Below, piece by piece: positions 1-64,000 of a DNA stretch of 64,000 nt (position 1 is the first letter of the stretch; the number at the start of each line of letters is the position of its first letter). The notes below the pieces were generated by a model that did not search any database, was not told the DNA's origin, and saw nothing but the letters and a program-made list of their open reading frames with translations. Source of the stretch: Mesorhizobium sp. WSM3859 (lineage in GTDB: Bacteria; Pseudomonadota; Alphaproteobacteria; Rhizobiales; Rhizobiaceae); contig NZ_NSGG01000003.1 in assembly GCF_002295065.1 (NCBI RefSeq), forward strand, positions 248,001 to 312,000. Reading direction: 5' to 3'. The translations under genes were made by a program, and so were the position numbers.

Positions 1-135
1 GGCCTGGCTGACATAGTCGCCCGGTCCCTTCATCGAAACCTGCAGGTTCTGCACCTCGCCGAAGTCGCGCGACAGCGAGCGGCCGGCCTTCATCGCGGCT
101 TGGACCATGACGTTGAGGAGAGCGGAACGCGCCAT
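1..135 (-). CDS. suhB: Inositol monophosphatase family protein, N-terminal part (runs off the window)
   Basis: Only the first 45 codons are present; the gene continues beyond position 1. The protein begins MARSALLNVMVQAAMKAG and goes on with SLSRDFGE and VSMKGPGDYVS, the usual start of SuhB/IMPase proteins: an N-terminal helix followed by the K-G-x-x-D-x-V-S motif. The family dephosphorylates inositol-1-phosphate using Mg2+. The efp stop codon lies 36 bp downstream of this start, so the two genes face the same way but are not clearly one transcript. The family is quite certain; the SuhB symbol is by similarity only because the catalytic part is not visible. Confidence 0.85.
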   Translation of the reverse strand, partial: MARSALLNVMVQAAMKAGRSLSRDFGEVQNLQVSMKGPGDYVSQA

Positions 136-171
136 TTTTTCTTCCTGGCTTTGTCTTCTACCGGCCGGCGC

Positions 172-738
172 TCAATCCGCGCGGCGCATGTAGATGATTT
201 CGTTGGTGTCGACGATGATGCGCTCGCCGGCCGAGATGAAGGGTGGCACCAGAACGCGGATGCCGTTCTCCAGCACCGCCGGCTTGTAGGAGGAGGCAGC
301 CGTCTGGCCCCGCACCACCGGGTCGGCCTCGGTGACGGTCAGCGTCACCTGATCGGGCAGCGAGATGCCGATCGGCCGCTCCTCGTAAAGCTGCACCGTC
401 ACCATCATGCCGTCCTGCAGGAAAGCGGCCCGCTCGCCGACGAAGTCCTTGGCCAGCTCGAGCTGCTCGTAGCTTTCGGTGTCCATGAACACCAGCGCGT
501 CGCCCTGCTCGTAAAGGAAGGAGAAGTCCTTGAGGTCGAGCCTTATTTGCTCGACGGTTTCGGCCGAGCGGAAACGCTCGTTGAGCTTGGTGCCGTTGAT
601 CAGGTTCTTCAGCTCGACCTGGTTGTAGGCGCCGCCCTTACCGGGCTTGACTGTGTTGGTCTTGACCGCAACCCAAAGCCCGCCATCGTGCTCGATGATG
701 TAACCGGGACGGATTTCGTTGCCACTGATCTTGGCCAT
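172..738 (-). CDS. efp: Translation elongation factor P
   Basis: EF-P binds between the ribosomal P and E sites and rescues ribosomes stalled on polyproline. The 188-residue length is standard. The three beta-barrel (KOW, EFP, OB-like) domains are in order, with V-K-P-G-K-G-G-A around Lys34, the residue normally modified, and the C-terminal motif with V-P-P-F-I and G-E-R-I-I-V-D-T. The frame is open further upstream, but the start at [12 protein letters not shown] is fixed by alignment with the family. The adjacent genes are the SuhB-like gene downstream and the Sel1 lipoprotein gene upstream, all on the minus strand. Confidence 0.97.
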
Positions 739-853
739 GGTGAACTGATCCGAGTGAGATTTTCTGGCGCGGGTCGCGCTTTGGCGCCTCCAAGACCACA
801 AATCGCACATAGTGGCAAGGGAGGAGCCCAAGCGGTCGCCGCGGCGACGCGCC

Positions 854-2035
854 TCAAGGCAGCCGATTTGCCTTTTGCAGCGCCTGCTTGGTCTGGTCGT
901 CGTCGAGGCCCTGCAGGAAGTCGTCCATCTGCGGGTCGATCAATCCGGCGCGGCGGGCGACGATATACCAGGCGCCGGCGAGGATCAGGTCGGGGTCCGT
1001 GCCGATGCCGCCCATATAGAGCTTGGCGAGGCGGTTCTGGGCGGCGACATTGCCGCCTTGCGCCGCCCGCCTCATCCAGGCAAAGCCGGATTTCAGGTCG
1101 CGCTCGCCACCGCGTCCCTCGATCATCCAGGCCGCGAGGTCGATCTGCGCCGTGTCGTAGTTCTGCCGCGCGGCTTGCGCCAGGAGGATACGCGCCTGGG
1201 CGTCGTTATGCGGCTTGCCGCCGGCGCCATTGGCATAGAGCTGCGCCATCGCATATTGCGCGTCGGCAAGGCCGGTGGCGGCCGCGCGCTCGTAGTAGAC
1301 GGCGGCCTTCACAAGCCCGGCATCGCCGGGATCCTGCTGGACAAGCAACTGGGCGAAGTTGAACTGCGCCAGCCGGTTGCCAGCCTCGGCCGAGGCCTGC
1401 ATCAGCGCGAAGGCGCCCTTTTCGTCCTTCTTCACATAGCGGCCATCGAGCAGCATCAGCGCATATTGGAACTGCGCCTCCGGCACGCCCTGTTCGGCGG
1501 CCAGCCCATACCATTTTGCGGCCTCGGCCGGATTGAGCGGCACGCCCAGCCCGCGCGACAGGATTTCGGCTACCAGTGTCTCGGCCGCCGGATCGCCGTT
1601 CTTGGCACGCTCCATGGCAAGGTTGTAGGCGGTCTTGTAAAGGCCGCGCTGGAAGGCGCCATAGGCGGCGTCCGGCTGCTTGGCGCCGAAACGGTCGGGG
1701 TTGACGGCGTCGGCCGATGGCGGCGTCATGGTGGCAGGCTGCGGCAAGGTGTTCTGGATCGGCTTGTCGATATGCAGATCGCTGCCGAACCTGCTCGTAT
1801 CCGGGGCGCCAGCGTCCGGCGTGGCTGTGTCCGGTTTACCCGTGCCCGTCGTGCCCGTGTCCGGCTTGGTCGCATCCGGCTTGGCTGGGTCGGGCGTGCC
1901 CTTGTCCGGCGCACTCGTCTCCGGCCGGGGCTGGGGCAGAGGCACGGTCTCGGTCGCGCTCGCCGTTTCGCTCGGCCAGCAAGCCGGAACCAGCAAGCCG
2001 GCCAGGACGGCCAGAGGAAGCACACGCAAGCGCAT
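854..2035 (-). CDS. Sel1/TPR-repeat lipoprotein
   Basis: This is a 393-residue exported protein. Residues 1-19 form a hydrophobic signal ending in L-V-P-A-C, a plausible lipobox with Cys19. A Pro/Asp/Thr-rich linker follows, made of short KPD/TPD/APDT-like repeats (about residues 30-75). From about residue 115 to the C-terminus there are Sel1-like TPR units, recognisable by A-x-x-W-Y-x-x-A-A-x-x-G and A-Q-F-x-x-A-x-L-x-x-x-G. Such proteins act as periplasmic scaffolds; the partner is unknown. The start codon at 2035 lies one base from the stop of the ThiE-like gene, so the two are probably co-transcribed. The start was chosen for the signal peptide; a longer in-frame extension has no such signal. 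Confidence 0.8.
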
Positions 2036-2036
2036 G

Positions 2037-2684
2037 TCAGTCCTCGAAACGCGGCGCGGTTTCATCGAGCAGCGCGTTGGCGGCGGCGACCGCCGCGCGC
2101 GGGTCGCGTCCGTCGGCAAAGACGGCGCTGGACAGCGCCACGAACTCGGCTCCGGTCGCGGCCACCGTCTCGACGGAAGCAAGCTCGGAGCCGCCCATGA
2201 CGATGCAGGGAATCGAGATCATCTCAGCCCACCATTCGCCGAGGGCGAGGTTGCGGTGATGCGGCTCCGGCTTGTTGTCGTAGCCGAAACGGCCGAAGAA
2301 CATGTAGTCGGGCCGCTCCTCGCCGAGCGCCAGCGCCTCGTCGCGCGTCTTGGCGCCGCCAGCGCCGACCATCATCTTGCCGGCCAGGCGCTCGATCGTC
2401 TCGGCGAGATCCCGCGGCTTTGCCTCGACATGGATGCCGTCGGCCTGGACGCGACCGGCGATGCGGCTGTCGCCGGCGATGATCACGGCGACACCGGCGC
2501 CTTGAGCGATCGGCACGATCCTTTCGGCGAAGGCCTGGAAGGAGGCGTCGTCCATGCCGTTGTCGGGCAGGATCAGCGAGGCGACGTCGCCGCCCTCAAA
2601 GGCCGCGCAGATCTGCTCCGCCGGTACGAGCGGTGGCGCGATCAGCACGATGCGGCAGCGATTGGGCGGGGTTAAATCGTTCAT
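2037..2684 (-). CDS. Thiamine-phosphate synthase (ThiE/TenI)-like protein, divergent
   Basis: A 215-residue TIM-barrel protein of the ThiE/TenI superfamily. Recognisable parts are I-V-L-I-A-P at the first strand, A-D-G-I-H-V-E at the position of the family's A-D-G-V-H-L-G, M-V-G-A-G-G-A-K-T-R-D-E-A for the loop after the next strand, and D-Y-M-F-F-G-R-F before the phosphate-binding region. The canonical N-D-R segment is replaced by G-D-S-R and the G-x-S-x-H loop is altered, so thiamine-phosphate synthase activity is not assured. It lies one base upstream of the Sel1 lipoprotein gene and far from the thiBPQ/thiN block. It may be a ThiE paralogue with another substrate. Confidence 0.7.
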   Translation of the reverse strand: MNDLTPPNRCRIVLIAPPLVPAEQICAAFEGGDVASLILPDNGMDDASFQAFAERIVPIAQGAGVAVIIAGDSRIAGRVQADGIHVEAKPRDLAETIERLAGKMMVGAGGAKTRDEALALGEERPDYMFFGRFGYDNKPEPHHRNLALGEWWAEMISIPCIVMGGSELASVETVAATGAEFVALSSAVFADGRDPRAAVAAANALLDETAPRFED

Positions 2685-2864
2685 TGGCCTTCGATCCCGG
2701 TTTCGCCTATGCCGGGCGAAGATGGTTGCATTGCGGCATAGAGCAAAGCGGCCAGCTTGAACAGGAGGGCTAAGCAGGATCGTCGAGCGCGGGGACGCCG
2801 CCGGATCGTCGCGCTGGCCGTGGTTACAGAGCCGGTTCGCGGAAACGCCGAACCGCTCCAGGGA

Positions 2865-3974
2865 TCACCCGTCCAGCAGGCTGAAGACGGCGCACGGCCT
2901 GACAATTCCACGCAATTGGTGTTCGCCCAGCGGGACCAGGGGCGCCGAGGTTTCCGCCGCGACAGCGCCGGAGATCAGGACGCTCCGTCCAAGCGGACGG
3001 CACAGGCCTTCGAGCCTGCTGACGAGGTTCACGGCCGGGCCGATCGCGGTGAAATCCAGGCGGTCGGCTGTGCCGACATTGCCCCACACCATGTCGCCGA
3101 TGTGCAGCGCCATGCCGAATTGCAGCTCGGGCATGCCCTGTCCGGCACGAACCTGATTGAGCTGCGCCATCCCCGCCCGCGCCGCTGCGACCGCGCGCAA
3201 CGCCGCCTCGCAAGCCTCTGAGACCGAGCGCTCGCCGACAGGAAAGATCGCCAGCACGCCGTCGCCGATGAATTTCAGCACCTCGCCGCCAAAAGCGTGA
3301 ACGGCGCCGGCGATGCGGTCGAAGCTGGCGTTGAGCGCCGCCACGACCTGCTCGGCGTCCGTCTCTTCCGACAGGGCGGTAAAGTCGCGCAAATCGCTGT
3401 AGAACAGGACCGCGCGGATTGTCTCGCCAACCTCGCGCCGCGAACGGCCGGCCAACACCTGCGCCGCGCTGCGTTGCCCAAGATAGGCCTCAAGCAGGGC
3501 CGACAGCGTCGACCTGGCGGCGAGAGCGGCAAGCGGCGCCACGGCGAAGCGCGCCACCTGGTCCAGTGTTTTCGATTCGTGCTCCGCGAGAGGGCGTGCC
3601 GCGGCCCAGTTCAGTTTTGGATTCCCCGATTGCGCATCCTCGCGCTCGGGGCCAACCGTGTAATCGTGCACGACACCGGTTCCCAGTCCCGCCAGCCATT
3701 CGCGTCCGAGATCTGCCTCTGCGGTTCCAGGCATCATGCCGGCGCCAAAACCCAGCGCCTCCATGACGACGCCTGTCTCGGCCCGCCACAGCCAGGCGCG
3801 GCGCGTTATGATCGGATGCGGCGCGGCGAGCGTCAGGGCTCCGCCGGCGAGCGGCAACCCGTCGTCAACCAGCCGCGCGCCGAGCGTGGCCAGAAAATCA
3901 TCCGGCTGGACGGCGCCGCCGGCGCTGTCGACCAGCCAGGCGAAAGTTGAAGAAAGCCGCATCGATACGATCAT
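2865..3974 (-). CDS. Class III adenylate/guanylate cyclase
   Basis: The 369-residue protein ends in a class III nucleotide cyclase domain (about residues 185-369). Visible motifs are F-Y-S-D-L-R-D-F (first metal-binding Asp), G-G-E-V-L-K-F-I-G-D-G-V-L-A-I-F (second Asp) and G-x-V-G-x-x-x-R-x-D-F-T-A-I-G-x-x-V-N near the transition-state residues. The N-terminal ~180 residues form the regulatory domain common to rhizobial cyclases of this type; it has no membrane segments. The frame is open to 4496, but the upstream part overlaps the SRPBCC gene on the other strand, so the start at MIVSMRL (3974) or MRLSS (3962) is preferred. The gene is divergent from the SRPBCC gene, about 150 bp away. Confidence 0.9.
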   Translation of the reverse strand: MIVSMRLSSTFAWLVDSAGGAVQPDDFLATLGARLVDDGLPLAGGALTLAAPHPIITRRAWLWRAETGVVMEALGFGAGMMPGTAEADLGREWLAGLGTGVVHDYTVGPEREDAQSGNPKLNWAAARPLAEHESKTLDQVARFAVAPLAALAARSTLSALLEAYLGQRSAAQVLAGRSRREVGETIRAVLFYSDLRDFTALSEETDAEQVVAALNASFDRIAGAVHAFGGEVLKFIGDGVLAIFPVGERSVSEACEAALRAVAAARAGMAQLNQVRAGQGMPELQFGMALHIGDMVWGNVGTADRLDFTAIGPAVNLVSRLEGLCRPLGRSVLISGAVAAETSAPLVPLGEHQLRGIVRPCAVFSLLDG

Positions 3975-4122
3975 GCTTCGGCGTTCCGTCGCTGTCACCA
4001 GCGCGAATCGACCCAACGAGATTTTAGTTGAACGGCAGGGCGATTTGGCTTCGAATCGAAAGCGCTGGCCCGGCGCCACCTGCCAGGCGAGCCGTGTTGG
4101 CGCGCAAACCCGGGAGGTTTCG

Positions 4123-4556
4123 ATGGCTGAACCCTTGATCGTTCGTCGCGAGGTACAGATCGCGGCGCCGCCGGCGACGGTGTTCGCCTTCCTGACAGAT
4201 CCGGACAAGATTGTGCGCTGGATGGGAACGGAGGCAACGGCAGACCCAACCCTGGCGGTCTCTATCTGCTGAATTTGGGAGGAAGAGCCACGGCTCGCGG
4301 CCAATTCACCGAGGTCATACCCGTCCACCGCCTTGCCTACAGCTTCGGCTGGGAGGGCAACGATCGGACGCCACCCGGTTCGAGCCTTGTCGAAATCGAT
4401 CTGGTCGAAGAGCCGGGCGGGACGCGGGTCAAGCTCACCCATAGCGGCCTTGCCGACCGAGAGATTTGCGACAGCCACGAGAAGGGCTGGACGCACTATC
4501 TGGGCCGGCTCGCAATCACCGCCGCCGGTGGCGACCCGGGACCGGACAAGATGTAG
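4123..4556 (+). pseudogene. SRPBCC/AHSA1-like protein, interrupted by a one-base frameshift
   Basis: Two consecutive frames together give one SRPBCC (START-like) protein of about 144 residues. The first frame (from ATG 4123) begins MAEPLIVRREVQIAAPPATV and contains F-A-F-L-T-D-P-D-K-I-V-R-W-M-G. It then runs into a TGA at 4270. The second frame continues with G-G-R-A-T-A-R-G-Q-F-T-E-V and Y-S-F-G-W-E-G and ends at the TAG at 4554. Restoring one C in the CCAACCCTGG run near 4250 gives D-P-T-P-G-G-L-Y-L-L, the usual family sequence. A GGGAGG ribosome site precedes the ATG. Either the gene is a recent pseudogene or the read lost a base. The family binds hydrophobic ligands. Confidence 0.8.
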
Positions 4557-4596
4557 GGCAGCGGCCGCAATTGCCGGCAGCCAGCGGCCAATCGCT

Positions 4597-4723
4597 AGTG
4601 CGTTTCACCGTTTCACGGAAACGGCGAAACGCGCTATCTTCTTGTTTTTACGCAATTCCGGACGGAAGGCTACGGCGAAGGCGCCGAGCCTAACCGCTCA
4701 CACCTCTCCTGGAATTGCTCTAG
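4597..4723. repeat. Dispersed intergenic hairpin element, copy 1
   Basis: The element contains a long hairpin (GCGTTTCACCG / CGGCGAAACGC around CACGGAAA), then GCAATTCCGG, and ends ACCGCTCACA..TCCTGGAATTGCTCTAG. A second copy with the same ends lies at 46645-46727 and a truncated inverted copy at 37893-37953. The end of the element forms the TAG stop codon of the acetyltransferase gene. Confidence 0.75.
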
Positions 4724-5178
4724 AGTTCGAGCTTGTAGCCGATATGGCTGGCCTTGAAGCCAAGTCGCTCATAGAAGCGGTGCGCATCGGTCCGGCTCTT
4801 GTTGGTCGTAAGCTGCACGACCCGGCAGCCGCGCTCGCGGCATTTGTCGATCGCCCATTCCAACAGGCGCTGTCCCAGCCCCTCGCCGCGCCGGCCCGAC
4901 GCGACGCGCACGGCCTCGATCTGGCCGCGTCGGGCGCCGCGCTGCGATAGTCCGGCGAGAAAGGTGATCTGCAGCGTGCCGATGATTTCGGCGCCATCGG
5001 TCATCACCGTGAGAAGCTGGTTCGGATCGCCGTCTATCGCCGCGAAGGCGTCCAGATAGGCTTGCGCCAGCGGCAGGCTTGCGTCTTCACGGGCTTGGCC
5101 GAGCGCATCGTCGGCAAGCATCGCGACAATCGCCGCAACGTCTGCTTCGATCGCCTGGCGAATGCTGATGGCGCTCAT
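4720..5178 (-). CDS. GNAT-family N-acetyltransferase
   Basis: A 152-residue GNAT enzyme, which transfers an acetyl group from acetyl-CoA to an amine. The first strand is I-S-I-R-Q-A-I-E-A-D. The acetyl-CoA pyrophosphate-binding loop R-R-G-E-G-L-G-Q-R-L-L follows V-R-V-A-S-G, and A-H-R-F-Y-E-R-L-G-F-K is the typical C-terminal motif. The start at MSAISIR (5178) was preferred to one 13 codons upstream because it matches the family start. The TAG stop codon belongs to the repeat at 4597-4723. The substrate cannot be inferred. Confidence 0.88.
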   Translation of the reverse strand: MSAISIRQAIEADVAAIVAMLADDALGQAREDASLPLAQAYLDAFAAIDGDPNQLLTVMTDGAEIIGTLQITFLAGLSQRGARRGQIEAVRVASGRRGEGLGQRLLEWAIDKCRERGCRVVQLTTNKSRTDAHRFYERLGFKASHIGYKLEL

Positions 5179-5336
5179 TTCCACACCTCGGAGTTGGCGA
5201 ACCGGCCGACAAAGCATTGTGATGCGGCCGGCCGCCTATGTCGGCCGGCATAATGGATGCCGGCATAAATGACTATCCCGCAGGCTGTGTTCTGCGCTAT
5301 GGCTGAATTCCCGCCGTCCTCAACCTCCCCTTGCCG

Positions 5337-6107
5337 ATGTCAGGCCTGCTCAGCGATCCGTGGTTCTATGCCGCCGCCATTCCCGCGGTGATCCTTGTCG
5401 GCCTGTCGAAAGGCGGCTTCGGCGGCGCCGTCGGCTTCGTCGGCGTGCCGCTGATGGCGCTGACCATCCCGCCGGTCCAGGCGGCTGCCATCCTGCTGCC
5501 GATCCTGTGCCTGATGGACATCGTTTCGGTATGGACATGGTGGGGCGTCTATGACCGCAAGATGCTGGTCGACATGATGCCGGGCGCCGTCATCGGCATC
5601 GGGCTCGGTTGGCTGACCGCGGCCCTGGTCACCGAGGAGATGGTGCGGCTGATCGTCGGCGCCGTCGCGCTGGTGTTCGTGCTGCGCTGGCTCTACCTGC
5701 AATTCCGCCATGGCGCCGACCATGCGGCGGCGCCGAACCGAATTGCCGCCGCCTTCTGGGGCACGGTCGCCGGCTTCACCAGCTTCGTCGCCCATGTCGG
5801 CGGTCCGCCCTTCCAGGTCTATGCGCTGCCGATCCGGCTCGATCCGAAAGTGCTGTCGGGGACGGCGGCGATCTTCTTTGCCGCCACCAATGCGCTGAAG
5901 CTCATCCCCTATTTCGCGCTCGGCCAGTTCGACACCGCCAACCTCACCGCCTCGGCGGTGCTGATGCCATTGGCGCCGCTTTCCACCATCGTCGGCGCCT
6001 GGCTGGTGCGCCGGATGCGGCCGGAAATCTTCTATCCGTTCACCTACGCCACGGTGGCGGTGGTGGCCGTCAAGCTGCTTTGGGATGGCATTGCCGGCCT
6101 GATGTGA
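5337..6107 (+). CDS. TSUP-family (TauE/SafE) membrane transporter
   Basis: A 256-residue inner-membrane protein with about eight hydrophobic helices. It carries the paired TSUP motifs: G-L-S-K-G-G-F-G-G-A near residue 24 and the second-half G-T-V-A-G-F-T-S-F-V-A-H-V-G-G-P-P near residue 145. Family members export sulfite, sulfoacetate or other organosulfur anions, or import sulfate; nothing nearby points to the substrate. ATG 5337 is used; an in-frame TTG lies two codons upstream. The gene stands alone between divergent minus-strand neighbours. Confidence 0.9.
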   Translation: MSGLLSDPWFYAAAIPAVILVGLSKGGFGGAVGFVGVPLMALTIPPVQAAAILLPILCLMDIVSVWTWWGVYDRKMLVDMMPGAVIGIGLGWLTAALVTEEMVRLIVGAVALVFVLRWLYLQFRHGADHAAAPNRIAAAFWGTVAGFTSFVAHVGGPPFQVYALPIRLDPKVLSGTAAIFFAATNALKLIPYFALGQFDTANLTASAVLMPLAPLSTIVGAWLVRRMRPEIFYPFTYATVAVVAVKLLWDGIAGLM

Positions 6108-6117
6108 GGCGCGCAGA

Positions 6118-6266
6118 TATTCAGGTGAGGCCGGCCTGCAAATGGCGGCTTCCTGCGCTTCCGGTGCTCACGTACCTTAAGTACGCTCCGCTCCGGTTCT
6201 CGGAACCCACCCAGTTTGGTCGCTTCGCGCCCGTCTTCGACTCCGCCTCGGCCTGACCTGAATCTC
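6118..6266. repeat. Intergenic element with long inverted ends
   Basis: The segment between the TSUP and DUF2269 genes starts ATTCAGGTGAGGCCGG and ends CGGCCTGACCTGAAT, imperfect inverted arms. The central part reads GCGCTTCCGGTGCTCACGTACCTTAAGTACG and continues GCTCCGCTCCGG; GTACCTTAAGTAC is itself almost palindromic. No coding signal is seen. It looks like a dispersed rhizobial intergenic repeat placed between convergent genes. Confidence 0.6.
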
Positions 6267-6286
6267 AACGCGTCTCGGGCGGAACA

Positions 6287-6838
6287 TCAGGCGGCGCTCG
6301 GCACCATCTGGCGGCCGCCGCCGAAGCCGAGCGCGGCGCCCAGCGCAACCACCATCGCCATGCCGGCAAGAATGCCGATGTCGTGCAAAGTCGGCTTCAG
6401 CACCATGTCGGCGATGATCACCAGCATCACAGCATAATCGAGGCGCGCCCATTTCATCATGCGCTGGCCGATGGCGAGAGCCGTCGGCGTCACCCCCTCC
6501 TTGGCGATCATGGCGCCTATGCGCTCGCCGGTCGGTTTGAAGACCAGCATGCCGATCGAGAAGGTCGTGGCATAGCCGACGAGGCCGATGACGATCCACA
6601 GTTCGGTGAAGCCGACCCAGAAGCCGCACATGACGAGACCGAAGACCAGCGTCAGCATCGACATCGGCGCGAAGAACTTGCTGCCGAGCTGGCCGGTGGC
6701 GCGCATCGCCTGCAGCCTATCCTCGATGTTGCCGGCGCGCTCGGCCAGCACGCCGAGCAGGAACAGCACGAAGCCGCCGCCGACCCACAAAATGGCCGAA
6801 ACAACGTGCAGGAATTTGACAATCGAATACCAGTCCAT
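6287..6838 (-). CDS. DUF2269-type integral membrane protein
   Basis: A 183-residue membrane protein with about four to five transmembrane segments. It begins MDWYSIVKFLHVVSAILWVG, the W-x-x-x-x-F-L-H-V-x-x-x-I-x-W-V-G-G start that characterises the DUF2269 group. Conserved Gly-rich helices follow (G-F-V-L-F-L-L-G and V-F-G-L-V-M-C-G-F-W-V-G). The function is unknown; the N-terminal His in the first helix recalls membrane haem or copper proteins, but this is only inference. The start at 6838 is chosen because the upstream in-frame sequence is Arg-rich and has no membrane segment. Confidence 0.8.
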   Translation of the reverse strand: MDWYSIVKFLHVVSAILWVGGGFVLFLLGVLAERAGNIEDRLQAMRATGQLGSKFFAPMSMLTLVFGLVMCGFWVGFTELWIVIGLVGYATTFSIGMLVFKPTGERIGAMIAKEGVTPTALAIGQRMMKWARLDYAVMLVIIADMVLKPTLHDIGILAGMAMVVALGAALGFGGGRQMVPSAA

Positions 6839-7071
6839 GGTTTGCTCCCGGATGTGCTTGTTGGTTTGCGCCGGCGCGGGTTTGCGTAGCGCTTGAGAGG
6901 AGCGGCCTTTTGCGTGGCGCGTGTTTCTGAACGATGCCGCGGCAGCGGCCGGCATGTTTCGAAGCCGCGACCGATGGCCGAAAATCCGGCTCTCGGACGA
7001 TCTTGGAAAAGGCGGCCGGCTGTCCTGTTCCGGCACATGAAAGCGCGTTCGATTAAAAAATCGCAGCGGCG

Positions 7072-7086
7072 TTAAGGCTTCATTAA
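7072..7086. promoter_or_regulatory. CtrA box (TTAA-N7-TTAA) upstream of the candidate sRNA
   Basis: TTAA at 7072-7075 and TTAA at 7083-7086 are separated by exactly seven bases, the spacing of the CtrA recognition sequence. The box ends about 25 bp before the inferred RNA start, overlapping the place of a -35 element, where activating CtrA sites usually lie. A TACTAT at 7101-7106 could be the -10. Confidence 0.6.
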
Positions 7087-7106
7087 GCTTTACAGGCGTT
7101 TACTAT

Positions 7107-7210
7107 CCACATCCAGTTTTGCTGGATTCTTACCGAGTGGTTGGAGCCACTTTGTTTGACGCCTCCCTGTTAAACTCCTGAGAGCCGCCTTATCCGCGGC
7201 TCTTTTTTTG
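7107..7210 (+). ncRNA. Candidate trans-acting small RNA with intrinsic terminator
   Basis: No reading frame covers this stretch, but it folds well. Hairpin 1 is ATCCAG-TTTTG-CTGGAT (7111-7127 region). Hairpin 2 is AGTGG-TTGGAG-CCACT (7136-7151). A weak GTTT/AAAC stem (7154-7175) encloses GCCTCCCT. A perfect 8-bp terminator stem AGAGCCGC/GCGGCTCT (7181-7203) is followed by a run of T. The exposed CCTCCC and CTCC sequences resemble anti-Shine-Dalgarno seeds of rhizobial riboregulators. A CtrA box precedes it. I cannot assign it to a named family; a 5' leader ending in an attenuator upstream of rcdA is the alternative. Confidence 0.6.
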
Positions 7211-7266
7211 TCCGCGCACGGCCGGCCGTTGCCTTCCGCCGGCGGATGGCTGCAACGCGGCCGGCG

Positions 7267-7281
7267 TTAACCGTTTGTTAA
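7267..7281. promoter_or_regulatory. CtrA box (TTAA-N7-TTAA) upstream of rcdA
   Basis: TTAA at 7267-7270 and 7278-7281 with exactly seven bases between them, inside GTTAACCGTTTGTTAAAC. The site ends 115 bp before the rcdA start codon and after the terminator of the candidate sRNA, so it fits an rcdA promoter. In Caulobacter rcdA belongs to the CtrA regulon. Confidence 0.65.
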
Positions 7282-7396
7282 ACATGCGCTTGCCTTCATG
7301 GGCGTCGAAGCGCATTTTCAAGCCTCAGTCATTTAGGGTGCTGGCCACGTCGGCAAGGATAGTCGAATCGGCTGGCGGCAGTGCAGGGGCGTATCG

Positions 7397-7927
7397 ATGA
7401 ACGAGCCTTCGAAGGGCAGCGCGAAAACCATCAAGCTGGCGGAGCGCCGGGTTTTCTCCCAATCCTTCAAGCCGCTCTACCAGGAAGGCATGGGGCTGGT
7501 CGAACAGGCCGCCGAATATCTCGATGGCAAGGGCAGGCTCGAGGCCAAGAAATTGTCGCGCACGGCGGCGACGCTGTACGCGGCTGAATCGATGCGGCTG
7601 ACCACGAGGCTGATGCAGGTCGCCTCCTGGCTTCTGCTGCAGCGTGCGGCGAATTCCGGCGAGATGACGCGCGACCAGGTGGCCTCGGAGAAATCCAAGG
7701 TGCGGCTCGATACCGCGTCGGCGCATGACGAGGCGCTCGGCTGGAACGAGTTGCCGAAGGAATTTCTCGATCTGGTGACGCGCTCGCTGCGCCTGCAGGC
7801 GCTGGTGCGGCGCATGGACGAGGAAATCTATGGCGGCGTGGTCGCCGAGACGCACGCCCCCAGCCGCCGGGCCAATCCCGTTTCCGACCAGATCAGCCTT
7901 TTGAACACGGCGTTCGCGCGCGGCTGA
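7397..7927 (+). CDS. rcdA: RcdA/DUF1465-family regulator of CtrA degradation
   Basis: A 176-residue, soluble, mostly helical protein of the DUF1465 family, which includes Caulobacter RcdA. RcdA is an adaptor that helps ClpXP degrade CtrA and other substrates at the G1-S transition. Typical family features are F-x-x-S-F-K-P-L-Y-x-E-G-M-x-L-V-E-x-A-A-x-Y-L-D near the N-terminus, A-x-x-Y-A-A-E-S-M-R-L-T-T-R-L-M-Q-V-A-S-W-L-L in the middle, and a disordered C-terminal tail. ATG 7397 fits the family start. The gene stands alone, preceded by a CtrA box, so CtrA probably controls the gene for its own degradation adaptor. Confidence 0.85.
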   Translation: MNEPSKGSAKTIKLAERRVFSQSFKPLYQEGMGLVEQAAEYLDGKGRLEAKKLSRTAATLYAAESMRLTTRLMQVASWLLLQRAANSGEMTRDQVASEKSKVRLDTASAHDEALGWNELPKEFLDLVTRSLRLQALVRRMDEEIYGGVVAETHAPSRRANPVSDQISLLNTAFARG

Positions 7928-8204
7928 AACAGCGTTTCGTCAAACACCCCGATAGCCCCACAGAGCTGGCATAGCCTCTAACGGATTGTGATCTGGCGAG
8001 CCGTGGTTTTGGACGCCTGCGGCCCCCCCGACCGCTCTTTGATGCTGCGGCAGCCATCGCCGCATTGACGGCTATGGCCGCCTTCGCCCTTGCCTTGAAG
8101 CGATAGGCCCCTAGTTGGGGCCGTTCGCCGCATCCGGGCAATCCGACCCGGTTTTGCATCAAATCACCGTCACTGTGACCAAATGAGATTGCGAGGCTCG
8201 ACCC

Positions 8205-9270
8205 GTGCATTCGCCATTGGACCGCATCCCGGTATCGATCATCATCCCGAATTATAACTACGAACAGTTTTTGGGACGCGCCATCGACAGCGCCCTGGAA
8301 CAGGACCACCGCAATGTCGAGGTCGTGGTCGTCGACGACGCTTCGACCGACGCGTCGGTCGCCGTCTATCGAATCCTATGGCGACAAGATCCGTCCGTGC
8401 CTCAGGCGCAGGAATGGCGGGCATGCCGCCGCATTCAACACCGGGTTCGAGGCGAGCACCGGAGAGATCATTCTTTTCCTCGACGCCGACGACTATCTCT
8501 ATCCGAACGCCGTCTCCGAGGTCCTGGACGAGTGGGACGAGGATGTCGTCCAGGCACAATTCCGACTGCATCTCGTCGATGAGGACCAGCAGATCAAGGA
8601 TGTCTTTCCCCCTCCGGAACAGCCGTTCGATTCGGGCGACGTCGTCCCGCAATTGCTGCGAAAGGGACGCTACTATACGACCGTGACAAGCGGGTTGGCG
8701 TTCGACCGCGAGGCGCTGGAACCGATAATGCCCATGCCTGAAAGCGATTTCCGGCAAGGCGCCGATGGCTATCTCGCGACACTCGCGCCGCTTCACGGAG
8801 AGGTAAAATCCATCGACTCCTGCCTTGGCGCCTACCGCATCCACGGTTCCAACCATTCGGTCTTTGCCGAAAAGCTTGCCGAGCGGGCGCGCTGGCGCAT
8901 GCAGCATGATTTCCGGCGCCTCGAAGCCTTGTCCGGCCGGGCGGCCGAGATCGGCTTGACCGTGCCGCCGGATGCCGGCCTTCGCGATCCGGTTCATCTG
9001 GAAGAGCGGCTGGCTTCGCTCTGCGTCGACGAGCCCCGGCATCCGGTTGCGACCGACTCCCGGCTGGGGCTCGCAAGAGCGGGCGCCGCCGCCAGCCTGG
9101 AAATGAGAGCATCCTGGCGGCGGCGGGCTGCCCTGGCAGCCTGGTTCCTTTGCATCGGAATCCTGCCGCGGCGCATGGGCAACGCGGTCCTGGCATGGAA
9201 ACTGGTCGCATCGTCCAGACCGGCAGTTCTCACGCGGCTGTCGAAAACCATCCGTCGCGTGACGAATTAG
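8205..9270 (+). pseudogene. Family 2 glycosyltransferase, interrupted by a one-base frameshift
   Basis: Two adjoining frames make one GT2 enzyme of about 355 residues. The first (GTG 8205) gives V-S-I-I-I-P-N-Y-N-Y-E and V-V-V-V-D-D-A-S-T-D, the nucleotide-sugar binding start. The second (open to 9270) gives E-S-Y-G-D-K-I, R-N-G-G-H-A-A-A-F-N-T-G-F and I-L-F-L-D-A-D-D-Y-L, the metal-binding D-x-D region. The frame changes near 8367: GTCTATCGAATCC would read GTCATCGAATCC without one extra T and would restore V-A-V-I-E-S-Y-G-D. The C-terminal half lacks a clear membrane helix except a hydrophobic stretch near the end (A-A-L-A-A-W-F-L-C-I-G-I-L). It is either a pseudogene or a read error. The GTG start is tentative. 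Confidence 0.75.
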
Positions 9271-9396
9271 GTTCTGGGCATGCCGGCCGCGAGCGCCGGC
9301 TCAATGGGATTTTTGGGTGCGATCTCAGGATCGCGACCGTTTCTGGTTTGTTCACATTTCGCTGGCATCGCTTGCCGCCAAGGTTAAACTTGGCGC

Positions 9397-9906
9397 ATGG
9401 GGGAAGCGATTCGCATCATCGGCATCGATCCGGGCCTGAGGCGCACCGGATGGGGCATCATCGACAGCCTCGGCAATTCGCTGCGCTTCGTCGCGTCCGG
9501 CACCGTTCGTTCGGACGACAAGGCGCCGCTCGCTACGCGGCTCTGCCAGCTGCATGACGGGCTGGCCGAGGTGCTGCATCAGGCCATGCCGCATGAGGCG
9601 GCCGTCGAACAGACTTTCGTCAACAAGGACGCGACGGCGACGCTGAAGCTGGGCCAGGCGCGTGGCATCGCCATGCTGGTGCCGGCGCGCGCCGGGCTGG
9701 TCGTCGCCGAATATGCCCCCAATGCGGTCAAGAAGGCGGTGATCGGTGTCGGCCACGGGGAGAAAAAGCAGATCCATATGATGGTCAAGGTGCTGATGCC
9801 GAGGGCGGTCTTCGATACCGACGACGCCGCCGACGCCCTTGCCATCGCCATCTGCCATGCGCATCACCGCCCGAGCGTCGCCTATCGGATGGCGGCGGCG
9901 GGATGA
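9397..9906 (+). CDS. ruvC: Crossover junction endodeoxyribonuclease RuvC
   Basis: RuvC resolves Holliday junctions moved by RuvAB. The 169-residue protein has the RNase H-like fold and four acidic catalytic residues: Asp11 in I-G-I-D-P-G-L-R, Glu71 in A-V-E-Q-T-F-V, and Asp143/Asp146 in [10 protein letters not shown]. It is the first gene of ruvC-ruvA-ruvB; ruvA starts 10 bp downstream. ATG 9397 gives the family's standard start. Confidence 0.97.
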
Positions 9907-9916
9907 GGGGACAATC

Positions 9917-10537
9917 ATGATCGGCAAGCTGAAAGGCACGCTGGACGAGATCGACGAGGATAGCTGCCTCATCGACGTGCATGGCGTCGGCTATGTCGCC
10001 CATTGCTCGGCGCGCACGCTGGCATCATTGCCGTCACCCGGCGAGGCGGTGGTGCTGTTCATCGAGACCTATGTGCGCGAGGACATGATCCGCCTCTACG
10101 GCTTCCAGAGCGGACTGGAGCGCGAGTGGTTCCGGCTCTTGATGAACAATGTGCAGGGCGTCGGCGCCAAGGTGGCGCTGGCGGTGCTGTCGACGCTGGC
10201 GCCGGCCGACCTCGCCAACGCGATCGCGCTGCGCGACATCGCCATGGTTTCCCGCGCGCCCGGCGTCGGCAAGAAAGTGGCCGAGCGCATCGTCACCGAA
10301 TTGCGCACCAAGGCCCCGGCCTATGCTGGCGCGGCCACCGGCACGATCGGCCTCAAGCAGGAACTTGGCGAAGGGGTGGCAGCAGCACCGATCACGGATG
10401 CGGTCTCGGCGCTCGTCAATCTCGGCTATTCGCGCGACATAGCTGCTAACGCGGTTGCGGCGGCGCTGAAATCGGCCGGCGAGGGCGCCGACGCGTCCAA
10501 GCTGATCCGCTTCGGGCTGAAGGAACTGGCGCGGTGA
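9917..10537 (+). CDS. ruvA: Holliday junction branch migration protein RuvA
   Basis: RuvA binds the four-way junction as a tetramer and loads the RuvB motors. The 206 residues comprise the N-terminal OB fold ([12 protein letters not shown] through V-G-Y-V), two helix-hairpin-helix motifs ([14 protein letters not shown] and [12 protein letters not shown]) and the flexible C-terminal RuvB-binding domain (L-V-N-L-G-Y-S). The start at 9917 was chosen over an upstream in-frame codon inside ruvC because MIGKL is the family start. It sits between ruvC (10 bp) and ruvB (43 bp). Confidence 0.97.
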
Positions 10538-10580
10538 GGCGACGCTTGTTCCGCCATCGGTCCTATGCAAGGAAGGCGGC

Positions 10581-11618
10581 ATGAACCTTTCGCCCCGCCT
10601 CATTGCCCCCGACAAGCGCGGCGAGGATGCCGATCAGACGCTGCGGCCGCAGTCGCTCGACGAGTTTGTCGGCCAGGCGGCGGTGCGCGCTAATCTCAAG
10701 GTCTTCGTCGACGCCGCCAAGAGCCGCGGCGAGGCGCTCGACCATGTGCTGTTCGTCGGCCCGCCCGGGCTCGGCAAGACGACGCTGGCGCAGATCATGG
10801 CGCGCGAGCTCGGCGTCAATTTCCGCTCGACCTCCGGCCCGGTCATCGCCAAGGCCGGCGACCTCGCGGCGCTGCTCACCAATCTCGAGGAGCGCGATGT
10901 CCTCTTCATCGACGAGATCCACCGCCTCAATCCGGCGGTCGAGGAAATCCTCTATCCGGCCATGGAGGATTTCCAGCTCGACCTGATCATCGGCGAGGGG
11001 CCGGCGGCGCGCTCGGTCAAGATCGACCTTGCCCGCTTTACCCTGGTCGCGGCGACGACAAGGCTCGGGCTTCTCACCAATCCGCTGCGCGACCGCTTCG
11101 GCATTCCGGTGCGGCTCAATTTCTACACGGTCGAGGAGCTGGAGCAGATCGTGCGCCGGGGCGCCCGGATTCTCTCTATGCCGCTCGGCGACGACGGCGC
11201 GGTCGAGATCGCGCGCCGCGCGCGCGGCACGCCGCGCATCGCCGGCCGGCTGTTGCGCCGCGTGCGCGACTTCGCCAGTGTCGCCGGCGCCGCGCATGTC
11301 GACAGGAAGATCGCCGACGAGGCGCTGACAAGGCTGGAGGTGGACGCGCTCGGCCTCGACGCGCTCGACCGCCGTTATCTGTCGATGATCGCGCGCAATT
11401 TCGGCGGCGGGCCGGTCGGCATCGAGACGATCGCGGCCGGGCTCTCCGAGCCGCGCGACGCGATCGAGGACATCATCGAGCCGTATCTCATCCAGCAGGG
11501 TTTCATCCAGCGCACGCCGCGCGGACGGGTGCTGACCGCCAATGCCTGGCGCCATCTCGGTCTCGACCCGCCGAAAGACATCGCCCAGCAGCAGATCAGC
11601 CTGTTCCAGGAAGAGTAA
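10581..11618 (+). CDS. ruvB: Holliday junction DNA helicase RuvB
   Basis: RuvB is the hexameric AAA+ motor for branch migration. The 345-residue protein shows the N-terminal signature [11 protein letters not shown], Walker A G-P-P-G-L-G-K-T (60-67), Walker B with D-E-I-H (111-114), sensor T-R-L-G-L-L (A-T-T-R) and the C-terminal winged helix with R-G-R-V-L-T. ATG 10581 is preceded by AAGGAGG-like sequence (CAAGGAAGG). It ends the ruvCAB set; a 136-bp gap follows before the phosphoesterase gene. Confidence 0.98.
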
Positions 11619-11754
11619 CGCAGATTTGTTCGCCGCTCGGCCAAGCAAGGGGCCGATCTGCGCGGAATCTGCGCGCCTTGGCCCAGCTCAGGGCGCAATT
11701 GGCGCCTTTAAGGCAGCTTATATGTTGCAATCCCAAGGGGGCTTGGGCCGATCC

Positions 11755-12657
11755 ATGATCACCAGACGCGCTTTCCTGCGCCTTGTCGGCGGCTCGGCCT
11801 TCGCCATGGTGTCGCTCGGCGCCTATGCGGTCGGCATCGAGCCGATGCTGCTGACGCATGTGAAGCGCTACGCGCTGACGCCGCCGCACTGGCCGGCCGG
11901 GCTTAAGCTGCGCGTCGTGGCGCTGGCCGACATCCATGCCTGCCGTCCATGGATGACGCCGGAGCGGATTGCAGCGCTTGCCGAACAGACCAATGCGCTG
12001 CAGCCAGACGTCATCGTCATGCTCGGCGACTACCCTGCCGGAACCCGGATGGTTACCGGCTGGGTGAACGCATCGGAGTGGGCGCCGGCGCTCTCCGGGC
12101 TCAAGGCGCCGCTCGGCGTGTTCTCGATCCTCGGCAATCACGACTGGTGGGAGGATCGCGCCGCCCAGGCCGCCGGAGCCGGGCCGACCATCTCGCGCAA
12201 GGCGCTGGAGGCGGTCGGCATACCGGTGCTGGAGAACGACGTCGTGCGCCTGGAAAAGGACGGCAAAGGCTTCTGGATTGCGGGGCTGGCCGATCAGATT
12301 GCGCTGCTGCCGGACAGGGCAAAGGGCCGCTATGGGCTCACCGGTCTCGACGACCTGCCCGGCACGTTGGCCAAGGTCGGCGACAGGGATCCCATCATCC
12401 TGCTCGCGCATGAGCCGGACATTTTTCCGAAAGTGCCGTGGCGGGTCTCGCTGACGCTGTCCGGACACACGCATGGCGGACAGGTGCGGCTGTTCGGTTA
12501 TTCGCCGGTCGTGCCTTCCGCCTATGGCAATCGCTATGCTTACGGCCATGTCGTCGAGAACGACCGCAACCTGATCGTCTCTGGCGGTCTCGGCTTCAGC
12601 GTCGCCCCGATCCGTTTCGGTGTGCGGCCGGAGATATTGCAGATCGATTTAGGCTGA
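11755..12657 (+). CDS. Tat-exported metallophosphoesterase
   Basis: The 300-residue protein belongs to the calcineurin-like phosphoesterase family (YkuE/YaeI type). It begins MITRRAFLRLVGG followed by a hydrophobic stretch; the twin arginine in R-R-A-F-L-R-L points to Tat export. Metal-binding motifs are all present: A-D-I-H, G-D-Y, G-N-H-D-W-W, and the C-terminal S-G-H-T-H-G-G-Q. Relatives hydrolyse lipid or nucleotide phosphoesters at the membrane (YaeI in E. coli is a phosphodiesterase). An in-frame ATG 11 codons upstream is possible, but would place residues before the twin-arginine motif. The convergent GST gene ends 9 bp downstream. Confidence 0.9.
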   Translation: MITRRAFLRLVGGSAFAMVSLGAYAVGIEPMLLTHVKRYALTPPHWPAGLKLRVVALADIHACRPWMTPERIAALAEQTNALQPDVIVMLGDYPAGTRMVTGWVNASEWAPALSGLKAPLGVFSILGNHDWWEDRAAQAAGAGPTISRKALEAVGIPVLENDVVRLEKDGKGFWIAGLADQIALLPDRAKGRYGLTGLDDLPGTLAKVGDRDPIILLAHEPDIFPKVPWRVSLTLSGHTHGGQVRLFGYSPVVPSAYGNRYAYGHVVENDRNLIVSGGLGFSVAPIRFGVRPEILQIDLG

Positions 12658-12665
12658 ACCTTCCA

Positions 12666-13355
12666 TCAGCTGGCGCGGATGGGGGTGCCGTCGGCTTCGT
12701 ACCCGGTGATGCCGGGCTCCCACCACAGCACCGGATTGTTTCGGAAGCTGGCGCGATCTTCCATCCTGTCCACAAGGGCGCGGGTTTTCGGATGCGCGTC
12801 GAGCCGGGTATCCAGGTCCAGAGGCCGGTTGGCGATAAAGCGAAGGTGGCAGGTCAGAAAAATGTCGTGGACCGACACGACCTTGCCGAAAAGTCCCTCG
12901 CCGTCGCGGTCGATCCGCTCTTCCAGCCACCCGATCAGATGGGCAATGCGTTCGGCGCAGCGCGTCAGATGCGAATTGCCGTGATGCCTCACTCCGGACC
13001 ACTGCATCTGGCTGATCGTCGTCGCGGCAGTGCCCAACGTCTGGATCGAAGCAAAGAGCAGGCGGTCCTGCCATTCCGATCCGGCCCGCCACATCGAGGG
13101 TGCCAGAGCCGGATCACGCTCGACGCGCTGCGGATAGGTGGCGAGCAGATATTCGGCGATCACTCCGCTTTCCCACAGCGTCAGGTCGCCATCGCGTAAC
13201 GTCGGAACCTGAAGCGCCGGCGTCCATTCGGCGCGGGACGCGGCGGATGGCGTTGTCGTCTCCTCCCGGCGCTCGTAGTCGAGGCCGATTTCGTCGAGCA
13301 CGACGCGAATGCCGCGCGCGAAAGGTGACCCGGTCGTGTAAAGCAGCGAGCGCAT
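12666..13355 (-). CDS. Glutathione S-transferase family protein
   Basis: A 229-residue GST with the thioredoxin-like N-terminal domain (M-R-S-L-L-Y-T-T-G-S-P-F-A-R-G-I-R-V-V-L-D-E-I-G-L) and an all-helical C-terminal domain. V-P-T-L and L-W-E-S-G-V-I-A-E-Y-L are the cis-Pro and glutathione gamma-glutamyl binding motifs. Ser10 of S-P-F-A-R is the probable catalytic residue. The start at 13355 gives the normal GST N-terminus; a much longer open frame upstream is antisense-phase shadow of the GH5 gene. The substrate is unknown. Confidence 0.9.
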   Translation of the reverse strand: MRSLLYTTGSPFARGIRVVLDEIGLDYERREETTTPSAASRAEWTPALQVPTLRDGDLTLWESGVIAEYLLATYPQRVERDPALAPSMWRAGSEWQDRLLFASIQTLGTAATTISQMQWSGVRHHGNSHLTRCAERIAHLIGWLEERIDRDGEGLFGKVVSVHDIFLTCHLRFIANRPLDLDTRLDAHPKTRALVDRMEDRASFRNNPVLWWEPGITGYEADGTPIRAS

Positions 13356-13402
13356 AGCCCCAATCCCAGATGCCAGCGCAGAAATGGTAGCATCGCTGGT
13401 GA

Positions 13403-14656
13403 CTAACGCGGAAGTTGGCGAATTACATCCATCACGTCGGGTTCCGCCTTCTCGCCATCGAACGCGTTGACGACACCGAAGGCGCCGCCATAGCTCCACA
13501 CCGACCAGGAAAAGCCATGCGCCTCGGCGCGGGCGATCATGTCGCGCACATAGGCCGCGCGGTACGCGGGCGGCATGACAAAGCCGTTGCCATATTCCTT
13601 GCGGATCATGCCGAATTCGCCAAGCGTGATATCCTGCGGCTTGACGCCGTTGGCCGTCGCCCAGGCCTCGACCGTCCTGAAAGGCGCATCCATGACGGCG
13701 GCCAGCTTTTCGGGACTGTCCATCGTCGCCACCTGCTCGTCGAGATAGGCGAGTAGGCCGCTCTGCCGCGTCCAGGGCGCCTCGGCCCTGATCCTGTCGC
13801 GGATCGTGTCCAGCGTCATGTCCAACCGCGCCTTCGGAACGGCCGTCAGCGGGTAGGGCAGGCCGGTGACATGTTGGATGAAGTCGCCAGCCCAGGTCGC
13901 GCCCTGGTGTGTCAGAAGGAACGGATCGTAGGAATGGAAGCTCCAGATGATGTTGTCGTCCGCGATCGTCCCGGGGTCGATCCTGGCCAGGGACTCCGCG
14001 TTTGAATAGCAGCCGCCGGTCAGAATCAGCGTGAGCCTGGTGGCGGAAGCTCGCGCGGCCGCGAACAGCTTTCTCTGGCGGTCGGGCCAAAGATTGGTGC
14101 CGTTCGCGTCGCAATCGACGATCGGCTCGTTCATCAGCTCCAGTGCTACCTGCTTCGGGTCTTCCCGGGCGAGCGTCTTTGCCATGTTGCGCACGACCTC
14201 GGCATAGGCATCGAAGACGGCCGGGTCGTCCATCACCTGCCCCATGCCGATCTTGCGGTTGCCGCCGGCCGGGATCAGATGCAGGTCGACGATCACCTTC
14301 AGGCCGGCGCGGTTGATCATGCGCGCCGAGTCGAGCACGCTGGCATAGAGGTCGTCGCGAAGGGCCGCGGTCCGGTCCGAAAGAAAGGGCGAGGGATCGA
14401 CCGGCATGCGCAGGAAATCGAGACCAGCATCCTTGAGCGCCTTGAGGTCGTCCTCCCTGAGGAATTTGCGCCACTCCGGATAGGGCAGGATCGCCTGGCG
14501 GTCGCCCCATTTGTCCTCGGTCGGCCAGGTGACCCATTGGTCGAGATTGAGGCCGCGTTTCATCGAGAACGTCGCCGCTCCGGCTGGAAGCACAAGCACG
14601 GCGAGCGCAAGCAGCGCTGCCAGCAAGGTCTTGATCATCGTGCCCAACAGTGCCAT
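13403..14656 (-). CDS. Secreted glycoside hydrolase family 5 (cellulase-like)
   Basis: A 417-residue GH5 enzyme with a signal peptide (about residues 8-28, cleavage near P-A-G-A-A). The acid/base Glu177 lies in A-L-E-L-M-N-E-P and the nucleophile Glu347 in T-L-G-E-F-G-M. V-D-L-H-L-I-P and S-F-H-S-Y-D-P-F are further subsite motifs. It should act on beta-1,4 or related glucans outside the cytoplasm; rhizobial GH5 enzymes often accompany exopolysaccharide or cellulose handling, though no such cluster is adjacent. A start at the internal Met7 (14638) is equally possible. It diverges from ybgC with only 53 bp between. Confidence 0.85.
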   Translation of the reverse strand: MALLGTMIKTLLAALLALAVLVLPAGAATFSMKRGLNLDQWVTWPTEDKWGDRQAILPYPEWRKFLREDDLKALKDAGLDFLRMPVDPSPFLSDRTAALRDDLYASVLDSARMINRAGLKVIVDLHLIPAGGNRKIGMGQVMDDPAVFDAYAEVVRNMAKTLAREDPKQVALELMNEPIVDCDANGTNLWPDRQRKLFAAARASATRLTLILTGGCYSNAESLARIDPGTIADDNIIWSFHSYDPFLLTHQGATWAGDFIQHVTGLPYPLTAVPKARLDMTLDTIRDRIRAEAPWTRQSGLLAYLDEQVATMDSPEKLAAVMDAPFRTVEAWATANGVKPQDITLGEFGMIRKEYGNGFVMPPAYRAAYVRDMIARAEAHGFSWSVWSYGGAFGVVNAFDGEKAEPDVMDVIRQLPR

Positions 14657-14709
14657 CCCGTTCCCGCGCGAGAGACACCTGCCCTTCTGGGCCAGAAAAG
14701 GAAAGCGCG

Positions 14710-15183
14710 ATGGACGATCATGGTGAATCGGCGGCGCTCAGCGCCGGGCTTTCCGGCGCGCTGACGGATTTCGGCCATCGGCTAATGGCCAGGGTCTATT
14801 ATGCCGATACCGATTTCTCCGGCGTCGTCTATCATGCGCGCTATCTCGAATTCCTCGAGCGCGGCCGCTCCGACTATCTGCGGCTGACCGGCGTCCATCA
14901 CACCGAGCTCCTGGACGGCAAGCATGGCGAGCGCATCGTCTGGGTGGTGCGGCGCATGGAGATCGATTTCCGCTCGCCGGCGCGCATGGACGATATCCTG
15001 ACCATCGACACCCGAACCGACGACATTTCCGGCGCGCGCATCTTCATGGGGCAGCAGTTGAAACGCGGCGGGGAGGTGCTGGTGGAGGCGAGAGTCGAGG
15101 CGGCGATCGTCGGCGAAAGCGGCCGCCCGAAACGTTTCCCGAAGGAGTGGATTGCCGCCTTCATGCCGAAAACGACGGCCTGA
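14710..15183 (+). CDS. ybgC: Tol-Pal system acyl-CoA thioesterase YbgC
   Basis: A 157-residue hotdog-fold thioesterase. The active-site block reads R-V-Y-Y-A-D-T-D-F-S-G-V-V-Y-H-A-R-Y-L-E-F-L, with the conserved Asp and the Y-H-A-R-Y helix, followed by E-R-G-R-S-D-Y-L-R. YbgC acts on acyl-CoA or acyl-ACP and is encoded next to tolQ in many proteobacteria. ATG 14710 is preferred to an upstream in-frame ATG because it avoids an unrelated Arg-rich lead. It is followed by a 310-bp gap before tolQ, unusually long for this cluster. Confidence 0.93.
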   Translation: MDDHGESAALSAGLSGALTDFGHRLMARVYYADTDFSGVVYHARYLEFLERGRSDYLRLTGVHHTELLDGKHGERIVWVVRRMEIDFRSPARMDDILTIDTRTDDISGARIFMGQQLKRGGEVLVEARVEAAIVGESGRPKRFPKEWIAAFMPKTTA

Positions 15184-15493
15184 TCTTCAGCGCCGGCCGG
15201 TTCTATCAAAGGCATTAACTCGACGGTTCCCGGCAGGCTCTGCTGATGGTCAAGCGCGGCAATGCGCCGCGCCTGACATCCTAACCCATCCTTAACCATA
15301 ACGGTTCATGAAGGAATCGGCGAAGATTGGCGCAATTCGCGCGCCTTCCTTTCACCAACATTTGCCTCGAAAAGGCCGCGAAACGGTGCATTCGAGGCGT
15401 GTCCCGCAAGCTTCACGCTTCGCGCGATCGGACCAAAGGGATGCCCATGGGCGAGCCGCCAGCGATGCCCGGAAAATCTTAAGGACTTAAGTC
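15184..15493. other. Gap between ybgC and tolQ
   Basis: 310 bp with no convincing gene. A 60-codon frame at 15308-15490 is Arg/His-rich, has no ribosome site and no recognisable family. The stretch contains TTAACC at 15289 and CTTAAGGACTTAAG just before tolQ (15478-15491). It probably carries the tolQRAB promoter, but no clear -35/-10 pair is visible. Confidence 0.5.
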
Positions 15494-16204
15494 ATGGAAA
15501 ACGTCGCACTCGCCGATCCGGCAGCGCATTTATCGATCTGGGCGCTGTTCATACAGGCCGGCTGGGTGGTCAAGCTGGTCATGATCGGCCTGCTCTGCGC
15601 CTCGATCTGGACCTGGGCCATCATCATCGACAAGCTCGTTGCCTATAGCCGGATGCGGATGGCGCTCAACCGCTTCGAGCAGGTGTTCTGGTCGGGTCAG
15701 TCGCTGGAGGACCTCTACCGCACGCTGGCCGACCGCAAAACCACCGGCATGGGCGCGATCTTCGTCGCCGCCATGCGCGAGTGGAAGAAAAGCTTTGAGA
15801 AGGGAGCGAAATCGGCGCTGGCGCTGCAGACCCGCATCGACAAGGCGATGGACCTGGCGCTGACGCGCGAGATGGAGAAGCTGGAGGGACGCCTCGGCTT
15901 TCTCGCCACCACCGGCTCGGCAGCGCCGTTCATCGGCCTGTTCGGCACCGTCATCGGTATCATGACGTCGTTCCAGGCGATCGCGGCCTCGAAGAACACC
16001 AGCCTTTCGGTTGTGGCGCCCGGCATTGCCGAGGCGCTGCTCGCCACCGCCATCGGCCTGCTCGCGGCCATTCCGGCGGTTATCGCCTACAACAAGCTGT
16101 CATCGGACGCGAACAAGATCGGCATGCGCATGGAAGGGTTCGCGGACGAGTTCTCCGCCATACTCTCGCGCCAAATCGATGAAAAAGTAGCGCAGAAGGC
16201 CTGA
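15494..16204 (+). CDS. tolQ: Tol-Pal system protein TolQ
   Basis: TolQ is the ExbB/MotA-like inner-membrane proton-channel subunit that energises TolA. The 236 residues hold three transmembrane segments: one near residues 17-40 (W-V-V-K-L-V-M-I-G-L-L) and two after residue 135 (G-F-L-A-T-T-G-S-A-A-P-F-I-G-L-F-G-T-V and A-L-L-A-T-A-I-G-L-L-A-A-I-P-A-V). The G-L-F-G-T-V-x-G-I motif and the Ala/Ile-Pro helix are typical. tolR follows 9 bp downstream. Confidence 0.97.
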   Translation: MENVALADPAAHLSIWALFIQAGWVVKLVMIGLLCASIWTWAIIIDKLVAYSRMRMALNRFEQVFWSGQSLEDLYRTLADRKTTGMGAIFVAAMREWKKSFEKGAKSALALQTRIDKAMDLALTREMEKLEGRLGFLATTGSAAPFIGLFGTVIGIMTSFQAIAASKNTSLSVVAPGIAEALLATAIGLLAAIPAVIAYNKLSSDANKIGMRMEGFADEFSAILSRQIDEKVAQKA

Positions 16205-16213
16205 GGAACGATC

Positions 16214-16675
16214 ATGGGGATGTCTGCTGCAGGGGCAAGTGGATCGGGGCGAGGCGGACGCGGCCACAGGCGGCGTGGCCGGCACCACGCCCTGATGTCG
16301 GAAATCAACGTCACGCCGATGGTCGACGTGATGCTGGTGCTTTTGATCATCTTCATGGTCGCGGCGCCGCTCTTGACGGTCGGCGTGCCGATCGACCTCC
16401 CAGAGACGAAAGCCAAAGCACTGAATGTGGACACGCAGCCGATCACCATTTCGATCGGCGCCAATGGCGAGATCCACCTGCAGGAAACCGAGATCCCGCT
16501 CGACGAGCTGGTAGCCAAGCTGCAGGCGATCTCGAAGACCGGTTATGACGAGCGCATCTTCATCCGCGGCGACAAGGCTACCAATTACGGCGCCGCGATG
16601 AAGGTGATGGGTCTCATTCAGGATGCCGGTTACAAGAATATCGGCCTGATCTCGCTGCAGGAACAGGATCAGTAG
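16214..16675 (+). CDS. tolR: Tol-Pal system protein TolR
   Basis: TolR is the ExbD-like partner of TolQ. The 153-residue protein has a short basic Gly-rich N-terminus, then M-S-E-I-N-V-T-P-M-V-D-V-M-L-V-L-L-I-I-F-M-V, in which the single transmembrane helix carries the conserved proton-relay Asp (P-M-V-D-V). A periplasmic domain follows with I-F-I-R-G-D-K and a C-terminal G-Y-x-N-I-G-L. Stop to tolA start is 7 bp; the genes form one operon. Confidence 0.97.
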   Translation: MGMSAAGASGSGRGGRGHRRRGRHHALMSEINVTPMVDVMLVLLIIFMVAAPLLTVGVPIDLPETKAKALNVDTQPITISIGANGEIHLQETEIPLDELVAKLQAISKTGYDERIFIRGDKATNYGAAMKVMGLIQDAGYKNIGLISLQEQDQ

Positions 16676-16682
16676 ACGCCAA

Positions 16683-17837
16683 ATGCGGACGGGTCTCACC
16701 TCATCGGTGATCTTGCATACGGCGGCGCTGGCCTTCGGGCTGTTCACGCTGTCGTCGCCGCCGGCCATGCCGGCCAGCGATGTGGAATCGGTGTCAGTGG
16801 ACATCGTGCCGATGGAAGCCATCGCGCAAACGCTGCAGGGCGACAAGAAAGCAGTCATGCATGACAAGCCCGCGCCCGTTCCGACAAAGCGCCCGGATGT
16901 CGTTCCCAATGCCCAGAAGGTCGGCGAGAACACGGTCGACACCGAGAAGCCGGTGACGGACGAAGCCAAGCCGAAGCCGATTGAGAAGACGGCGGCGCCG
17001 CCACCCGCGCCGACGCCGACCGAGAAGCCGGCGGTCGAGGACGTGCCGAAGCCGCAGGAGAAGCCGAAGCCGACGCCCGCGACGGAGGTAGCGCCGACGC
17101 CTACGCCGAAGGAAGAGGTCAAGCCCGAGCCGGTCAAGCAGACGGAGCCCAAGCCGACGCCGGCCAAGCAACCGGCGCCGACACCGCCGAAGGACACGAC
17201 CGCCGCCATCCCGAAGGAAGAGGTGAAGCCGGACGCCGTCGCCGAGGCGATCGATCAGCAGCAGCCGACCGAGGAAGCCAAGCTGCCGGATTCCGCGCCG
17301 GCGCCGGAAGCGCGGCCAAAGCCGCAGCCGGCGCAGGCCGAGAGCGCCAAGGCGCCGGACCGCAAGGATGCAGAAAAGCCGGTCAAGGAGGCCACGTCGA
17401 AGCCGAAGTCGGATGAGAAGCAGTTCAACGCCGACGAGATAACGGCCCTGCTCGATAAGCAGAAACCGTCTGGCGGCGGCGCCAAGCGCTCGACCCAGCA
17501 AGCCTCGCTCGGCGGCGAAAAGGACCAGGGCCAGAAGCTCTCCAAGTCGGAGCAGGGGGCGTTGGAGGCTCAACTCGGTGGTTGCTGGACCCTTCCGGTT
17601 GGCCTCGAAGGCTCTGAGGATTTCACCGTGGTCGTCCGTTTCAACCTGAATGCCTCCGGCAAGCTGGAGGGCCGCCCGACTGTCGAAAAGTCAAGCGGCA
17701 ATCCCCAGTTCGACGCCAGCGCGGTTCGCGCCGTGCAGAAATGTGACGTCGCCGGGCTGCAGGTTCCCGCCGGAAAGCAGGACATATGGTCTGACGTTCG
17801 CGTCAACTTTGACCCGAGGGCGATGCTTGGTCTTTAG
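16683..17837 (+). CDS. tolA: Cell envelope integrity protein TolA
   Basis: TolA spans the periplasm from TolQR to TolB/Pal. The 384 residues divide into an N-terminal membrane anchor with S-x-x-x-H (about residues 5-25, S-S-V-I-L-H-T-A-A-L), a very long Lys/Pro/Glu/Ala-rich rod (about 55-275), and a C-terminal TonB/TolA-like domain (about 290-384) with G-C-W-T-L-P-V-G and V-V-V-R-F-N-L-N. The rod has repeated P-x-P/K-P units rather than the Ala/Lys helix of enteric TolA, as is usual in alphaproteobacteria. It lies in the tolQRAB operon, 39 bp before tolB. Confidence 0.92.
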   Translation: MRTGLTSSVILHTAALAFGLFTLSSPPAMPASDVESVSVDIVPMEAIAQTLQGDKKAVMHDKPAPVPTKRPDVVPNAQKVGENTVDTEKPVTDEAKPKPIEKTAAPPPAPTPTEKPAVEDVPKPQEKPKPTPATEVAPTPTPKEEVKPEPVKQTEPKPTPAKQPAPTPPKDTTAAIPKEEVKPDAVAEAIDQQQPTEEAKLPDSAPAPEARPKPQPAQAESAKAPDRKDAEKPVKEATSKPKSDEKQFNADEITALLDKQKPSGGGAKRSTQQASLGGEKDQGQKLSKSEQGALEAQLGGCWTLPVGLEGSEDFTVVVRFNLNASGKLEGRPTVEKSSGNPQFDASAVRAVQKCDVAGLQVPAGKQDIWSDVRVNFDPRAMLGL

Positions 17838-17876
17838 CCTGAGCATCCGAGAAATCAGCAAGAGAAGCGAGAAGAC

Positions 17877-19190
17877 ATGAAATTTATCCTCAAGCCGCTC
17901 CTGATGGTCGCCGCGATGGCGATGGGCATAAATGCCGTGGTCACTTTGCCTGCTCGGGCGACCCTCGAGCTCAACGTCAACAAAGGCAATGTCGAGCCGA
18001 TGCCGATCGCCATCCCCGACTTTCAGGGAGGGCTTGGGCCACAGATATCGGAGATCGTCACAGCCGATCTGAAACGGTCAGGGCTGTTCGCGCCGATCGA
18101 CAAGGCCGCCTTTGTCGAAAAGATCGCCAATCCGGATGCGCAGCCGCGTTTCGATGATTGGAAAGTCATCAACGCGCAGGCGCTAGTAACCGGCAGCGTC
18201 AGCAAGGAGGCGGATGGCCGCATCCGCGCCCAGTACCGGCTGTGGGATATCTTCGGCAATCAGCAGATGGCCGGTGAGCAGTTCTTCGCCAACGACGCCA
18301 ACCAACGCCGTGTCGCCCACATCATCGCCGACGCGATCTATGAGAAGATCACCGGCGAAAAAGGTTATTTCGATACCCGCGTCGTCTTCGTCGACGAATC
18401 CGGCGCCAAGAACGCGCGCAAGAAGCGGCTCGCCATCATGGATCAGGACGGCGCCAATGTGCGCTACCTGTCGGACGGCCGCGCCATCGTGTTGACCCCG
18501 CGCTTCTCGCCGAACCGGCAGGAAATCACCTACATGTCCTATGAGAGCGGACAGCCGAAGGTGTATCTGCTGCAGATCGAAACCGGACAGCGCGAGCTGG
18601 TCGGCAATTTCCCCGGCATGACGTTCGCGCCGCGCTTTTCGCCCGATGGCCAGAAGGTGATCATGAGCCTGCTGCGCGATGACGGCAATTCCAACATCTT
18701 CGCCATGGATCTGAGAAGCCGCTCGACCACGCGGCTCACCGATTCGACCGCGATCGACACCTCGCCGTCCTATTCGCCGGACGGCTCGCAGGTCGTCTTC
18801 ACCTCAGACCGCGGCGGCGGCAGTGGCCGCTCGCAGATCTACGTCATGGGTGGCGACGGCTCGAACCCGCACCGCATCTCCTTCGGCGACGGCGTCTATT
18901 CGACGCCGGTCTGGTCGCCGCGCGGCGATCTGATCGCCTTCACCAAGCAGAGCGGCGGTGAGTTCCAGATCGGCGTCATGAAGACCGACGGCTCGGGTGA
19001 GCGCATCTTGTCCTCCGGCTTCCAGCAGGAGGGCCCGACCTGGGCGCCGAACGGCCGCGTCTTGATGTTCTTCCGCGACTCGGGCGGCGGGCCGAAGCTG
19101 GTCTCGGTCGATCTCACCGGCCGCAACGAGCAGCCGATTCCGACCGCGAACTATGCTTCGGACCCGGCTTGGTCGCCGTTGCTGGAGTGA
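17877..19190 (+). CDS. tolB: Tol-Pal system beta-propeller protein TolB
   Basis: TolB is periplasmic and binds Pal and TolA. The 437-residue protein has a signal peptide ending near L-P-A-R-A, an N-terminal alpha/beta domain ([11 protein letters not shown]), and a six-bladed propeller of WD40-like PD40 repeats: [25 protein letters not shown] and P-T-W-A-P-N-G-R. Length is standard. The tolQRAB group ends here; pal follows after 269 bp with its own upstream region. Confidence 0.97.
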
Positions 19191-19195
19191 GGGGG

Positions 19196-19243
19196 GAACT
19201 GAGGAATTGAAGAACTGAAGAATTGAGGAAATGAAGAAGCGGA
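19196..19243. repeat. Three tandem 16-bp repeats after tolB
   Basis: Immediately after the tolB stop there are GAACTGAGGAATTGAA, GAACTGAAGAATTGAG and the degenerate GAAATGAAGAAGCGGA, each 16 bp. The stretch is purine-rich and has no reading frame. The rest of the gap to pal (19244-19459) shows GTTAAC-type sites (TTAACC at 19376 and 19398), but no exact CtrA spacing. Confidence 0.7.
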
Positions 19244-19459
19244 TAGGCCTCAAATCCCCGCTTTCATGTCTTGGTCGCGTTTTGGCCGCATTTCCGCCTA
19301 GGGTCCGCGCGCAATGTCCTCCCCGGTAAAAGCGTGGGGCGTAGCAGTCGCGGACGGCGACTCGAAACCAAAAATTAACCGTGTTTCTTGAATGCCGGTT
19401 AACCCAAACGTGGTTACTGGGTGATCAACGAAATCACTCGAATGCGAAGGAGAGGCGGC

Positions 19460-19966
19460 ATGGGCCGTATCGCAGCACTTACCCGAAACCCGGCCATGAT
19501 CGCGCTGGTGGCAGCGCTTGCCATCACCGGCTGCGCCTCGAAGAAGACCCCGAACAGCGCGGCCGATCTCGGCCTCAACGGCGCCGGCGCCGCGACGCCC
19601 GGTTCGGCGCAGGACTTCACCGTCAATATCGGCGACCGCATCTTCTTCGACACCGACTCTTCGTCGATTCGCGCCGATGCGCAGACCACGCTGGGGCGCC
19701 AGGCGCAGTGGCTCAACCAGTACCGCCAGTATGCGATCGTCATCGAAGGCCATGCCGACGAGCGCGGCACGCGTGAGTACAATCTGGCGCTGGGCGCCCG
19801 CCGCGCCGCCGCCACCCGCGACTTCCTTGTCTCCAAGGGTGTTGCCGCCAATCGCCTGAAGACGATCTCGTACGGCAAGGAACGTCCGGTCGCGGTCTGC
19901 GACGACATCTCCTGCTGGTCGCAGAACCGCCGCGCTGTCACCACGCTGTCGGGCGCCGGTTCCTAA
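19460..19966 (+). CDS. pal: Peptidoglycan-associated lipoprotein Pal
   Basis: Pal is an outer-membrane lipoprotein that binds peptidoglycan through an OmpA-like domain. The 168-residue precursor has a lipobox L-A-I-T-G-C-A-S and, after a linker, the OmpA domain with I-F-F-D-T-D-S-S-S-I, E-G-H-A-D-E-R-G-T-R-E-Y-N-L-A-L-G and R-R-A-V-T. The start at ATG 19460 was chosen because AGGAGAGG lies just upstream; an in-frame codon 13 residues earlier lacks one. A strong terminator follows at 20029. Confidence 0.97.
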   Translation: MGRIAALTRNPAMIALVAALAITGCASKKTPNSAADLGLNGAGAATPGSAQDFTVNIGDRIFFDTDSSSIRADAQTTLGRQAQWLNQYRQYAIVIEGHADERGTREYNLALGARRAAATRDFLVSKGVAANRLKTISYGKERPVAVCDDISCWSQNRRAVTTLSGAGS

Positions 19967-20028
19967 TAACCAGGCCCGTGGCCCGCTTGGCGCGAGCCAC
20001 AGGGGCAAAAATACAACATCGCAAAAAC

Positions 20029-20056
20029 AAAGGCGGCCTCAGGGCCGCCTTTTTCA
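20029..20056 (+). terminator. Intrinsic terminator after pal
   Basis: AGGCGGCC (20031-20038), loop TCAG, then GGCCGCCT (20043-20050) and a TTTTT run. It separates pal from cpoB. Confidence 0.9.
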
Positions 20057-20180
20057 TTTGCAACGGATTGAAACAAAATTTGGCCGAAGTCTCGCGTCCT
20101 GCTATGAGCGCGAGGGCGCTTCCTCCCCCTGTTCTGATTTGGAAAGGCGCATCAGGCCAACACCCACCGCGAGAGACAGA

Positions 20181-21341
20181 ATGCATTTTAGAACGGTCCT
20201 GAGCGGCACGCTTGCGCTGCTGCTCGTATCATGCCTCCCAAGCCTCGCCGCCTCGGCCGACAGCGCCGGGCAGGCTTCCGGCAGCGGCTTTACCTTTCAC
20301 CTGCCGACGCTCGGCATCTTCGGCGACAAGAAGAAGCCTGAACAGGCGCAGATCGCGCAGGATAGTGGCGGCGGCGTGACCGGTCTGGAAGACCAGCTGC
20401 GCCAGCTGAATGGCAAGATCGAGGAGATGAATTTCCAGATCCTGCAGATGCAGGAACAGATCCGAAAGCAGCAGGAAGACAATGAGTTCCGCTTCCAGCA
20501 GCTCGAGGGCGGTTCGCAAGGCGGCGCCAAGCCGACCGGGCAGAAGAAATCGGAAGCCGCGCCTCAGGACGGAACCGGCGGCAACACCAACCTCGGCGAT
20601 GCCGGCACCGGGGATTCCGGCACCGGCGACGCCGGAACCGATAATAGCGTCGCTCAGGCCCCGGCGACGCAGGCGCCGGCCGACACCGGCGGGCAAAATG
20701 GCGGCGGCAAGACGGTCGGCGACGTCATCGTGGAATCGCAGACCGGCGATCCGGGCAAGCTGATCACCGGCGCGCCGCCGAAGAATTTCGGCACCATCAC
20801 CGTCGACAAGAACGGCAATGTGGTGAATGCCGAGACCGGTCCGCAGGCCAGCGCGCCGGCGCAAGCGCCCTCGGCTACCGCAAGCGCTCCTTCTGCCGAA
20901 ACACCGGCCAAGAAGAACAAGGCCGGCGACACGCAAGTCGCGGCCCTGCCGTCGACCAACGACCCCGACGAGCTCTACCGCAACTCCTACCAGTTCATCC
21001 TGTCGGGCGATTATCCGACCGCCGAACAGGGTTTTCGCGATCATATCTCCCGCTTCCCCAAGGACGCCAAGGCGGCAGACGCGCATTACTGGCTGGGCGA
21101 GTCGCTGCTCGGCCAGCAGAAATACCGTGATGCGGCCGAGATTTTCCTCGCCGCCAGCAAGGATTATCCGAAGGCCAAGAAGGCGCCCGACATGCTGCTC
21201 AAGCTCGGCGTTTCGCTGGTCGGCCTGAAGCAGAACGACGTCGCCTGCGCCACCTTCAATGAAATCGGCAAGCGCTATCCCGATGTTTCCGTCACGCTCA
21301 AGGAGCGCATCAAGCAGGAAAAGGCGCTGGCGGCGTGCTGA
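20181..21341 (+). CDS. cpoB: Cell division coordinator CpoB (YbgF)
   Basis: CpoB links Tol-Pal with peptidoglycan synthesis during constriction. The 386-residue protein has a signal peptide (L-A-L-L-L-V-S-C-L-P-S-L-A-A-S-A), an N-terminal coiled-coil trimerisation region (L-E-D-Q-L-R-Q-L-N-G-K-I-E-E-M-N, about residues 68-110), a long Gly/Ala/Thr-rich low-complexity linker with D-A-G-T-G-D repeats, and a C-terminal TPR domain (Y-x-x-A-x-x-x-F, A-H-Y-W-L-G-E-S-L). The start 20181 gives the signal peptide. The stop overlaps the tilS start by 7 bp, so the two are translationally linked. Confidence 0.93.
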   Translation: MHFRTVLSGTLALLLVSCLPSLAASADSAGQASGSGFTFHLPTLGIFGDKKKPEQAQIAQDSGGGVTGLEDQLRQLNGKIEEMNFQILQMQEQIRKQQEDNEFRFQQLEGGSQGGAKPTGQKKSEAAPQDGTGGNTNLGDAGTGDSGTGDAGTDNSVAQAPATQAPADTGGQNGGGKTVGDVIVESQTGDPGKLITGAPPKNFGTITVDKNGNVVNAETGPQASAPAQAPSATASAPSAETPAKKNKAGDTQVAALPSTNDPDELYRNSYQFILSGDYPTAEQGFRDHISRFPKDAKAADAHYWLGESLLGQQKYRDAAEIFLAASKDYPKAKKAPDMLLKLGVSLVGLKQNDVACATFNEIGKRYPDVSVTLKERIKQEKALAAC

Positions 21342-22729
21342 CGCCCGATACCAAAGCCAACCTCTCAGACCGCCTTTTCTTCGACCTGGACTTTTCGACC
21401 GGCGCCGTTGCAGCCGTGTCCGGCGGCAGCGACTCGACCGCCCTTCTCCTCCTTCTCAAAGATCACCTCGAGCGGACTGCACCCGCCGCCAGGCTGCTTG
21501 CGGTGACGGTCGATCATGGCTTGAGGCCGGACTCGGCCCTTGAGGCGCGGCTGGTTGCCGATTTCTGCGCCGAGCGCGGCATCGCGCATCGCATTCTCGC
21601 CTGGCACGGCGACAAGCCTGCCACCGGCCTGCCGGCCGCGGCGCGCGAGGCGCGCTACAGGCTGCTTGCCGAAGCAGCCGACGCTGAAGGCATCAAGCTG
21701 ATCCTGACCGGCCACACCGCGGACGACCAGGCCGAGACGGTGCTGATGCGCCAGGCGCGCGACGATGACGGCCGCGGCCTTGCCGGCATGGCGCCCGCCA
21801 CGCTGCATGACTGGCGGACATGGATCGTCCGGCCGCTGCTCGGCATGCGGCGCGCGGCGCTGCGCGACATGCTGCAGCATAGCGACATCGGCTGGATCGA
21901 GGACCCGACCAATGTGGATGTCCGCTTCGAGCGGCCGCGTGTGCGGGCGAAGCTCGCGCAAGACGATGGCGATCGGGGCATTGCCGAGGCGCTGGCGCGG
22001 TCGGCCCAGGCGGCTCGTGAGCGCAACGACATCGGTCGCCGCGCCGCCATGCTCATCGACGCGTTCGCCAGCAGGCCGGTTCCGGGTCTCATCCGCCTCG
22101 ATCGCGATTTCGCCGGGCAGGAAGATGGCGAGGCGGCCATCTATGCGCTGCGCATCCTGCTGGCCACGGTTGGCGGCATGTCGTTCCTGGCCGACGAGGC
22201 GCGTTGCGCCGCATTGCTTGCCCGCCTGCGTTCCGCGCCGCTTTGCGCCACATTGTCGCGGACGGTGGTCGACGCGCGCCGGTCCGGCATTTTCCTTCGC
22301 CGCGAAAGCCGCAACCTGCCCGCCGCCGCTCCACCGGTAGACAACCAGCTTTGGGACAACCGACGCCGCGTCACCTTGGGAGGGCGCATCACTTTGAAAG
22401 ACCAACCGGGCGGTTTGGTGATCGCGCCGCTGGGGGCCGCGGCTGCCGGGCGAGCGCCCCTGGGCGAGGATATCCCACCTAGCCTGTCGCGCGCAGCGCT
22501 GGCTGCGGAGCCTTCGCTGTGGTCCAGCGGCGAACAGCTTGATTTTGCTGGCGGCAATGCCGGCCGACAGCCGGTGTCGATCGTTCCGGCGGTTGCCCCT
22601 TTTGCACGCTTCCTGCCGTCCTTCGACCTTGAGCCGGCTGCCGCCGTCGCGGCGCTTGTCGGCGCACCGCCGTTTCCGGCGTCGCCATTTCGCGGCCATG
22701 ATGGTGAGAGAGGGTGGGCGAAAGCTTAA
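21335..22729 (+). CDS. tilS: tRNA(Ile)-lysidine synthetase TilS
   Basis: TilS converts the wobble cytidine of tRNA(Ile2) to lysidine using ATP, so that AUA is read as Ile. The 464-residue protein carries the N-type ATP pyrophosphatase P-loop V-S-G-G-S-D-S-T-A, V-D-H-G-L-R-P and G-H-T-A-D-D-Q-A-E-T, followed by W-I-E-D-P-T-N. The GTG start at 21335 overlaps the end of cpoB. The C-terminal half (after residue 300) is less conserved, as usual for rhizobial TilS. ftsH follows 103 bp downstream, a common arrangement. Confidence 0.93.
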   Translation: MLTPDTKANLSDRLFFDLDFSTGAVAAVSGGSDSTALLLLLKDHLERTAPAARLLAVTVDHGLRPDSALEARLVADFCAERGIAHRILAWHGDKPATGLPAAAREARYRLLAEAADAEGIKLILTGHTADDQAETVLMRQARDDDGRGLAGMAPATLHDWRTWIVRPLLGMRRAALRDMLQHSDIGWIEDPTNVDVRFERPRVRAKLAQDDGDRGIAEALARSAQAARERNDIGRRAAMLIDAFASRPVPGLIRLDRDFAGQEDGEAAIYALRILLATVGGMSFLADEARCAALLARLRSAPLCATLSRTVVDARRSGIFLRRESRNLPAAAPPVDNQLWDNRRRVTLGGRITLKDQPGGLVIAPLGAAAAGRAPLGEDIPPSLSRAALAAEPSLWSSGEQLDFAGGNAGRQPVSIVPAVAPFARFLPSFDLEPAAAVAALVGAPPFPASPFRGHDGERGWAKA

Positions 22730-22832
22730 CCCATACGTGCTGTTCTGCTTGGCAAGGGGTGACGCTCTCCCTATGTTAGGCCAAGCTTCTCCATCATCGC
22801 GGGCCCGCAGGCGGGCCCCAACGGGACAATAG

Positions 22833-24767
<1,935 letters not shown>

Positions 24768-24794
24768 GCTTGGTGCGCGAAAGACCGATCGAGA

Positions 24795-24826
24795 AACGCC
24801 GCGGCTTGGTCCGCGGCGTTTTTTGT
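24795..24826 (+). terminator. Intrinsic terminator after ftsH
   Basis: Stem ACGCCGCGG (24797-24805) / CCGCGGCGT (24812-24820) with a six-base loop and a TTTTTT run. The remaining gap to 25028 holds no gene; it includes AAACGGTGAACCGCTTTA near 24930, a remnant of the dispersed hairpin family. Confidence 0.92.
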
Positions 24827-25028
24827 TTGGCAATTGGAGACAAGGCAAGGCTTCCCTCGTCCTGGCGCCCATAGCGCCCGACAGTAGATCCTCGGACACG
24901 CCCGAGGATGATGGCTCAACGTCTGCGGGAAAAACGGTGAACCGCTTTAGCCGCCGTATTCGATTCATCGCATGTCGCCCAGAAGTATGCGGCGGCTCTG
25001 GGACAACGACATGCATCAAAACAAAGAC

Positions 25029-25072
25029 TTAAAGCGCGTCGCCTGAATCCGGTTCAACGCGACGTGCTTTAA
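25029..25072. repeat. Palindromic repeat supplying a stop codon
   Basis: TTAAAGCGCGTCGC (left arm) and GCGACGTGCTTTAA (right arm) enclose CTGAATCCGGTTCAAC. The arms pair almost perfectly. The right end, read on the minus strand, provides the TAA stop of the cysteine-repeat gene at 25069-25527. Confidence 0.8.
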
Positions 25073-25527
25073 GATTCAGCTTTCAGCCGCGCATTGCAGA
25101 GGCTGTAGTAACCGCCGCCCTTCTGGATCCAGCGAAGGCCGCTCAACGTACCCGCCTCCTTGTTGTCGTGGTAACCCTGCAGGCAGGTCTTCATCCGGGC
25201 CTTCGCGGGTTTTTCGGTCTTGAACTCGGCGGCGAGGGTGGTCGGGAATGTCACGCCCGCCGGCGCTTCAGTGGGGGCGACCGCCGCGCTGGTGTCCTTT
25301 TCTGCTGGCTCCGCGGTTTTGACCGTATCCGCGCTGACACTCTCCGGGGCGGACGTCGCGCATTTCTCCTTGCGGAAAGCGGCCCAGTCCATGCCGTTCA
25401 GAGTGCCGCCTTCCTTGGCTGCCCGATAAGTCTCGCCGCATTCCTTCATCGTCAGTGCGCTCGCAGGTGAGGCGCTCCAAGCGACCAGTGCCGTCACAGT
25501 CAACGCCGCCAATTTCAAACTGAACAT
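25069..25527 (-). CDS. Secreted cysteine-pair repeat protein, short paralogue (two modules)
   Basis: I do not recognise a named family. The 152-residue product has a signal peptide (cleavage near S-P-A-S-A, residue 24), one module with Cys30 and Cys56 (C-X25-C: E-C-G-E-T-Y-R-A-A-K through W-A-A-F-R-K-E-K-C), a 55-residue Ala/Pro/Thr/Glu-rich linker, and a C-terminal module with Cys115 and Cys144 (C-X28-C), which ends W-I-Q-K-G-G-G-Y-Y-S-L-C-N-A-R-L-K. Shared core of both modules: Y-x-x-x-K-x-x-G-T-L-x-G-x-x-W. One disulfide per module in the periplasm is likely (inference). Its paralogue lies just upstream on the same strand. Its stop codon lies in a palindromic repeat. Confidence 0.8.
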   Translation of the reverse strand: MFSLKLAALTVTALVAWSASPASALTMKECGETYRAAKEGGTLNGMDWAAFRKEKCATSAPESVSADTVKTAEPAEKDTSAAVAPTEAPAGVTFPTTLAAEFKTEKPAKARMKTCLQGYHDNKEAGTLSGLRWIQKGGGYYSLCNARLKAES

Positions 25528-25707
25528 TGAGACCCTCCTGATTGAGAATAAGCTCGACGTCTTTTTGTATACTGTTTGTTCCCGGTATGTTCAACTGAAA
25601 TCTTTGCGGCTAGGGACAAGCCTCGCGGTGGGCAGTGTGGGCGAACCGATGATGCCGACAGTCCTGCGATATGCAGATGCGAGCAAGGCCGCGGGTGTCT
25701 TCGCGCA

Positions 25708-25745
25708 ACAAAAAGCCCGCGCATCTTGCGATGCGCGGGCCTTTT
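25708..25745 (-). terminator. Intrinsic terminator of the long cysteine-repeat gene
   Basis: GCCCGCGCATC (25715-25725), loop TTGC, GATGCGCGGGC (25730-25740); on the minus strand this is an 11-bp stem followed by a T run. It ends transcription from 25766-26623, so the two paralogues are separate transcription units. Confidence 0.9.
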
Positions 25746-25765
25746 CTCTTCGAATAATTAGGCGA

Positions 25766-26623
25766 TCAGCTCTTCAGCTTGGCATTGCAGAGGCTGTAGA
25801 AGCCGCCGCCCTTCTGGATCCACTTCAGGCCGTTGAGCGTGTTGGCGTCCTTGTTGGCATAGTACTGCTCGAGGCAGGTATGCATGCGGCCCTTGCCCGG
25901 ATTTTCGGTGGCGAATTTCGGCGAAATCGCCTTCGGGAAGCGCACGCCCTTCGGCGCGGCGACGCTCGGCTTCGCAGGCTCGCTGGTGTAGGTGGCTTCC
26001 GTCGGAGCCGGCACGGTGTCGTCGTCGTCGGCGCCGGCGCCGCATTCGGCCTTGCGGAAGTCGTTCCACTTCATGCCGTTGAGCTTGTTGGCGGTCTTCG
26101 CAGCCTGATACTTGGTGCTGCATTCCACCATGGTCAGGCCCTTACCGCCGTCGGCAGCTGCGGTCGAGGTCTTGGTCGTCTTGGCCGGCTTGGTTTCGGT
26201 AGCGGGCGCGGCGGCAGCCGCGGCGGTTGCGCCGGGGCCGCACTCGGCCTTGCGGAAGTCGTTCCACTTCATACCATTGAGCGTGCCGGCGGACTTTGCC
26301 GCCTGATACTTGGCGCTGCATTCCTTCGAACTCAGGCCCTTGGCCGCGTCGTCGGCAGCGGCGGCGGTCTTTGCCTTCTTGGTCGTCTTGGTGTCGGCGG
26401 CCTTGGTGTCGGTGGCCGCCTTGGTGTCGGTCGCGGTGGAAGCATCACTGCCGCACTGCGCCTTGCGGAACTGGTTCCAGGTCTGGCCGGCGAGCGTTCC
26501 CGCATCCTTGGCCGCGTTATACTTGGTGCTGCACTCGGCCATGGTCAGCGCGTTGGCCGGCGCCGCCATGAACAAGGTTGCGACGGCGAGACCCGTCAAA
26601 GCTGCAAGTCTATGAATAAGCAT
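25766..26623 (-). CDS. Secreted cysteine-pair repeat protein, long paralogue (four modules)
   Basis: The 285-residue protein has a signal peptide (cleavage near A-P-A-N-A, residue 25), then three near-identical modules with Cys31/57, Cys102/128 and Cys168/194, each C-X25-C, reading E-C-S-x-K-Y-x-A-A-K and then W-N-x-F-R-K-A-x-C. A fourth, C-terminal module has Cys250/279 (C-X28-C) with L-N-G-L-K-W-I-Q-K-G-G-G-F-Y-S-L-C-N. Linkers are Ala/Thr/Lys/Asp-rich. The layout equals that of the short paralogue with two extra modules inserted. No catalytic motif is visible; a structural or binding role in the envelope is possible but unproven. It has its own terminator and lies between ftsH and glmM. 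Confidence 0.82.
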   Translation of the reverse strand: MLIHRLAALTGLAVATLFMAAPANALTMAECSTKYNAAKDAGTLAGQTWNQFRKAQCGSDASTATDTKAATDTKAADTKTTKKAKTAAAADDAAKGLSSKECSAKYQAAKSAGTLNGMKWNDFRKAECGPGATAAAAAAPATETKPAKTTKTSTAAADGGKGLTMVECSTKYQAAKTANKLNGMKWNDFRKAECGAGADDDDTVPAPTEATYTSEPAKPSVAAPKGVRFPKAISPKFATENPGKGRMHTCLEQYYANKDANTLNGLKWIQKGGGFYSLCNAKLKS

Positions 26624-26982
26624 GGCGTTTTCTCCCTTGCTGCCGCCAATATGTGTCCCTATAGCAAATCAATAACGCTCAATGTGCGGTTGCGCCAGAT
26701 GCTTCCGGCATGGGGGCCCTCACAAAGTGTGTTGCTCCCGATAAGGTGATGAATTGCTTGAGGGTTTGCCGACAGCGGAGCTTTGCCGCCGGACAGTGCG
26801 TCGAAAGCCTCCAAGTGTAGCGCCGCGAAGTAAAAGGTGGTGATAGGCTGTCGAACCACTTGCGCCGCCGCGACAATGTTTTTCTAAGGAATGGTAATAT
26901 ATAATCACGAAATTTGATGATCGGATGCGGCTCAATTGTGGCAATACGGGCCGCTGAAAACCCGACGGGGATTGTAAGGCAC
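26624..26982. promoter_or_regulatory. Gap upstream of glmM with a consensus -10
   Basis: The 359-bp gap between the divergent long cysteine-repeat gene and glmM has no credible gene. A perfect TATAAT lies at 26900-26905 in an AT-rich stretch, 78 bp before the glmM ATG; the -35 at the right distance is poor. The promoter of the minus-strand gene must also lie here, but I cannot point to it. Confidence 0.45.
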
Positions 26983-28335
<1,353 letters not shown>

Positions 28336-28368
28336 TAGAGAGATCGGGCCAAAGCTCTTCGCGTTTGG

Positions 28369-28394
28369 AAGCCCGCTGCCCGGCGGGCTTTTTC
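28369..28394 (+). terminator. Intrinsic terminator after glmM
   Basis: GCCCGC (28371-28376), loop TGCCCG, GCGGGC (28383-28388), then TTTTT. Confidence 0.85.
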
Positions 28395-28465
28395 GTGCGC
28401 GCCCTCAACGGCCGGACAACGGCATACCCTCTAAAATTGTATAGATTCGTGGTTAATCGGTACGG

Positions 28466-28480
28466 TTAAACGGCTTTTAA
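28466..28480. promoter_or_regulatory. CtrA box upstream of the first outer-membrane protein gene
   Basis: TTAA at 28466-28469, seven bases, TTAACC from 28477: a full TTAA-N7-TTAAC match. It ends 74 bp before the start codon at 28555, practically the same distance as in the paralogous gene downstream. Confidence 0.7.
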
Positions 28481-28554
28481 CCTTTGCAATTCATTATCCA
28501 CGCCGAGGTTCATCTTCGGGCGGTGTCGTCCCGAGGCTTCTTAGGGGTGACAGC

Positions 28555-29373
28555 ATGTTCAATACAGCAAGAATGGCTTTGTTTGCCGCGCTGCTCGCGG
28601 GAGTGGCCGGACCGGCGCTCGCCGCCGACTTCGCGGAGCCGCCTCCGGTCGAGGAGGCGCCGCCGCCGGTTGTCGAGGCTCAACCGGTCGATGCCGGCGG
28701 CTGGTACATCCGCGGCGATATCGACTACCACTGGTCGGATTTGGACAGCATTGATTACATCACCTACGGCCCACCGCCCGGCACCAATGATTTCGATTTC
28801 GGCGACCTAAAGGGCGGGTTCTCGCTCGGCGCCGGCGTCGGCTACAAGATCAACGATTACCTCCGTACGGATCTGACTGCCGACTACTGGTTCAAGTCGG
28901 ACTTCAACGGCCAGACCTCGGATCTGACCACGACATCGACCGAAGAGTCGAGCATGAGCGCTCTGCTTCTGCTTGCCAATGCCTATGTGGATATCGGCAC
29001 GTGGAACGGCATCACCCCTTATGTCGGCGCTGGCATCGGTGGTGCGCATGTCAAGTGGGACACGGTCCACGACCCGAACACCACCGAAACCAACCCCGGT
29101 TCGTCCAACTGGCGCTTCGCCTACGCGCTTATGGCCGGCGCTTCCTACTGCCTCACGGACAAGGTCATCCTCGATGCCGGCTACCGCTTCACTCACATTG
29201 AGGGTGGGCGCATGTTCGAATTCGATACGACCAGCTCCGGGCCGGGTTTCGACCACGGCATCAACACGCATGAGGTGCGCGGCGGTCTGCGCTATCAGTT
29301 CGGCGGCAATAATGGCTGCGCCGCCCCGGTGGTCGCCTATCAGCCTGAGCCGGAACCGATCTACACCAAGTAA
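28555..29373 (+). CDS. Outer-membrane beta-barrel protein (Omp25/Omp31-like), paralogue 1
   Basis: The 272-residue precursor has a signal peptide cleaved near A-L-A-A-D (residue 24), a short Pro/Glu-rich segment, then an eight-stranded OmpW/Omp25-type barrel. Typical parts are G-W-Y-I-R-G-D-I-D-Y, S-L-G-A-G-V-G-Y-K-I-N-D-Y-L-R-T-D-L, I-T-P-Y-V-G-A-G-I-G and the C-terminal H-E-V-R-G-G-L-R-Y-Q-F strand. An unusual extension with G-C-A-A-P-V-V-A-Y-Q-P-E-P-E-P follows that last strand. The next gene encodes a paralogue. ATG 28555 follows GGGGTGACAGC. It is preceded by a CtrA box and followed by a terminator. Confidence 0.88.
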   Translation: MFNTARMALFAALLAGVAGPALAADFAEPPPVEEAPPPVVEAQPVDAGGWYIRGDIDYHWSDLDSIDYITYGPPPGTNDFDFGDLKGGFSLGAGVGYKINDYLRTDLTADYWFKSDFNGQTSDLTTTSTEESSMSALLLLANAYVDIGTWNGITPYVGAGIGGAHVKWDTVHDPNTTETNPGSSNWRFAYALMAGASYCLTDKVILDAGYRFTHIEGGRMFEFDTTSSGPGFDHGINTHEVRGGLRYQFGGNNGCAAPVVAYQPEPEPIYTK

Positions 29374-29394
29374 GTTTCCGCATCCGACAGTTCG

Positions 29395-29422
29395 ACCGCC
29401 CGGCATCAGCCGGGCGGTTTTC
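29395..29422 (+). terminator. Intrinsic terminator between the two outer-membrane protein genes
   Basis: ACCGCCCGG / CCGGGCGGT with loop CATCAG, then TTTTCG. The second gene therefore needs its own promoter, in line with its own CtrA box. Confidence 0.85.
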
Positions 29423-29479
29423 GTTTGTGCGCGGCGGGTGAAATCTCATCGAAATCAATTCGGTAACTCCCTGTTATCC

Positions 29480-29494
29480 TTAACCGGCACTTAA
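29480..29494. promoter_or_regulatory. CtrA box upstream of the second outer-membrane protein gene
   Basis: TTAA (29480-29483), CCGGCAC, TTAACC from 29491: a full TTAA-N7-TTAAC match ending 75 bp before ATG 29570. A further GGTTAAC half-site follows at 29502. Confidence 0.7.
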
Positions 29495-29569
29495 CCACTA
29501 TGGTTAACAATGGCTGCTTGAAACGGCGCTCGCAATCGCGGCTGGCGCCAATCTCGGGAGCCGGGGACC

Positions 29570-30349
29570 ATGACATCCAGATCGCGTATCGCGTCAGCGC
29601 TTGCCGCAACCATCCTGTTGCCGATGACGCCGGCGCTCGCGGCCGACTACGATCCGCCGATCTATGTCGACCAGGCGCCCGACTACCAGCCGGTCGAGGT
29701 CGGCTCGGGCTGGTATCTGCGCGGCGACGTCGCCTATCTGCCGCAGAAGACCTTCGACAACGGGGATTTCACCTTCCCGTCAACGATCAACAACGAAAGC
29801 TTCAGCGAGGACGAGAAGGCGTATTTCGCCAGTATCGGCTTCGGATATCACTTCAACGATTACCTTCGCGCCGATCTTAACCTGGGTTATCTGCCCGGCA
29901 ACAAAGTCAGCGTCAGCTACGACGATTCAGCGGTCGCACCGGCGGGAACCGCGATCCTGGGCTCGGGAAATGTGAAGAACTACGCGTTCTCCGGTGTCCT
30001 CAACGGTTATGTCGATCTGGGCACCTATGTCGGGATCACGCCTTATGTCGGCGCCGGCATTGGTATGGTTCGCACGACAAGCAAGCTTTCGGCCTCATAC
30101 ACAGACAGCGCCGACTCCACCAACGATTTCACCCTGAGCAGCAAAAAGACCCAATACTCGCTCGCCTATACGCTGAATGCAGGCTTTGCCTATCAGGTGA
30201 CGAAGAATGTTCTTGTCGACCTCGGCTACCAGTATTTCTCCGCCCCCAACGCGGAATATGTGGCCGCCGAGAGCCTGACCTCCTATCCCACCCGCAAGGG
30301 GATCAGCAACCACCAGATCAAATTCGGCCTGCGCTACGACCTCTGGTAA
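29570..30349 (+). CDS. Outer-membrane beta-barrel protein (Omp25/Omp31-like), paralogue 2
   Basis: The 259-residue precursor has a signal peptide cleaved near A-L-A-A-D (residue 25) and a barrel that ends in the classical aromatic C-terminus K-F-G-L-R-Y-D-L-W. It shares G-W-Y-L-R-G-D-V-A-Y, G-Y-H-F-N-D-Y-L-R-A-D-L and V-G-I-T-P-Y-V-G-A-G-I-G with paralogue 1, showing duplication and divergence. It lacks the C-terminal tail of paralogue 1. A weak ACGGCG/CGCCGT hairpin with TTTT follows at about 30373. Confidence 0.88.
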   Translation: MTSRSRIASALAATILLPMTPALAADYDPPIYVDQAPDYQPVEVGSGWYLRGDVAYLPQKTFDNGDFTFPSTINNESFSEDEKAYFASIGFGYHFNDYLRADLNLGYLPGNKVSVSYDDSAVAPAGTAILGSGNVKNYAFSGVLNGYVDLGTYVGITPYVGAGIGMVRTTSKLSASYTDSADSTNDFTLSSKKTQYSLAYTLNAGFAYQVTKNVLVDLGYQYFSAPNAEYVAAESLTSYPTRKGISNHQIKFGLRYDLW

Positions 30350-30481
30350 AGCGAAGGGGGTCACGAAATGTCACGGCGGGTCCAACGGCTCGCCGTTTTC
30401 ATTTCGGGGCGCGCCGAGGTGGTAGGGAATATCCCGACAGCGACAAAAACTTTGCTCTTGACGCCGAAAGCCTGAAAGCAT

Positions 30482-30540
30482 ATCGCCGTCCGTGGGCCAC
30501 CCCTCCCCAACGAGGGGCCACTATCTGGAAGGATAGACCA
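30482..30540 (+). promoter_or_regulatory. Structured leader of serC (serC motif-like)
   Basis: Just before serC the RNA folds into GTGG...CCCTC-CCCAAC-GAGGG...CCAC (30492-30521), followed at once by CTATC-TGGAAG-GATAG (30521-30536). The second hairpin contains the GGAAGGA ribosome site seven bases before ATG 30543, so folding would block translation. A conserved structure called the serC motif is known in the same place in alphaproteobacteria; position and form agree, but I could not score it against the model. The ligand, if any, is not established. Confidence 0.65.
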
Positions 30541-30542
30541 CG

Positions 30543-31718
30543 ATGACGACAGCTACCAAGCCCGGACTCCGTCCGGCAAACCCCAATTTCTCCTCAGGTC
30601 CCTGCGCAAAACGTCCCGGCTGGTCGGCCGAGGCGCTCTCGAAGGCCGCGCTCGGGCGCTCCCATCGCGCGAAGATCGGCAAGAGCAAGCTCGAACAGGC
30701 GATCGAGCTGACGCGCGAGATCCTCAAGGTTCCCGTGAGCTATCGCATCGGCATCGTGCCGGCGTCGGACACCGGCGCGGTCGAGATGGCGCTGTGGTCG
30801 CTGCTCGGCGAGCGCGGCGTTGACATGGTCGCCTGGGAGAGCTTCGGCTCCGGCTGGGTGACGGATGTGGTCAAGCAGCTCAAGCTCGCCGACGTGCGCA
30901 AGTTCGAGGCCGGCTACGGCACGCTGCCAGACCTGGCGCAAGTCGATTTCGACCGCGACGTCGTCTTCACCTGGAACGGCACGACCTCCGGCGTGCGCGT
31001 GCCGAACGGCGATTTCATTCCCGCGAACCGCAAGGGCTTGACCATTTGCGACGCGACCTCGGCGGCCTTCGCGCAAAGGCTCGATTTTGAAAAACTCGAT
31101 GTCGTCACCTTCTCCTGGCAGAAGGTATTGGGCGGCGAAGGCGCGCACGGCATGCTGATCCTGTCGCCCCGCGCCGTCGAGCGGCTGGAGACCTACAAGC
31201 CGGCCTGGCCGCTGCCGAAGATCTTCCGCCTGACCTCGGGCGGCAAGCTGATCGAGGGCATCTTCAAGGGCGAGACCATCAACACGCCGTCGATGCTGTG
31301 CGTCGAGGATTATCTCGATGCGCTCCACTGGGCGAAGTCGATCGGCGGCCTGGAAGCGCTCATTGCCCGCGCCGACGCCAATGCTGCGGTGCTCGACCGG
31401 TTCGTTGGCAAGTCGTCGTGGCTCGGCCATCTGGCCGTCGATCCGGCAACGCGCTCGAACACGTCCGTGTGCCTGTCCTTCACCGATCCGGATGTTGCGG
31501 CGCTCGATGCCGACGGTCAGGCGGCTTTCGCCAAGGGCCTCGTCTCGACACTCGACAAGGAAGGCGTCGCCTACGACATCGGCTCCTATCGCGACGCGCC
31601 GCCCGGGCTGCGCATCTGGTGCGGCGCCACCGTCGAGACCGCCGATCTCGAAGCGCTGCTGCCATGGCTCGACTGGGCCTTCGCCGCGCAGAAGGCGTCG
31701 CTCAAGGCGGCGGCCTGA
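30543..31718 (+). CDS. serC: Phosphoserine aminotransferase SerC
   Basis: SerC converts 3-phosphohydroxypyruvate and glutamate to phosphoserine. The 391-residue form is the long alphaproteobacterial/archaeal-like type. It starts with K-P[20 protein letters not shown], has C-D-A-T-S-A-A-F for PLP binding and the PLP lysine in [13 protein letters not shown]. serA follows after 66 bp, so the first two enzymes of serine synthesis share an operon. A structured leader overlaps its ribosome site. Confidence 0.97.
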
Positions 31719-31784
31719 AATCCGTGGCGGCCTGCGGGCCGCCACCATTTCCCGACACATCCAATCCCCTTCAAGGAGGCCGTG

Positions 31785-33386
31785 ATGGCGCCCCGCGTTC
31801 TCGTTTCGGATAAACTTTCAACCACCGCCGTGCAGATCTTCAAGGATCGCGGCATCGAGGTCGACTACCTGCCCGATCTCGGCAAGGACAAGGAAAAGCT
31901 GCTCGAAGTCATCGATCAGTATGACGGCCTCGCCATCCGCTCGGCGACCAAGGTCACCGAGAAGCTGATCAATGCGGCAACCAGGCTCAAGGTCGTCGGC
32001 CGCGCCGGCATCGGCGTCGACAATGTCGATATCCCGGCCGCCAGCCGCAAGGGCATCATCGTGATGAACACGCCCTTCGGCAATTCGATCACCACGGCCG
32101 AGCATGCGGTGGCGATGATCTTCGCACTGGCGCGGCAGATCCCGGAAGCCAATGCCTCGACCCATGCCGGCAAGTGGGAAAAGAACCGCTTCATGGGCAT
32201 CGAGATCACCAGCAAGACGCTGGGCGTGATCGGCTGCGGCAATATCGGCTCGATCGTCGCCACGCGCGGCGTCGGGTTGAAGATGCACGTGATTGCCTTC
32301 GACCCGTTCCTGTCGGACAGCCGCGCCGAGGAGCTCGGCGTCCAGAAGGTCGAGCTCGACGAGCTCTTCGCCCGCGCCGACTTCATCACGCTGCACACGC
32401 CACTGACCGACAAGACGCGCAACATCATCGACGCGGCTGCGATCGCCAAGATGAAGGACGGCGTGCGCATCATCAATTGCGCGCGTGGCGGCCTGGTCGT
32501 CGAGGCCGATCTGGTCGCGGCGCTGAAGAGCGGCAAGGTGGCGGGCGCCGGCATCGACGTGTTCGAGGTCGAGCCGGCGGAGAACAACCCGCTGTTCGGC
32601 ATGGAAAATGTCGTGGCGACACCGCATCTCGGCGCCTCGACCACGGAAGCGCAGGAGAATGTCGCGCTGCAGGTCGCCGAGCAGATGAGCGACTATCTCA
32701 TCAAGGGCGCCGTTTCCAACGCCATCAACATGCCTTCGATCACTGCCGAGGAAGCGCCGAGGCTCAAGCCCTTCGTCAAGCTCGCCGAGGTGCTCGGCGC
32801 CTTCGTCGGCCAGGTCACCGAGGATCCGATCAAGGAGGTCGAGATCCTGTTCGACGGCTCGACGGCGACGATGAACACGCGCGCGCTGGTGAGCGCCGCC
32901 CTTGCCGGCCTGATCCGGCCCCAGGTCTCCGACGTCAACATGGTGTCGGCGCCGATCATGGTGAAGGAGCGCGGCATCATCGTCGCCGAGGTCAAGCGCG
33001 ACAAGTCGGGCGTGTTCGACGGCTATATCAAGCTGACGGTCAAGACCGAGCACATGACGCGCTCGATCGCCGGTACCTGCTTCTCCGACGGCAAGCCGCG
33101 CTTCATCCAGATCAAGGGCATCAATCTCGACGCCGAGGTCGGCCAGCACATGCTCTACACGACCAATGCCGACGCGCCCGGCATCATCGGCCTGCTCGGC
33201 ACGGTGTGCGGCGAGAACGGCGTCAACATCGCCAACTTCCAGCTCGGCCGCAACCGGCCGGGCGGCGACGCGATCGCGCTGCTTTATCTCGACGCGCCGT
33301 TCCCGGAAAAAGTGCTCGGTCAGCTGCGGGCGCACCAATCGATCGACTCGGCCAAGCCGCTGCATTTCGACGTCGGCGCCGAGTGA
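31785..33386 (+). CDS. serA: D-3-phosphoglycerate dehydrogenase SerA
   Basis: SerA oxidises 3-phosphoglycerate, the committed step of serine synthesis. The 533-residue long form has the substrate/NAD domains with G-R-A-G-I-G-V-D-N-V-D, the NAD loop G-C-G-N-I-G-S, the catalytic A-R-G-G-L-V and H-L-G-A-S-T-x-E-A segments, the intervening (ASB) domain and a C-terminal ACT domain (D-A-P-G-I-I-G-L-L-G) for serine feedback. An AAGGAGG ribosome site at 31772 points to ATG 31785; a GTG codon directly before it is not needed. It ends at a strong hairpin. Confidence 0.97.
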   Translation: MAPRVLVSDKLSTTAVQIFKDRGIEVDYLPDLGKDKEKLLEVIDQYDGLAIRSATKVTEKLINAATRLKVVGRAGIGVDNVDIPAASRKGIIVMNTPFGNSITTAEHAVAMIFALARQIPEANASTHAGKWEKNRFMGIEITSKTLGVIGCGNIGSIVATRGVGLKMHVIAFDPFLSDSRAEELGVQKVELDELFARADFITLHTPLTDKTRNIIDAAAIAKMKDGVRIINCARGGLVVEADLVAALKSGKVAGAGIDVFEVEPAENNPLFGMENVVATPHLGASTTEAQENVALQVAEQMSDYLIKGAVSNAINMPSITAEEAPRLKPFVKLAEVLGAFVGQVTEDPIKEVEILFDGSTATMNTRALVSAALAGLIRPQVSDVNMVSAPIMVKERGIIVAEVKRDKSGVFDGYIKLTVKTEHMTRSIAGTCFSDGKPRFIQIKGINLDAEVGQHMLYTTNADAPGIIGLLGTVCGENGVNIANFQLGRNRPGGDAIALLYLDAPFPEKVLGQLRAHQSIDSAKPLHFDVGAE

Positions 33387-33401
33387 ACGGCCCGACACAA
33401 A

Positions 33402-33437
33402 AATACGCTCCACCCGCACCAGCAGGCGGAGCGTATT
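33402..33437. terminator. Bidirectional terminator between serA and the EamA gene
   Basis: AATACGCTCC (33402-33411) pairs with GGAGCGTATT (33428-33437); A and T runs flank the stem on both sides. It serves the convergent serA and transporter genes. Confidence 0.8.
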
Positions 33438-33474
33438 CGTTCAAGTCAAGAAATACCCGGGCAGCGCGGGGCCA

Positions 33475-34374
33475 TCACTGCATCTGCAGCGCTGCTTTGC
33501 TGCCGCTGTATTCGGCGAGCGCGATACCGCCGAGCACCAGCGCGAGCGCGAGGGCCTGATAGGGCTGAAACGGCTCGCCGACGATCAGCACGGAAAGCAG
33601 CGTGCCGAAGATCGGCACCAGGTTGATGAACAGGCCGGCGCGGTTGGCGCCGATCAGCTCGTTGCCCTTGATGTAGAGGACCTGCGAGACGACCGAGGCG
33701 CCGAGCGCCGTGTAGAGCGTGAGCGCCCATCCATACGCGTCCGGCACGATGACGCGGCCGCATGCGGCTTCCCAGACAAGAAAGGGCAGGGAGATCAGCA
33801 GCGCGGCGATCGACAGCGCCAGCATGAAACTCTGCCAGCGGATTGCCGGCTTGAGGCGCAGCCCCACCGAATAGAGGCTGTAGCAAAGCACCGCGACAAG
33901 CATGATAGCGTCGCCGAAATTGAGGTCGAGCTTCAAGAGCTGGCCGAGGTCGCCATGGCTTGCGGTCAGCGCGACGCCGGCGATGGTGAGCACGACGCCG
34001 ACGATCTGCAGAGGCCCCACGCGCAGCCGGAAGAACATGAAATTGGCAAGGATGATGACGATCGGGATGGCCGCCTGCTCGATCGAGACGTTGATGGCGG
34101 TCGTGTAGTTGAGCGCGGTGTAGAAGATGACGTTGAAGATGGTGAAGCCGCAGGCGCCGAGGCCGGCAATCAATCGCCAGTGCCTGCGCACTTCGGGCCA
34201 GTCCTCGCGCAGCGTCCGCCAGCCGACGGGCAGCAGGATCAGGACAGCCATGACCCAGCGCAGGAACACCAGGGTCATCGGCGAGACATGGCCGACGGCA
34301 AGCTTGCCCGCCACCGAATTGCCGCCCCACAACAGCATGGTCGACAGTAGGAACAGATAGGCGGCTCTGTGCAT
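33475..34374 (-). CDS. EamA/DMT-family transporter
   Basis: A 299-residue inner-membrane protein with ten predicted helices in two EamA halves. The N-terminal half begins Y-L-F-L-L-S-T-M-L-L-W-G-G-N-S-V-A-G-K and has F-L-R-W; the second half starts near L-K-L-D-L-N-F-G-D-A-I-M-L and contains G-E-P-F. Drug/metabolite transporters of this kind export amino acids, nucleosides or toxins; the substrate is not evident. The start at 34374 gives the family N-terminus. Confidence 0.9.
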   Translation of the reverse strand: MHRAAYLFLLSTMLLWGGNSVAGKLAVGHVSPMTLVFLRWVMAVLILLPVGWRTLREDWPEVRRHWRLIAGLGACGFTIFNVIFYTALNYTTAINVSIEQAAIPIVIILANFMFFRLRVGPLQIVGVVLTIAGVALTASHGDLGQLLKLDLNFGDAIMLVAVLCYSLYSVGLRLKPAIRWQSFMLALSIAALLISLPFLVWEAACGRVIVPDAYGWALTLYTALGASVVSQVLYIKGNELIGANRAGLFINLVPIFGTLLSVLIVGEPFQPYQALALALVLGGIALAEYSGSKAALQMQ

Positions 34375-34673
34375 GGAGGATCCGGCCCTGCAGGGGTATT
34401 CGAGGGTTCAGGCCGGCCTAGAGTGGCGGCGGCGGCAAGTAAATGATGCGAAAGCTGGAATCTGTTATGCCTGATCGGGACGAGGCTTCGCCGGCATCGT
34501 CATCCCGATCCAACTCCTGGAGCACGATCGGGTTCCGAAAGCCGGCTCCCGCTTTTCAAATCATGTTCCAGGGATGGTTTCGGCGGCAAAGAAAGGGTCG
34601 CGCCGGCCGGCGGTTGACGCTATAGAGGCCTGTCGTTTCAGGCCGCCGGCGCGGCATTTCAAGGGAAAAGAAC
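34375..34673. other. Gap upstream of purA with a repeat remnant
   Basis: 299 bp without a gene. The middle (about 34495-34575) contains CTGGAGCACGATCGGGTTCC, GAAAGCCGGCTCCCGC and ATCATGTTCCAGGG, resembling a dispersed rhizobial intergenic repeat. TTGACG at 34613 and CTATAG at 34619 are too close to be one promoter, so the purA promoter is not resolved. Confidence 0.45.
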
Positions 34674-35972
<1,299 letters not shown>

Positions 35973-36041
35973 TTTCACAGCCCTTCCCGGCGCTATGGCT
36001 GATTTGCGGCCGGCGGGAAAAGAATGCAGGTCACCTGACGC

Positions 36042-37892
36042 ATGGCAGATTTCGTTAGTGTTCTGAAAAAGCAGCTCGAGAAGAAGGCGGATCCTTCGTT
36101 CGAGGTGCGCAAGCAGATATACGACGGTGCCCGCGCGGTGCTGGCGAAGAAGCTCGCCGAGTATTCCCCGCCGCTTGCGCCGGATGTCGTCAGCAAGCAG
36201 AAGCGCTCGCTGGAAGATGCCATTTCCAGTGTCGAGCGCGACTACGCTAAACGCCCTCCGGCCGAGGATCCGCTAGCGGAGCTGGAGCATATTTTCTCCT
36301 CCATCGACCGCAACAAGAACCAGCCGAGCCATGCCCGCCAGCCGGCGGCGCCCGCGCCGGCCAAGCCGGATCCGTTCAAATCCGAGCCGTTCAAAACGGC
36401 GCCGACGCCCGCCAGGACTGAACCGAGCTGGCAAAGCACGCCTAAGGCCGAGCCGGCGCCGCAAAGCCCTGCCAAGGCCGAGCCGTCCTGGCAGAGCGGT
36501 GCAAGGACGGAGCCGAGCTGGCAGGCCGCGGCAAAGCAGGAGCTTGCCTGGCAGAAAGCGCCGCCACCGCCGATGCCGTCGCCGCGCGAGGACGATGTCG
36601 GCCTCGCGGGCATGGATGCCGCCGATGCTGACGACGGCAGCGACGTCTTTGCCAATGACGAGCAGCCGGCGGCCGATACTTTCCAACGGCTGCGGCCTCA
36701 GCCGCAACGCAAGCGCGGCTATGGCGGTCTGATCGCCGCCGTCATCGCGCTTTTGGTGCTGGCCGGCGGCGGTTACGGCATATGGCTGAATAAGAGCGCG
36801 TTCGGCTCGCTCTTCGGCCTTGGCGGCAACGGCAATAAGACGGTCTCGACCGAACCGCTGGTCAAGCCCGCCCCAGCGAAGCCTGCGACCGAGACGGCGG
36901 CCGCGCCGGCCCCGGCCCCGGCCCCGGCCGCTACCGGCGAGTCCGCCGACACGACCAAGTTCACACAGCGCCTGACGCCCGAGGGCAAGGAGACCGATCC
37001 TGGTCCCGCCGGCGGACAAGCCACGATCGGCGAGGGTGAATCCGTCGCGGCGCTGACTTCGCGCCCGCCGGCCGCGCCGGCAACGGCGCCAGCGACGACC
37101 CCGCCCGCTGCGGCCGCGCAAACGCCCGGGGCGCCTGCCGCGGGAACAACGCCGGCGGCGCCGGCGACCGACGCGGCCAATCCGACCCCGCCGGCTGCCG
37201 GAACCACACCGCCGGCGGCTGATGCGGCAACGACGCCCCCCGCGGCCGGCGCCACGCCGCCCGCCGCCGGAGCAACGCCGCCGGCCGCGGGCACCACACC
37301 GGCCACACCAGCGCCGGCGACCGCCGAGCCGACCGTGCCGGTCGGCCAGAAGGCAATCTTCTACGAGGAGCGCACCAGCACCCAGCAGGGCACGGCCGAG
37401 CCCGGCAGCATCGTGTGGTCCCTGGTGCAGGAATCGCCAGGCGGCGACCTGCCGCCGGAGCCGGCGATCCGCGCCGAGGCGACGATCCCGGGCAAGAATA
37501 TCCAGCTGCGCATGACGATCCGGCGCAACACCGACCAGACGCTGCCGGCCAGCCATATCATCGGGATGATCTTCCTGACGCCGGAAGGGTTTGACGGCGG
37601 CGGCGTCGACAACATCCTGCGCATCGCCATGAAGAGCTCGGAGCAGGATGCCGGCAGCCCGCTGATCGGCATCCCGGCCAAGATCGCCGACGGCTTCTTC
37701 CTCGTCGCGCTCAACGACACCAAGGCCGACGAGGATGCCAACCTGACGCTGCTTCGGGGGCAGTCCTGGATCGACGTGCCGGTGGTCTACAAGACCGGAC
37801 GCCGCGCGCTGCTGACCATGGAAAAGGGCATCCCCGGCGAGAAGGTCTTCGATGAGGCGCTGAAGGCCTGGGCGGCGAAGACGTCGGGGTGA
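36042..37892 (+). CDS. Single-pass membrane protein with low-complexity linkers; function unknown
   Basis: The 616-residue protein is not a named family to me, though similar genes lie next to purA in rhizobia. Residues 1-90 form a charged helical domain (F-V-S-V-L-K-K-Q-L-E-K-K). Residues 100-175 are Pro/Ala-rich with repeated E-P-S-W-Q units at 127, 147 and 157. One transmembrane helix lies at about 228-247, after a basic P-Q-R-K-R. A long Pro/Ala/Thr region follows with P-P-A-A-G-x-T repeats, then a compact C-terminal domain (about 430-616) with Y-E-E-R-T, G-S-I-V-W-S-L-V and W-I-D-V-P-V-V-Y-K-T-G-R-R-A-L-L-T. The topology predicts a cytosolic N-terminus and a periplasmic C-domain. Start at 36042 is firm. 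Confidence 0.7.
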   Translation: MADFVSVLKKQLEKKADPSFEVRKQIYDGARAVLAKKLAEYSPPLAPDVVSKQKRSLEDAISSVERDYAKRPPAEDPLAELEHIFSSIDRNKNQPSHARQPAAPAPAKPDPFKSEPFKTAPTPARTEPSWQSTPKAEPAPQSPAKAEPSWQSGARTEPSWQAAAKQELAWQKAPPPPMPSPREDDVGLAGMDAADADDGSDVFANDEQPAADTFQRLRPQPQRKRGYGGLIAAVIALLVLAGGGYGIWLNKSAFGSLFGLGGNGNKTVSTEPLVKPAPAKPATETAAAPAPAPAPAATGESADTTKFTQRLTPEGKETDPGPAGGQATIGEGESVAALTSRPPAAPATAPATTPPAAAAQTPGAPAAGTTPAAPATDAANPTPPAAGTTPPAADAATTPPAAGATPPAAGATPPAAGTTPATPAPATAEPTVPVGQKAIFYEERTSTQQGTAEPGSIVWSLVQESPGGDLPPEPAIRAEATIPGKNIQLRMTIRRNTDQTLPASHIIGMIFLTPEGFDGGGVDNILRIAMKSSEQDAGSPLIGIPAKIADGFFLVALNDTKADEDANLTLLRGQSWIDVPVVYKTGRRALLTMEKGIPGEKVFDEALKAWAAKTSG

Positions 37893-37953
37893 GGAGCAAT
37901 TCCAGGAAAAGTGTGAGCGGTTTTCCGTCCGGGATTGCCTAAAAACAGGCGCC
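37893..37953. repeat. Dispersed intergenic element, truncated inverted copy
   Basis: GGAGCAATTCCAGG, AAAGTGTGAGCGGTTTTCC and GTCCGGGATTGCCT correspond in reverse to the ends of the elements at 4597-4723 and 46645-46727. It exactly fills the 61 bp between the stop codons of two convergent genes. Confidence 0.7.
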
Positions 37954-38253
37954 TTAAAAGCCTTGAAAGAGCATATCGAGCGCCGCGACGATGTCGTCGT
38001 GGCGGCTCACAAGATTGGTTCGGTTTTCGCCGAGTTCGGTCGCGGCCACCGTCGCGATGAGGTGGGTGGCCATCACCAGCTTCCGGCCGTTGATCTCAAA
38101 GACCGGATGCAGCTTGCGCATCGGCGAAGGCGCCGAGGTCAGTGGCAGAAGCGGAACGACCACCCGCGTCTTGAAGTGGTCGAGCAGGTCGGATTGAACG
38201 TCGAGCAGATAGCCGCCTTCGATGCCGCTGGCGAAGACGTCATAGCGCGCCAT
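37954..38253 (-). CDS. ccdB: CcdB-type toxin (DNA gyrase poison)
   Basis: A 99-residue CcdB homologue: MARYDVFAS followed by Y-L-L-D-V-Q-S-D-L-L, V-V-V-P-L-L-P, and H-P-V-F-E-I-N-G and H-L-I-A-T-V-A-A-T-E-L-G. CcdB traps gyrase on DNA. The toxin start overlaps the antitoxin stop by one base, the normal ccdAB arrangement. The C-terminus ends F-Q-G-F rather than the W-G-I of F-plasmid CcdB, the gyrase-contacting end, so potency may differ. The operon stands between convergent and co-directional chromosomal genes. Confidence 0.9.
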   Translation of the reverse strand: MARYDVFASGIEGGYLLDVQSDLLDHFKTRVVVPLLPLTSAPSPMRKLHPVFEINGRKLVMATHLIATVAATELGENRTNLVSRHDDIVAALDMLFQGF

Positions 38254-38495
38254 CAGAATTGCCGATGCTCGGCGAGCGGGATGCCGTGCTTGTCGATATA
38301 ATCATTCCAGGCGTCCATCGTCGAGCGGTTCTCGAGCTTCCACAGCCGCGTTTTCTCCGCAGCAACCGCTTCCGCTATGCCGGCCTCAGCTGCGCGAGAT
38401 ACATTCACGTTGAGCCCCTTGGCTTCCGCCATGAGCTGAGAATCGATCGACAGATTAGCTGGCTGGCGATTTGCGTTCGTCGCGATCTTGCGCAT
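38253..38495 (-). CDS. ccdA: CcdA-type antitoxin
   Basis: An 80-residue antitoxin with an N-terminal ribbon-helix-helix DNA-binding part (Q-P-A-N-L-S-I-D-S-Q-L-M-A-E-A-K-G-L-N-V-N-V-S-R-A-A-E) and a C-terminal toxin-binding tail rich in Trp/Asn/Asp (E-N-R-S-T-M-D-A-W-N-D-Y-I-D-K-H-G-I-P-L). It neutralises CcdB and autorepresses the operon. The start at MRKIATN (38495) is preferred because a GAGGTGATGTC precedes it and a palindromic operator lies upstream. Confidence 0.9.
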   Translation of the reverse strand: MRKIATNANRQPANLSIDSQLMAEAKGLNVNVSRAAEAGIAEAVAAEKTRLWKLENRSTMDAWNDYIDKHGIPLAEHRQF

Positions 38496-38510
38496 GACAT
38501 CACCTCGACA

Positions 38511-38529
38511 TGCGCATACTTTATGCGCA
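38511..38529. promoter_or_regulatory. Palindromic operator of ccdAB
   Basis: TGCGCATA-CTT-TATGCGCA is a perfect 8-bp inverted repeat with a three-base centre, starting 16 bp before the ccdA start codon. Ribbon-helix-helix antitoxins bind such sites. A partial third arm (CAGTGCGTA) follows on the distal side. Confidence 0.7.
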
Positions 38530-38554
38530 TCAGTGCGTAGGCGCAATGAGGGTG

Positions 38555-40369
38555 CTACCCCTCCATCTCCTCCCGCAGCATCTCAAGCTCCAGCCACTCT
38601 TCCTCGAGCGCGGCGAGCGTCGTGCGCTCCTTGTCGAGCGCGGCGATGGTCTTCTGGAACGAGACGGGGTCGCGCTCATAGAAGGCGGGGTCGGCGATGT
38701 TGTTCTCCAGCCGCGAGATCGAGGCTGTCACCGCCTCAATCTTCTTCGGCAAGGAATCCAGCGCGAACTTCTGCTTGAAGGAGAGCTTCTTCGCCGGGCC
38801 CTTGGGTGCTGCCTGTTCGGCTTTCGGCGAAGCTTCGGCGGTCTCGGCTTTCGACCTTGTCTTGCGGTCTTCCAGCTTCGAGCCGCCGCGCTGCGCCAGC
38901 ATGTCGGAATAGCCGCCGGCATATTCGATCCAGCGGCCGTTGCCATCCGGCGCGATCACGCTGGTGACGGTGCGGTCGAGGAAATCGCGATCGTGGCTGA
39001 CCAGGATCACGGTTCCGGCAAAGCCCGCGACCAGTTCCTGCAGCAGCTCCAGCGTCTCCATGTCGAGATCGTTGGTCGGCTCGTCGAGCACCAGGAGGTT
39101 CGCCGGCCGCGCCAGCACCCGGGCCAGCAGCAGCCGCGCGCGCTCGCCGCCGGAAAGCTCGCGCACGGGCGTGCGCGCCTGCTCCGGCTTGAACAGGAAA
39201 TCCTTCATGTAGGAAACGACGTGGCGCTGCTCGCCATTGACCAGCAGGTTCTCGCCGCGCCCGTCGGTGAGGTAATGCGCCAGGGTCGCGGCCGGATCGA
39301 CGGCCTCGCGCTTCTGGTCGAGCGTCGCGATCTCCAGGTTGACGCCGAGACGCACGGTCCCGGCATCAGGCGCCAGCTCCCCGGTCAGCATCTTCAGCAA
39401 TGTCGTCTTGCCGGCGCCGTTCGGGCCGACTAGGCCGACACGGTCGCCGCGCTGGATGCGGGTCGAAAAACCCTTGACCACGGTCAGGTCGCCAAAACTC
39501 TTGTCGATGCTCTTGGCCTCGATCACCAGCTTGCCGGATTCGGCGGCGTCGCTCGCCACCATGGTGGCGGTGCCTTCGGTGCCGCGATGGCTGCGGAAAC
39601 GCTGGCGCATCGTCTGCAATTCGCCGAGGCGGCGCATGTTGCGCTTGCGCCTGGCGGTTACGCCGTAGCGCAGCCAGTGCTCCTCGCGCACGATCTGGCG
39701 GCCGAGCTTGTGCTGCTCGCGCTCTTCCTCCTCCAGCACCTGGTCGCGCCATTCCTCGAAATGGGCAAAGCCCTTGTCCAGCCGCCGCGTCTGGCCGTGA
39801 TCGAGCCAGACGGTGGCGCGGGTGACGCGCTCGAGAAAGCGGCGGTCGTGCGAGATCAGGATCACCGCTGAAGAGGTGCGGGCAAGCTCTTCTTCCAGCC
39901 ATTCGATCACGGAAAGGTCGAGATGGTTGGTCGGCTCGTCGAGCAGCAAGATATCAGGTTCGGGCGCCATGACGCGGGCAAGGGCAGCGCGGCGCGCCTC
40001 GCCGCCGGAAAGGTCGTTCGGGCGCTCCTCGCCGGTGAGGCCGAGATGCTCCATCAGATAGGTGGCGCGGTGCGGATCGTCGGCCGGGCCGAGGCCGGCC
40101 TCGACATAGGCGCGCACGGTGGCGAAGCCGTCCATATCCGGCATCTGCGGCAAATAGCGAACGGTCGCCGAAGGTTGGCGGAACACTTCGCCGTCCTGCG
40201 GCTCGATCATCCCGGCGGCGATCTTGAGCAGCGTCGACTTGCCCGAGCCGTTGCGGCCGACCAGCGCGATCTTCTCGCCGGCGGACGCGCTGAGTGCCGC
40301 GCCATCGAGCAGCGGGGTGCCGCCGAAGGTCAGTTTTATCCCGTCGAGGTTGAGAAGTGGCGGCGCCAT
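38555..40369 (-). CDS. ABC-F family ATPase (Uup/YheS type)
   Basis: The 604-residue protein has two ABC domains in one chain and no membrane segments. Walker A motifs are G-R-N-G-S-G-K-S (near 38) and G-P-N-G-A-G-K-T (near 320); signatures are L-S-G-G-E-A-R-R and L-S-G-G-E-R-A-R; both have D-E-P-T-N. The ~80-residue linker between them and a C-terminal coiled coil (S-R-L-E-N-N-I-A-D and E-E-E-W-L-E-L-E) are typical of Uup-like proteins. ABC-F proteins act on ribosomes or, in Uup, on branched DNA. The thiN stop is only 10 bp upstream, so both may be one operon. Confidence 0.93.
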   Translation of the reverse strand: MAPPLLNLDGIKLTFGGTPLLDGAALSASAGEKIALVGRNGSGKSTLLKIAAGMIEPQDGEVFRQPSATVRYLPQMPDMDGFATVRAYVEAGLGPADDPHRATYLMEHLGLTGEERPNDLSGGEARRAALARVMAPEPDILLLDEPTNHLDLSVIEWLEEELARTSSAVILISHDRRFLERVTRATVWLDHGQTRRLDKGFAHFEEWRDQVLEEEEREQHKLGRQIVREEHWLRYGVTARRKRNMRRLGELQTMRQRFRSHRGTEGTATMVASDAAESGKLVIEAKSIDKSFGDLTVVKGFSTRIQRGDRVGLVGPNGAGKTTLLKMLTGELAPDAGTVRLGVNLEIATLDQKREAVDPAATLAHYLTDGRGENLLVNGEQRHVVSYMKDFLFKPEQARTPVRELSGGERARLLLARVLARPANLLVLDEPTNDLDMETLELLQELVAGFAGTVILVSHDRDFLDRTVTSVIAPDGNGRWIEYAGGYSDMLAQRGGSKLEDRKTRSKAETAEASPKAEQAAPKGPAKKLSFKQKFALDSLPKKIEAVTASISRLENNIADPAFYERDPVSFQKTIAALDKERTTLAALEEEWLELEMLREEMEG

Positions 40370-40379
40370 GTCTGGGGTG

Positions 40380-41024
40380 TCAGCTTTCGGGAAGAGGATA
40401 GGGGTGGGCCAGAAGCAGCGCCCGGCCGCGCTCCAGCGCGATGCCGAGCCGCCCTTTGACCTCGTTTGATATAGTGAGCGAGGAGCCGAACGCCACCTCG
40501 ACGCGTTCGAGCGGCCATTTGGCGCCGGTCACCGTCAGGCCGGACAGGTCAGAGAAGCCGAGGACCGAAAACAAGGTGCCGTCCGCATAGTCGAAACCGG
40601 CGCTGCCCGGCAGAACGGGAACGCCTTCCTGCGCGCCGCTCGTCAGCAGCACGATCGTGCCCGCCTCGGCCAGCCGCACGGCGAGGGCCAGATGCAGGAA
40701 GGCGTGGTCGGCGCGCTTGCCGCCGAAGGCGCCGGCCAGCACGAGGCTCGTGGCGCCGAGTGCGATCGCCTCCGCGATGGCGAGCTCGCCATCGGTCATG
40801 TCCTTCTCGGCCGGAAAAACTTTTCGCGGAACGGCGGCAAGGTCATCCGGCAGGTTGGCCGGCACCGAGTCGAAATCGCCGACCCACAGCTCCGGCACCA
40901 GGCCAAGCATGCGGGCATGGCCGATACCGGCGTCGGCGGCGATGACGCGCGAACCTTCGATCTGGCGTTCGAGCCGGGGCGTGCGGATAAGCTCGCCGCC
41001 AAGCAGGATGGTGAATGTGCCCAT
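40380..41024 (-). CDS. thiN: Thiamine pyrophosphokinase
   Basis: The enzyme converts thiamine to thiamine pyrophosphate with ATP. The 214-residue protein shows A-A-D-A-G-I-G-H-A, V-G-D-F-D-S-V, the conserved E-K-D-M-T-D-G-E-L-A-I (Asp/Glu metal ligands) and G-A-F-G-G-K-R-A-D-H. The C-terminal beta domain ends with T-I-S-N-E-V-K-G. It diverges from the riboswitch-controlled thiBPQ operon, so uptake and activation of thiamine are encoded side by side. Confidence 0.92.
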   Translation of the reverse strand: MGTFTILLGGELIRTPRLERQIEGSRVIAADAGIGHARMLGLVPELWVGDFDSVPANLPDDLAAVPRKVFPAEKDMTDGELAIAEAIALGATSLVLAGAFGGKRADHAFLHLALAVRLAEAGTIVLLTSGAQEGVPVLPGSAGFDYADGTLFSVLGFSDLSGLTVTGAKWPLERVEVAFGSSLTISNEVKGRLGIALERGRALLLAHPYPLPES

Positions 41025-41154
41025 GGCCGTCGCCTTACCAGCCCTCCAAGCGAAACGGAAGCCGCACGGCCCGAGCTTCGGTTTCCCCGAACATTAGCTG
41101 CCCGGCAAACTTCCGCTTGCGCGCCGCTTCGGCCGGGCCTATCTGTCTGGGCGC

Positions 41155-41244
41155 TCTAACGGGGTGCCGGACGTGAGATCCGGCTGAGAGGCGAAAAGCC
41201 AACCCGCTGAACCTGATCCGGTTTGTACCGGCGGAGGGATTAGA
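41155..41244 (+). promoter_or_regulatory. TPP riboswitch (THI element)
   Basis: The stem P1 is TCTAA (41155-41159) with TTAGA (41240-41244). Between lie the highly conserved CTGAGAG (41183-41189), ACCCGCTGAACCTGATC (41202-41218) and TACCGGCGGAGGGA (41226-41239), the pyrimidine- and pyrophosphate-binding halves of the THI box. It precedes thiB by 55 bp. No terminator hairpin is visible, so control by hiding the AAGGAGG site before thiB is more likely (inference). Confidence 0.95.
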
Positions 41245-41299
41245 CGTTTCGGACCATCCGGCGCCTCAATTCCTTGTCACTCGAACGAAGGAGGCGCCG

Positions 41300-42310
41300 A
41301 TGCGCGCGATACTGTCCCGTATAGTTCTCGCAACAGGCCTTGTTTCGCTTCTGGCGGGCGTTGCGCCTGCCGCCGCGAAGGACAAGCTCACCGTCTACAC
41401 CTATGAAAGCTTCACCGCCGATTGGGGGCCAGGCCCGGCGGTCAAGAAGGAATTCGAGGCCGAGTGCGGCTGCGACCTCGAATTCGTCTCGGTCGCCGAT
41501 GGCGTCGCATTGCTCAACCGCGTCAAGCTGGAAGGCGCCGGCACCAAGGCCGATATCGTGCTCGGCCTCGACACCAATCTGACGGCGGACGCCAAGGCGA
41601 GCGGCCTGTTCGCGCCGCATGGCGAAGTCTCCGGCATCAATGTGCCCGGTGGCTGGAGCGACGATGCGTTCGTGCCCTTCGACTATGGCTATTTCGCCGT
41701 CGTCTATGACACGCAGAAGCTAAAAGTCCCGCCGAAGAGCCTGAAAGACCTGGTCGAGGGCGCCGGCACCGACAAGATCGTCATCCAGGATCCGCGCACC
41801 TCGACGCCCGGCCTCGGTCTTCTGCTCTGGGTGAAGTCGGTCTATGGCGACAAGGCGCCGGAGGCCTGGGCCAAGCTCAAGGCGAAAGTGCTGACGGTGA
41901 CGCCGGGCTGGAGCGAGGCCTATGGCCTGTTCACCAAGGGCGAAGCGCCGATGGTGCTCTCCTACACCACATCGCCGGCCTATCACATAGTGGCCGAGAA
42001 CACCGAGCGCTACCAGGCGGCTTCTTTCGAGGAAGGCGAATACCTGCAGATCGAGGTTGCCGGCATCACCACGACCGGCGCGAAGAACCCGCTGGCGCAA
42101 AAATTCATCGCCTTCATGACCGGGCCGAAATTCCAGGACGTCATCCCGGAAACCAACTGGATGTTCCCGGCCGGCAAGACCGACAAGCCGCTCAATCCGG
42201 CCTTTGACAGACTGGTCAAGCCAACCAAGACGCTGCTGTTCAGCCCGGAAGAGGTGGCGGCCAACCGCAAGGCGTGGGTGGATGAATGGCTGGCGGTGAT
42301 GAGCAAGTAG
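41300..42310 (+). CDS. thiB: Thiamine ABC transporter substrate-binding protein ThiB
   Basis: ThiB is the periplasmic binding protein for thiamine and its phosphates. The 336-residue precursor has a signal peptide (cleavage near A-P-A-A-A-K), then [28 protein letters not shown] and [15 protein letters not shown], all conserved in ThiB. Start codon ATG 41300 follows AAGGAGG. It is the first gene behind the TPP riboswitch. Confidence 0.96.
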
Positions 42311-42346
42311 GCTTTGAGGCCAATCGCGTGAGATGACCGCTCTACG

Positions 42347-42510
42347 GCGCCCCCCTCTGTCCTGCCGGACATCTCCCCCACTTGGGGGGAGATCGGCTGT
42401 CATCGGCGGTTTCGCCAATTGGCAACCTTGCAGGGATGAGCGAAGCGCGGACGCTGCTGATCTCCCCCCTTGTGGGGGAGATGGCCGGCAGGCCAGAGGG
42501 GGGCGCGAAG
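42347..42510. repeat. GC-rich inverted repeat spanning the thiB-thiP junction
   Basis: The left arm (CGCCCCCCTCTG..CTGCCGGACATCTCCCCCAC, 42347-42380) and right arm (GTGGGGGAGATGGCCGGCAG..CCAGAGGGGGGCG, 42471-42505) are inverted copies. The loop contains GATCGGCTGTCATCGGCGG and CAATTGGCAACC. Related elements lie at 52505-52625 and inside the helicase gene. The right half encodes the first residues of ThiP as read here. Confidence 0.8.
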
Positions 42511-44166
42511 CAACGCGGCGTTGCCTGGCTCAAGCCCGCATGGTGCGGCGTGCACTCCGCGCGTGACTCCCGTGTCACCGCCGGTGTCGTCGCGCTCGCG
42601 GCCATCGCCGTGCTCATCGGCGGCGCCTTCACTGGCCTGATCCTCGAAGGCGCGCACAATCTCTCCGACGCTACCGCCGCCTTCGACGGCTACCTCTTCC
42701 GCGTCGCCCGCTTCACGCTCTGGCAGTCGCTGTTGTCGACGCTGCTATCCGTCGCGCCGGCGCTGCTGGTGGCGCGCGCCCTGTCGCGGCATCCGCACTT
42801 CCTGGGCCGCCGCCTGATCCTGCAGCTGTTCACCGTGCCGCTGGCATTGCCGGCCATCGTCGCCGCGCTCGGCATATTGGCGCTCTACGGTCGCGCCGGA
42901 TATTTCGCCGGCGTCTTCGCCGGGCTTGGCGGCGGGGAATGGCCCGGCATCTACGGCCTCTCCGGCATCCTTGTCGCGCATGTCTTCTTCAACCTGCCTT
43001 TGGCCACGCGCCTGTTCCTCGAGGCGCTGGGCACGATTCCGGCCGACCAGTGGCGGCTGGCGAGCCAGCTCGGCATGGGCGCCCGGCCGGCGTTCCGGCT
43101 GATCGAATGGCCGGTGCTGCGCGCGGCCCTGCCGGGCGTCGCCGGTCTGGTCTTCATGCTCTGCATCACCTCCTTCACCATCGTGCTGACGCTGGGCGGC
43201 GGGCCGGCCGCGACGACGCTCGAGGTCGCCATCTACCAGGCGCTGCGCTTCGATTTTGACCCGGCCCGTGCGGTGGTGCTGACGCTGCTGCAGATCGCGC
43301 TCACCTTCGTCGTGGTCGCCGCTCTCACGCGGCTTGGCGCCAACACGGTTGCCGATGCCAATCTGCCGGTGGCGCCGCGCCGCTACCTTTCGGCGGGCCG
43401 GATCGAAAGCGTGCTGAATGCCGGCCTCATCGCGCTCGCCCTGCTGTTCGTCGCCGGACCGATGGTGGCGACGGTGGTTTCGGGCCTTCAGGCCGATCTC
43501 GGCCGATTGGCGGGCGAGGAAGCGGTGCGCCGCGCGACGCTCACCAGCGCCGGCCTCGCCTTGCTCGCGGCACTGCTCAGCGTGTCGCTGTCGCTGGCAT
43601 TGATCGCGGCGCGGCGCGCATTGGCCTTGCGTCGCCGTTCCCCCAGCGCCATGTCGCTGCTCGAACATGCCGCCGACACCGGCGCCGGCTTCGTGCTCGT
43701 CGTGCCGCCGATCGTGCTTGGCGCCGGCTGGTTCCTGGCGCTGCGCGGCGTCACCGATGTCTTTGCCATCGCGCCGGTCATGGTCGTCGCCGTCAACGCG
43801 GTGATGGCAATGCCGTTCGCCATCCGCGCCATCCGCCCGGCCTATGACGCGGCAAGCGAACGCCATGAGCGGCTTTGCCTGGCGCTCGGCATATCCGGCT
43901 GGAACCGGCTCAGCCTGATCGACTGGCCGTCGCTCAGGCGGCCGCTCGCGACCGGCTTCGCCTTCGCCATGGCGCTGTCGCTCGGCGATCTCGGCGTGAT
44001 CGCGCTGTTCGGGAGCGATTCCGTGCAGACCTTGCCCTATCTTTTGCTCGCGCGGATGGGCAGCTACCGGACCGCGGACGCGGCGGGACTTGCCTTGCTG
44101 CTCGGCCTTGTTTGCCTGATGCTGGTGATTGTCGCCGATTGGCTGGGTCGAGAAGCAAAAGCATGA
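42436..44166 (+). CDS. thiP: Thiamine ABC transporter permease ThiP (repeat-derived N-terminus)
   Basis: ThiP is a double-length permease with about 12 helices and two EAA-like loops ([14 protein letters not shown] and [13 protein letters not shown]). As read from ATG 42436 it has 576 residues. The first 30 or so ([19 protein letters not shown]) are coded by the inverted repeat and are not ThiP-like. Native sequence seems to begin near [11 protein letters not shown]. Other starts are TTG 42382, ATG 42481 and GTG 42550; the last would remove nearly all repeat-derived residues. The stop overlaps the thiQ start (ATGA). Confidence 0.88.
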
Positions 44167-44951
44167 CATCGACGGACAACGGCATCGCGGCACGGAAGGC
44201 GCTGACCGTCGCACTCGAAGACGTGTCGTTCAGCTATGGCGAATCTTCCTTCCGCTTCAATGCCGGGTTCGCGGCCGGCAGGATCACCGCGATCATGGGG
44301 CCGAGCGGTTCCGGCAAGTCGACACTGCTCAATCTGATAGCCGGCTTCGAATCTCCCGATGCCGGCAAGGTGCTGATCGGCGGCATCGATCTTGGCAACG
44401 TGCCGCCCTCGGCGCGACCGGTGTCGATGGTGTTCCAGGAAAACAACCTGTTCGCGCATCTTACGGTCGAAGCCAATGTCGGGCTCGGCCGCTCGCCGTC
44501 GCTGAAGCTCGGCGATGCCGATCGCGCCGCCGTCGCCGGGGCGCTTGCGCGTGTCGGCCTTGCCGGCAAGGAAAGGCGGCTGCCGCGCGAGCTCTCCGGC
44601 GGCGAGCGGCAGCGCGTCGCGCTGGCGCGGGTGCTGCTGCGCGACCGGCCTGTATTGCTGCTCGACGAACCTTTCGCGTCGCTCGGTCCGGCGCTGCGCG
44701 AGGACATGCTCGGCCTTCTCGCCGGCATTCATGCCGAGCGCAAAATGACGGTGCTGTTCGTCACCCATCAGCCGGAAGATGCGCGCCGCATCGGCCAGGA
44801 CGTGGCATTTCTCGATGAAGGCAGGATCGCGGCGACCGGACCGGCCGACGATTTCTTCGATCGGTCTGGACCGGATGCGTTCCGGCGCTATATCGGCGAT
44901 CGAGGCGGCACCGTTGCCGGATCACAACATACTGCCCGGAAGCGGACATAA
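44163..44951 (+). CDS. thiQ: Thiamine ABC transporter ATP-binding protein ThiQ
   Basis: The ATPase of the thiamine importer. The 262 residues include Walker [11 protein letters not shown]-loop F-Q-E-N-N-L-F, signature [13 protein letters not shown], Walker [12 protein letters not shown] and the switch His in [10 protein letters not shown] 44163 overlaps the thiP stop. It is the last gene of the riboswitch operon; a 150-bp gap follows before the peptidase gene. Confidence 0.96.
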
Positions 44952-45103
44952 TTTACGGCCAAACCTGCAACGGGTGATCCGGCGTTTGCTTGCCTTGTCC
45001 GGGGGAGTATGGCTAGGTCGGCCATGCTGGTCCGGCGGGGCCGTGATTTGCCGAAAGATTTCGAAAGGAAGCCGATCTGTCGACCGGCGCTGAGAAAGTG
45101 TGG

Positions 45104-46570
45104 ATGAGGCCGCTTGCACGATTGTTCGCGCTGGCAGGCGTTGCCGTGCTGGCAAGTTGTCAGATGTTCACGCCGCCGGACGTGCAAGAGAGCGGCTTCC
45201 AGCCTTCCGATAAGCCGATCACCGTCGACAATGTCGTCGCCAACGCCAAGCTCGCCGAGATGGCGAAGGCGCAGCATCCGCGCATTCTCGCCACCTATGG
45301 CGGCGAATATTCCGACCCGAAGCTCGAACGCATGGTGGCCAAGGTCGTCGGAAATCTGACGGTGGTGTCGGCCAACCCGACCCAGACCTACCGCATCACC
45401 ATCCTCAACTCGCCCAACGTCAACGCCTTCGCGCTGCCGGGCGGCTATCTCTATGTGACGCGCGGGCTGCTGGCGCTGGCCAACGATTCCTCCGAGCTTG
45501 CCGCCGTCATCGCGCACGAGATGGGCCACGTCACCGCGAATCACGGGCTGCAGCGGCAGCAACTCGAAGCCGAGGAAGGTCTGGCGACCAAAGTGGTTTC
45601 CGATGTGCTCGGCGACAGCCCGACCGCCAAGGCGGCGCTCATCCGCGGAAAGCTGAGGCTCGCGCAGTTCTCGCGCAACCAGGAACTGCAGGCCGACGCC
45701 ATCGGCATCAAGTCGATCGGCGAGGCGGGCTATGATCCCTATGCCGCCGGCCGCTTCCTGCAGTCGATGTCGGCCTATACCGATTTCCGCTCGGTCAGCG
45801 GCGCCACCGACGCCAGCCTCGACTTCCTGGCGACGCATCCCAACACGCCGCAGCGCATCGAATTGGCACAGCGCCTTGCGCGCAATTTCGGCCCGCCCGG
45901 CGTCGGCACGCGCGACCGCGACGCATTTCTGGCCGGCATAGACGGCCTGCTTTACGGCGACACGCCGGAAGAGGGCTATGTGCGCGGCCAGACCTTCATG
46001 CACCCCAAGCTCGGTGTCTCCTTCACCGTGCCGGACGGTTTCGTCATCGACAATTCGGCGGCCGCAGTCACCGCGACCGGGCCGGGCGACATCGCCATCC
46101 GTTTCGACGGCGTGGCGATCGACAAGTCGGTGTCGCTCCCCGATTACATCCGCAGCGGCTGGGTGGCGGGGCTCGAAGACGCCAGCGTTCGCCAGGACAC
46201 GATCAACGGCAACGAGGCGGCGATGGCGCATGCCAGCGCGCAAGGCTGGCAGTTCGACATCGCGGTCATCCGCGCCGGCGGGCAGGTCTACAGGTTGCTG
46301 ACGGCCGCGCCCTCGGCCAGCGTGTCGCTGGATCCGGTGGCGCGCTCGGTCAGCGGCTCCTTCCGGGTGCTGAGCCCGGCCGAGAAGGCTGCGTTGAAGC
46401 CCCTGCATATCCGGGTCGTCACCGTCCAGGCCGGCCAGACGATGGGTTCGCTCGCCGCGCAGATGGTCGGCGTCGACCGCAAGCTCGATCTGTTCAGGGT
46501 GCTCAACGCCATGTCGCCGGGTGCCAGCGTATCGGCCGGCGACAAGGTCAAGATCGTCACCGACAAGTAG
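45104..46570 (+). CDS. M48-family lipoprotein metalloprotease with LysM-like tail
   Basis: A 488-residue BepA/YfgC-like protease. It starts with a lipoprotein signal (A-G-V-A-V-L-A-S-C, Cys19). The zinc motif H-E-M-G-H is at residues 138-142, in V-I-A-H-E-M-G-H-V-T-A-N-H-G, and the third ligand Glu in N-Q-E-L-Q-A-D-A-I-G. The substrate-binding domain follows, and a C-terminal module (V-V-T-V-Q-A-G-Q-T-M-G-S-L-A-A-Q and D-K-V-K-I-V) resembles LysM. Relatives degrade or help assemble outer-membrane proteins. A GTG codon two positions upstream is in frame. The 3' side borders a dispersed repeat. Confidence 0.9.
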   Translation: MRPLARLFALAGVAVLASCQMFTPPDVQESGFQPSDKPITVDNVVANAKLAEMAKAQHPRILATYGGEYSDPKLERMVAKVVGNLTVVSANPTQTYRITILNSPNVNAFALPGGYLYVTRGLLALANDSSELAAVIAHEMGHVTANHGLQRQQLEAEEGLATKVVSDVLGDSPTAKAALIRGKLRLAQFSRNQELQADAIGIKSIGEAGYDPYAAGRFLQSMSAYTDFRSVSGATDASLDFLATHPNTPQRIELAQRLARNFGPPGVGTRDRDAFLAGIDGLLYGDTPEEGYVRGQTFMHPKLGVSFTVPDGFVIDNSAAAVTATGPGDIAIRFDGVAIDKSVSLPDYIRSGWVAGLEDASVRQDTINGNEAAMAHASAQGWQFDIAVIRAGGQVYRLLTAAPSASVSLDPVARSVSGSFRVLSPAEKAALKPLHIRVVTVQAGQTMGSLAAQMVGVDRKLDLFRVLNAMSPGASVSAGDKVKIVTDK

Positions 46571-46644
46571 CGAATCGCAAATTCCGACCCACCGGCGAGC
46601 CGGCGATTTTGGACGATCGCTCGGCCGGAGCTGTTGTCCTCACT

Positions 46645-46727
46645 GGAGCGGTTCGCCGGTTCACGGAAACGGCGAACCGCTTTATCCCTTTGGAAAACCG
46701 CTCACATTTTTCCTGGAATTGCTCTAG
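46645..46727. repeat. Dispersed intergenic hairpin element, copy 2
   Basis: GCGGTTCGCCG and CGGCGAACCGC pair perfectly around GTTCACGGAAA, then GGAAAACCGCTCACA..TTTTCCTGGAATTGCTCTAG. Compared with copy 1 (4597-4723) the stem differs by a compensating base pair (GGTTC/GAACC against GTTTC/GAAAC). Its end supplies the TAG stop of the caspase-like gene. Confidence 0.8.
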
Positions 46728-48742
46728 CCGTCACTGCCGGTGCCGCCACCATCACCTTCGCCATCACCTTTGCCTTCACTTTTACCTTCACTTTTACCTT
46801 CCGCGGTCTTGCCGCCTCTCGTGCGAGCGGCGCCGCTATATTGGCTGCCGCCACTCCAGGATGCCCGCCCGGTTTCCGTTGGCATCGGCTTGACCTCAGG
46901 CACTGTTGGAATTGTCGGCGTGACGGTCTCCGGCTTTGACACGGGCACGCGGACCACCTTTATCTTCGTGATGACCTTCGGCGGAACCTTGCACGCCATA
47001 ACCACGGGTGCGCTGCGCGCCGGAAGACCGAGGATGCCCATCGAATAGACGTCCTGCCGCTCCATGCCCGCCTTGAGGAAAGCCAGCGCGCGCACCGGGT
47101 CGGCGGGCACGCCGTTGCGGCCTTCCTTGAAGATCACCGCAAGCTCCTTCATGGCATCGATGTGCCCCATCGCCGCTGCCTGGAGCAGAAAGTCCAATCC
47201 CTTGCCGGTGTCGCGCTGGACGCCGAGGCCGTTGAACAATGCGCGTCCCCAGACGGCCATGGCGTAGGGATCTCCCCTGTCGGACGCTTTCGAATAGAGG
47301 TCGTTCGCCTTCGTGAAGTCGACAGCCGCCCCGGAAGAGGCGATGGAGCCGAGCGCGAACTGGGCGCGGATATGTCCCTTGTCAGCGGCCTCCTGGATGG
47401 CCTGCCTGGCTTCGTCGATCTTGCCTGACGCCAGCAGCGCACGCCCCAACTCGTAACGGAAGCGCGCAATGTCGGGGTAGGACTTCACCGCCGCCTCGCA
47501 AGCCTCGACAGCCCCGCCGCCGATCTCATTCGGCAATCGGCCCGGCACGATGCCTTGCAGGTCCAGCGGCTCGCCCGCGGCCTGGTCGCAGGGGTCGACA
47601 TTCGGCGACAGTTTCATCGTCGTCTGCCTCGCCGCGTTGCCTGCCCGGATATCGAAGCCGACTTCAATGGGAGCGGCCGAACCGATCTGCGGCTCATAGC
47701 GCAATTTGTCGACTTCGGCAGCGCTCAGACTCGATTGCGGCGAAAGCACGCGATCGGGCAAAGACAACGTTCCGGTCGCCGGATAGCGCGCAAGCTTGAG
47801 GCTGACCGAAGCATCCCTAGCTGGAAAATCCAGCTTGAGCGGAACCGGGCCGACGCCGACCGGCACACCGACGTCGCGATTGCCGATCGCTTCGGCGGCA
47901 GCGGCGACCTGGATTCCGCGCTCCGCCACCTGCTGGCCCTGTTCGGTGTCGGGTGGCGGTGGCACGGGTTGCTCCGTGCCGCGCATCAGCACGACGTCAT
48001 CGATCAGCGAGGAGTTCTCCCACGGAACCTGCTTGCCGTTGGTCGCCTTGACCACATCGCGGCGCACGGCCGCCATGACCGAGCGTACCTCCTGGTTCGG
48101 CGCCAGCGCGCGGCGGGAGAAGGATGACGAGAACGGGCTGAGGGCGCCGGATCCGTCATAGGCGACGGCCCCCGGCTCGGTGGCGAAGGCAATCAGCGTG
48201 TTCTGCGAACCTGTCACCTGTGCAAGTCCGCTGCCGTCTGCGACGATCAGCTGGTCGCGCAGCCAATAGTCCTTGCGCGGGAACGGGTCGTTGCGGCAGG
48301 CGTCGAGGATGATCATTTGGATCTTCGATTTCGAGCGCAGCTGCCGCAATATGTCGTCGACCTTGATGGCCTGGACCTCCATGTCGGCCGCGTCCCTCAG
48401 CGACGCGTCGACCGGGATCAGGAAGTTCTCGCCACCAATCTGGAAGCCGTGGCCGGAATAGTAGACGACCGCCAGATCGGCGCCGTCGGCCGCAGCCAGA
48501 TAGTTGCGGAACCGCTCTTCGAACTGAAGCCTGGTGAGGTCCTTGGCCGCGAAAACCTCGAAGCCGGCCTGCCGGAAGGTGTTCGATATATCCTCGGCGT
48601 CCCCGTCCGGATTCTTGAGCGCCGGAATCTCTCGGTATTGTGAATTGCCGATCACGAGAGCAACCCTTCGATCGGCATGAGCCTCGAGGGTCGTGAGGCT
48701 CACGAGCATCAAGGCCGCAAGAAACACGCAGCATCGCAGCAT
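46724..48742 (-). CDS. Secreted caspase-like (peptidase C14) protein with Sel1/TPR repeats
   Basis: A 672-residue protein with a signal peptide (L-M-L-V-S-L-T-T-L-E-A-H-A). Residues 25-260 form a p20-like caspase domain: R-V-A-L-V-I-G-N-S-Q-Y, catalytic His98 in V-Y-Y-S-G-H-G-F and Cys149 in I-I-L-D-A-C-R-N-D-P. A beta-rich middle section follows, then Sel1-like repeats (about residues 420-590: F-R-Y-E-L-G-R-A-L-L-A-S-G, A-Q-F-A-L-G-S-I-A-S-S-G-A-A). The C-terminus has E-G-K-S-E-G-K repeats rich in Gly and Asp. Such export-directed orthocaspases occur in rhizobia; the substrate is unknown. The stop lies in a dispersed repeat. Confidence 0.88.
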   Translation of the reverse strand: MLRCCVFLAALMLVSLTTLEAHADRRVALVIGNSQYREIPALKNPDGDAEDISNTFRQAGFEVFAAKDLTRLQFEERFRNYLAAADGADLAVVYYSGHGFQIGGENFLIPVDASLRDAADMEVQAIKVDDILRQLRSKSKIQMIILDACRNDPFPRKDYWLRDQLIVADGSGLAQVTGSQNTLIAFATEPGAVAYDGSGALSPFSSSFSRRALAPNQEVRSVMAAVRRDVVKATNGKQVPWENSSLIDDVVLMRGTEQPVPPPPDTEQGQQVAERGIQVAAAAEAIGNRDVGVPVGVGPVPLKLDFPARDASVSLKLARYPATGTLSLPDRVLSPQSSLSAAEVDKLRYEPQIGSAAPIEVGFDIRAGNAARQTTMKLSPNVDPCDQAAGEPLDLQGIVPGRLPNEIGGGAVEACEAAVKSYPDIARFRYELGRALLASGKIDEARQAIQEAADKGHIRAQFALGSIASSGAAVDFTKANDLYSKASDRGDPYAMAVWGRALFNGLGVQRDTGKGLDFLLQAAAMGHIDAMKELAVIFKEGRNGVPADPVRALAFLKAGMERQDVYSMGILGLPARSAPVVMACKVPPKVITKIKVVRVPVSKPETVTPTIPTVPEVKPMPTETGRASWSGGSQYSGAARTRGGKTAEGKSEGKSEGKGDGEGDGGGTGSDG

Positions 48743-48918
48743 GGCAAATCCCCCATTCGTAAAGACGTGGAGGCTTCAACAAGGCTGATTGCGCCGCGAT
48801 TTTATGTCAGGAAATTCACAGTGTTCGCAGATTTTACGAAAATAATATCGGCAAAATCTTCAGTGCATGTCTATTTAATAAATTTATTGACTAACATACC
48901 GGCTTCTATCTGCTTCTC

Positions 48919-49782
48919 TCAGGCAGCTTCTGCCAGAAATTCCGGGTTCTGCTTCACCAGCGCAAGCTTCAGCTTTTCCATGGCTCGCGCCTCGATCTGG
49001 CGGACGCGCTCCTTGGAGATGCCGAGCTGTTCGCCCAGCGATTCCAGCGTGGCACCGTCATCGCTCAGCCTGCGCTCCTCGATGATGCGAAGCTCGCGGG
49101 CATTGAGCGCGCCAAGCGCGCTCTTCAGCCAGAGGGCGCGGCGCTGGACATCGATCCTTTCGCCGACGATCTCGTCCGGCAGCGGGTCTTCGGAGACCAG
49201 GAAATCCATCCGCTCGGCGGCGCCGTTCTCGTCAGCAAGCGGCGCGTTGAGCGAACTGTCGGGTGAGGACAGGCGTGAGTCCATCATCGCCACGTCCGCT
49301 TCGGGAACGCCGAGCGCCGCCGAGACCTCGCGGTAGAGCGAGGCATTGGAGAGCGGCTCGGCGCCGTTGGCAAGCCGTGCGCGCAAGCGCCTCAGATTGA
49401 AGAACAGCGCCTTCTGCGCCGAGCTGGTGCCGCCGCGCACGATCGACCAGTTGCGCAGGATGTAATCCTGCATCGAGGCGCGGATCCACCATGTGGCATA
49501 AGTCGAGAAGCGCACTTCGCGCGCGGGCTCGAAACGAGCCGCAGCCTCAAGGAGGCCGACATGGCCCTCCTGGATCAGGTCGCCGAGCGGCAGGCCGTAG
49601 TGGCGGAACTTCGAGGCCATGGAGATGACCAGGCGCATGTGGGCGACGGTAATCCGATGCAGGGCGTGCTGGTCGTTCTCTTCCTTCCAGCGCAGCGCAA
49701 GGACATGCTCTTCGTCGCGCTCGAGATAGGGAGCCTTCATTGCCGCCCGGACCAGGGTCCGTCCTGCCGCGTCCTCGATCAT
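48919..49782 (-). CDS. rpoH: RNA polymerase sigma factor RpoH (sigma-32 family)
   Basis: The 287-residue protein is a heat-shock-type sigma factor. It has region 2 (D-L-I-Q-E-G-H-V-G-L-L-E-A and F-S-T-Y-A-T-W-W-I-R-A-S-M-Q-D-Y-I-L-R-N-W), the RpoH box Q-K-A-L-F-F-N-L-R-R-L (123-133) unique to sigma-32, and region 4 with a helix-turn-helix (L-E-S-L-G-E-Q-L-G-I-S-K-E-R-V-R-Q-I-E). Rhizobia usually carry two or more RpoH; the neighbours carD, fdxA and phb genes resemble the surroundings of rpoH2 in Sinorhizobium, suggesting the RpoH2 type (inference). It follows the caspase gene on the minus strand. Confidence 0.93.
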   Translation of the reverse strand: MIEDAAGRTLVRAAMKAPYLERDEEHVLALRWKEENDQHALHRITVAHMRLVISMASKFRHYGLPLGDLIQEGHVGLLEAAARFEPAREVRFSTYATWWIRASMQDYILRNWSIVRGGTSSAQKALFFNLRRLRARLANGAEPLSNASLYREVSAALGVPEADVAMMDSRLSSPDSSLNAPLADENGAAERMDFLVSEDPLPDEIVGERIDVQRRALWLKSALGALNARELRIIEERRLSDDGATLESLGEQLGISKERVRQIEARAMEKLKLALVKQNPEFLAEAA

Positions 49783-50088
49783 GCCGGCTCCTGTTGGCGG
49801 CGATTGCGCATACGACGGTTGAAAAGACGCCGCCGCGCCCTACAACAGCCATGCAACGTGTCAGGCGCATGGATGGTTCCGCCGCCCGAGGGGGCAAATG
49901 TTGCCGGTGGGAACATTCCGTTAGCGGCCCCCGAATGCCGCTTAGCGGATTATCGGGTGATTTTGAGGATCAGATTTCTGAGGAGACAGATTTTTGAAAT
50001 CTGGTTCCTTATTTCGCAACCTTCTATCTGTCAGTTTTCGGCTCTCACAATCGGACCGGGCCACCGGTCAAAACGGGATCACAGAAAA
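49783..50088. other. Gap between rpoH and the ABC importer
   Basis: 306 bp divergent region with no gene. A perfect hairpin CAGATTT-TTG-AAATCTG lies at 49987-50003, 85 bp before the binding-protein gene, after the related sequence CAGATTTCTG at 49971. It could be a leader structure or operator for the importer. Promoters are not clearly seen. Confidence 0.5.
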
Positions 50089-50859
50089 ATGAAATGGCTT
50101 AAGTCGCTCCTCATCGCCGGGACGCTGCAGGTGGCGGTCACCACCGGCCATGCCGGCGCCAATCTCGACCAGATCAAGCAGGCCGGCGTGCTCAAGGTCG
50201 GCACTGAAGGCACCTATGCGCCCTTCACCTATCATGACGAATCCAATGCGCTGGTCGGTTTCGATGTCGAGATCGCCAAGGCGATCGGCGAGAAGCTCGG
50301 CGTCAAGGTCGAGTTCCTGGAAGGCAAGTGGGACGGTCTAATCGCAGGCCTCGACGCCAACCGCTACGAGGCCGTCATCAACGAGGTCGGGATCACCGAC
50401 GCCCGCAAGGCCAAGTATGATTTCTCCGATCCCTATATCGCCTCGAAGGCGGTGCTGATTGTGCGCGGCGACAACACCGACATCAAGACCTTCACCGATC
50501 TCAAGGGCAAGAAGTCGGCGCAGTCGCTGACCTCGAATTTCGGCAAGCTCGCCGAGAAGAACGGCGCCGAACTGGTCGGCACCGACGGCTTCGACCAGTC
50601 GATCCAGCTTCTGCTCACCGGCCGTGCGGACGCCACGATCAACGACAGCCTGTCCTTCCTGGACTTCAAGAAGCACAAGCCGGACGCCAATGTGAAGATC
50701 GCCGCGCAGGAAGAGAATGCCGACTATTCCGGCGTCATCGTGCGCAAGGGCGATCCGGAACTGGTCGCGGCCATCAACAAGGCGCTGGCCGACATCAAGG
50801 CCGACGGAACCTACAAGAAGATCGCCGACAAGTATTTCGGCCAGGACGTTTCGCAGTAA
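50089..50859 (+). CDS. Polar amino acid (cystine-type) ABC transporter, substrate-binding protein
   Basis: The 256-residue precursor has a signal peptide (cleavage after T-G-H-A-G-A or near it) and a family 3 periplasmic binding fold: V-L-K-V-G-T-E-G-T-Y-A-P-F-T-Y-H, L-V-G-F-D-V-E-I-A-K-A-I-G, I-A-G-L-D-A-N-R-Y and Y-D-F-S-D-P-Y. Sequence resembles cystine binding proteins (TcyA/FliY), but polar amino acid specificity is not settled. ATG 50089 is at M-K-W-L-K-S-L. Permease and ATPase genes follow, after tandem terminators. Confidence 0.9.
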   Translation: MKWLKSLLIAGTLQVAVTTGHAGANLDQIKQAGVLKVGTEGTYAPFTYHDESNALVGFDVEIAKAIGEKLGVKVEFLEGKWDGLIAGLDANRYEAVINEVGITDARKAKYDFSDPYIASKAVLIVRGDNTDIKTFTDLKGKKSAQSLTSNFGKLAEKNGAELVGTDGFDQSIQLLLTGRADATINDSLSFLDFKKHKPDANVKIAAQEENADYSGVIVRKGDPELVAAINKALADIKADGTYKKIADKYFGQDVSQ

Positions 50860-50884
50860 GCCGAACAGTCTTTTGCCTGAATTC

Positions 50885-50963
50885 CGGCGGGCCGTCTTCG
50901 ACGGCCCGCCGTTTTTAACACGACACTCTTCGGGGCCGTCTTTGACGGCTCGCCGGTTTTTGC
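50885..50963 (+). terminator. Two tandem terminator-like hairpins within the importer operon
   Basis: The first hairpin is perfect: CGGCGGGCCGTC-TTC-GACGGCCCGCCG followed by TTTTT (50885-50918). A degenerate copy, GGCCGTC-TTT-GACGGC then TCGCCGGTTTTT, lies at 50934-50963. They should end most transcripts after the binding-protein gene and allow fewer into the permease and ATPase genes. Confidence 0.8.
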
Positions 50964-51021
50964 ATGATAGTCAGTCCATACGGGGGAACGCGCCGCCGTA
51001 TCTGGAAGGGAGAAGCGCCCC

Positions 51022-51698
51022 GTGCCGCACTGGCTGCAATTGATGCTGGAATCGTTGCCGACACTATTGTGGGCGGCGCTGATCTTCACCGTGCCGCTCA
51101 CGCTTCTGTCCTTCGCACTGGGGCTCATCGCCGGACTGGCGACGGCGCTGATCAGGCTGTTCGGCCCGAAGCCGCTGGTCGCGCTGGTCCGCTTCTATGT
51201 CTGGATCTTTCGCGGCACGCCACTCCTGGTGCAGCTCTTCCTGATCTTCTACGGCCTGCCCTCGGTCGGCATCCTGCTCGATGCCTTTCCCGCGGCGCTG
51301 ATCGGCTTCACGCTCAACATCGGCGCCTACACCTCCGAGATCGTCCGCGCCGTCATCGGCTCGGTGCCGAAAGGCCAGTGGGAGGCGTCCTATTCGATCG
51401 GCATGACCTGGAGCCAGGCGATGCGGCGCACCATCCTTCCGCAGGCGGGGCGCGTCGCGGTGCCGCCGCTCTCCAACACCTTCATCTCGCTGGTCAAGGA
51501 CACCTCGCTCGCGGCAGCCATCACCGTGCCCGAGATGTTCCAGGCCGCGCAGCGCATCGTCGCCACCACCTACGAGCCGCTGATCCTCTATGTCGAGGCG
51601 GCGGCGCTCTATCTCGCGCTGAGCTCGGTGCTGTCGGCGCTGCAGGCACGGCTCGAGGTGCGGCTCAACCGCTATGGCGGCTTCCTGGAGGCCAACGC

Positions 51699-51702
<4 letters not shown>
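51022..51702 (+). CDS. Polar amino acid (cystine-type) ABC transporter, permease
   Basis: A 226-residue permease of the HisM family with about five helices. It starts with L-E-S-L-P-T-L-L-W-A-A-L-I-F-T-V-P-L, has Y-V-W-I-F-R-G-T-P-L-L-V-Q-L-F and the EAA loop G-Q-W-E-A-S-Y-S-I-G-M-T. The GTG start at 51022 may be replaced by ATG 51043. The stop overlaps the ATPase start (ATGA). Confidence 0.92.
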
Positions 51703-52469
<767 letters not shown>

Positions 52470-52504
52470 GCCTCCTACTTCCCACTTTGTGAGCCAATTG
52501 CACA

Positions 52505-52625
52505 TGGCAGCCCCCTCATCCGGCCGCTCCGCGGCCCCATGGGGAGAAGAGCTTGGCGTCGGCGCTGGTAGCCTACTCTCCCCTCGAGGAGAGGTCGGCC
52601 GAGCGAAGCCGAGGCTGGTGAGAGG
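52505..52625. repeat. GC-rich dispersed repeat after the importer operon
   Basis: CCCCCTCATCCGGCCGCTCC, GGCCCCATGGGGAGAAG, then CTCCCCTCGAGGAGAGGTCGG and CGAGCGAAGCCGAGGC. The CTCCCCTCGAGGAGAGG part is palindromic. It resembles the elements at 42347-42510 and 55108-55259. Confidence 0.6.
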
Positions 52626-52649
52626 TGCCGTATGCGAGAAGTCCACAGA

Positions 52650-52679
52650 CAAAAAACCCGGCACGAGGCCGGGTTCTTC
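52650..52679 (-). terminator. Terminator of carD
   Basis: On the minus strand AACCCGGC-CTCGT-GCCGGGTT followed by TTTT (stem arms 52655-52662 and 52668-52675). It may also stop the importer operon from the other side. Confidence 0.85.
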
Positions 52680-52700
52680 GTGACTTAAAGGGGAAAAAGC

Positions 52701-53282
52701 TCAGGCAGCTTCTTCCTGTTCGGATTCTTCGTTGTCGGCCTTGGCGCCCCGCTTCGGGCCCTTGTTGAGGTTGACCTCGATGAGGCGCACCGCCTCGGTC
52801 TCCGACATGCGGTTCACCGCGGCGATCTCGCGGGCCATGCGGTCGAGCGCGGCTTCATAGAGCTGACGCTCGGAATAGGACTGCTCCGGCTGGTTGTCGG
52901 CGCGGTAGAGGTCGCGGACGACTTCCGAGATCGAGATCAGGTCGCCGGAATTGATCTTGGCATCATATTCCTGGGCGCGGCGCGACCACATGGTGCGCTT
53001 GATGCGGGCGCGGCCCTGCACGACCTTCAGCGCGCGGTCGACATAATCCTCTTCCGACAGCTTGCGCATGCCGATCGAGGTCGCCTTGGCGACCGGCACC
53101 TTCAGCCGCATCTTGTCCTTCTGGAAATCGATGACGAACAGTTCCAGCTTGTGACCCGCAACTTCCTGTTCGTCGATCGCCACGATCTGGCCGACGCCAT
53201 GCGCCGGATAGACGATGAACTCGCCGGTCTTGAACCCGTGGCGGGCCGCGGTGGACTTCTTCTGCGGGGTGATCGTTGCCAT
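52701..53282 (-). CDS. carD: CarD-family transcriptional regulator
   Basis: CarD binds RNA polymerase and stabilises the open promoter complex. The 193-residue protein has the N-terminal Tudor-like RNAP-interacting domain (F-K-T-G-E-F-I-V-Y-P-A-H-G-V-G-Q-I-V-A-I and L-F-V-I-D-F) and a helical C-terminal DNA-binding domain with M-W-S-R-R-A-Q-E-Y (the Trp inserts at the -10 edge). It ends with an acidic tail. It is the last of the minus-strand run helicase-S4-fdxA-carD, though with a 374-bp gap to fdxA. Confidence 0.95.
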   Translation of the reverse strand: MATITPQKKSTAARHGFKTGEFIVYPAHGVGQIVAIDEQEVAGHKLELFVIDFQKDKMRLKVPVAKATSIGMRKLSEEDYVDRALKVVQGRARIKRTMWSRRAQEYDAKINSGDLISISEVVRDLYRADNQPEQSYSERQLYEAALDRMAREIAAVNRMSETEAVRLIEVNLNKGPKRGAKADNEESEQEEAA

Positions 53283-53656
53283 TACGCCCTGAACTCCTTA
53301 GTTGTGCCGCCGGCATCATGCCGGCGCGAACCCATGGGGCCGGCGATAGCCGACCGTTAGCCGTCGCAACAGGATGAACCCACCGGAAAAGCAGGGGACC
53401 GGCATATCGCACAAATGCGACCGCCTGCCCCAGATCGCTCTGGTCCGGATTTAAAAGCTCACCTTTCAGTGATTTGGGGCGTTAGCGCCATAAATCGACG
53501 TCGTGTCACCGGCATGTTTAGCTTATGTAACACAAAAAGTCGGAAGAATCAAGGTTTTGCCGCGTTCGCTAACGCCAAGCGGCAGCGCTGCCTGTCAAGA
53601 CAGTATTTGCATCGGCCCCGTTACGCGGCGTCATGCCAGCGATATCGGCCTCTTTA
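53283..53656. other. Gap between fdxA and carD
   Basis: 374 bp without a gene or a clear repeat. It must hold the carD promoter. Candidate -10/-35 elements are unclear; an A/T-rich segment around 53515-53545 is the likeliest place. Confidence 0.4.
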
Positions 53657-53995
53657 TCAATCACCCTCGCCGGGTTCGGTCGAGAAATATTTCTCGAACT
53701 TCCCGGCCTCGCCATCAAAGGTCTTGGCGTCGGCCGGCGGTTCTTTCTTGGCCGTGATGTTCGGCCATTTCTCGGCGTATTCGGCGTTGATCTGCAACCA
53801 TTTGTCGAGACCGCCCTCGGTGTCCGGCTTGATCGCGTCCGCCGGGCATTCGGGCTCGCACACGCCACAGTCGATGCACTCGTCGGGATGGATGACGAGC
53901 ATGTTCTCGCCCTCGTAGAAACAGTCGACCGGGCAGACCTCGATGCAGTCCATATATTTGCATTTGATGCAATTGTCGGTCACGACATAGGTCAT
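53657..53995 (-). CDS. fdxA: Seven-iron ferredoxin FdxA
   Basis: The 112-residue ferredoxin has [22 protein letters not shown] with the typical C-x7-C-x3-C-P pattern for the [3Fe-4S] cluster, then [12 protein letters not shown] for the [4Fe-4S] cluster. A C-terminal extension of about 50 residues is usual. It carries electrons for cytosolic reductases. The start at MTYVVTD is fixed by the family; an upstream in-frame extension is not. Confidence 0.95.
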
Positions 53996-54197
53996 TGCAG
54001 GCTCCGGAACGTCCCATTTTGTTGGGCTTTTTGGCTGAGGTAACGCCTTTGCCCGCCGCATGCAAGGGTAGGGATTGCCGGCGGAGCCGGAGGGCCGGAA
54101 AGGAATTCCGGCCGGAAGAGCGGATCGAGGTCATCGAGCCTGATCGCCGCGCAGTTTTCGCGGAATTGCTCCAGCTACGCCCTAGGCCGGTTATGTC

Positions 54198-54584
54198 TCA
54201 ATCGTCGCCGAGCAGACGGTCAGTCTGGCGGCGCTCGCGTTTGGTCGGGCGGCCGCTGCCGGCCTCGCGCAGCGCCGGAATGGCGTCCGCAACGGCCTCG
54301 CCTTTGGGCGTGGGTACCGGCGACATGTCCTCGTAGAGCAGGCGCGCTTCATCGGCCGGCCCGCGCCGCGTGCCGCAGCTCACCACTTTCCAGACCAGGA
54401 TACGGCCCTCGAGCGTGATGGTCAGCACGTCGCCTGGCTTCACCAGATCGGAGGCCTGCGCTGCTTTGTCGCGATTGATGCGCACGCGTCCGGCGACGAC
54501 GACCTTCGCCGCCAGCGAGCGCGATTTCACCGCGCGCGAGAAGAACAGCCATTTGTCGATGCGCTGGCGGCCTTCTCCAACCAT
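54198..54584 (-). CDS. S4-domain RNA-binding protein (HSP15-like)
   Basis: A 128-residue protein with an S4 domain: R-I-D-K-W-L-F-F-S-R-A-V-K-S-R-S-L-A-A-K and V-R-I-N-R-D-K, then P-G-D-V-L-T-I. HSP15/YrfH relatives bind stalled large-subunit ribosomes and recycle peptidyl-tRNA. The C-terminus is basic (K-R-E-R-R-Q-T-D-R). Its start is 15 bp after the helicase stop, so the two are translated from one message. Confidence 0.9.
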   Translation of the reverse strand: MVGEGRQRIDKWLFFSRAVKSRSLAAKVVVAGRVRINRDKAAQASDLVKPGDVLTITLEGRILVWKVVSCGTRRGPADEARLLYEDMSPVPTPKGEAVADAIPALREAGSGRPTKRERRQTDRLLGDD

Positions 54585-54599
54585 TGCAACCGGCCGAGG

Positions 54600-57500
54600 T
54601 TATTTCTTCAGCTGGTCGCGCAAGGCGGCGAGCTTGGCGAAGGGCGAATCCGGATCGAAGCGCTGTGGGCGCTCTTCGCGCGGCTTGCCCTGGAAGGCCG
54701 GCTTGCCGCCCGGAGCGTTGCCCTTGCCGTCCTGCCGGTTGCCCTTCCAGTCGGGCCGGCCGTCGCGGCGGCCCCCCTCGTGGCGATCCGGGCGCTCGCC
54801 TTGCGGCCTGCCTTCGCGGCGTTCACCGCCCTCGCGGCGGTCGCCTGCATCCGGCCTTGGCTTGAATTTCGAGCGGTCGAAGCGCGGCTTGCCGGCGCCG
54901 TCGCTCTGCTCGCGGCGGCCTTCATGGGCCGGCCGGTCGCCGGGCTGGCCGCCTGCGGCACCCGCCTCGCGCGCGGGCTGGCCACCGCGCGGGCGATTGT
55001 CGCGACGGTTGTCGTGGCGCTGGCGCTGGCGCGGATGGTCGAAACGCGCCTGGCGCCACAGAAGGACAGGTTTCGGTTCCTCTGCTTCGGCTGCGGGCGC
55101 GCTGCTTTCACCTTCCCCCTCGTGGGGAGGGTCGGCGCGCAGCGCCGGGGAGGGGGGAGCGCCGGCTTCGGTGGCATCGGCACTGCCTGTATCGTCGCCG
55201 CCGTCACCCCCACCCGCGTCGCTTCGCGCCGCGACCTCCTCCATCGAGGGAGAGGTGGGCGCGTCGGCGCTTGCGGCCAACTCGGTCGCTGCAGCAATGT
55301 CCACCGCTTCGGTCTCTTCCACAGCCGGAGCCTCTTCCGCGACCTCGATCGGAACCTCTGCCGGCTCTCCCGCGACAGGTTCCGCTGCCGCTTCCGCAAC
55401 GGCTTCAGCCGGAGCTTCGGCTACCGGTTCGACGGCGGCCGGCTCCGAACCCTCGGCCGATGTCTCGGCAACCGTGTCCGTCGTCGCAACTTCGGCCGCC
55501 GCTGCCTGCGCGGCACGCGCCGCTTCTTCAGTCGCCAGCTTGGCGGCAGCCTGTTCACGGACAGCGTCGTCCAGCGCGTCGAGCTTCGCCTTCACTTCGG
55601 CGGCAGGCTTCGCCTCGGCGCGATAGCCGAGACCCTTGAGGATCTCTTCCATGTCGTCGGCGGTGGCGCCGAGGATCGACATCATCGGCGGCGTCACCAT
55701 GAAGGCGTGGCCGTCATAGGCGCCGTCAGGACGCTGGCCGAGGCCGGGCTTCCAGTTGGTCGCCGGACGGATGAGGTCGGCAAGCCGTTCGAGGATATCG
55801 ACGCGCACGGCGCGGCGGCCGAGATTGCGATAGCCGGCGAGCTTGTAGAAGGTCTTGTCGAAGGCCGGGTCGATGACGACCGAGGTGCGGCCAGAAGCCA
55901 GCGCATGCACCACATCGCCGAAGCCCGGCTTGTCCTTGCCGTCGTTCTTCAGCGCCCATAGCAGGGTCACCAGACCGGCCGGCGCCGGCTTGATCAGCGC
56001 CGGCACGAAGACATGGTAGGCGCCGAAGCGCACGCCGAGCCGGCGCAGCGCCGCGCGGCCTTCCTGATCGAGCGACTTCATCTCCTCGGCGATGTCGCGG
56101 CGATTGATCAGGCCGAAATGCTCGACGAGCTGGAAGGCGATGCCGCGTGCGATACCGGTGAGCTGGTCGGCATTCTTCAAATCGACCAGCGGCTTCAGCA
56201 GCGACTCGATCTGGAAATTGACGAAACGCTCGGCGCGCGCCGCGACCTTGTCGCGGGCAGGGCCGGTCAGCTGCTCGTCGGCAAGCAGGACCAGGCGCGG
56301 CTTCAGTGCCTCGTCACCGCCGACCAGCGTGCCGATCGGCGCGCCGATCCAGCGCAGGACGCCGTCGGAGCCCAAGGCCAGGTCGCCATTGGCGCAGGCG
56401 GCAAATCGTTCGGCGCGCGCGTCGAACTCGGCCGCGAGCGCCTTCTGAGCGGCGGTGCGCACCGCCTTGGCGTCCTCGCCGCCGGCGCTTTGGTCGGCGG
56501 TGAAGCGGAACCCCTGCAACTCACCGACATGATGGCCTTCGACGAGGACGGTTCCGGTTGGGCTGATTTCGGCTTCAGGCATGGTATTTTCTCTAAGGCG
56601 CCGCATGAGGACGGAAGTCCTGCGGTCTACGAAGCGTTTCGTCAACCGCTCATGCAGCGCATCCGACAATCTGTCTTCGATTTCGCGCGTCTTTTCCTGC
56701 CAGTGTAGCTGATCGGCCAGCCATCCAGGGCGGTTGGAGACGAAAGTCCAGGTGCGGATCTGCGCGATCCGGTGGGAGAGCGTGTCGATATCGCCTTCCG
56801 TCGTGTCGGCGCGCCGCACCTGCTCGGCCATGTAATTCTCATCGACATGGCCATGGCGCGCAAGGTCCATATAGATGGAGGCGATGAGATCGGCGTGTTG
56901 GGCGGGCGCGATCTTGCGGTAGTCGGGGAGCGCGCAGGCTTCCCAGAGCAGCGCGACACGCTCCTTGCCGGTGGCCAAAGCGCGGATGTCGCCGTCCTTC
57001 GACAGATGCTCCAGCGCCTGCGCGTCGACAGCCGGCAGTGCGCGGGTCAGCCCTTCGACCGGCGCATTGGTCTCAGTCGAGCGCTTGAGCGCGTCGAGGC
57101 TGGAAAAATCGAAATCGGCGGTGCGCCATTGCAGCACCTTCACCGGGTCGAAATCATGCGCCTCGATCTTGGCGACCAGATCGTCGTCGAACGGGTCGAC
57201 CTGGCCGGTGACGCCGAACGTGCCGTCGCGCAGGTGCCGGCCGGCGCGGCCGGCGATCTGCCCGAGCTCGGCGGCGGTGAGGTTGCGGTATTGGTAACCG
57301 TCGAACTTGCGGTTCTGGGCGAAGGCGACGTGCTCGAGGTCGAGGTTCAGCCCCATGCCGATGGCGTCTGTCGCGACGAGATAGTCTACGTCGCCGGACT
57401 GGAAGATCTCCACCTGCGCGTTGCGGGTGCGTGGGCTAAGCGCGCCGAGCACGACGGCCGCGCCGCCCTGCTGGCGGCGGATCAACTCGGCGATGGCATA

Positions 57501-58061
57501 GACCTCGTCGGCCGAGAAAGCGACGATCGCTGTGCGCCGCGGCAGCCGGGTCAGCTTCTTCGACCCGGCATAGGCAAGGTGCGACAGCCGCGGCCGGGTC
57601 ACCACCGATACGCCCTTCAAGAGCTTCTGCAGGATACCATGCATGGTGGCCGCACCCAGCAGCAGCGTCTCCTGGCGGCCGCGCAGATGCAGGACGCGGT
57701 CGGTGAAGATATGGCCGCGCTCGAGATCGCCGGCGAGCTGCACTTCGTCGATGGCGACGAAGGCGGCGTCGGTCTCGCGCGGCATCGCCTCGACGGTGCA
57801 GACCGAATATCTCGCGCCGGCAGGGACGATCTTCTCCTCGCCGGTGATCAGCGCCACCTTGTGGGCGCCGACCTTTTCGCAGACGCGGGCATAGACCTCG
57901 CGGGCGAGCAGCCGGAGCGGCAGGCCGATGATGCCGCTCTCATGCGCAACCATGCGCTCGATGGCGAGATGGGTCTTGCCGGTGTTGGTGGGGCCGAGCA
58001 CGGCCGTCACGTCGCGGCCCGAAAGGATCAGCGGCTGGGAGTGTTTCGGCTGGATATTCAT
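54600..58061 (-). CDS. SUV3-like DEAD/DEAH RNA helicase with very long disordered tail
   Basis: The 1153-residue protein is a superfamily 2 helicase resembling mitochondrial SUV3 and is conserved in alphaproteobacteria. Walker A G-P-T-N-T-G-K-T (23-30), motif II D-E-V-Q (104-107), then A-T-D-A-I-G-M-G-L-N-L and Q-I-A-G-R-A-G-R-H. The SUV3 C-domain extends to about residue 800. The remainder is Ala/Glu/Pro-rich, then very Arg/Gly-rich (RNA-binding). About residues 935-985 are coded by an inserted GC-rich repeat (55108-55259). The start at M-N-I-Q-P-K (58061) was chosen; an in-frame ATG at 58133 would add 24 residues. It heads helicase-S4-fdxA. Confidence 0.88.
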   Translation of the reverse strand: MNIQPKHSQPLILSGRDVTAVLGPTNTGKTHLAIERMVAHESGIIGLPLRLLAREVYARVCEKVGAHKVALITGEEKIVPAGARYSVCTVEAMPRETDAAFVAIDEVQLAGDLERGHIFTDRVLHLRGRQETLLLGAATMHGILQKLLKGVSVVTRPRLSHLAYAGSKKLTRLPRRTAIVAFSADEVYAIAELIRRQQGGAAVVLGALSPRTRNAQVEIFQSGDVDYLVATDAIGMGLNLDLEHVAFAQNRKFDGYQYRNLTAAELGQIAGRAGRHLRDGTFGVTGQVDPFDDDLVAKIEAHDFDPVKVLQWRTADFDFSSLDALKRSTETNAPVEGLTRALPAVDAQALEHLSKDGDIRALATGKERVALLWEACALPDYRKIAPAQHADLIASIYMDLARHGHVDENYMAEQVRRADTTEGDIDTLSHRIAQIRTWTFVSNRPGWLADQLHWQEKTREIEDRLSDALHERLTKRFVDRRTSVLMRRLRENTMPEAEISPTGTVLVEGHHVGELQGFRFTADQSAGGEDAKAVRTAAQKALAAEFDARAERFAACANGDLALGSDGVLRWIGAPIGTLVGGDEALKPRLVLLADEQLTGPARDKVAARAERFVNFQIESLLKPLVDLKNADQLTGIARGIAFQLVEHFGLINRRDIAEEMKSLDQEGRAALRRLGVRFGAYHVFVPALIKPAPAGLVTLLWALKNDGKDKPGFGDVVHALASGRTSVVIDPAFDKTFYKLAGYRNLGRRAVRVDILERLADLIRPATNWKPGLGQRPDGAYDGHAFMVTPPMMSILGATADDMEEILKGLGYRAEAKPAAEVKAKLDALDDAVREQAAAKLATEEAARAAQAAAAEVATTDTVAETSAEGSEPAAVEPVAEAPAEAVAEAAAEPVAGEPAEVPIEVAEEAPAVEETEAVDIAAATELAASADAPTSPSMEEVAARSDAGGGDGGDDTGSADATEAGAPPSPALRADPPHEGEGESSAPAAEAEEPKPVLLWRQARFDHPRQRQRHDNRRDNRPRGGQPAREAGAAGGQPGDRPAHEGRREQSDGAGKPRFDRSKFKPRPDAGDRREGGERREGRPQGERPDRHEGGRRDGRPDWKGNRQDGKGNAPGGKPAFQGKPREERPQRFDPDSPFAKLAALRDQLKK
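55108..55259. repeat. GC-rich dispersed repeat inside the helicase gene
   Basis: The plus strand has CCTTCCCCCTCGTGGGGAGG, GTCGGCGCGCAGCGCCGG and GGGGGGAGC at one end, and CACCCCCACCCGCGTCGCTTC, GCGCCGCGACCTCCTCCATC and GAGGGAGAGGTG at the other. It is like the elements at 42347-42510 and 52505-52625. It keeps the helicase frame open and encodes S-P-S-M-E-E-V-A-A-R-S-D and P-P-S-P-A-L-R-A-D-P-P-H-E-G-E-G-E. Confidence 0.75.
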
Positions 58062-58585
58062 CGGCTCGGAATTAAGTGTTTCTGCCGCTTCTGGTCGGCG
58101 CGCGGCGGCGCCGCCGCGTGTGACAGCCGACACATAGGGATTTAGGACGCCGAGCGAAAGCGGAATGTTCTTTTGGGCTGGCGGGAATCGGCGGACCCGG
58201 TCAAAACCGCCTGGCGTTAACGGGTGGAACGAGTCTGGAACGAATCAGCGACGAATCGCTGACTCGGTCTGATTCAGGTTTTGTTCACGGCTATATGTGG
58301 ATTTTTTGACGGTGAGTCTCACCACATGCTGAATCGGGAAACTGGCCCGATTCATGCTTTGCCTCCGCCGGGATCGAGCCGTCGTTAACTTTTGTCGGTG
58401 AAGGTCGCGGTCGATTCGAGGACCGTCGTCAAGGTTATGAATTTGTTGATTTTTCTTAATCGCTTTTAACGATTCGGGTAAGGTTTTCGCCCTCCGCCGT
58501 TAACATTTCGGCCAAAGCCAGAACGAATCGGCGACGAATCAGAGATGCAGGAAGTTTCCCGGTTTGTTCACCCCTAGATATGGTG

Positions 58586-58594
58586 TTATCCACA
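58586..58594 (+). promoter_or_regulatory. Perfect DnaA box TTATCCACA
   Basis: TTATCCACA is the consensus high-affinity DnaA site. A second, two-mismatch copy on the opposite strand (TGTGGATTT) lies at 58296-58304. It sits within the GANTC cluster. Confidence 0.75.
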
Positions 58595-58707
58595 GCTTAC
58601 CCACCGAGGATTCACAGCTTGTGAGAGGGTTGCGCACAGAGCGCGACGGGGGCTGTTAACTTTTGCGTCCCGAATTGAGGCAAGGTGCCGCGCCGGCTTT
58701 GCTGCTG

Positions 58708-58741
58708 GCGAAAAAGGCGGCCCCGACGCCGGAGCCGCCCC
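58708..58741 (-). terminator. Terminator of phbB
   Basis: On the minus strand GGCGGC...GCCGCC (arms 58716-58721 and 58734-58739) with an extended GC-rich inner stem and a TTTTT run. Confidence 0.8.
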
Positions 58742-58755
58742 GGCGACAAATGATG

Positions 58756-59481
58756 TCAGGCGAAGTACTGGCCGCCATTGGCGGTGATGGTGGAGCCGGT
58801 GATGAAGCCGGCCTCGTCGGAAGCCAGGAAGACGACGCAGCGCGCGATCTCTTCCGGCTCGCCGAGGCGGCCGACGGGGATCTGCGGGATGATGCGCTCA
58901 TTGAGCACCTTCTCGTCGATCGCCTTGACCATGTCGGTGGCGATATAGCCCGGACAGATGACGTTGACGGTGATGCCCGCACGTGCCCCTTCTTGTGCGA
59001 GCGCCTTCGAGAAGCCGATATCGCCGGCCTTCGAGGCCGAATAGTTGACCTGGCCGGCCTGGCCCTTCTGGCCGTTGATCGAGGAAATAGTGATGACGCG
59101 GCCGAACTTGCGGTCGCGCATGCCGCCCCACAGCGGGTGCGTCATGTTGAAGACGCCGGAGAGGTTGGTGTCGATCACTTCCTTCCACTGCGCGGGCGTC
59201 ATCTTGTGGAACATGGCGTCGCGGGTGATGCCGGCATTGTTGACAAGAACTGAGACCGGGCCGAGATCGGCTTCGATCTGCTTGATGCCGGCGGCGCAGG
59301 CATCGTAGTCGGCGACGGACCATTTGTAGACCGGGATGCCGGTCTCGGCCTTGAATTTCTGGGCCGCCTCGTCATTGCCGGCATAGTTGGCCGCGACCGA
59401 ATAGCCGGCGTTCTTCAAGGCGACCGATACCGCAGCACCAATGCCGCGCGACCCGCCGGTGACGATTGCTACTTTGCTCAT
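58756..59481 (-). CDS. phbB: Acetoacetyl-CoA reductase PhbB
   Basis: The 241-residue short-chain dehydrogenase reduces acetoacetyl-CoA to (R)-3-hydroxybutyryl-CoA with NADPH, the second step of polyhydroxybutyrate synthesis. It has V-T-G-G-S-R-G-I-G-A-A, N-N-A-G-I-T-R-D, the catalytic Ser of I-S-S-I-N-G, and Y-S-A-S-K-A-G. Family signature I-C-P-G-Y-I-A-T-D-M-V is present. It follows phaA (120 bp) on the same strand and has a terminator. Confidence 0.95.
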   Translation of the reverse strand: MSKVAIVTGGSRGIGAAVSVALKNAGYSVAANYAGNDEAAQKFKAETGIPVYKWSVADYDACAAGIKQIEADLGPVSVLVNNAGITRDAMFHKMTPAQWKEVIDTNLSGVFNMTHPLWGGMRDRKFGRVITISSINGQKGQAGQVNYSASKAGDIGFSKALAQEGARAGITVNVICPGYIATDMVKAIDEKVLNERIIPQIPVGRLGEPEEIARCVVFLASDEAGFITGSTITANGGQYFA

Positions 59482-59507
59482 GTGGTCCTCCCTTTGAAAT
59501 CGTCTTA

Positions 59508-59602
59508 GCGAATAGGGAGTAGCGAATAGCGAGTAGGGATTTGATGTCCCACCGCGCGTCGCTTTTTCTTCCCTATTCGCTACTCCCTATTTGCTATTCG
59601 CT
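59508..59602. repeat. Inverted minisatellite between phbB and phaA
   Basis: The left arm is made of GCGAATAGGGAGTAGCGAAT and GCGAGTAGGG units (59508-59539); the right arm is the inverted CCCTATTCGCTACTCCC and ATTTGCTATTCGC (59570-59602). The units are GCGAATAG and GAGTAG/GGAGTAG. The right arm adjoins the phaA stop codon. Confidence 0.8.
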
Positions 59603-60786
59603 CACAGCGCTTCCACGCACATGGCGACGCCCATGCCGCCGCCGATGCACAGCGTGGCAAGGCCCTTCCTGGCGCCGCGGCGGCGCATCTCGTAGACCAG
59701 CGTGTTGAAGATGCGGGCGCCGGACGCGCCGATCGGATGGCCGATGGCGATGGCGCCGCCATTGACGTTGACGATCGAGGGGTCCCAGCCCATGCCCTGG
59801 TTGACGGCGCAGGCCTGCGCGGCGAAGGCCTCGTTGGCCTCGACGAGGTCGAGGTCCTTGACCGACCAGCCGGCCTTCTCCAGCGCCCGCTTCGAGGCGG
59901 GAATAGGCCCGGTGCCCATGATCGCCGGGTCGACGCCGGCGGTCGCCCAGGAAACAATGCGCGCCAGCGGGGTGATGCCGCGGCGGGCGGCCTCTGCCTC
60001 GGTCATCAGCAGCGCGCCGGCGGCGCCGTCATTGATGCCGGAGGCATTGGCGGCGGTGACCGTGCCGTCCTTGTCGAAAGCCGGCTTCAGCTTGGTCATG
60101 GCGTCGAGCGTCGCGCCGTGACGGATATATTCGTCCTGGTCGACGACCGTGTCGCCCTTCTTGCCCTTGATGGTGAAGGCGACGATCTCGTCCTTGAACC
60201 TGCCGGCCTTCTGCGCGGCTTCGGCCTTGTTCTGCGAGGCAAGCGCAAAGTCGTCCTGGGTTTCGCGCGTGATCTGGAACTGGCGGGCGACGTTCTCGGC
60301 GGTGTTGCCCATGTGGTAGCCGTTGAAAGCGTCCCACAGGCCGTCCTTGATCATGGTGTCGATCATCTTGTAGTCGCCCATCTTGACGCCGGCGCGCAGA
60401 TGCTCGGCGTGCGGCGACAGCGACATCGATTCCTGGCCGCCGGCGATGATCACCTTGGCATCGCCGGCAGCGATCTGCTGCATGCCGAGCGCGATGGCGC
60501 GCAGGCCAGAGCCGCAAACCTGGTTGAGGCCCCAGGCGGTGGTCTCCTTTGGCAGGCCGGCATTGATCGAGGCCTGGCGGGCCGGGTTCTGTCCCTGAGC
60601 CGCGGTCAGCACCTGGCCGAGGATGACCTCGTCGACTTCCGCGGCCTCGACGCCCGCGCGGGCGAGCAGTTCCTTGATGACCACGGCGCCGAGCTCATGC
60701 GCCGGCGTGGCGGCGAAGCTGCCGTTGAAGGAGCCTACCGCGGTGCGTGCGGCGCTGGCGACGACGATTGAATTGGAAGCGGCCAT
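59602..60786 (-). CDS. phaA: Acetyl-CoA acetyltransferase (beta-ketothiolase) PhaA
   Basis: The 394-residue thiolase condenses two acetyl-CoA to acetoacetyl-CoA. The nucleophile Cys is in [10 protein letters not shown], the His in [14 protein letters not shown] and the second Cys in [18 protein letters not shown] and the CoA-binding loop are typical. The product feeds PhbB. It is divergent from phaR across 306 bp. Confidence 0.96.
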
Positions 60787-61092
60787 TTTCTTCTCCAGAC
60801 TTCGAGGTGTCGTATTTTAGGCTATCGTTGAAGACTTTTCTTGCCCGTTCAATGATCTGAGTCAAACCGGAAATGGGCATGGCCCCCATGCGCGGCAAGC
60901 AGAGCGCGCGCCAGTCGCGGTAACGTGACGTCGGCCGCGCGGCGGATTTTGCAATGGCTGTGCAGCATTAATTGATGCCGCAGTGCACAAACCACTTGGA
61001 ATTGTGACGCTTTTGCGCGTATCCTCGATAGAGGGCGCAATCGTTACCGGCCGCTTACTCCTAGAGGTGCCGGTGTCCTGGGGAGGATACGG
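60787..61092. promoter_or_regulatory. Divergent phaA-phaR control region with a TGC/GCA-rich motif
   Basis: 306 bp without a gene. GTGCA at 60960-60964 and TGCAC at 60984-60988 form a spaced inverted repeat. Within it lies GCAGCATTAATTG (60962-60974), repeated exactly at 63132-63144 in the citrate-synthase-like divergent promoter region. PhaR regulators act on TGC/GCA-rich sites; the phaR gene follows. Confidence 0.6.
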
Positions 61093-61686
61093 ATGGCCGC
61101 AAAAGACGACCCGATCGTCATCAAGAAGTATGCCAATCGCCGGCTCTACAATACCGGCACAAGCACCTATGTGACGCTCGAGGACCTGGCCGAGATGGTC
61201 AAGAAGGGCGAGGAGTTCACGGTCCAGGACGCAAAGACCGGCGACGACATCACTCATCCGGTGCTGACGCAGATCATTTTCGAGCTGGAGAACAAGGACG
61301 GGCAGAACATGCTGCCGATCCCGTTCCTGCGACAGCTCATCTCCTTCTACGGCGATCAGATGCAGATGATCGTGCCGAGTTTCCTCGAACAGTCGATGAT
61401 CGCCTTCTCCAAGGAGCAGGAGCGGTTTCGCGAGCAGCTGAAGGGCGCCTTCGGCAAGACGCCGATCGACATGATGAAGACGCCGATGAAGGCGCTCGAG
61501 GAACAGACACGCCGCAATGTCGAGATGTTCCAGAACGCCATGCGCATGTTCACGCCGTTCCCGCCCGCCGGCAGCAATGCCGCAGCCCCGGCCGAGCCGC
61601 CGAAGAAGGAAGAGAAGTCCGACGATCTGCAGGAATTGAAGGCACAGATCGCGGCCATGCAGCGCAAGCTCGACACGATGTCCTGA
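61093..61686 (+). CDS. phaR: Polyhydroxyalkanoate synthesis repressor PhaR
   Basis: A 197-residue regulator. The N-terminal PhaR domain is conserved: I-V-I-K-K-Y-A-N-R-R-L-Y-N-T-G-T-S-T-Y-V and F-T-V-Q-D-A-K-T-G-D-D-I-T. The PHB accumulation domain follows: T-Q-I-I-F-E-L-E-N and L-P-I-P-F-L-R-Q-L-I-S-F-Y-G. PhaR binds polyhydroxybutyrate and DNA, releasing phasin and other promoters when polymer accumulates. Length is standard; ATG 61093 follows GGGGAGGA. Confidence 0.95.
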   Translation: MAAKDDPIVIKKYANRRLYNTGTSTYVTLEDLAEMVKKGEEFTVQDAKTGDDITHPVLTQIIFELENKDGQNMLPIPFLRQLISFYGDQMQMIVPSFLEQSMIAFSKEQERFREQLKGAFGKTPIDMMKTPMKALEEQTRRNVEMFQNAMRMFTPFPPAGSNAAAPAEPPKKEEKSDDLQELKAQIAAMQRKLDTMS

Positions 61687-61744
61687 CGAGCGCGCCGCCG
61701 TTTGGCGGCGATCGCGAACGCTGGAGATTGGCGCAAAGGCCTAT

Positions 61745-61915
61745 CCCTTCGTCATCTCGGGCTTGACCCGAGGATCCATTCCGTGACCGATGCCGCAGGG
61801 TGCATCGGCGCAGAATTCTTTAATCGTTGCAACGCTTTGGCGTCACGGAATGGATTCTAGGGCCTGCGCGCGTCGCTTCGCTCCTTGCTTCGCCCTAGAA
61901 TGCGACCTCAAACGC
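61745..61915. repeat. Dispersed intergenic repeat after phaR
   Basis: CTTCGTCATCTCGGGCTTGA, CCCGAGG and ATCCATTCCGTGAC (61774-61787), with the exact inverse GTCACGGAATGGAT at 61842-61855. The far end has CTAGGGC...GCCCTAG (61858-61899). The TCGGGCTTGACCCGAGGATCC motif is common in alphaproteobacterial intergenic repeats. Confidence 0.75.
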
Positions 61916-61937
61916 GTCCCGGCTAATCTGCAAAACT

Positions 61938-63083
61938 TCATCCCGCGCTGATAGGCCCGTTATAGCGGGCGCGGGGCCGGATCAGCCTATTGCTGGTCAC
62001 CTGCTCGATGGCGTGCGCGGTCCAGCCGACGCTGCGGCCGAGCGCGAACAGGCGGAAGGGCGCATCGGCCGGCAGGCGCAGGCTGCGCGTTGTAGCGGCC
62101 AGGGCGAAATCGATGTTCGGATGCAGGCCGGTCGCGGCAAGGACCGCCTTGCGCAGCCGCGACAGCCCGTCGTCGATCTCGAGGCCGGAGAAGAGGCCCT
62201 CGGCGCGCGGGTCGCCTTCCGGATAGAGCGGATGGCCGAAGCCCGGCAGCGGCCGGTCATGCGCGAGCCAGCGGGCGATCGCTTCATCGGGACCCAGGCG
62301 CTCCGCATCCTCGACCAGCGCGATCGCCGCAGCACCGGCGCCGCCATGGCGCGGGCCGCTCAGCGTCGCGAGACCCGCGAGCAGGCAGGCGGCGACCGGT
62401 GCGCCGGTCGAAGCCGCGACGCGGGCGGCGAAGGTCGAAGCGTTGAGCTCGTGGTCGGCCAAAAGCACCAGCGCCCTGCGGATAAGGTCGGCGCCGCCAG
62501 CTTCCACCGACCAGCCTTGCGCCAGCCTCGCATGCACGGGCTCGGAATCCGGCGCTGCGCCGAGCGCGGTGGCCAGCGCGCTGGTCGCTGCGGCGCCGTC
62601 CTGCTGCAGCATGGCCGGCCTGCGGCCGAGCGAGGGCCAGCCTTCGGCCGCGAGCGCCGAGAGCCTGGCGAAAGCCGTCGGCGTGCCGCTCTGCCGGGCG
62701 GCCGACGGCGTCAGCGAGGCGAACGACACCGGACGGTCGGAGGCCCACAGGAGTTCGGCGGTCTCCTCCAGCGTCGCCGCCGCCGAAAGCGCCACCGCGT
62801 CCTTGCCGCGATAGATCAGCCGGCCATGCAGCACCGTCGAGATCGACGTGGCGACGGCCGGTTCGCCCCAGGCGATGGCGCTTTCGGCGATCGCCTGCGG
62901 GCTCCGTCCGCGGTCGCGACGCGTGGCAAGTGCTGCGATGTCGTCGGCGCGGTACTGGCTGCGGCGCGGGTCGGCGTCGTCCGGCTTCATGCCGATACGG
63001 CCGCGGCTGACATAGGCATAGAGCGTCTGCGGCCGGACATTCAGCCGCTCCAGCGCCTGCTCCCGCGTCAGCCATTCCGTCAT
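61938..63083 (-). CDS. Citrate synthase-like protein with N-terminal helix-turn-helix
   Basis: The 381-residue protein starts with an excisionase/MerR-like helix-turn-helix (L-T-R-E-Q-A-L-E-R-L-N-V-R-P-Q-T-L-Y-A-Y-V-S-R-G) that ordinary citrate synthase lacks. Citrate synthase motifs follow: L-A-D-H-E-L-N-A-S-T-F, G-P-R-H-G-G-A and P-G-F-G-H-P-L-Y-P-E-G-D-P-R-A (His and Asp catalytic positions). It may be a type of citrate/2-methylcitrate synthase that also acts on DNA or a related condensing enzyme. The start at MTEWLTR is chosen; an ATG 10 codons upstream adds a stretch without family similarity. It diverges from another citrate synthase-like gene. Confidence 0.85.
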   Translation of the reverse strand: MTEWLTREQALERLNVRPQTLYAYVSRGRIGMKPDDADPRRSQYRADDIAALATRRDRGRSPQAIAESAIAWGEPAVATSISTVLHGRLIYRGKDAVALSAAATLEETAELLWASDRPVSFASLTPSAARQSGTPTAFARLSALAAEGWPSLGRRPAMLQQDGAAATSALATALGAAPDSEPVHARLAQGWSVEAGGADLIRRALVLLADHELNASTFAARVAASTGAPVAACLLAGLATLSGPRHGGAGAAAIALVEDAERLGPDEAIARWLAHDRPLPGFGHPLYPEGDPRAEGLFSGLEIDDGLSRLRKAVLAATGLHPNIDFALAATTRSLRLPADAPFRLFALGRSVGWTAHAIEQVTSNRLIRPRARYNGPISAG

Positions 63084-63127
63084 TTGCCGCCTTACATTGA
63101 TTATCTTGATCAAGATTGATGCATTGA

Positions 63128-63154
63128 TTGCGCAGCATTAATTGCAATGCGCAA
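63128..63154. promoter_or_regulatory. Palindromic motif in the divergent citrate-synthase promoter region
   Basis: TTGCGC (63128-63133) and GCGCAA (63149-63154) form an inverted repeat. Between them GCAGCATTAATTG equals the 13-mer upstream of phaR. The region (63084-63172) is AT-richer than its flanks, and also has TTGATC-like half-sites; it is the only space for both promoters. Confidence 0.55.
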
Positions 63155-63172
63155 AAGGTCAAGGAGACGATC

Positions 63173-64000
63173 ATGGCGAATGGGCTCGATGATGTTGTGG
63201 CGGCCGACACGGTGCTTTCCGATGTCGACGGTGCGGGCGGGCACCTGACCATCCGCGGCCATTCTCTGGCGGAGCTCGTCGGCCGCTGGCGCTACGCGCA
63301 GGTGGTGCGCCTGCTGTTCGACGGCTTCTTCGACGACCTCCCAGGCGATGCCGCACTGGAAAGGGCGATCGGCAAGGCGCGGGTCGAGGTATTTGAGCGT
63401 GTGAAACCGCTGCTTGCCCAGCTTGCGCCGCTCGATATCTACAGCGGCACGCGGGCCGGCATGGCCATCCTGCCGGATGGCGACGGGCTTGATGACGCGC
63501 TCAGGCTCATCGCGGCGCCGGCGGTGCTGACGCCGGCCCTGCTGCGGCTTGGCCGGGGCGAGACGCCGATCGCTCCCGACGCAAAAGCCGATCATGCCGG
63601 CGATATGCTCAGGATGCTTGCCGGCACCGCCTCGCCGGCGCTTGCCAGGGCACTGGACAGCTATCTGGTGACGGTCTGCGAACACGGGCTCAATGCCTCG
63701 ACCTTCGCGACCCGCGTGGTGGCCTCGACACAGGCCGGGCTGACCTCGGCGATCCTGGCCGGGCTCGGCGCGTTGAAAGGCCCGCTGCATGGCGGCGCGC
63801 CGGGGCCGGTGATCGAGATGCTTGACGCCATCGAGGCCAGCGGCGACGCCACCGCATGGCTCGGTAATGAGATCGCGCATGGCGAGCGCATCATGGGCTT
63901 CGGCCATCGCATCTACCGCGTGCGCGATCCGCGCGCCGACGCGCTGAAGGCGGTCGTGCGGCAGCTTGGTTCTCGCAACGAGACCGGTAGCCGGCTGGCC
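63173..64000 (+). CDS. Citrate synthase family protein, N-terminal part (runs off the window)
   Basis: 276 codons are visible and the frame is open to the end of the window. It begins M-A-N-G-L-D-D-V-V-A-A-D-T, with T-I-R-G-H-S-L-A-E-L-V-G-R-W-R-Y as the small-domain start. Catalytic motifs are C-E-H-G-L-N-A-S-T-F, L-K-G-P-L-H-G-G-A-P and M-G-F-G-H-R-I-Y-R-V-R-D-P-R-A. It lacks the helix-turn-helix of its divergent neighbour. The AAGGAG site is six bases before ATG 63173. Such a pair may form a heteromeric enzyme, though this is inference. Confidence 0.88.
   Translation, partial: MANGLDDVVAADTVLSDVDGAGGHLTIRGHSLAELVGRWRYAQVVRLLFDGFFDDLPGDAALERAIGKARVEVFERVKPLLAQLAPLDIYSGTRAGMAILPDGDGLDDALRLIAAPAVLTPALLRLGRGETPIAPDAKADHAGDMLRMLAGTASPALARALDSYLVTVCEHGLNASTFATRVVASTQAGLTSAILAGLGALKGPLHGGAPGPVIEMLDAIEASGDATAWLGNEIAHGERIMGFGHRIYRVRDPRADALKAVVRQLGSRNETGSRLA

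Follow-up and report, generated by a model that had tools for sequence, protein, structure and literature searches.

The intergenic region between phbB and the gene of a Suv3-like helicase (58062-58755 of the 64-kb window, the window being the whole stretch of DNA that was analysed) carries two copies of a conserved module of about 75 bp. The module is linked to the helicase gene, recurs at preferred spacings, holds a specific excess of CcrM sites (GANTC) that are helically phased, and contains SOS-type boxes with the pattern GTTCN7GTTC; these features are the solid part of the analysis. A sequence-only reading of the same DNA, which had drawn attention to the GANTC sites, overlooked this repeated module with its LexA-type boxes, which is the main structure of the region. 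With a probability of a little under one half (about 0.46), we read the region as what may be a composite control region, CcrM/GcrA-sensitive and of LexA type, dedicated to the helicase locus or operon.

The helicase gene (54600-58061, minus strand) encodes 1153 amino acids with Pfam matches to DEXQc_Suv3 (1.9e-26) and Helicase_C (2e-9); an NCBIfam search of the protein gave no match. On the other side of the gap lies phbB (58756-59481, minus strand), an acetoacetyl-CoA reductase gene identified by NCBIfam TIGR01829 above the cut-off. Behind the helicase, three genes follow on the same strand (52701-54584), for an S4-domain protein (Hsp15-like in NCBIfam, below the cut-off), ferredoxin FdxA (above the cut-off) and a third protein that has no NCBIfam match and that we take to be CarD-like. 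An annotated S4-domain gene also comes next after the helicase in the annotated records of relatives that were read. The pair phbB and helicase is kept in 76 of 80 Mesorhizobium-type loci, and the helicase gene is present in at least 245 of 247 genomes of the order. Ten genomes of the family gave no helicase match, nine of them small (1.1-2.6 Mb) and the tenth a fragmented 4.4-Mb assembly. The Suv3-like helicase may be the same gene as the Brucella helicase mgpS, which is BMEI0275 in the excerpt of PMC4070974.

Direct reading and a scan place 14 GANTC sites in the gap, at 58185, 58231, 58242, 58253, 58261, 58271, 58314, 58331, 58349, 58413, 58471, 58525, 58536 and 58609. The cluster is real: the 13 sites in 383 bp that had been reported are found at 58231-58613, and all 14 fall within 429 bp. 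Dinucleotide shuffling of the 694-bp gap (2000 shuffles) yields a mean of 3.2 GANTC and a maximum of 10, against the 14 observed. To estimate the background, 400 kb of the same genome were sampled as 20 stretches of 20 kb (19 contig starts and one stretch picked for hemE), and these contain 1.5 GANTC per kb. Counting per 400 bp, a check proposed with the original claim, bears it out within this sample: the fullest of 1000 bins holds 5 GANTC and the maximum of a sliding 400-bp window is 7, below the value at the locus. In G001, a complete relative sampled over 400 kb, no sliding 400-bp window exceeds 6, a value reached beside hemE. The 64-kb window as a whole is GANTC-poor, with 103 sites vs 320 expected. 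The other motifs reported for the gap are also present: four GTTAAC (58216, 58384, 58499 and 58655), one exact DnaA box TTATCCACA (58586-58594) and a direct repeat with one mismatch, the length of which is 20 bp rather than 19 bp (58238-58257 and 58521-58540).

A helicase-based scan identified the 80 Mesorhizobium-type loci; after removal of 4 without a phbB match and 17 whose gap measures at least 850 bp, 59 loci were aligned with the window (60 sequences). These 59 loci have 7-14 GANTC each, and six GANTC occupy a common column in 59-60 of the 60 aligned sequences, the window included. Five phased sites (58231, 58242, 58253, 58261 and 58271; 58231-58275, with the central one at 58253-58257) are found in 59-60 of 60, the two sites of the distal module (58525-58540) in 52 and 48 of 60. 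The sites at 58314 and 58331 (58314-58335) lie in and beside a conserved block, GATTCAGCATGTGGTGAG, and are kept in 50 and 60 of 60, respectively. This block is upstream of the proximal module and has a -35-like T.TgGt consensus in related loci. Loss of the GANTC spacing in related genomes had been named in advance as evidence against a functional cluster; across the 59 loci and the 60-sequence alignment the spacing is conserved.

Among the 17 loci with long gaps, 15 retain the five core GANTC by the helicase at distances of 10-8-11-11, one keeps four and L076 does not keep the array. Since the core GANTC stay near the helicase in 16 of these loci, their extra DNA lies on the phbB side. By eye, the ORFs inserted between phbB and the module in L035 and L046 (gap 2.7 kb) resemble those of a TetR regulator and an FAD-dependent enzyme, and the ORF inserted at the same place in L050 and L066 (gap 1.5-1.7 kb) resembles that of an aquaporin. 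Rhizobium sp. NLR16a has the entire locus on the 489-kb plasmid p3, where two genes separate phbB from the element and the element is beside the helicase.

The proximal module (58213-58302, minus strand; G000:C23:306213-306302; model R1, E 1.2e-22) is built from CAnATnTnG, GTGAACAAA, box A, five GANTC (spaced 10/8/11/11 bp), box B (GTTCN7GTTC) and GTTAAC, in this order, and is 83-84% identical in two other Mesorhizobium chromosomes. The distal module (58497-58586, minus strand; G000:C23:306497-306586; E 3.7e-15) has the same orientation and is 284 bp farther from the helicase. The majority consensus of the module is CnACATnTnGnCGTGAACAAAnCnnGAATCnGnnnGAGTCAGTGATTCGTCGCCGATTCGTTCCAGACTCGTTCCAnnnGTTAA. 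For the wider survey, loci of the order and class were picked for spread: 60 of the 141 family genomes with a helicase match, 20 from other families and 40 from other orders. In profile searches, 72 of the 80 order loci and 11 of the 40 other-order loci have the module upstream of the helicase, and 8 of the 80 order loci have none. All 293 module matches below E 0.001, those of the Mesorhizobium-type loci included, are on the strand of the helicase; one weak opposite-strand match (L178, E 0.0025) overlaps a plus-strand match, and 80 reversed sequences used as control contain no match. Order loci have one to four copies on the same strand, often in phase with one another, and the 11 other-order loci a single copy. 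Module-to-module spacing is 270-275 or 281-283 bp in 34 of 59 cases, within a full range of 152-1118 bp. The central GATTCG is almost invariant: all 59 distal and all 11 other-order modules have it, as do 71 of the 72 proximal ones. A sequence-model search of 120 genomes of the order gives a match at E up to 0.1 in at least 99, eight of these only above 0.001. Among the matches listed, the genome of the window has two, both at this locus.

GANTC sites are enriched in the order specifically. At least five per 400 bp are present in 61 of 80 order loci vs 1 of 40 other-order loci, and 25 of the 80 reach 9-15 per 400 bp. Within the 600 bp before the helicase, GANTC occurs at 11.2 per kb in the order vs 1.2-4.1 per kb for seven permuted palindromes; in other orders the value is 3.0. 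Proximal modules of relatives contain one to six GANTC, with five or six in 25 of 72. Outside the modules the density is 4.5-6.6 per kb, an excess that is partly ordinary because intergenic DNA is generally about 1.5-2-fold richer in GANTC (according to the excerpts of PMC3973325 and PMC8725594). The sites follow the helical repeat: 206 of the 329 neighbouring pairs within 40 bp are spaced 8, 10 or 11 bp, and the distances of 735 pairs within 60 bp are periodic (vector length 0.41, period 10-10.5 bp).

Two SOS-type boxes frame the core of the proximal module. Box B, GTTCCAGACTCGTTC (58227-58241, minus strand), is a GTTCN7GTTC direct repeat with a GANTC in its spacer; box A, GAACAAAACCTGAAT (58272-58286, minus strand), has the form GAACN7GAA[TC] and is inverted with respect to box B. 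Exact GTTCN7GTTC is present in 70 of 72 proximal order modules and in 76 of 76 Mesorhizobium-type loci; of the 59 distal modules just 8 have it, and of the 11 from other orders just 4. The box A pattern is degenerate (54 of 72 proximal modules). The distance between GTTC starts is strongly preferred, with 81 cases at 11 and at most 9 at any other distance from 4 to 25. GTTCN7GTTC is the SOS box of Caulobacter (PMC9578287, in excerpt). The pattern is found near lexA in all eight genomes searched, and the lexA operator of the genome of the window, GTTCCAGTTGTGTTC, resembles box B, sharing GTTCCAG....GTTC (a single operator, compared by eye). Genome-wide, boxes of the GTTCN7GTTC type occur at about the chance rate (9 in 400 kb vs about 12 expected). 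An SOS box usually occurs singly and lies across the promoter. Box B is 166-180 bp ahead of the helicase start codon, and in relatives the module ends 61-300 bp ahead of it in 65 of 72 loci. Among the order loci, 41 of 70 have a GANTC within the spacer of box B, as do 75 of the 76 Mesorhizobium-type loci, so methylation could affect the binding of the putative repressor.

These arrangements suggest how a control region of this kind might work. LexA or a LexA-like repressor would bind boxes A and B, and CcrM would methylate the GANTC sites within and between them. If CcrM does so, passage of the replication fork would leave the array hemimethylated until CcrM acts in late S phase; hemimethylation would alter how GcrA and the repressor bind, and the helicase and the downstream genes would be expressed in time with both replication and DNA damage.

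The main rival explanation places the function in the DNA itself: a cis-acting site whose main job is not helicase transcription, a methylation-reading nucleoprotein site at which hemimethylated GANTC would record that a fork has passed. Analogues are the iterons of Vibrio ori2, which contain GATC, and crtS and datA. The helical phasing of GANTC fits such a site, as does the difference of one helical turn between the two common spacings of the modules (near 272 and near 283 bp). Modules are also retained where an ORF stands before the helicase. In L118, L140 and L111, an ORF directed away from the helicase separates it from the module, and in L187 a same-strand ORF does so; these four are among five loci chosen for the long distance between the helicase and its nearest module. 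The module of L118, L140 and L111 cannot simply be the helicase promoter, given the intervening opposite ORF.

Other modules adjoin unrelated genes, which likewise counts against the helicase-promoter reading. At least 11 loci without the helicase (L404-L408 and L410-L415, from nine genomes) carry a module. Three of them (L405, L407 and L408, from three genomes of one genus) have extra modules in an extended gap next to Smr or MltA genes, with an AceE-like gene in L407, and just 6-7 GANTC per locus of 6-7 kb. One copy is in a prophage (L413:3001-3070), where it adjoins the major capsid gene on the opposite strand; another (L411) is near an exodeoxyribonuclease III gene, and in L415 an AraC-type gene starts about 1 kb downstream of the module. 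L404 and L415, from one family and with different neighbours, share the module and are also similar in the sequence to either side of it, which looks like the copying of a larger element. The neighbours at the remaining helicase-free loci are without family matches. A phage source was rejected, as a search in phages gave no match; a short pattern has at least 120 matches in viral contigs, a raw count uncorrected for chance.

Two further observations could be taken for such a DNA site. DnaA-like boxes (up to one mismatch) are denser in the last 700 bp (0.54 per kb) than further upstream (0.08 per kb), in raw figures that are uncorrected for base composition. In 25 of 29 single-contig genomes, no more than 0.81 Mb separates the helicase from hemE, which may be gene-order conservation alone. 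Against it, the element is tied to one gene and not to a chromosomal place: the distance between hemE and the helicase varies 60-fold, from 37 kb to 2.3 Mb (the hemE of G161 is below the cut-off, the first of two hemE was used in G279, and two contig sizes are rounded). The plasmid copy of the locus has the element too, and GTTCN7GTTC resembles a repressor box. On balance, we regard a DNA site of this kind as unlikely.

Still less probable is a conventional CcrM/GcrA-regulated promoter of the helicase, in which the GTTC repeats would serve GcrA or another regulator and not LexA. At least one site of the YGAKTCK type is present in each of the 144 modules below E 1e-6 (just four of which are from Mesorhizobium-type loci), and YGAKTCK is the GcrA-type motif of Caulobacter in the excerpt of PMC8725594. 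The GcrA peaks of Brucella abortus are 4.4-4.7-fold GANTC-rich (PMC6813329, in excerpt). The gcrA gene in the genome of the window (C5, L372) itself has four GANTC within about 180 bp on its presumed upstream side; a tandem TATTCGC-type repeat is found on the other side of the gcrA locus. The exact GTTC spacing of 11 and the likeness to the lexA operator of the same genome speak against this explanation. Known GcrA promoters need one or two sites, which also counts against it.

Promoter-like elements are weak. A possible -10-like element of the proximal module, CCACAT (58295-58300, minus strand), corresponds to the consensus C.A.AT at -14 to -9 from GAAC in 62 proximal modules; consensus blocks were analysed in the sets of 62, 34 and 8 modules that have the GAAC[AG]A anchor and sufficient flanking sequence. 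A possible helicase promoter, TTTCGC-N17-TATGTG (58131-58159, minus strand), follows a loose pattern in relatives: the final 160 bp contain the loose form in 73 of 76 Mesorhizobium-type loci, 5 of 60 other loci of the family and 0 of 20 loci of other families. A sigma-70 consensus scan of 57950-58800 found no promoter and scored neither CCACAT nor TTTCGC-N17-TATGTG. The -10/-35-like blocks of the modules are weak, and no excess of a -35 TTGAC was seen in them. The proposal of the sequence-only reading that the cluster could be an epigenetically controlled promoter of the helicase fits better than its origin proposal: the helicase link across the order, the GANTC excess and the GcrA-type sites agree with it, but a plain promoter is weakened by the three loci with an opposite ORF.

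Two other assignments were tried and rejected. TTAA-N7-TTAA, sought as the mark of a CtrA-regulated region, is found in 0 of 59 Mesorhizobium-type loci (the N6 form in 24 of 59), and the small RNA EcpR1 is encoded at the divK-pleD/rpmG locus, not here (PMC4414408, in excerpt).

Tandem genes for small non-coding RNAs, with each module serving as promoter and transcript start, would account for the -10/-35-like blocks before GTGAACAAA and for the helicase-free copies, most of which have no evident same-direction gene directly downstream in the crude gene calls. Yet an Rfam search of the gap at E up to 1 gave no match, RNAalifold found no conserved RNA structure in the module, a scan of 57950-58800 found no terminator-like site, and conservation ends about 75 bp past the supposed start. 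We consider this slightly less credible again than the conventional promoter. Over the stretch searched, Rfam gave two matches, both below the gathering score and both inside phbB.

The sequence-only reading had also raised the possibility of a second initiation or DnaA-titration site, noting correctly that hemE is not beside the cluster. The hemE gene of the same genome is on another contig, and in two complete Mesorhizobium chromosomes it is 477 and 497 kb from the locus. The exact DnaA box TTATCCACA (plus strand) overlaps the distal module's -35-like zone. Across the 59 Mesorhizobium-type loci, an exact box anywhere in the gap is present in 16 and one within one mismatch in 47, and at the aligned column of the box even a loose DnaA-type motif is kept in just 17 of 60 sequences. 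The flank of hemE in three Mesorhizobium-type genomes (L082, L083 and L084) has 5-6 GANTC per 400 bp, is AT-rich and contains DnaA-type boxes of its own; it looks like an ordinary oriC. GC skew over 20 stretches of G001 has no clear switch, the signal being too weak for placing an origin, and a parS-like pattern had 0 matches in three genomes. By position, the element is neither beside hemE nor at a fixed place near it; by DnaA boxes, it has one exact box instead of several conserved ones. As far as tested, then, the element is not an origin. A second chromosomal origin or DnaA-titration site could draw on the AT-rich stretch between the modules, the one exact DnaA box, a GANTC density above that of the hemE flank and the usual position within 0.81 Mb of hemE, but it is highly improbable given a single, poorly conserved DnaA box, a variable distance to a hemE flank with boxes and GANTC of its own, and an element that follows the helicase onto a 489-kb plasmid.

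The composite control region that we favour shares features with several known systems. Like the CcrM/GcrA promoters (Caulobacter ctrA, ftsZ and mipZ; Agrobacterium gcrA and repABC), it has GANTC in a putative control region; unlike them, it lies ahead of a helicase gene, is built from a module that is repeated, phased and equipped with SOS-type boxes, and reaches 9-15 GANTC per 400 bp in 25 of 80 order loci. The repABC loci have more GANTC than expected (PMC11514494, in excerpt). With the alphaproteobacterial LexA (SOS) operators it has the exact GTTCN7GTTC in common, but the box is far ahead of the start codon, inside a longer conserved module and with methylation sites in the spacer. Dam-dependent switches and iterons (pap, agn43 and the RctB sites of Vibrio ori2) have methylation sites that overlap regulator boxes about one helical turn apart. 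The element here likewise has methylation sites over putative regulator boxes at a spacing of about one helical turn, a likeness of sequence in which the sites are those of CcrM (GANTC) and the regulator would be a different one. It resembles the oriC beside hemE in its GANTC sites, one DnaA box and an AT-rich stretch, and differs from it in being linked to the helicase, without hemE and without a DnaA-box cluster.

A broader interpretation is tentative and, in our view, rather doubtful. The module may be a DNA element devoted to reading methylation. With CcrM sites placed inside repressor boxes, it would read the passage of replication together with DNA damage; a single module deep in the Alphaproteobacteria would have been multiplied, together with its GANTC, in the Rhizobiales. 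It would be a counterpart of Dam-controlled switches or iterons, possibly acting without a following gene.

CcrM is important for growth in the alphaproteobacteria named in the excerpts of PMC3667746 and PMC11514494. In the excerpt of PMC8725594, candidate targets in Ensifer were proposed from single GANTC near promoters, which its authors call non-diagnostic. The locus described here is a multi-site candidate that is conserved in the majority of the loci and genomes sampled from the order (72 of 80 and at least 99 of 120, respectively), and the question of what reads GANTC methylation in rhizobia becomes testable at one place. It also suggests that cell-cycle methylation and the SOS system communicate at this helicase gene; the literature searched gave no example of this, and no description of the module, of clustered GANTC or of a LexA box ahead of this helicase. 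A second GANTC cluster in the genome of the window (C7, L235, about 6429-6943) has up to 7 sites per 400 bp and is flanked, by eye, by a VirG-type response regulator and a type IV secretion operon.
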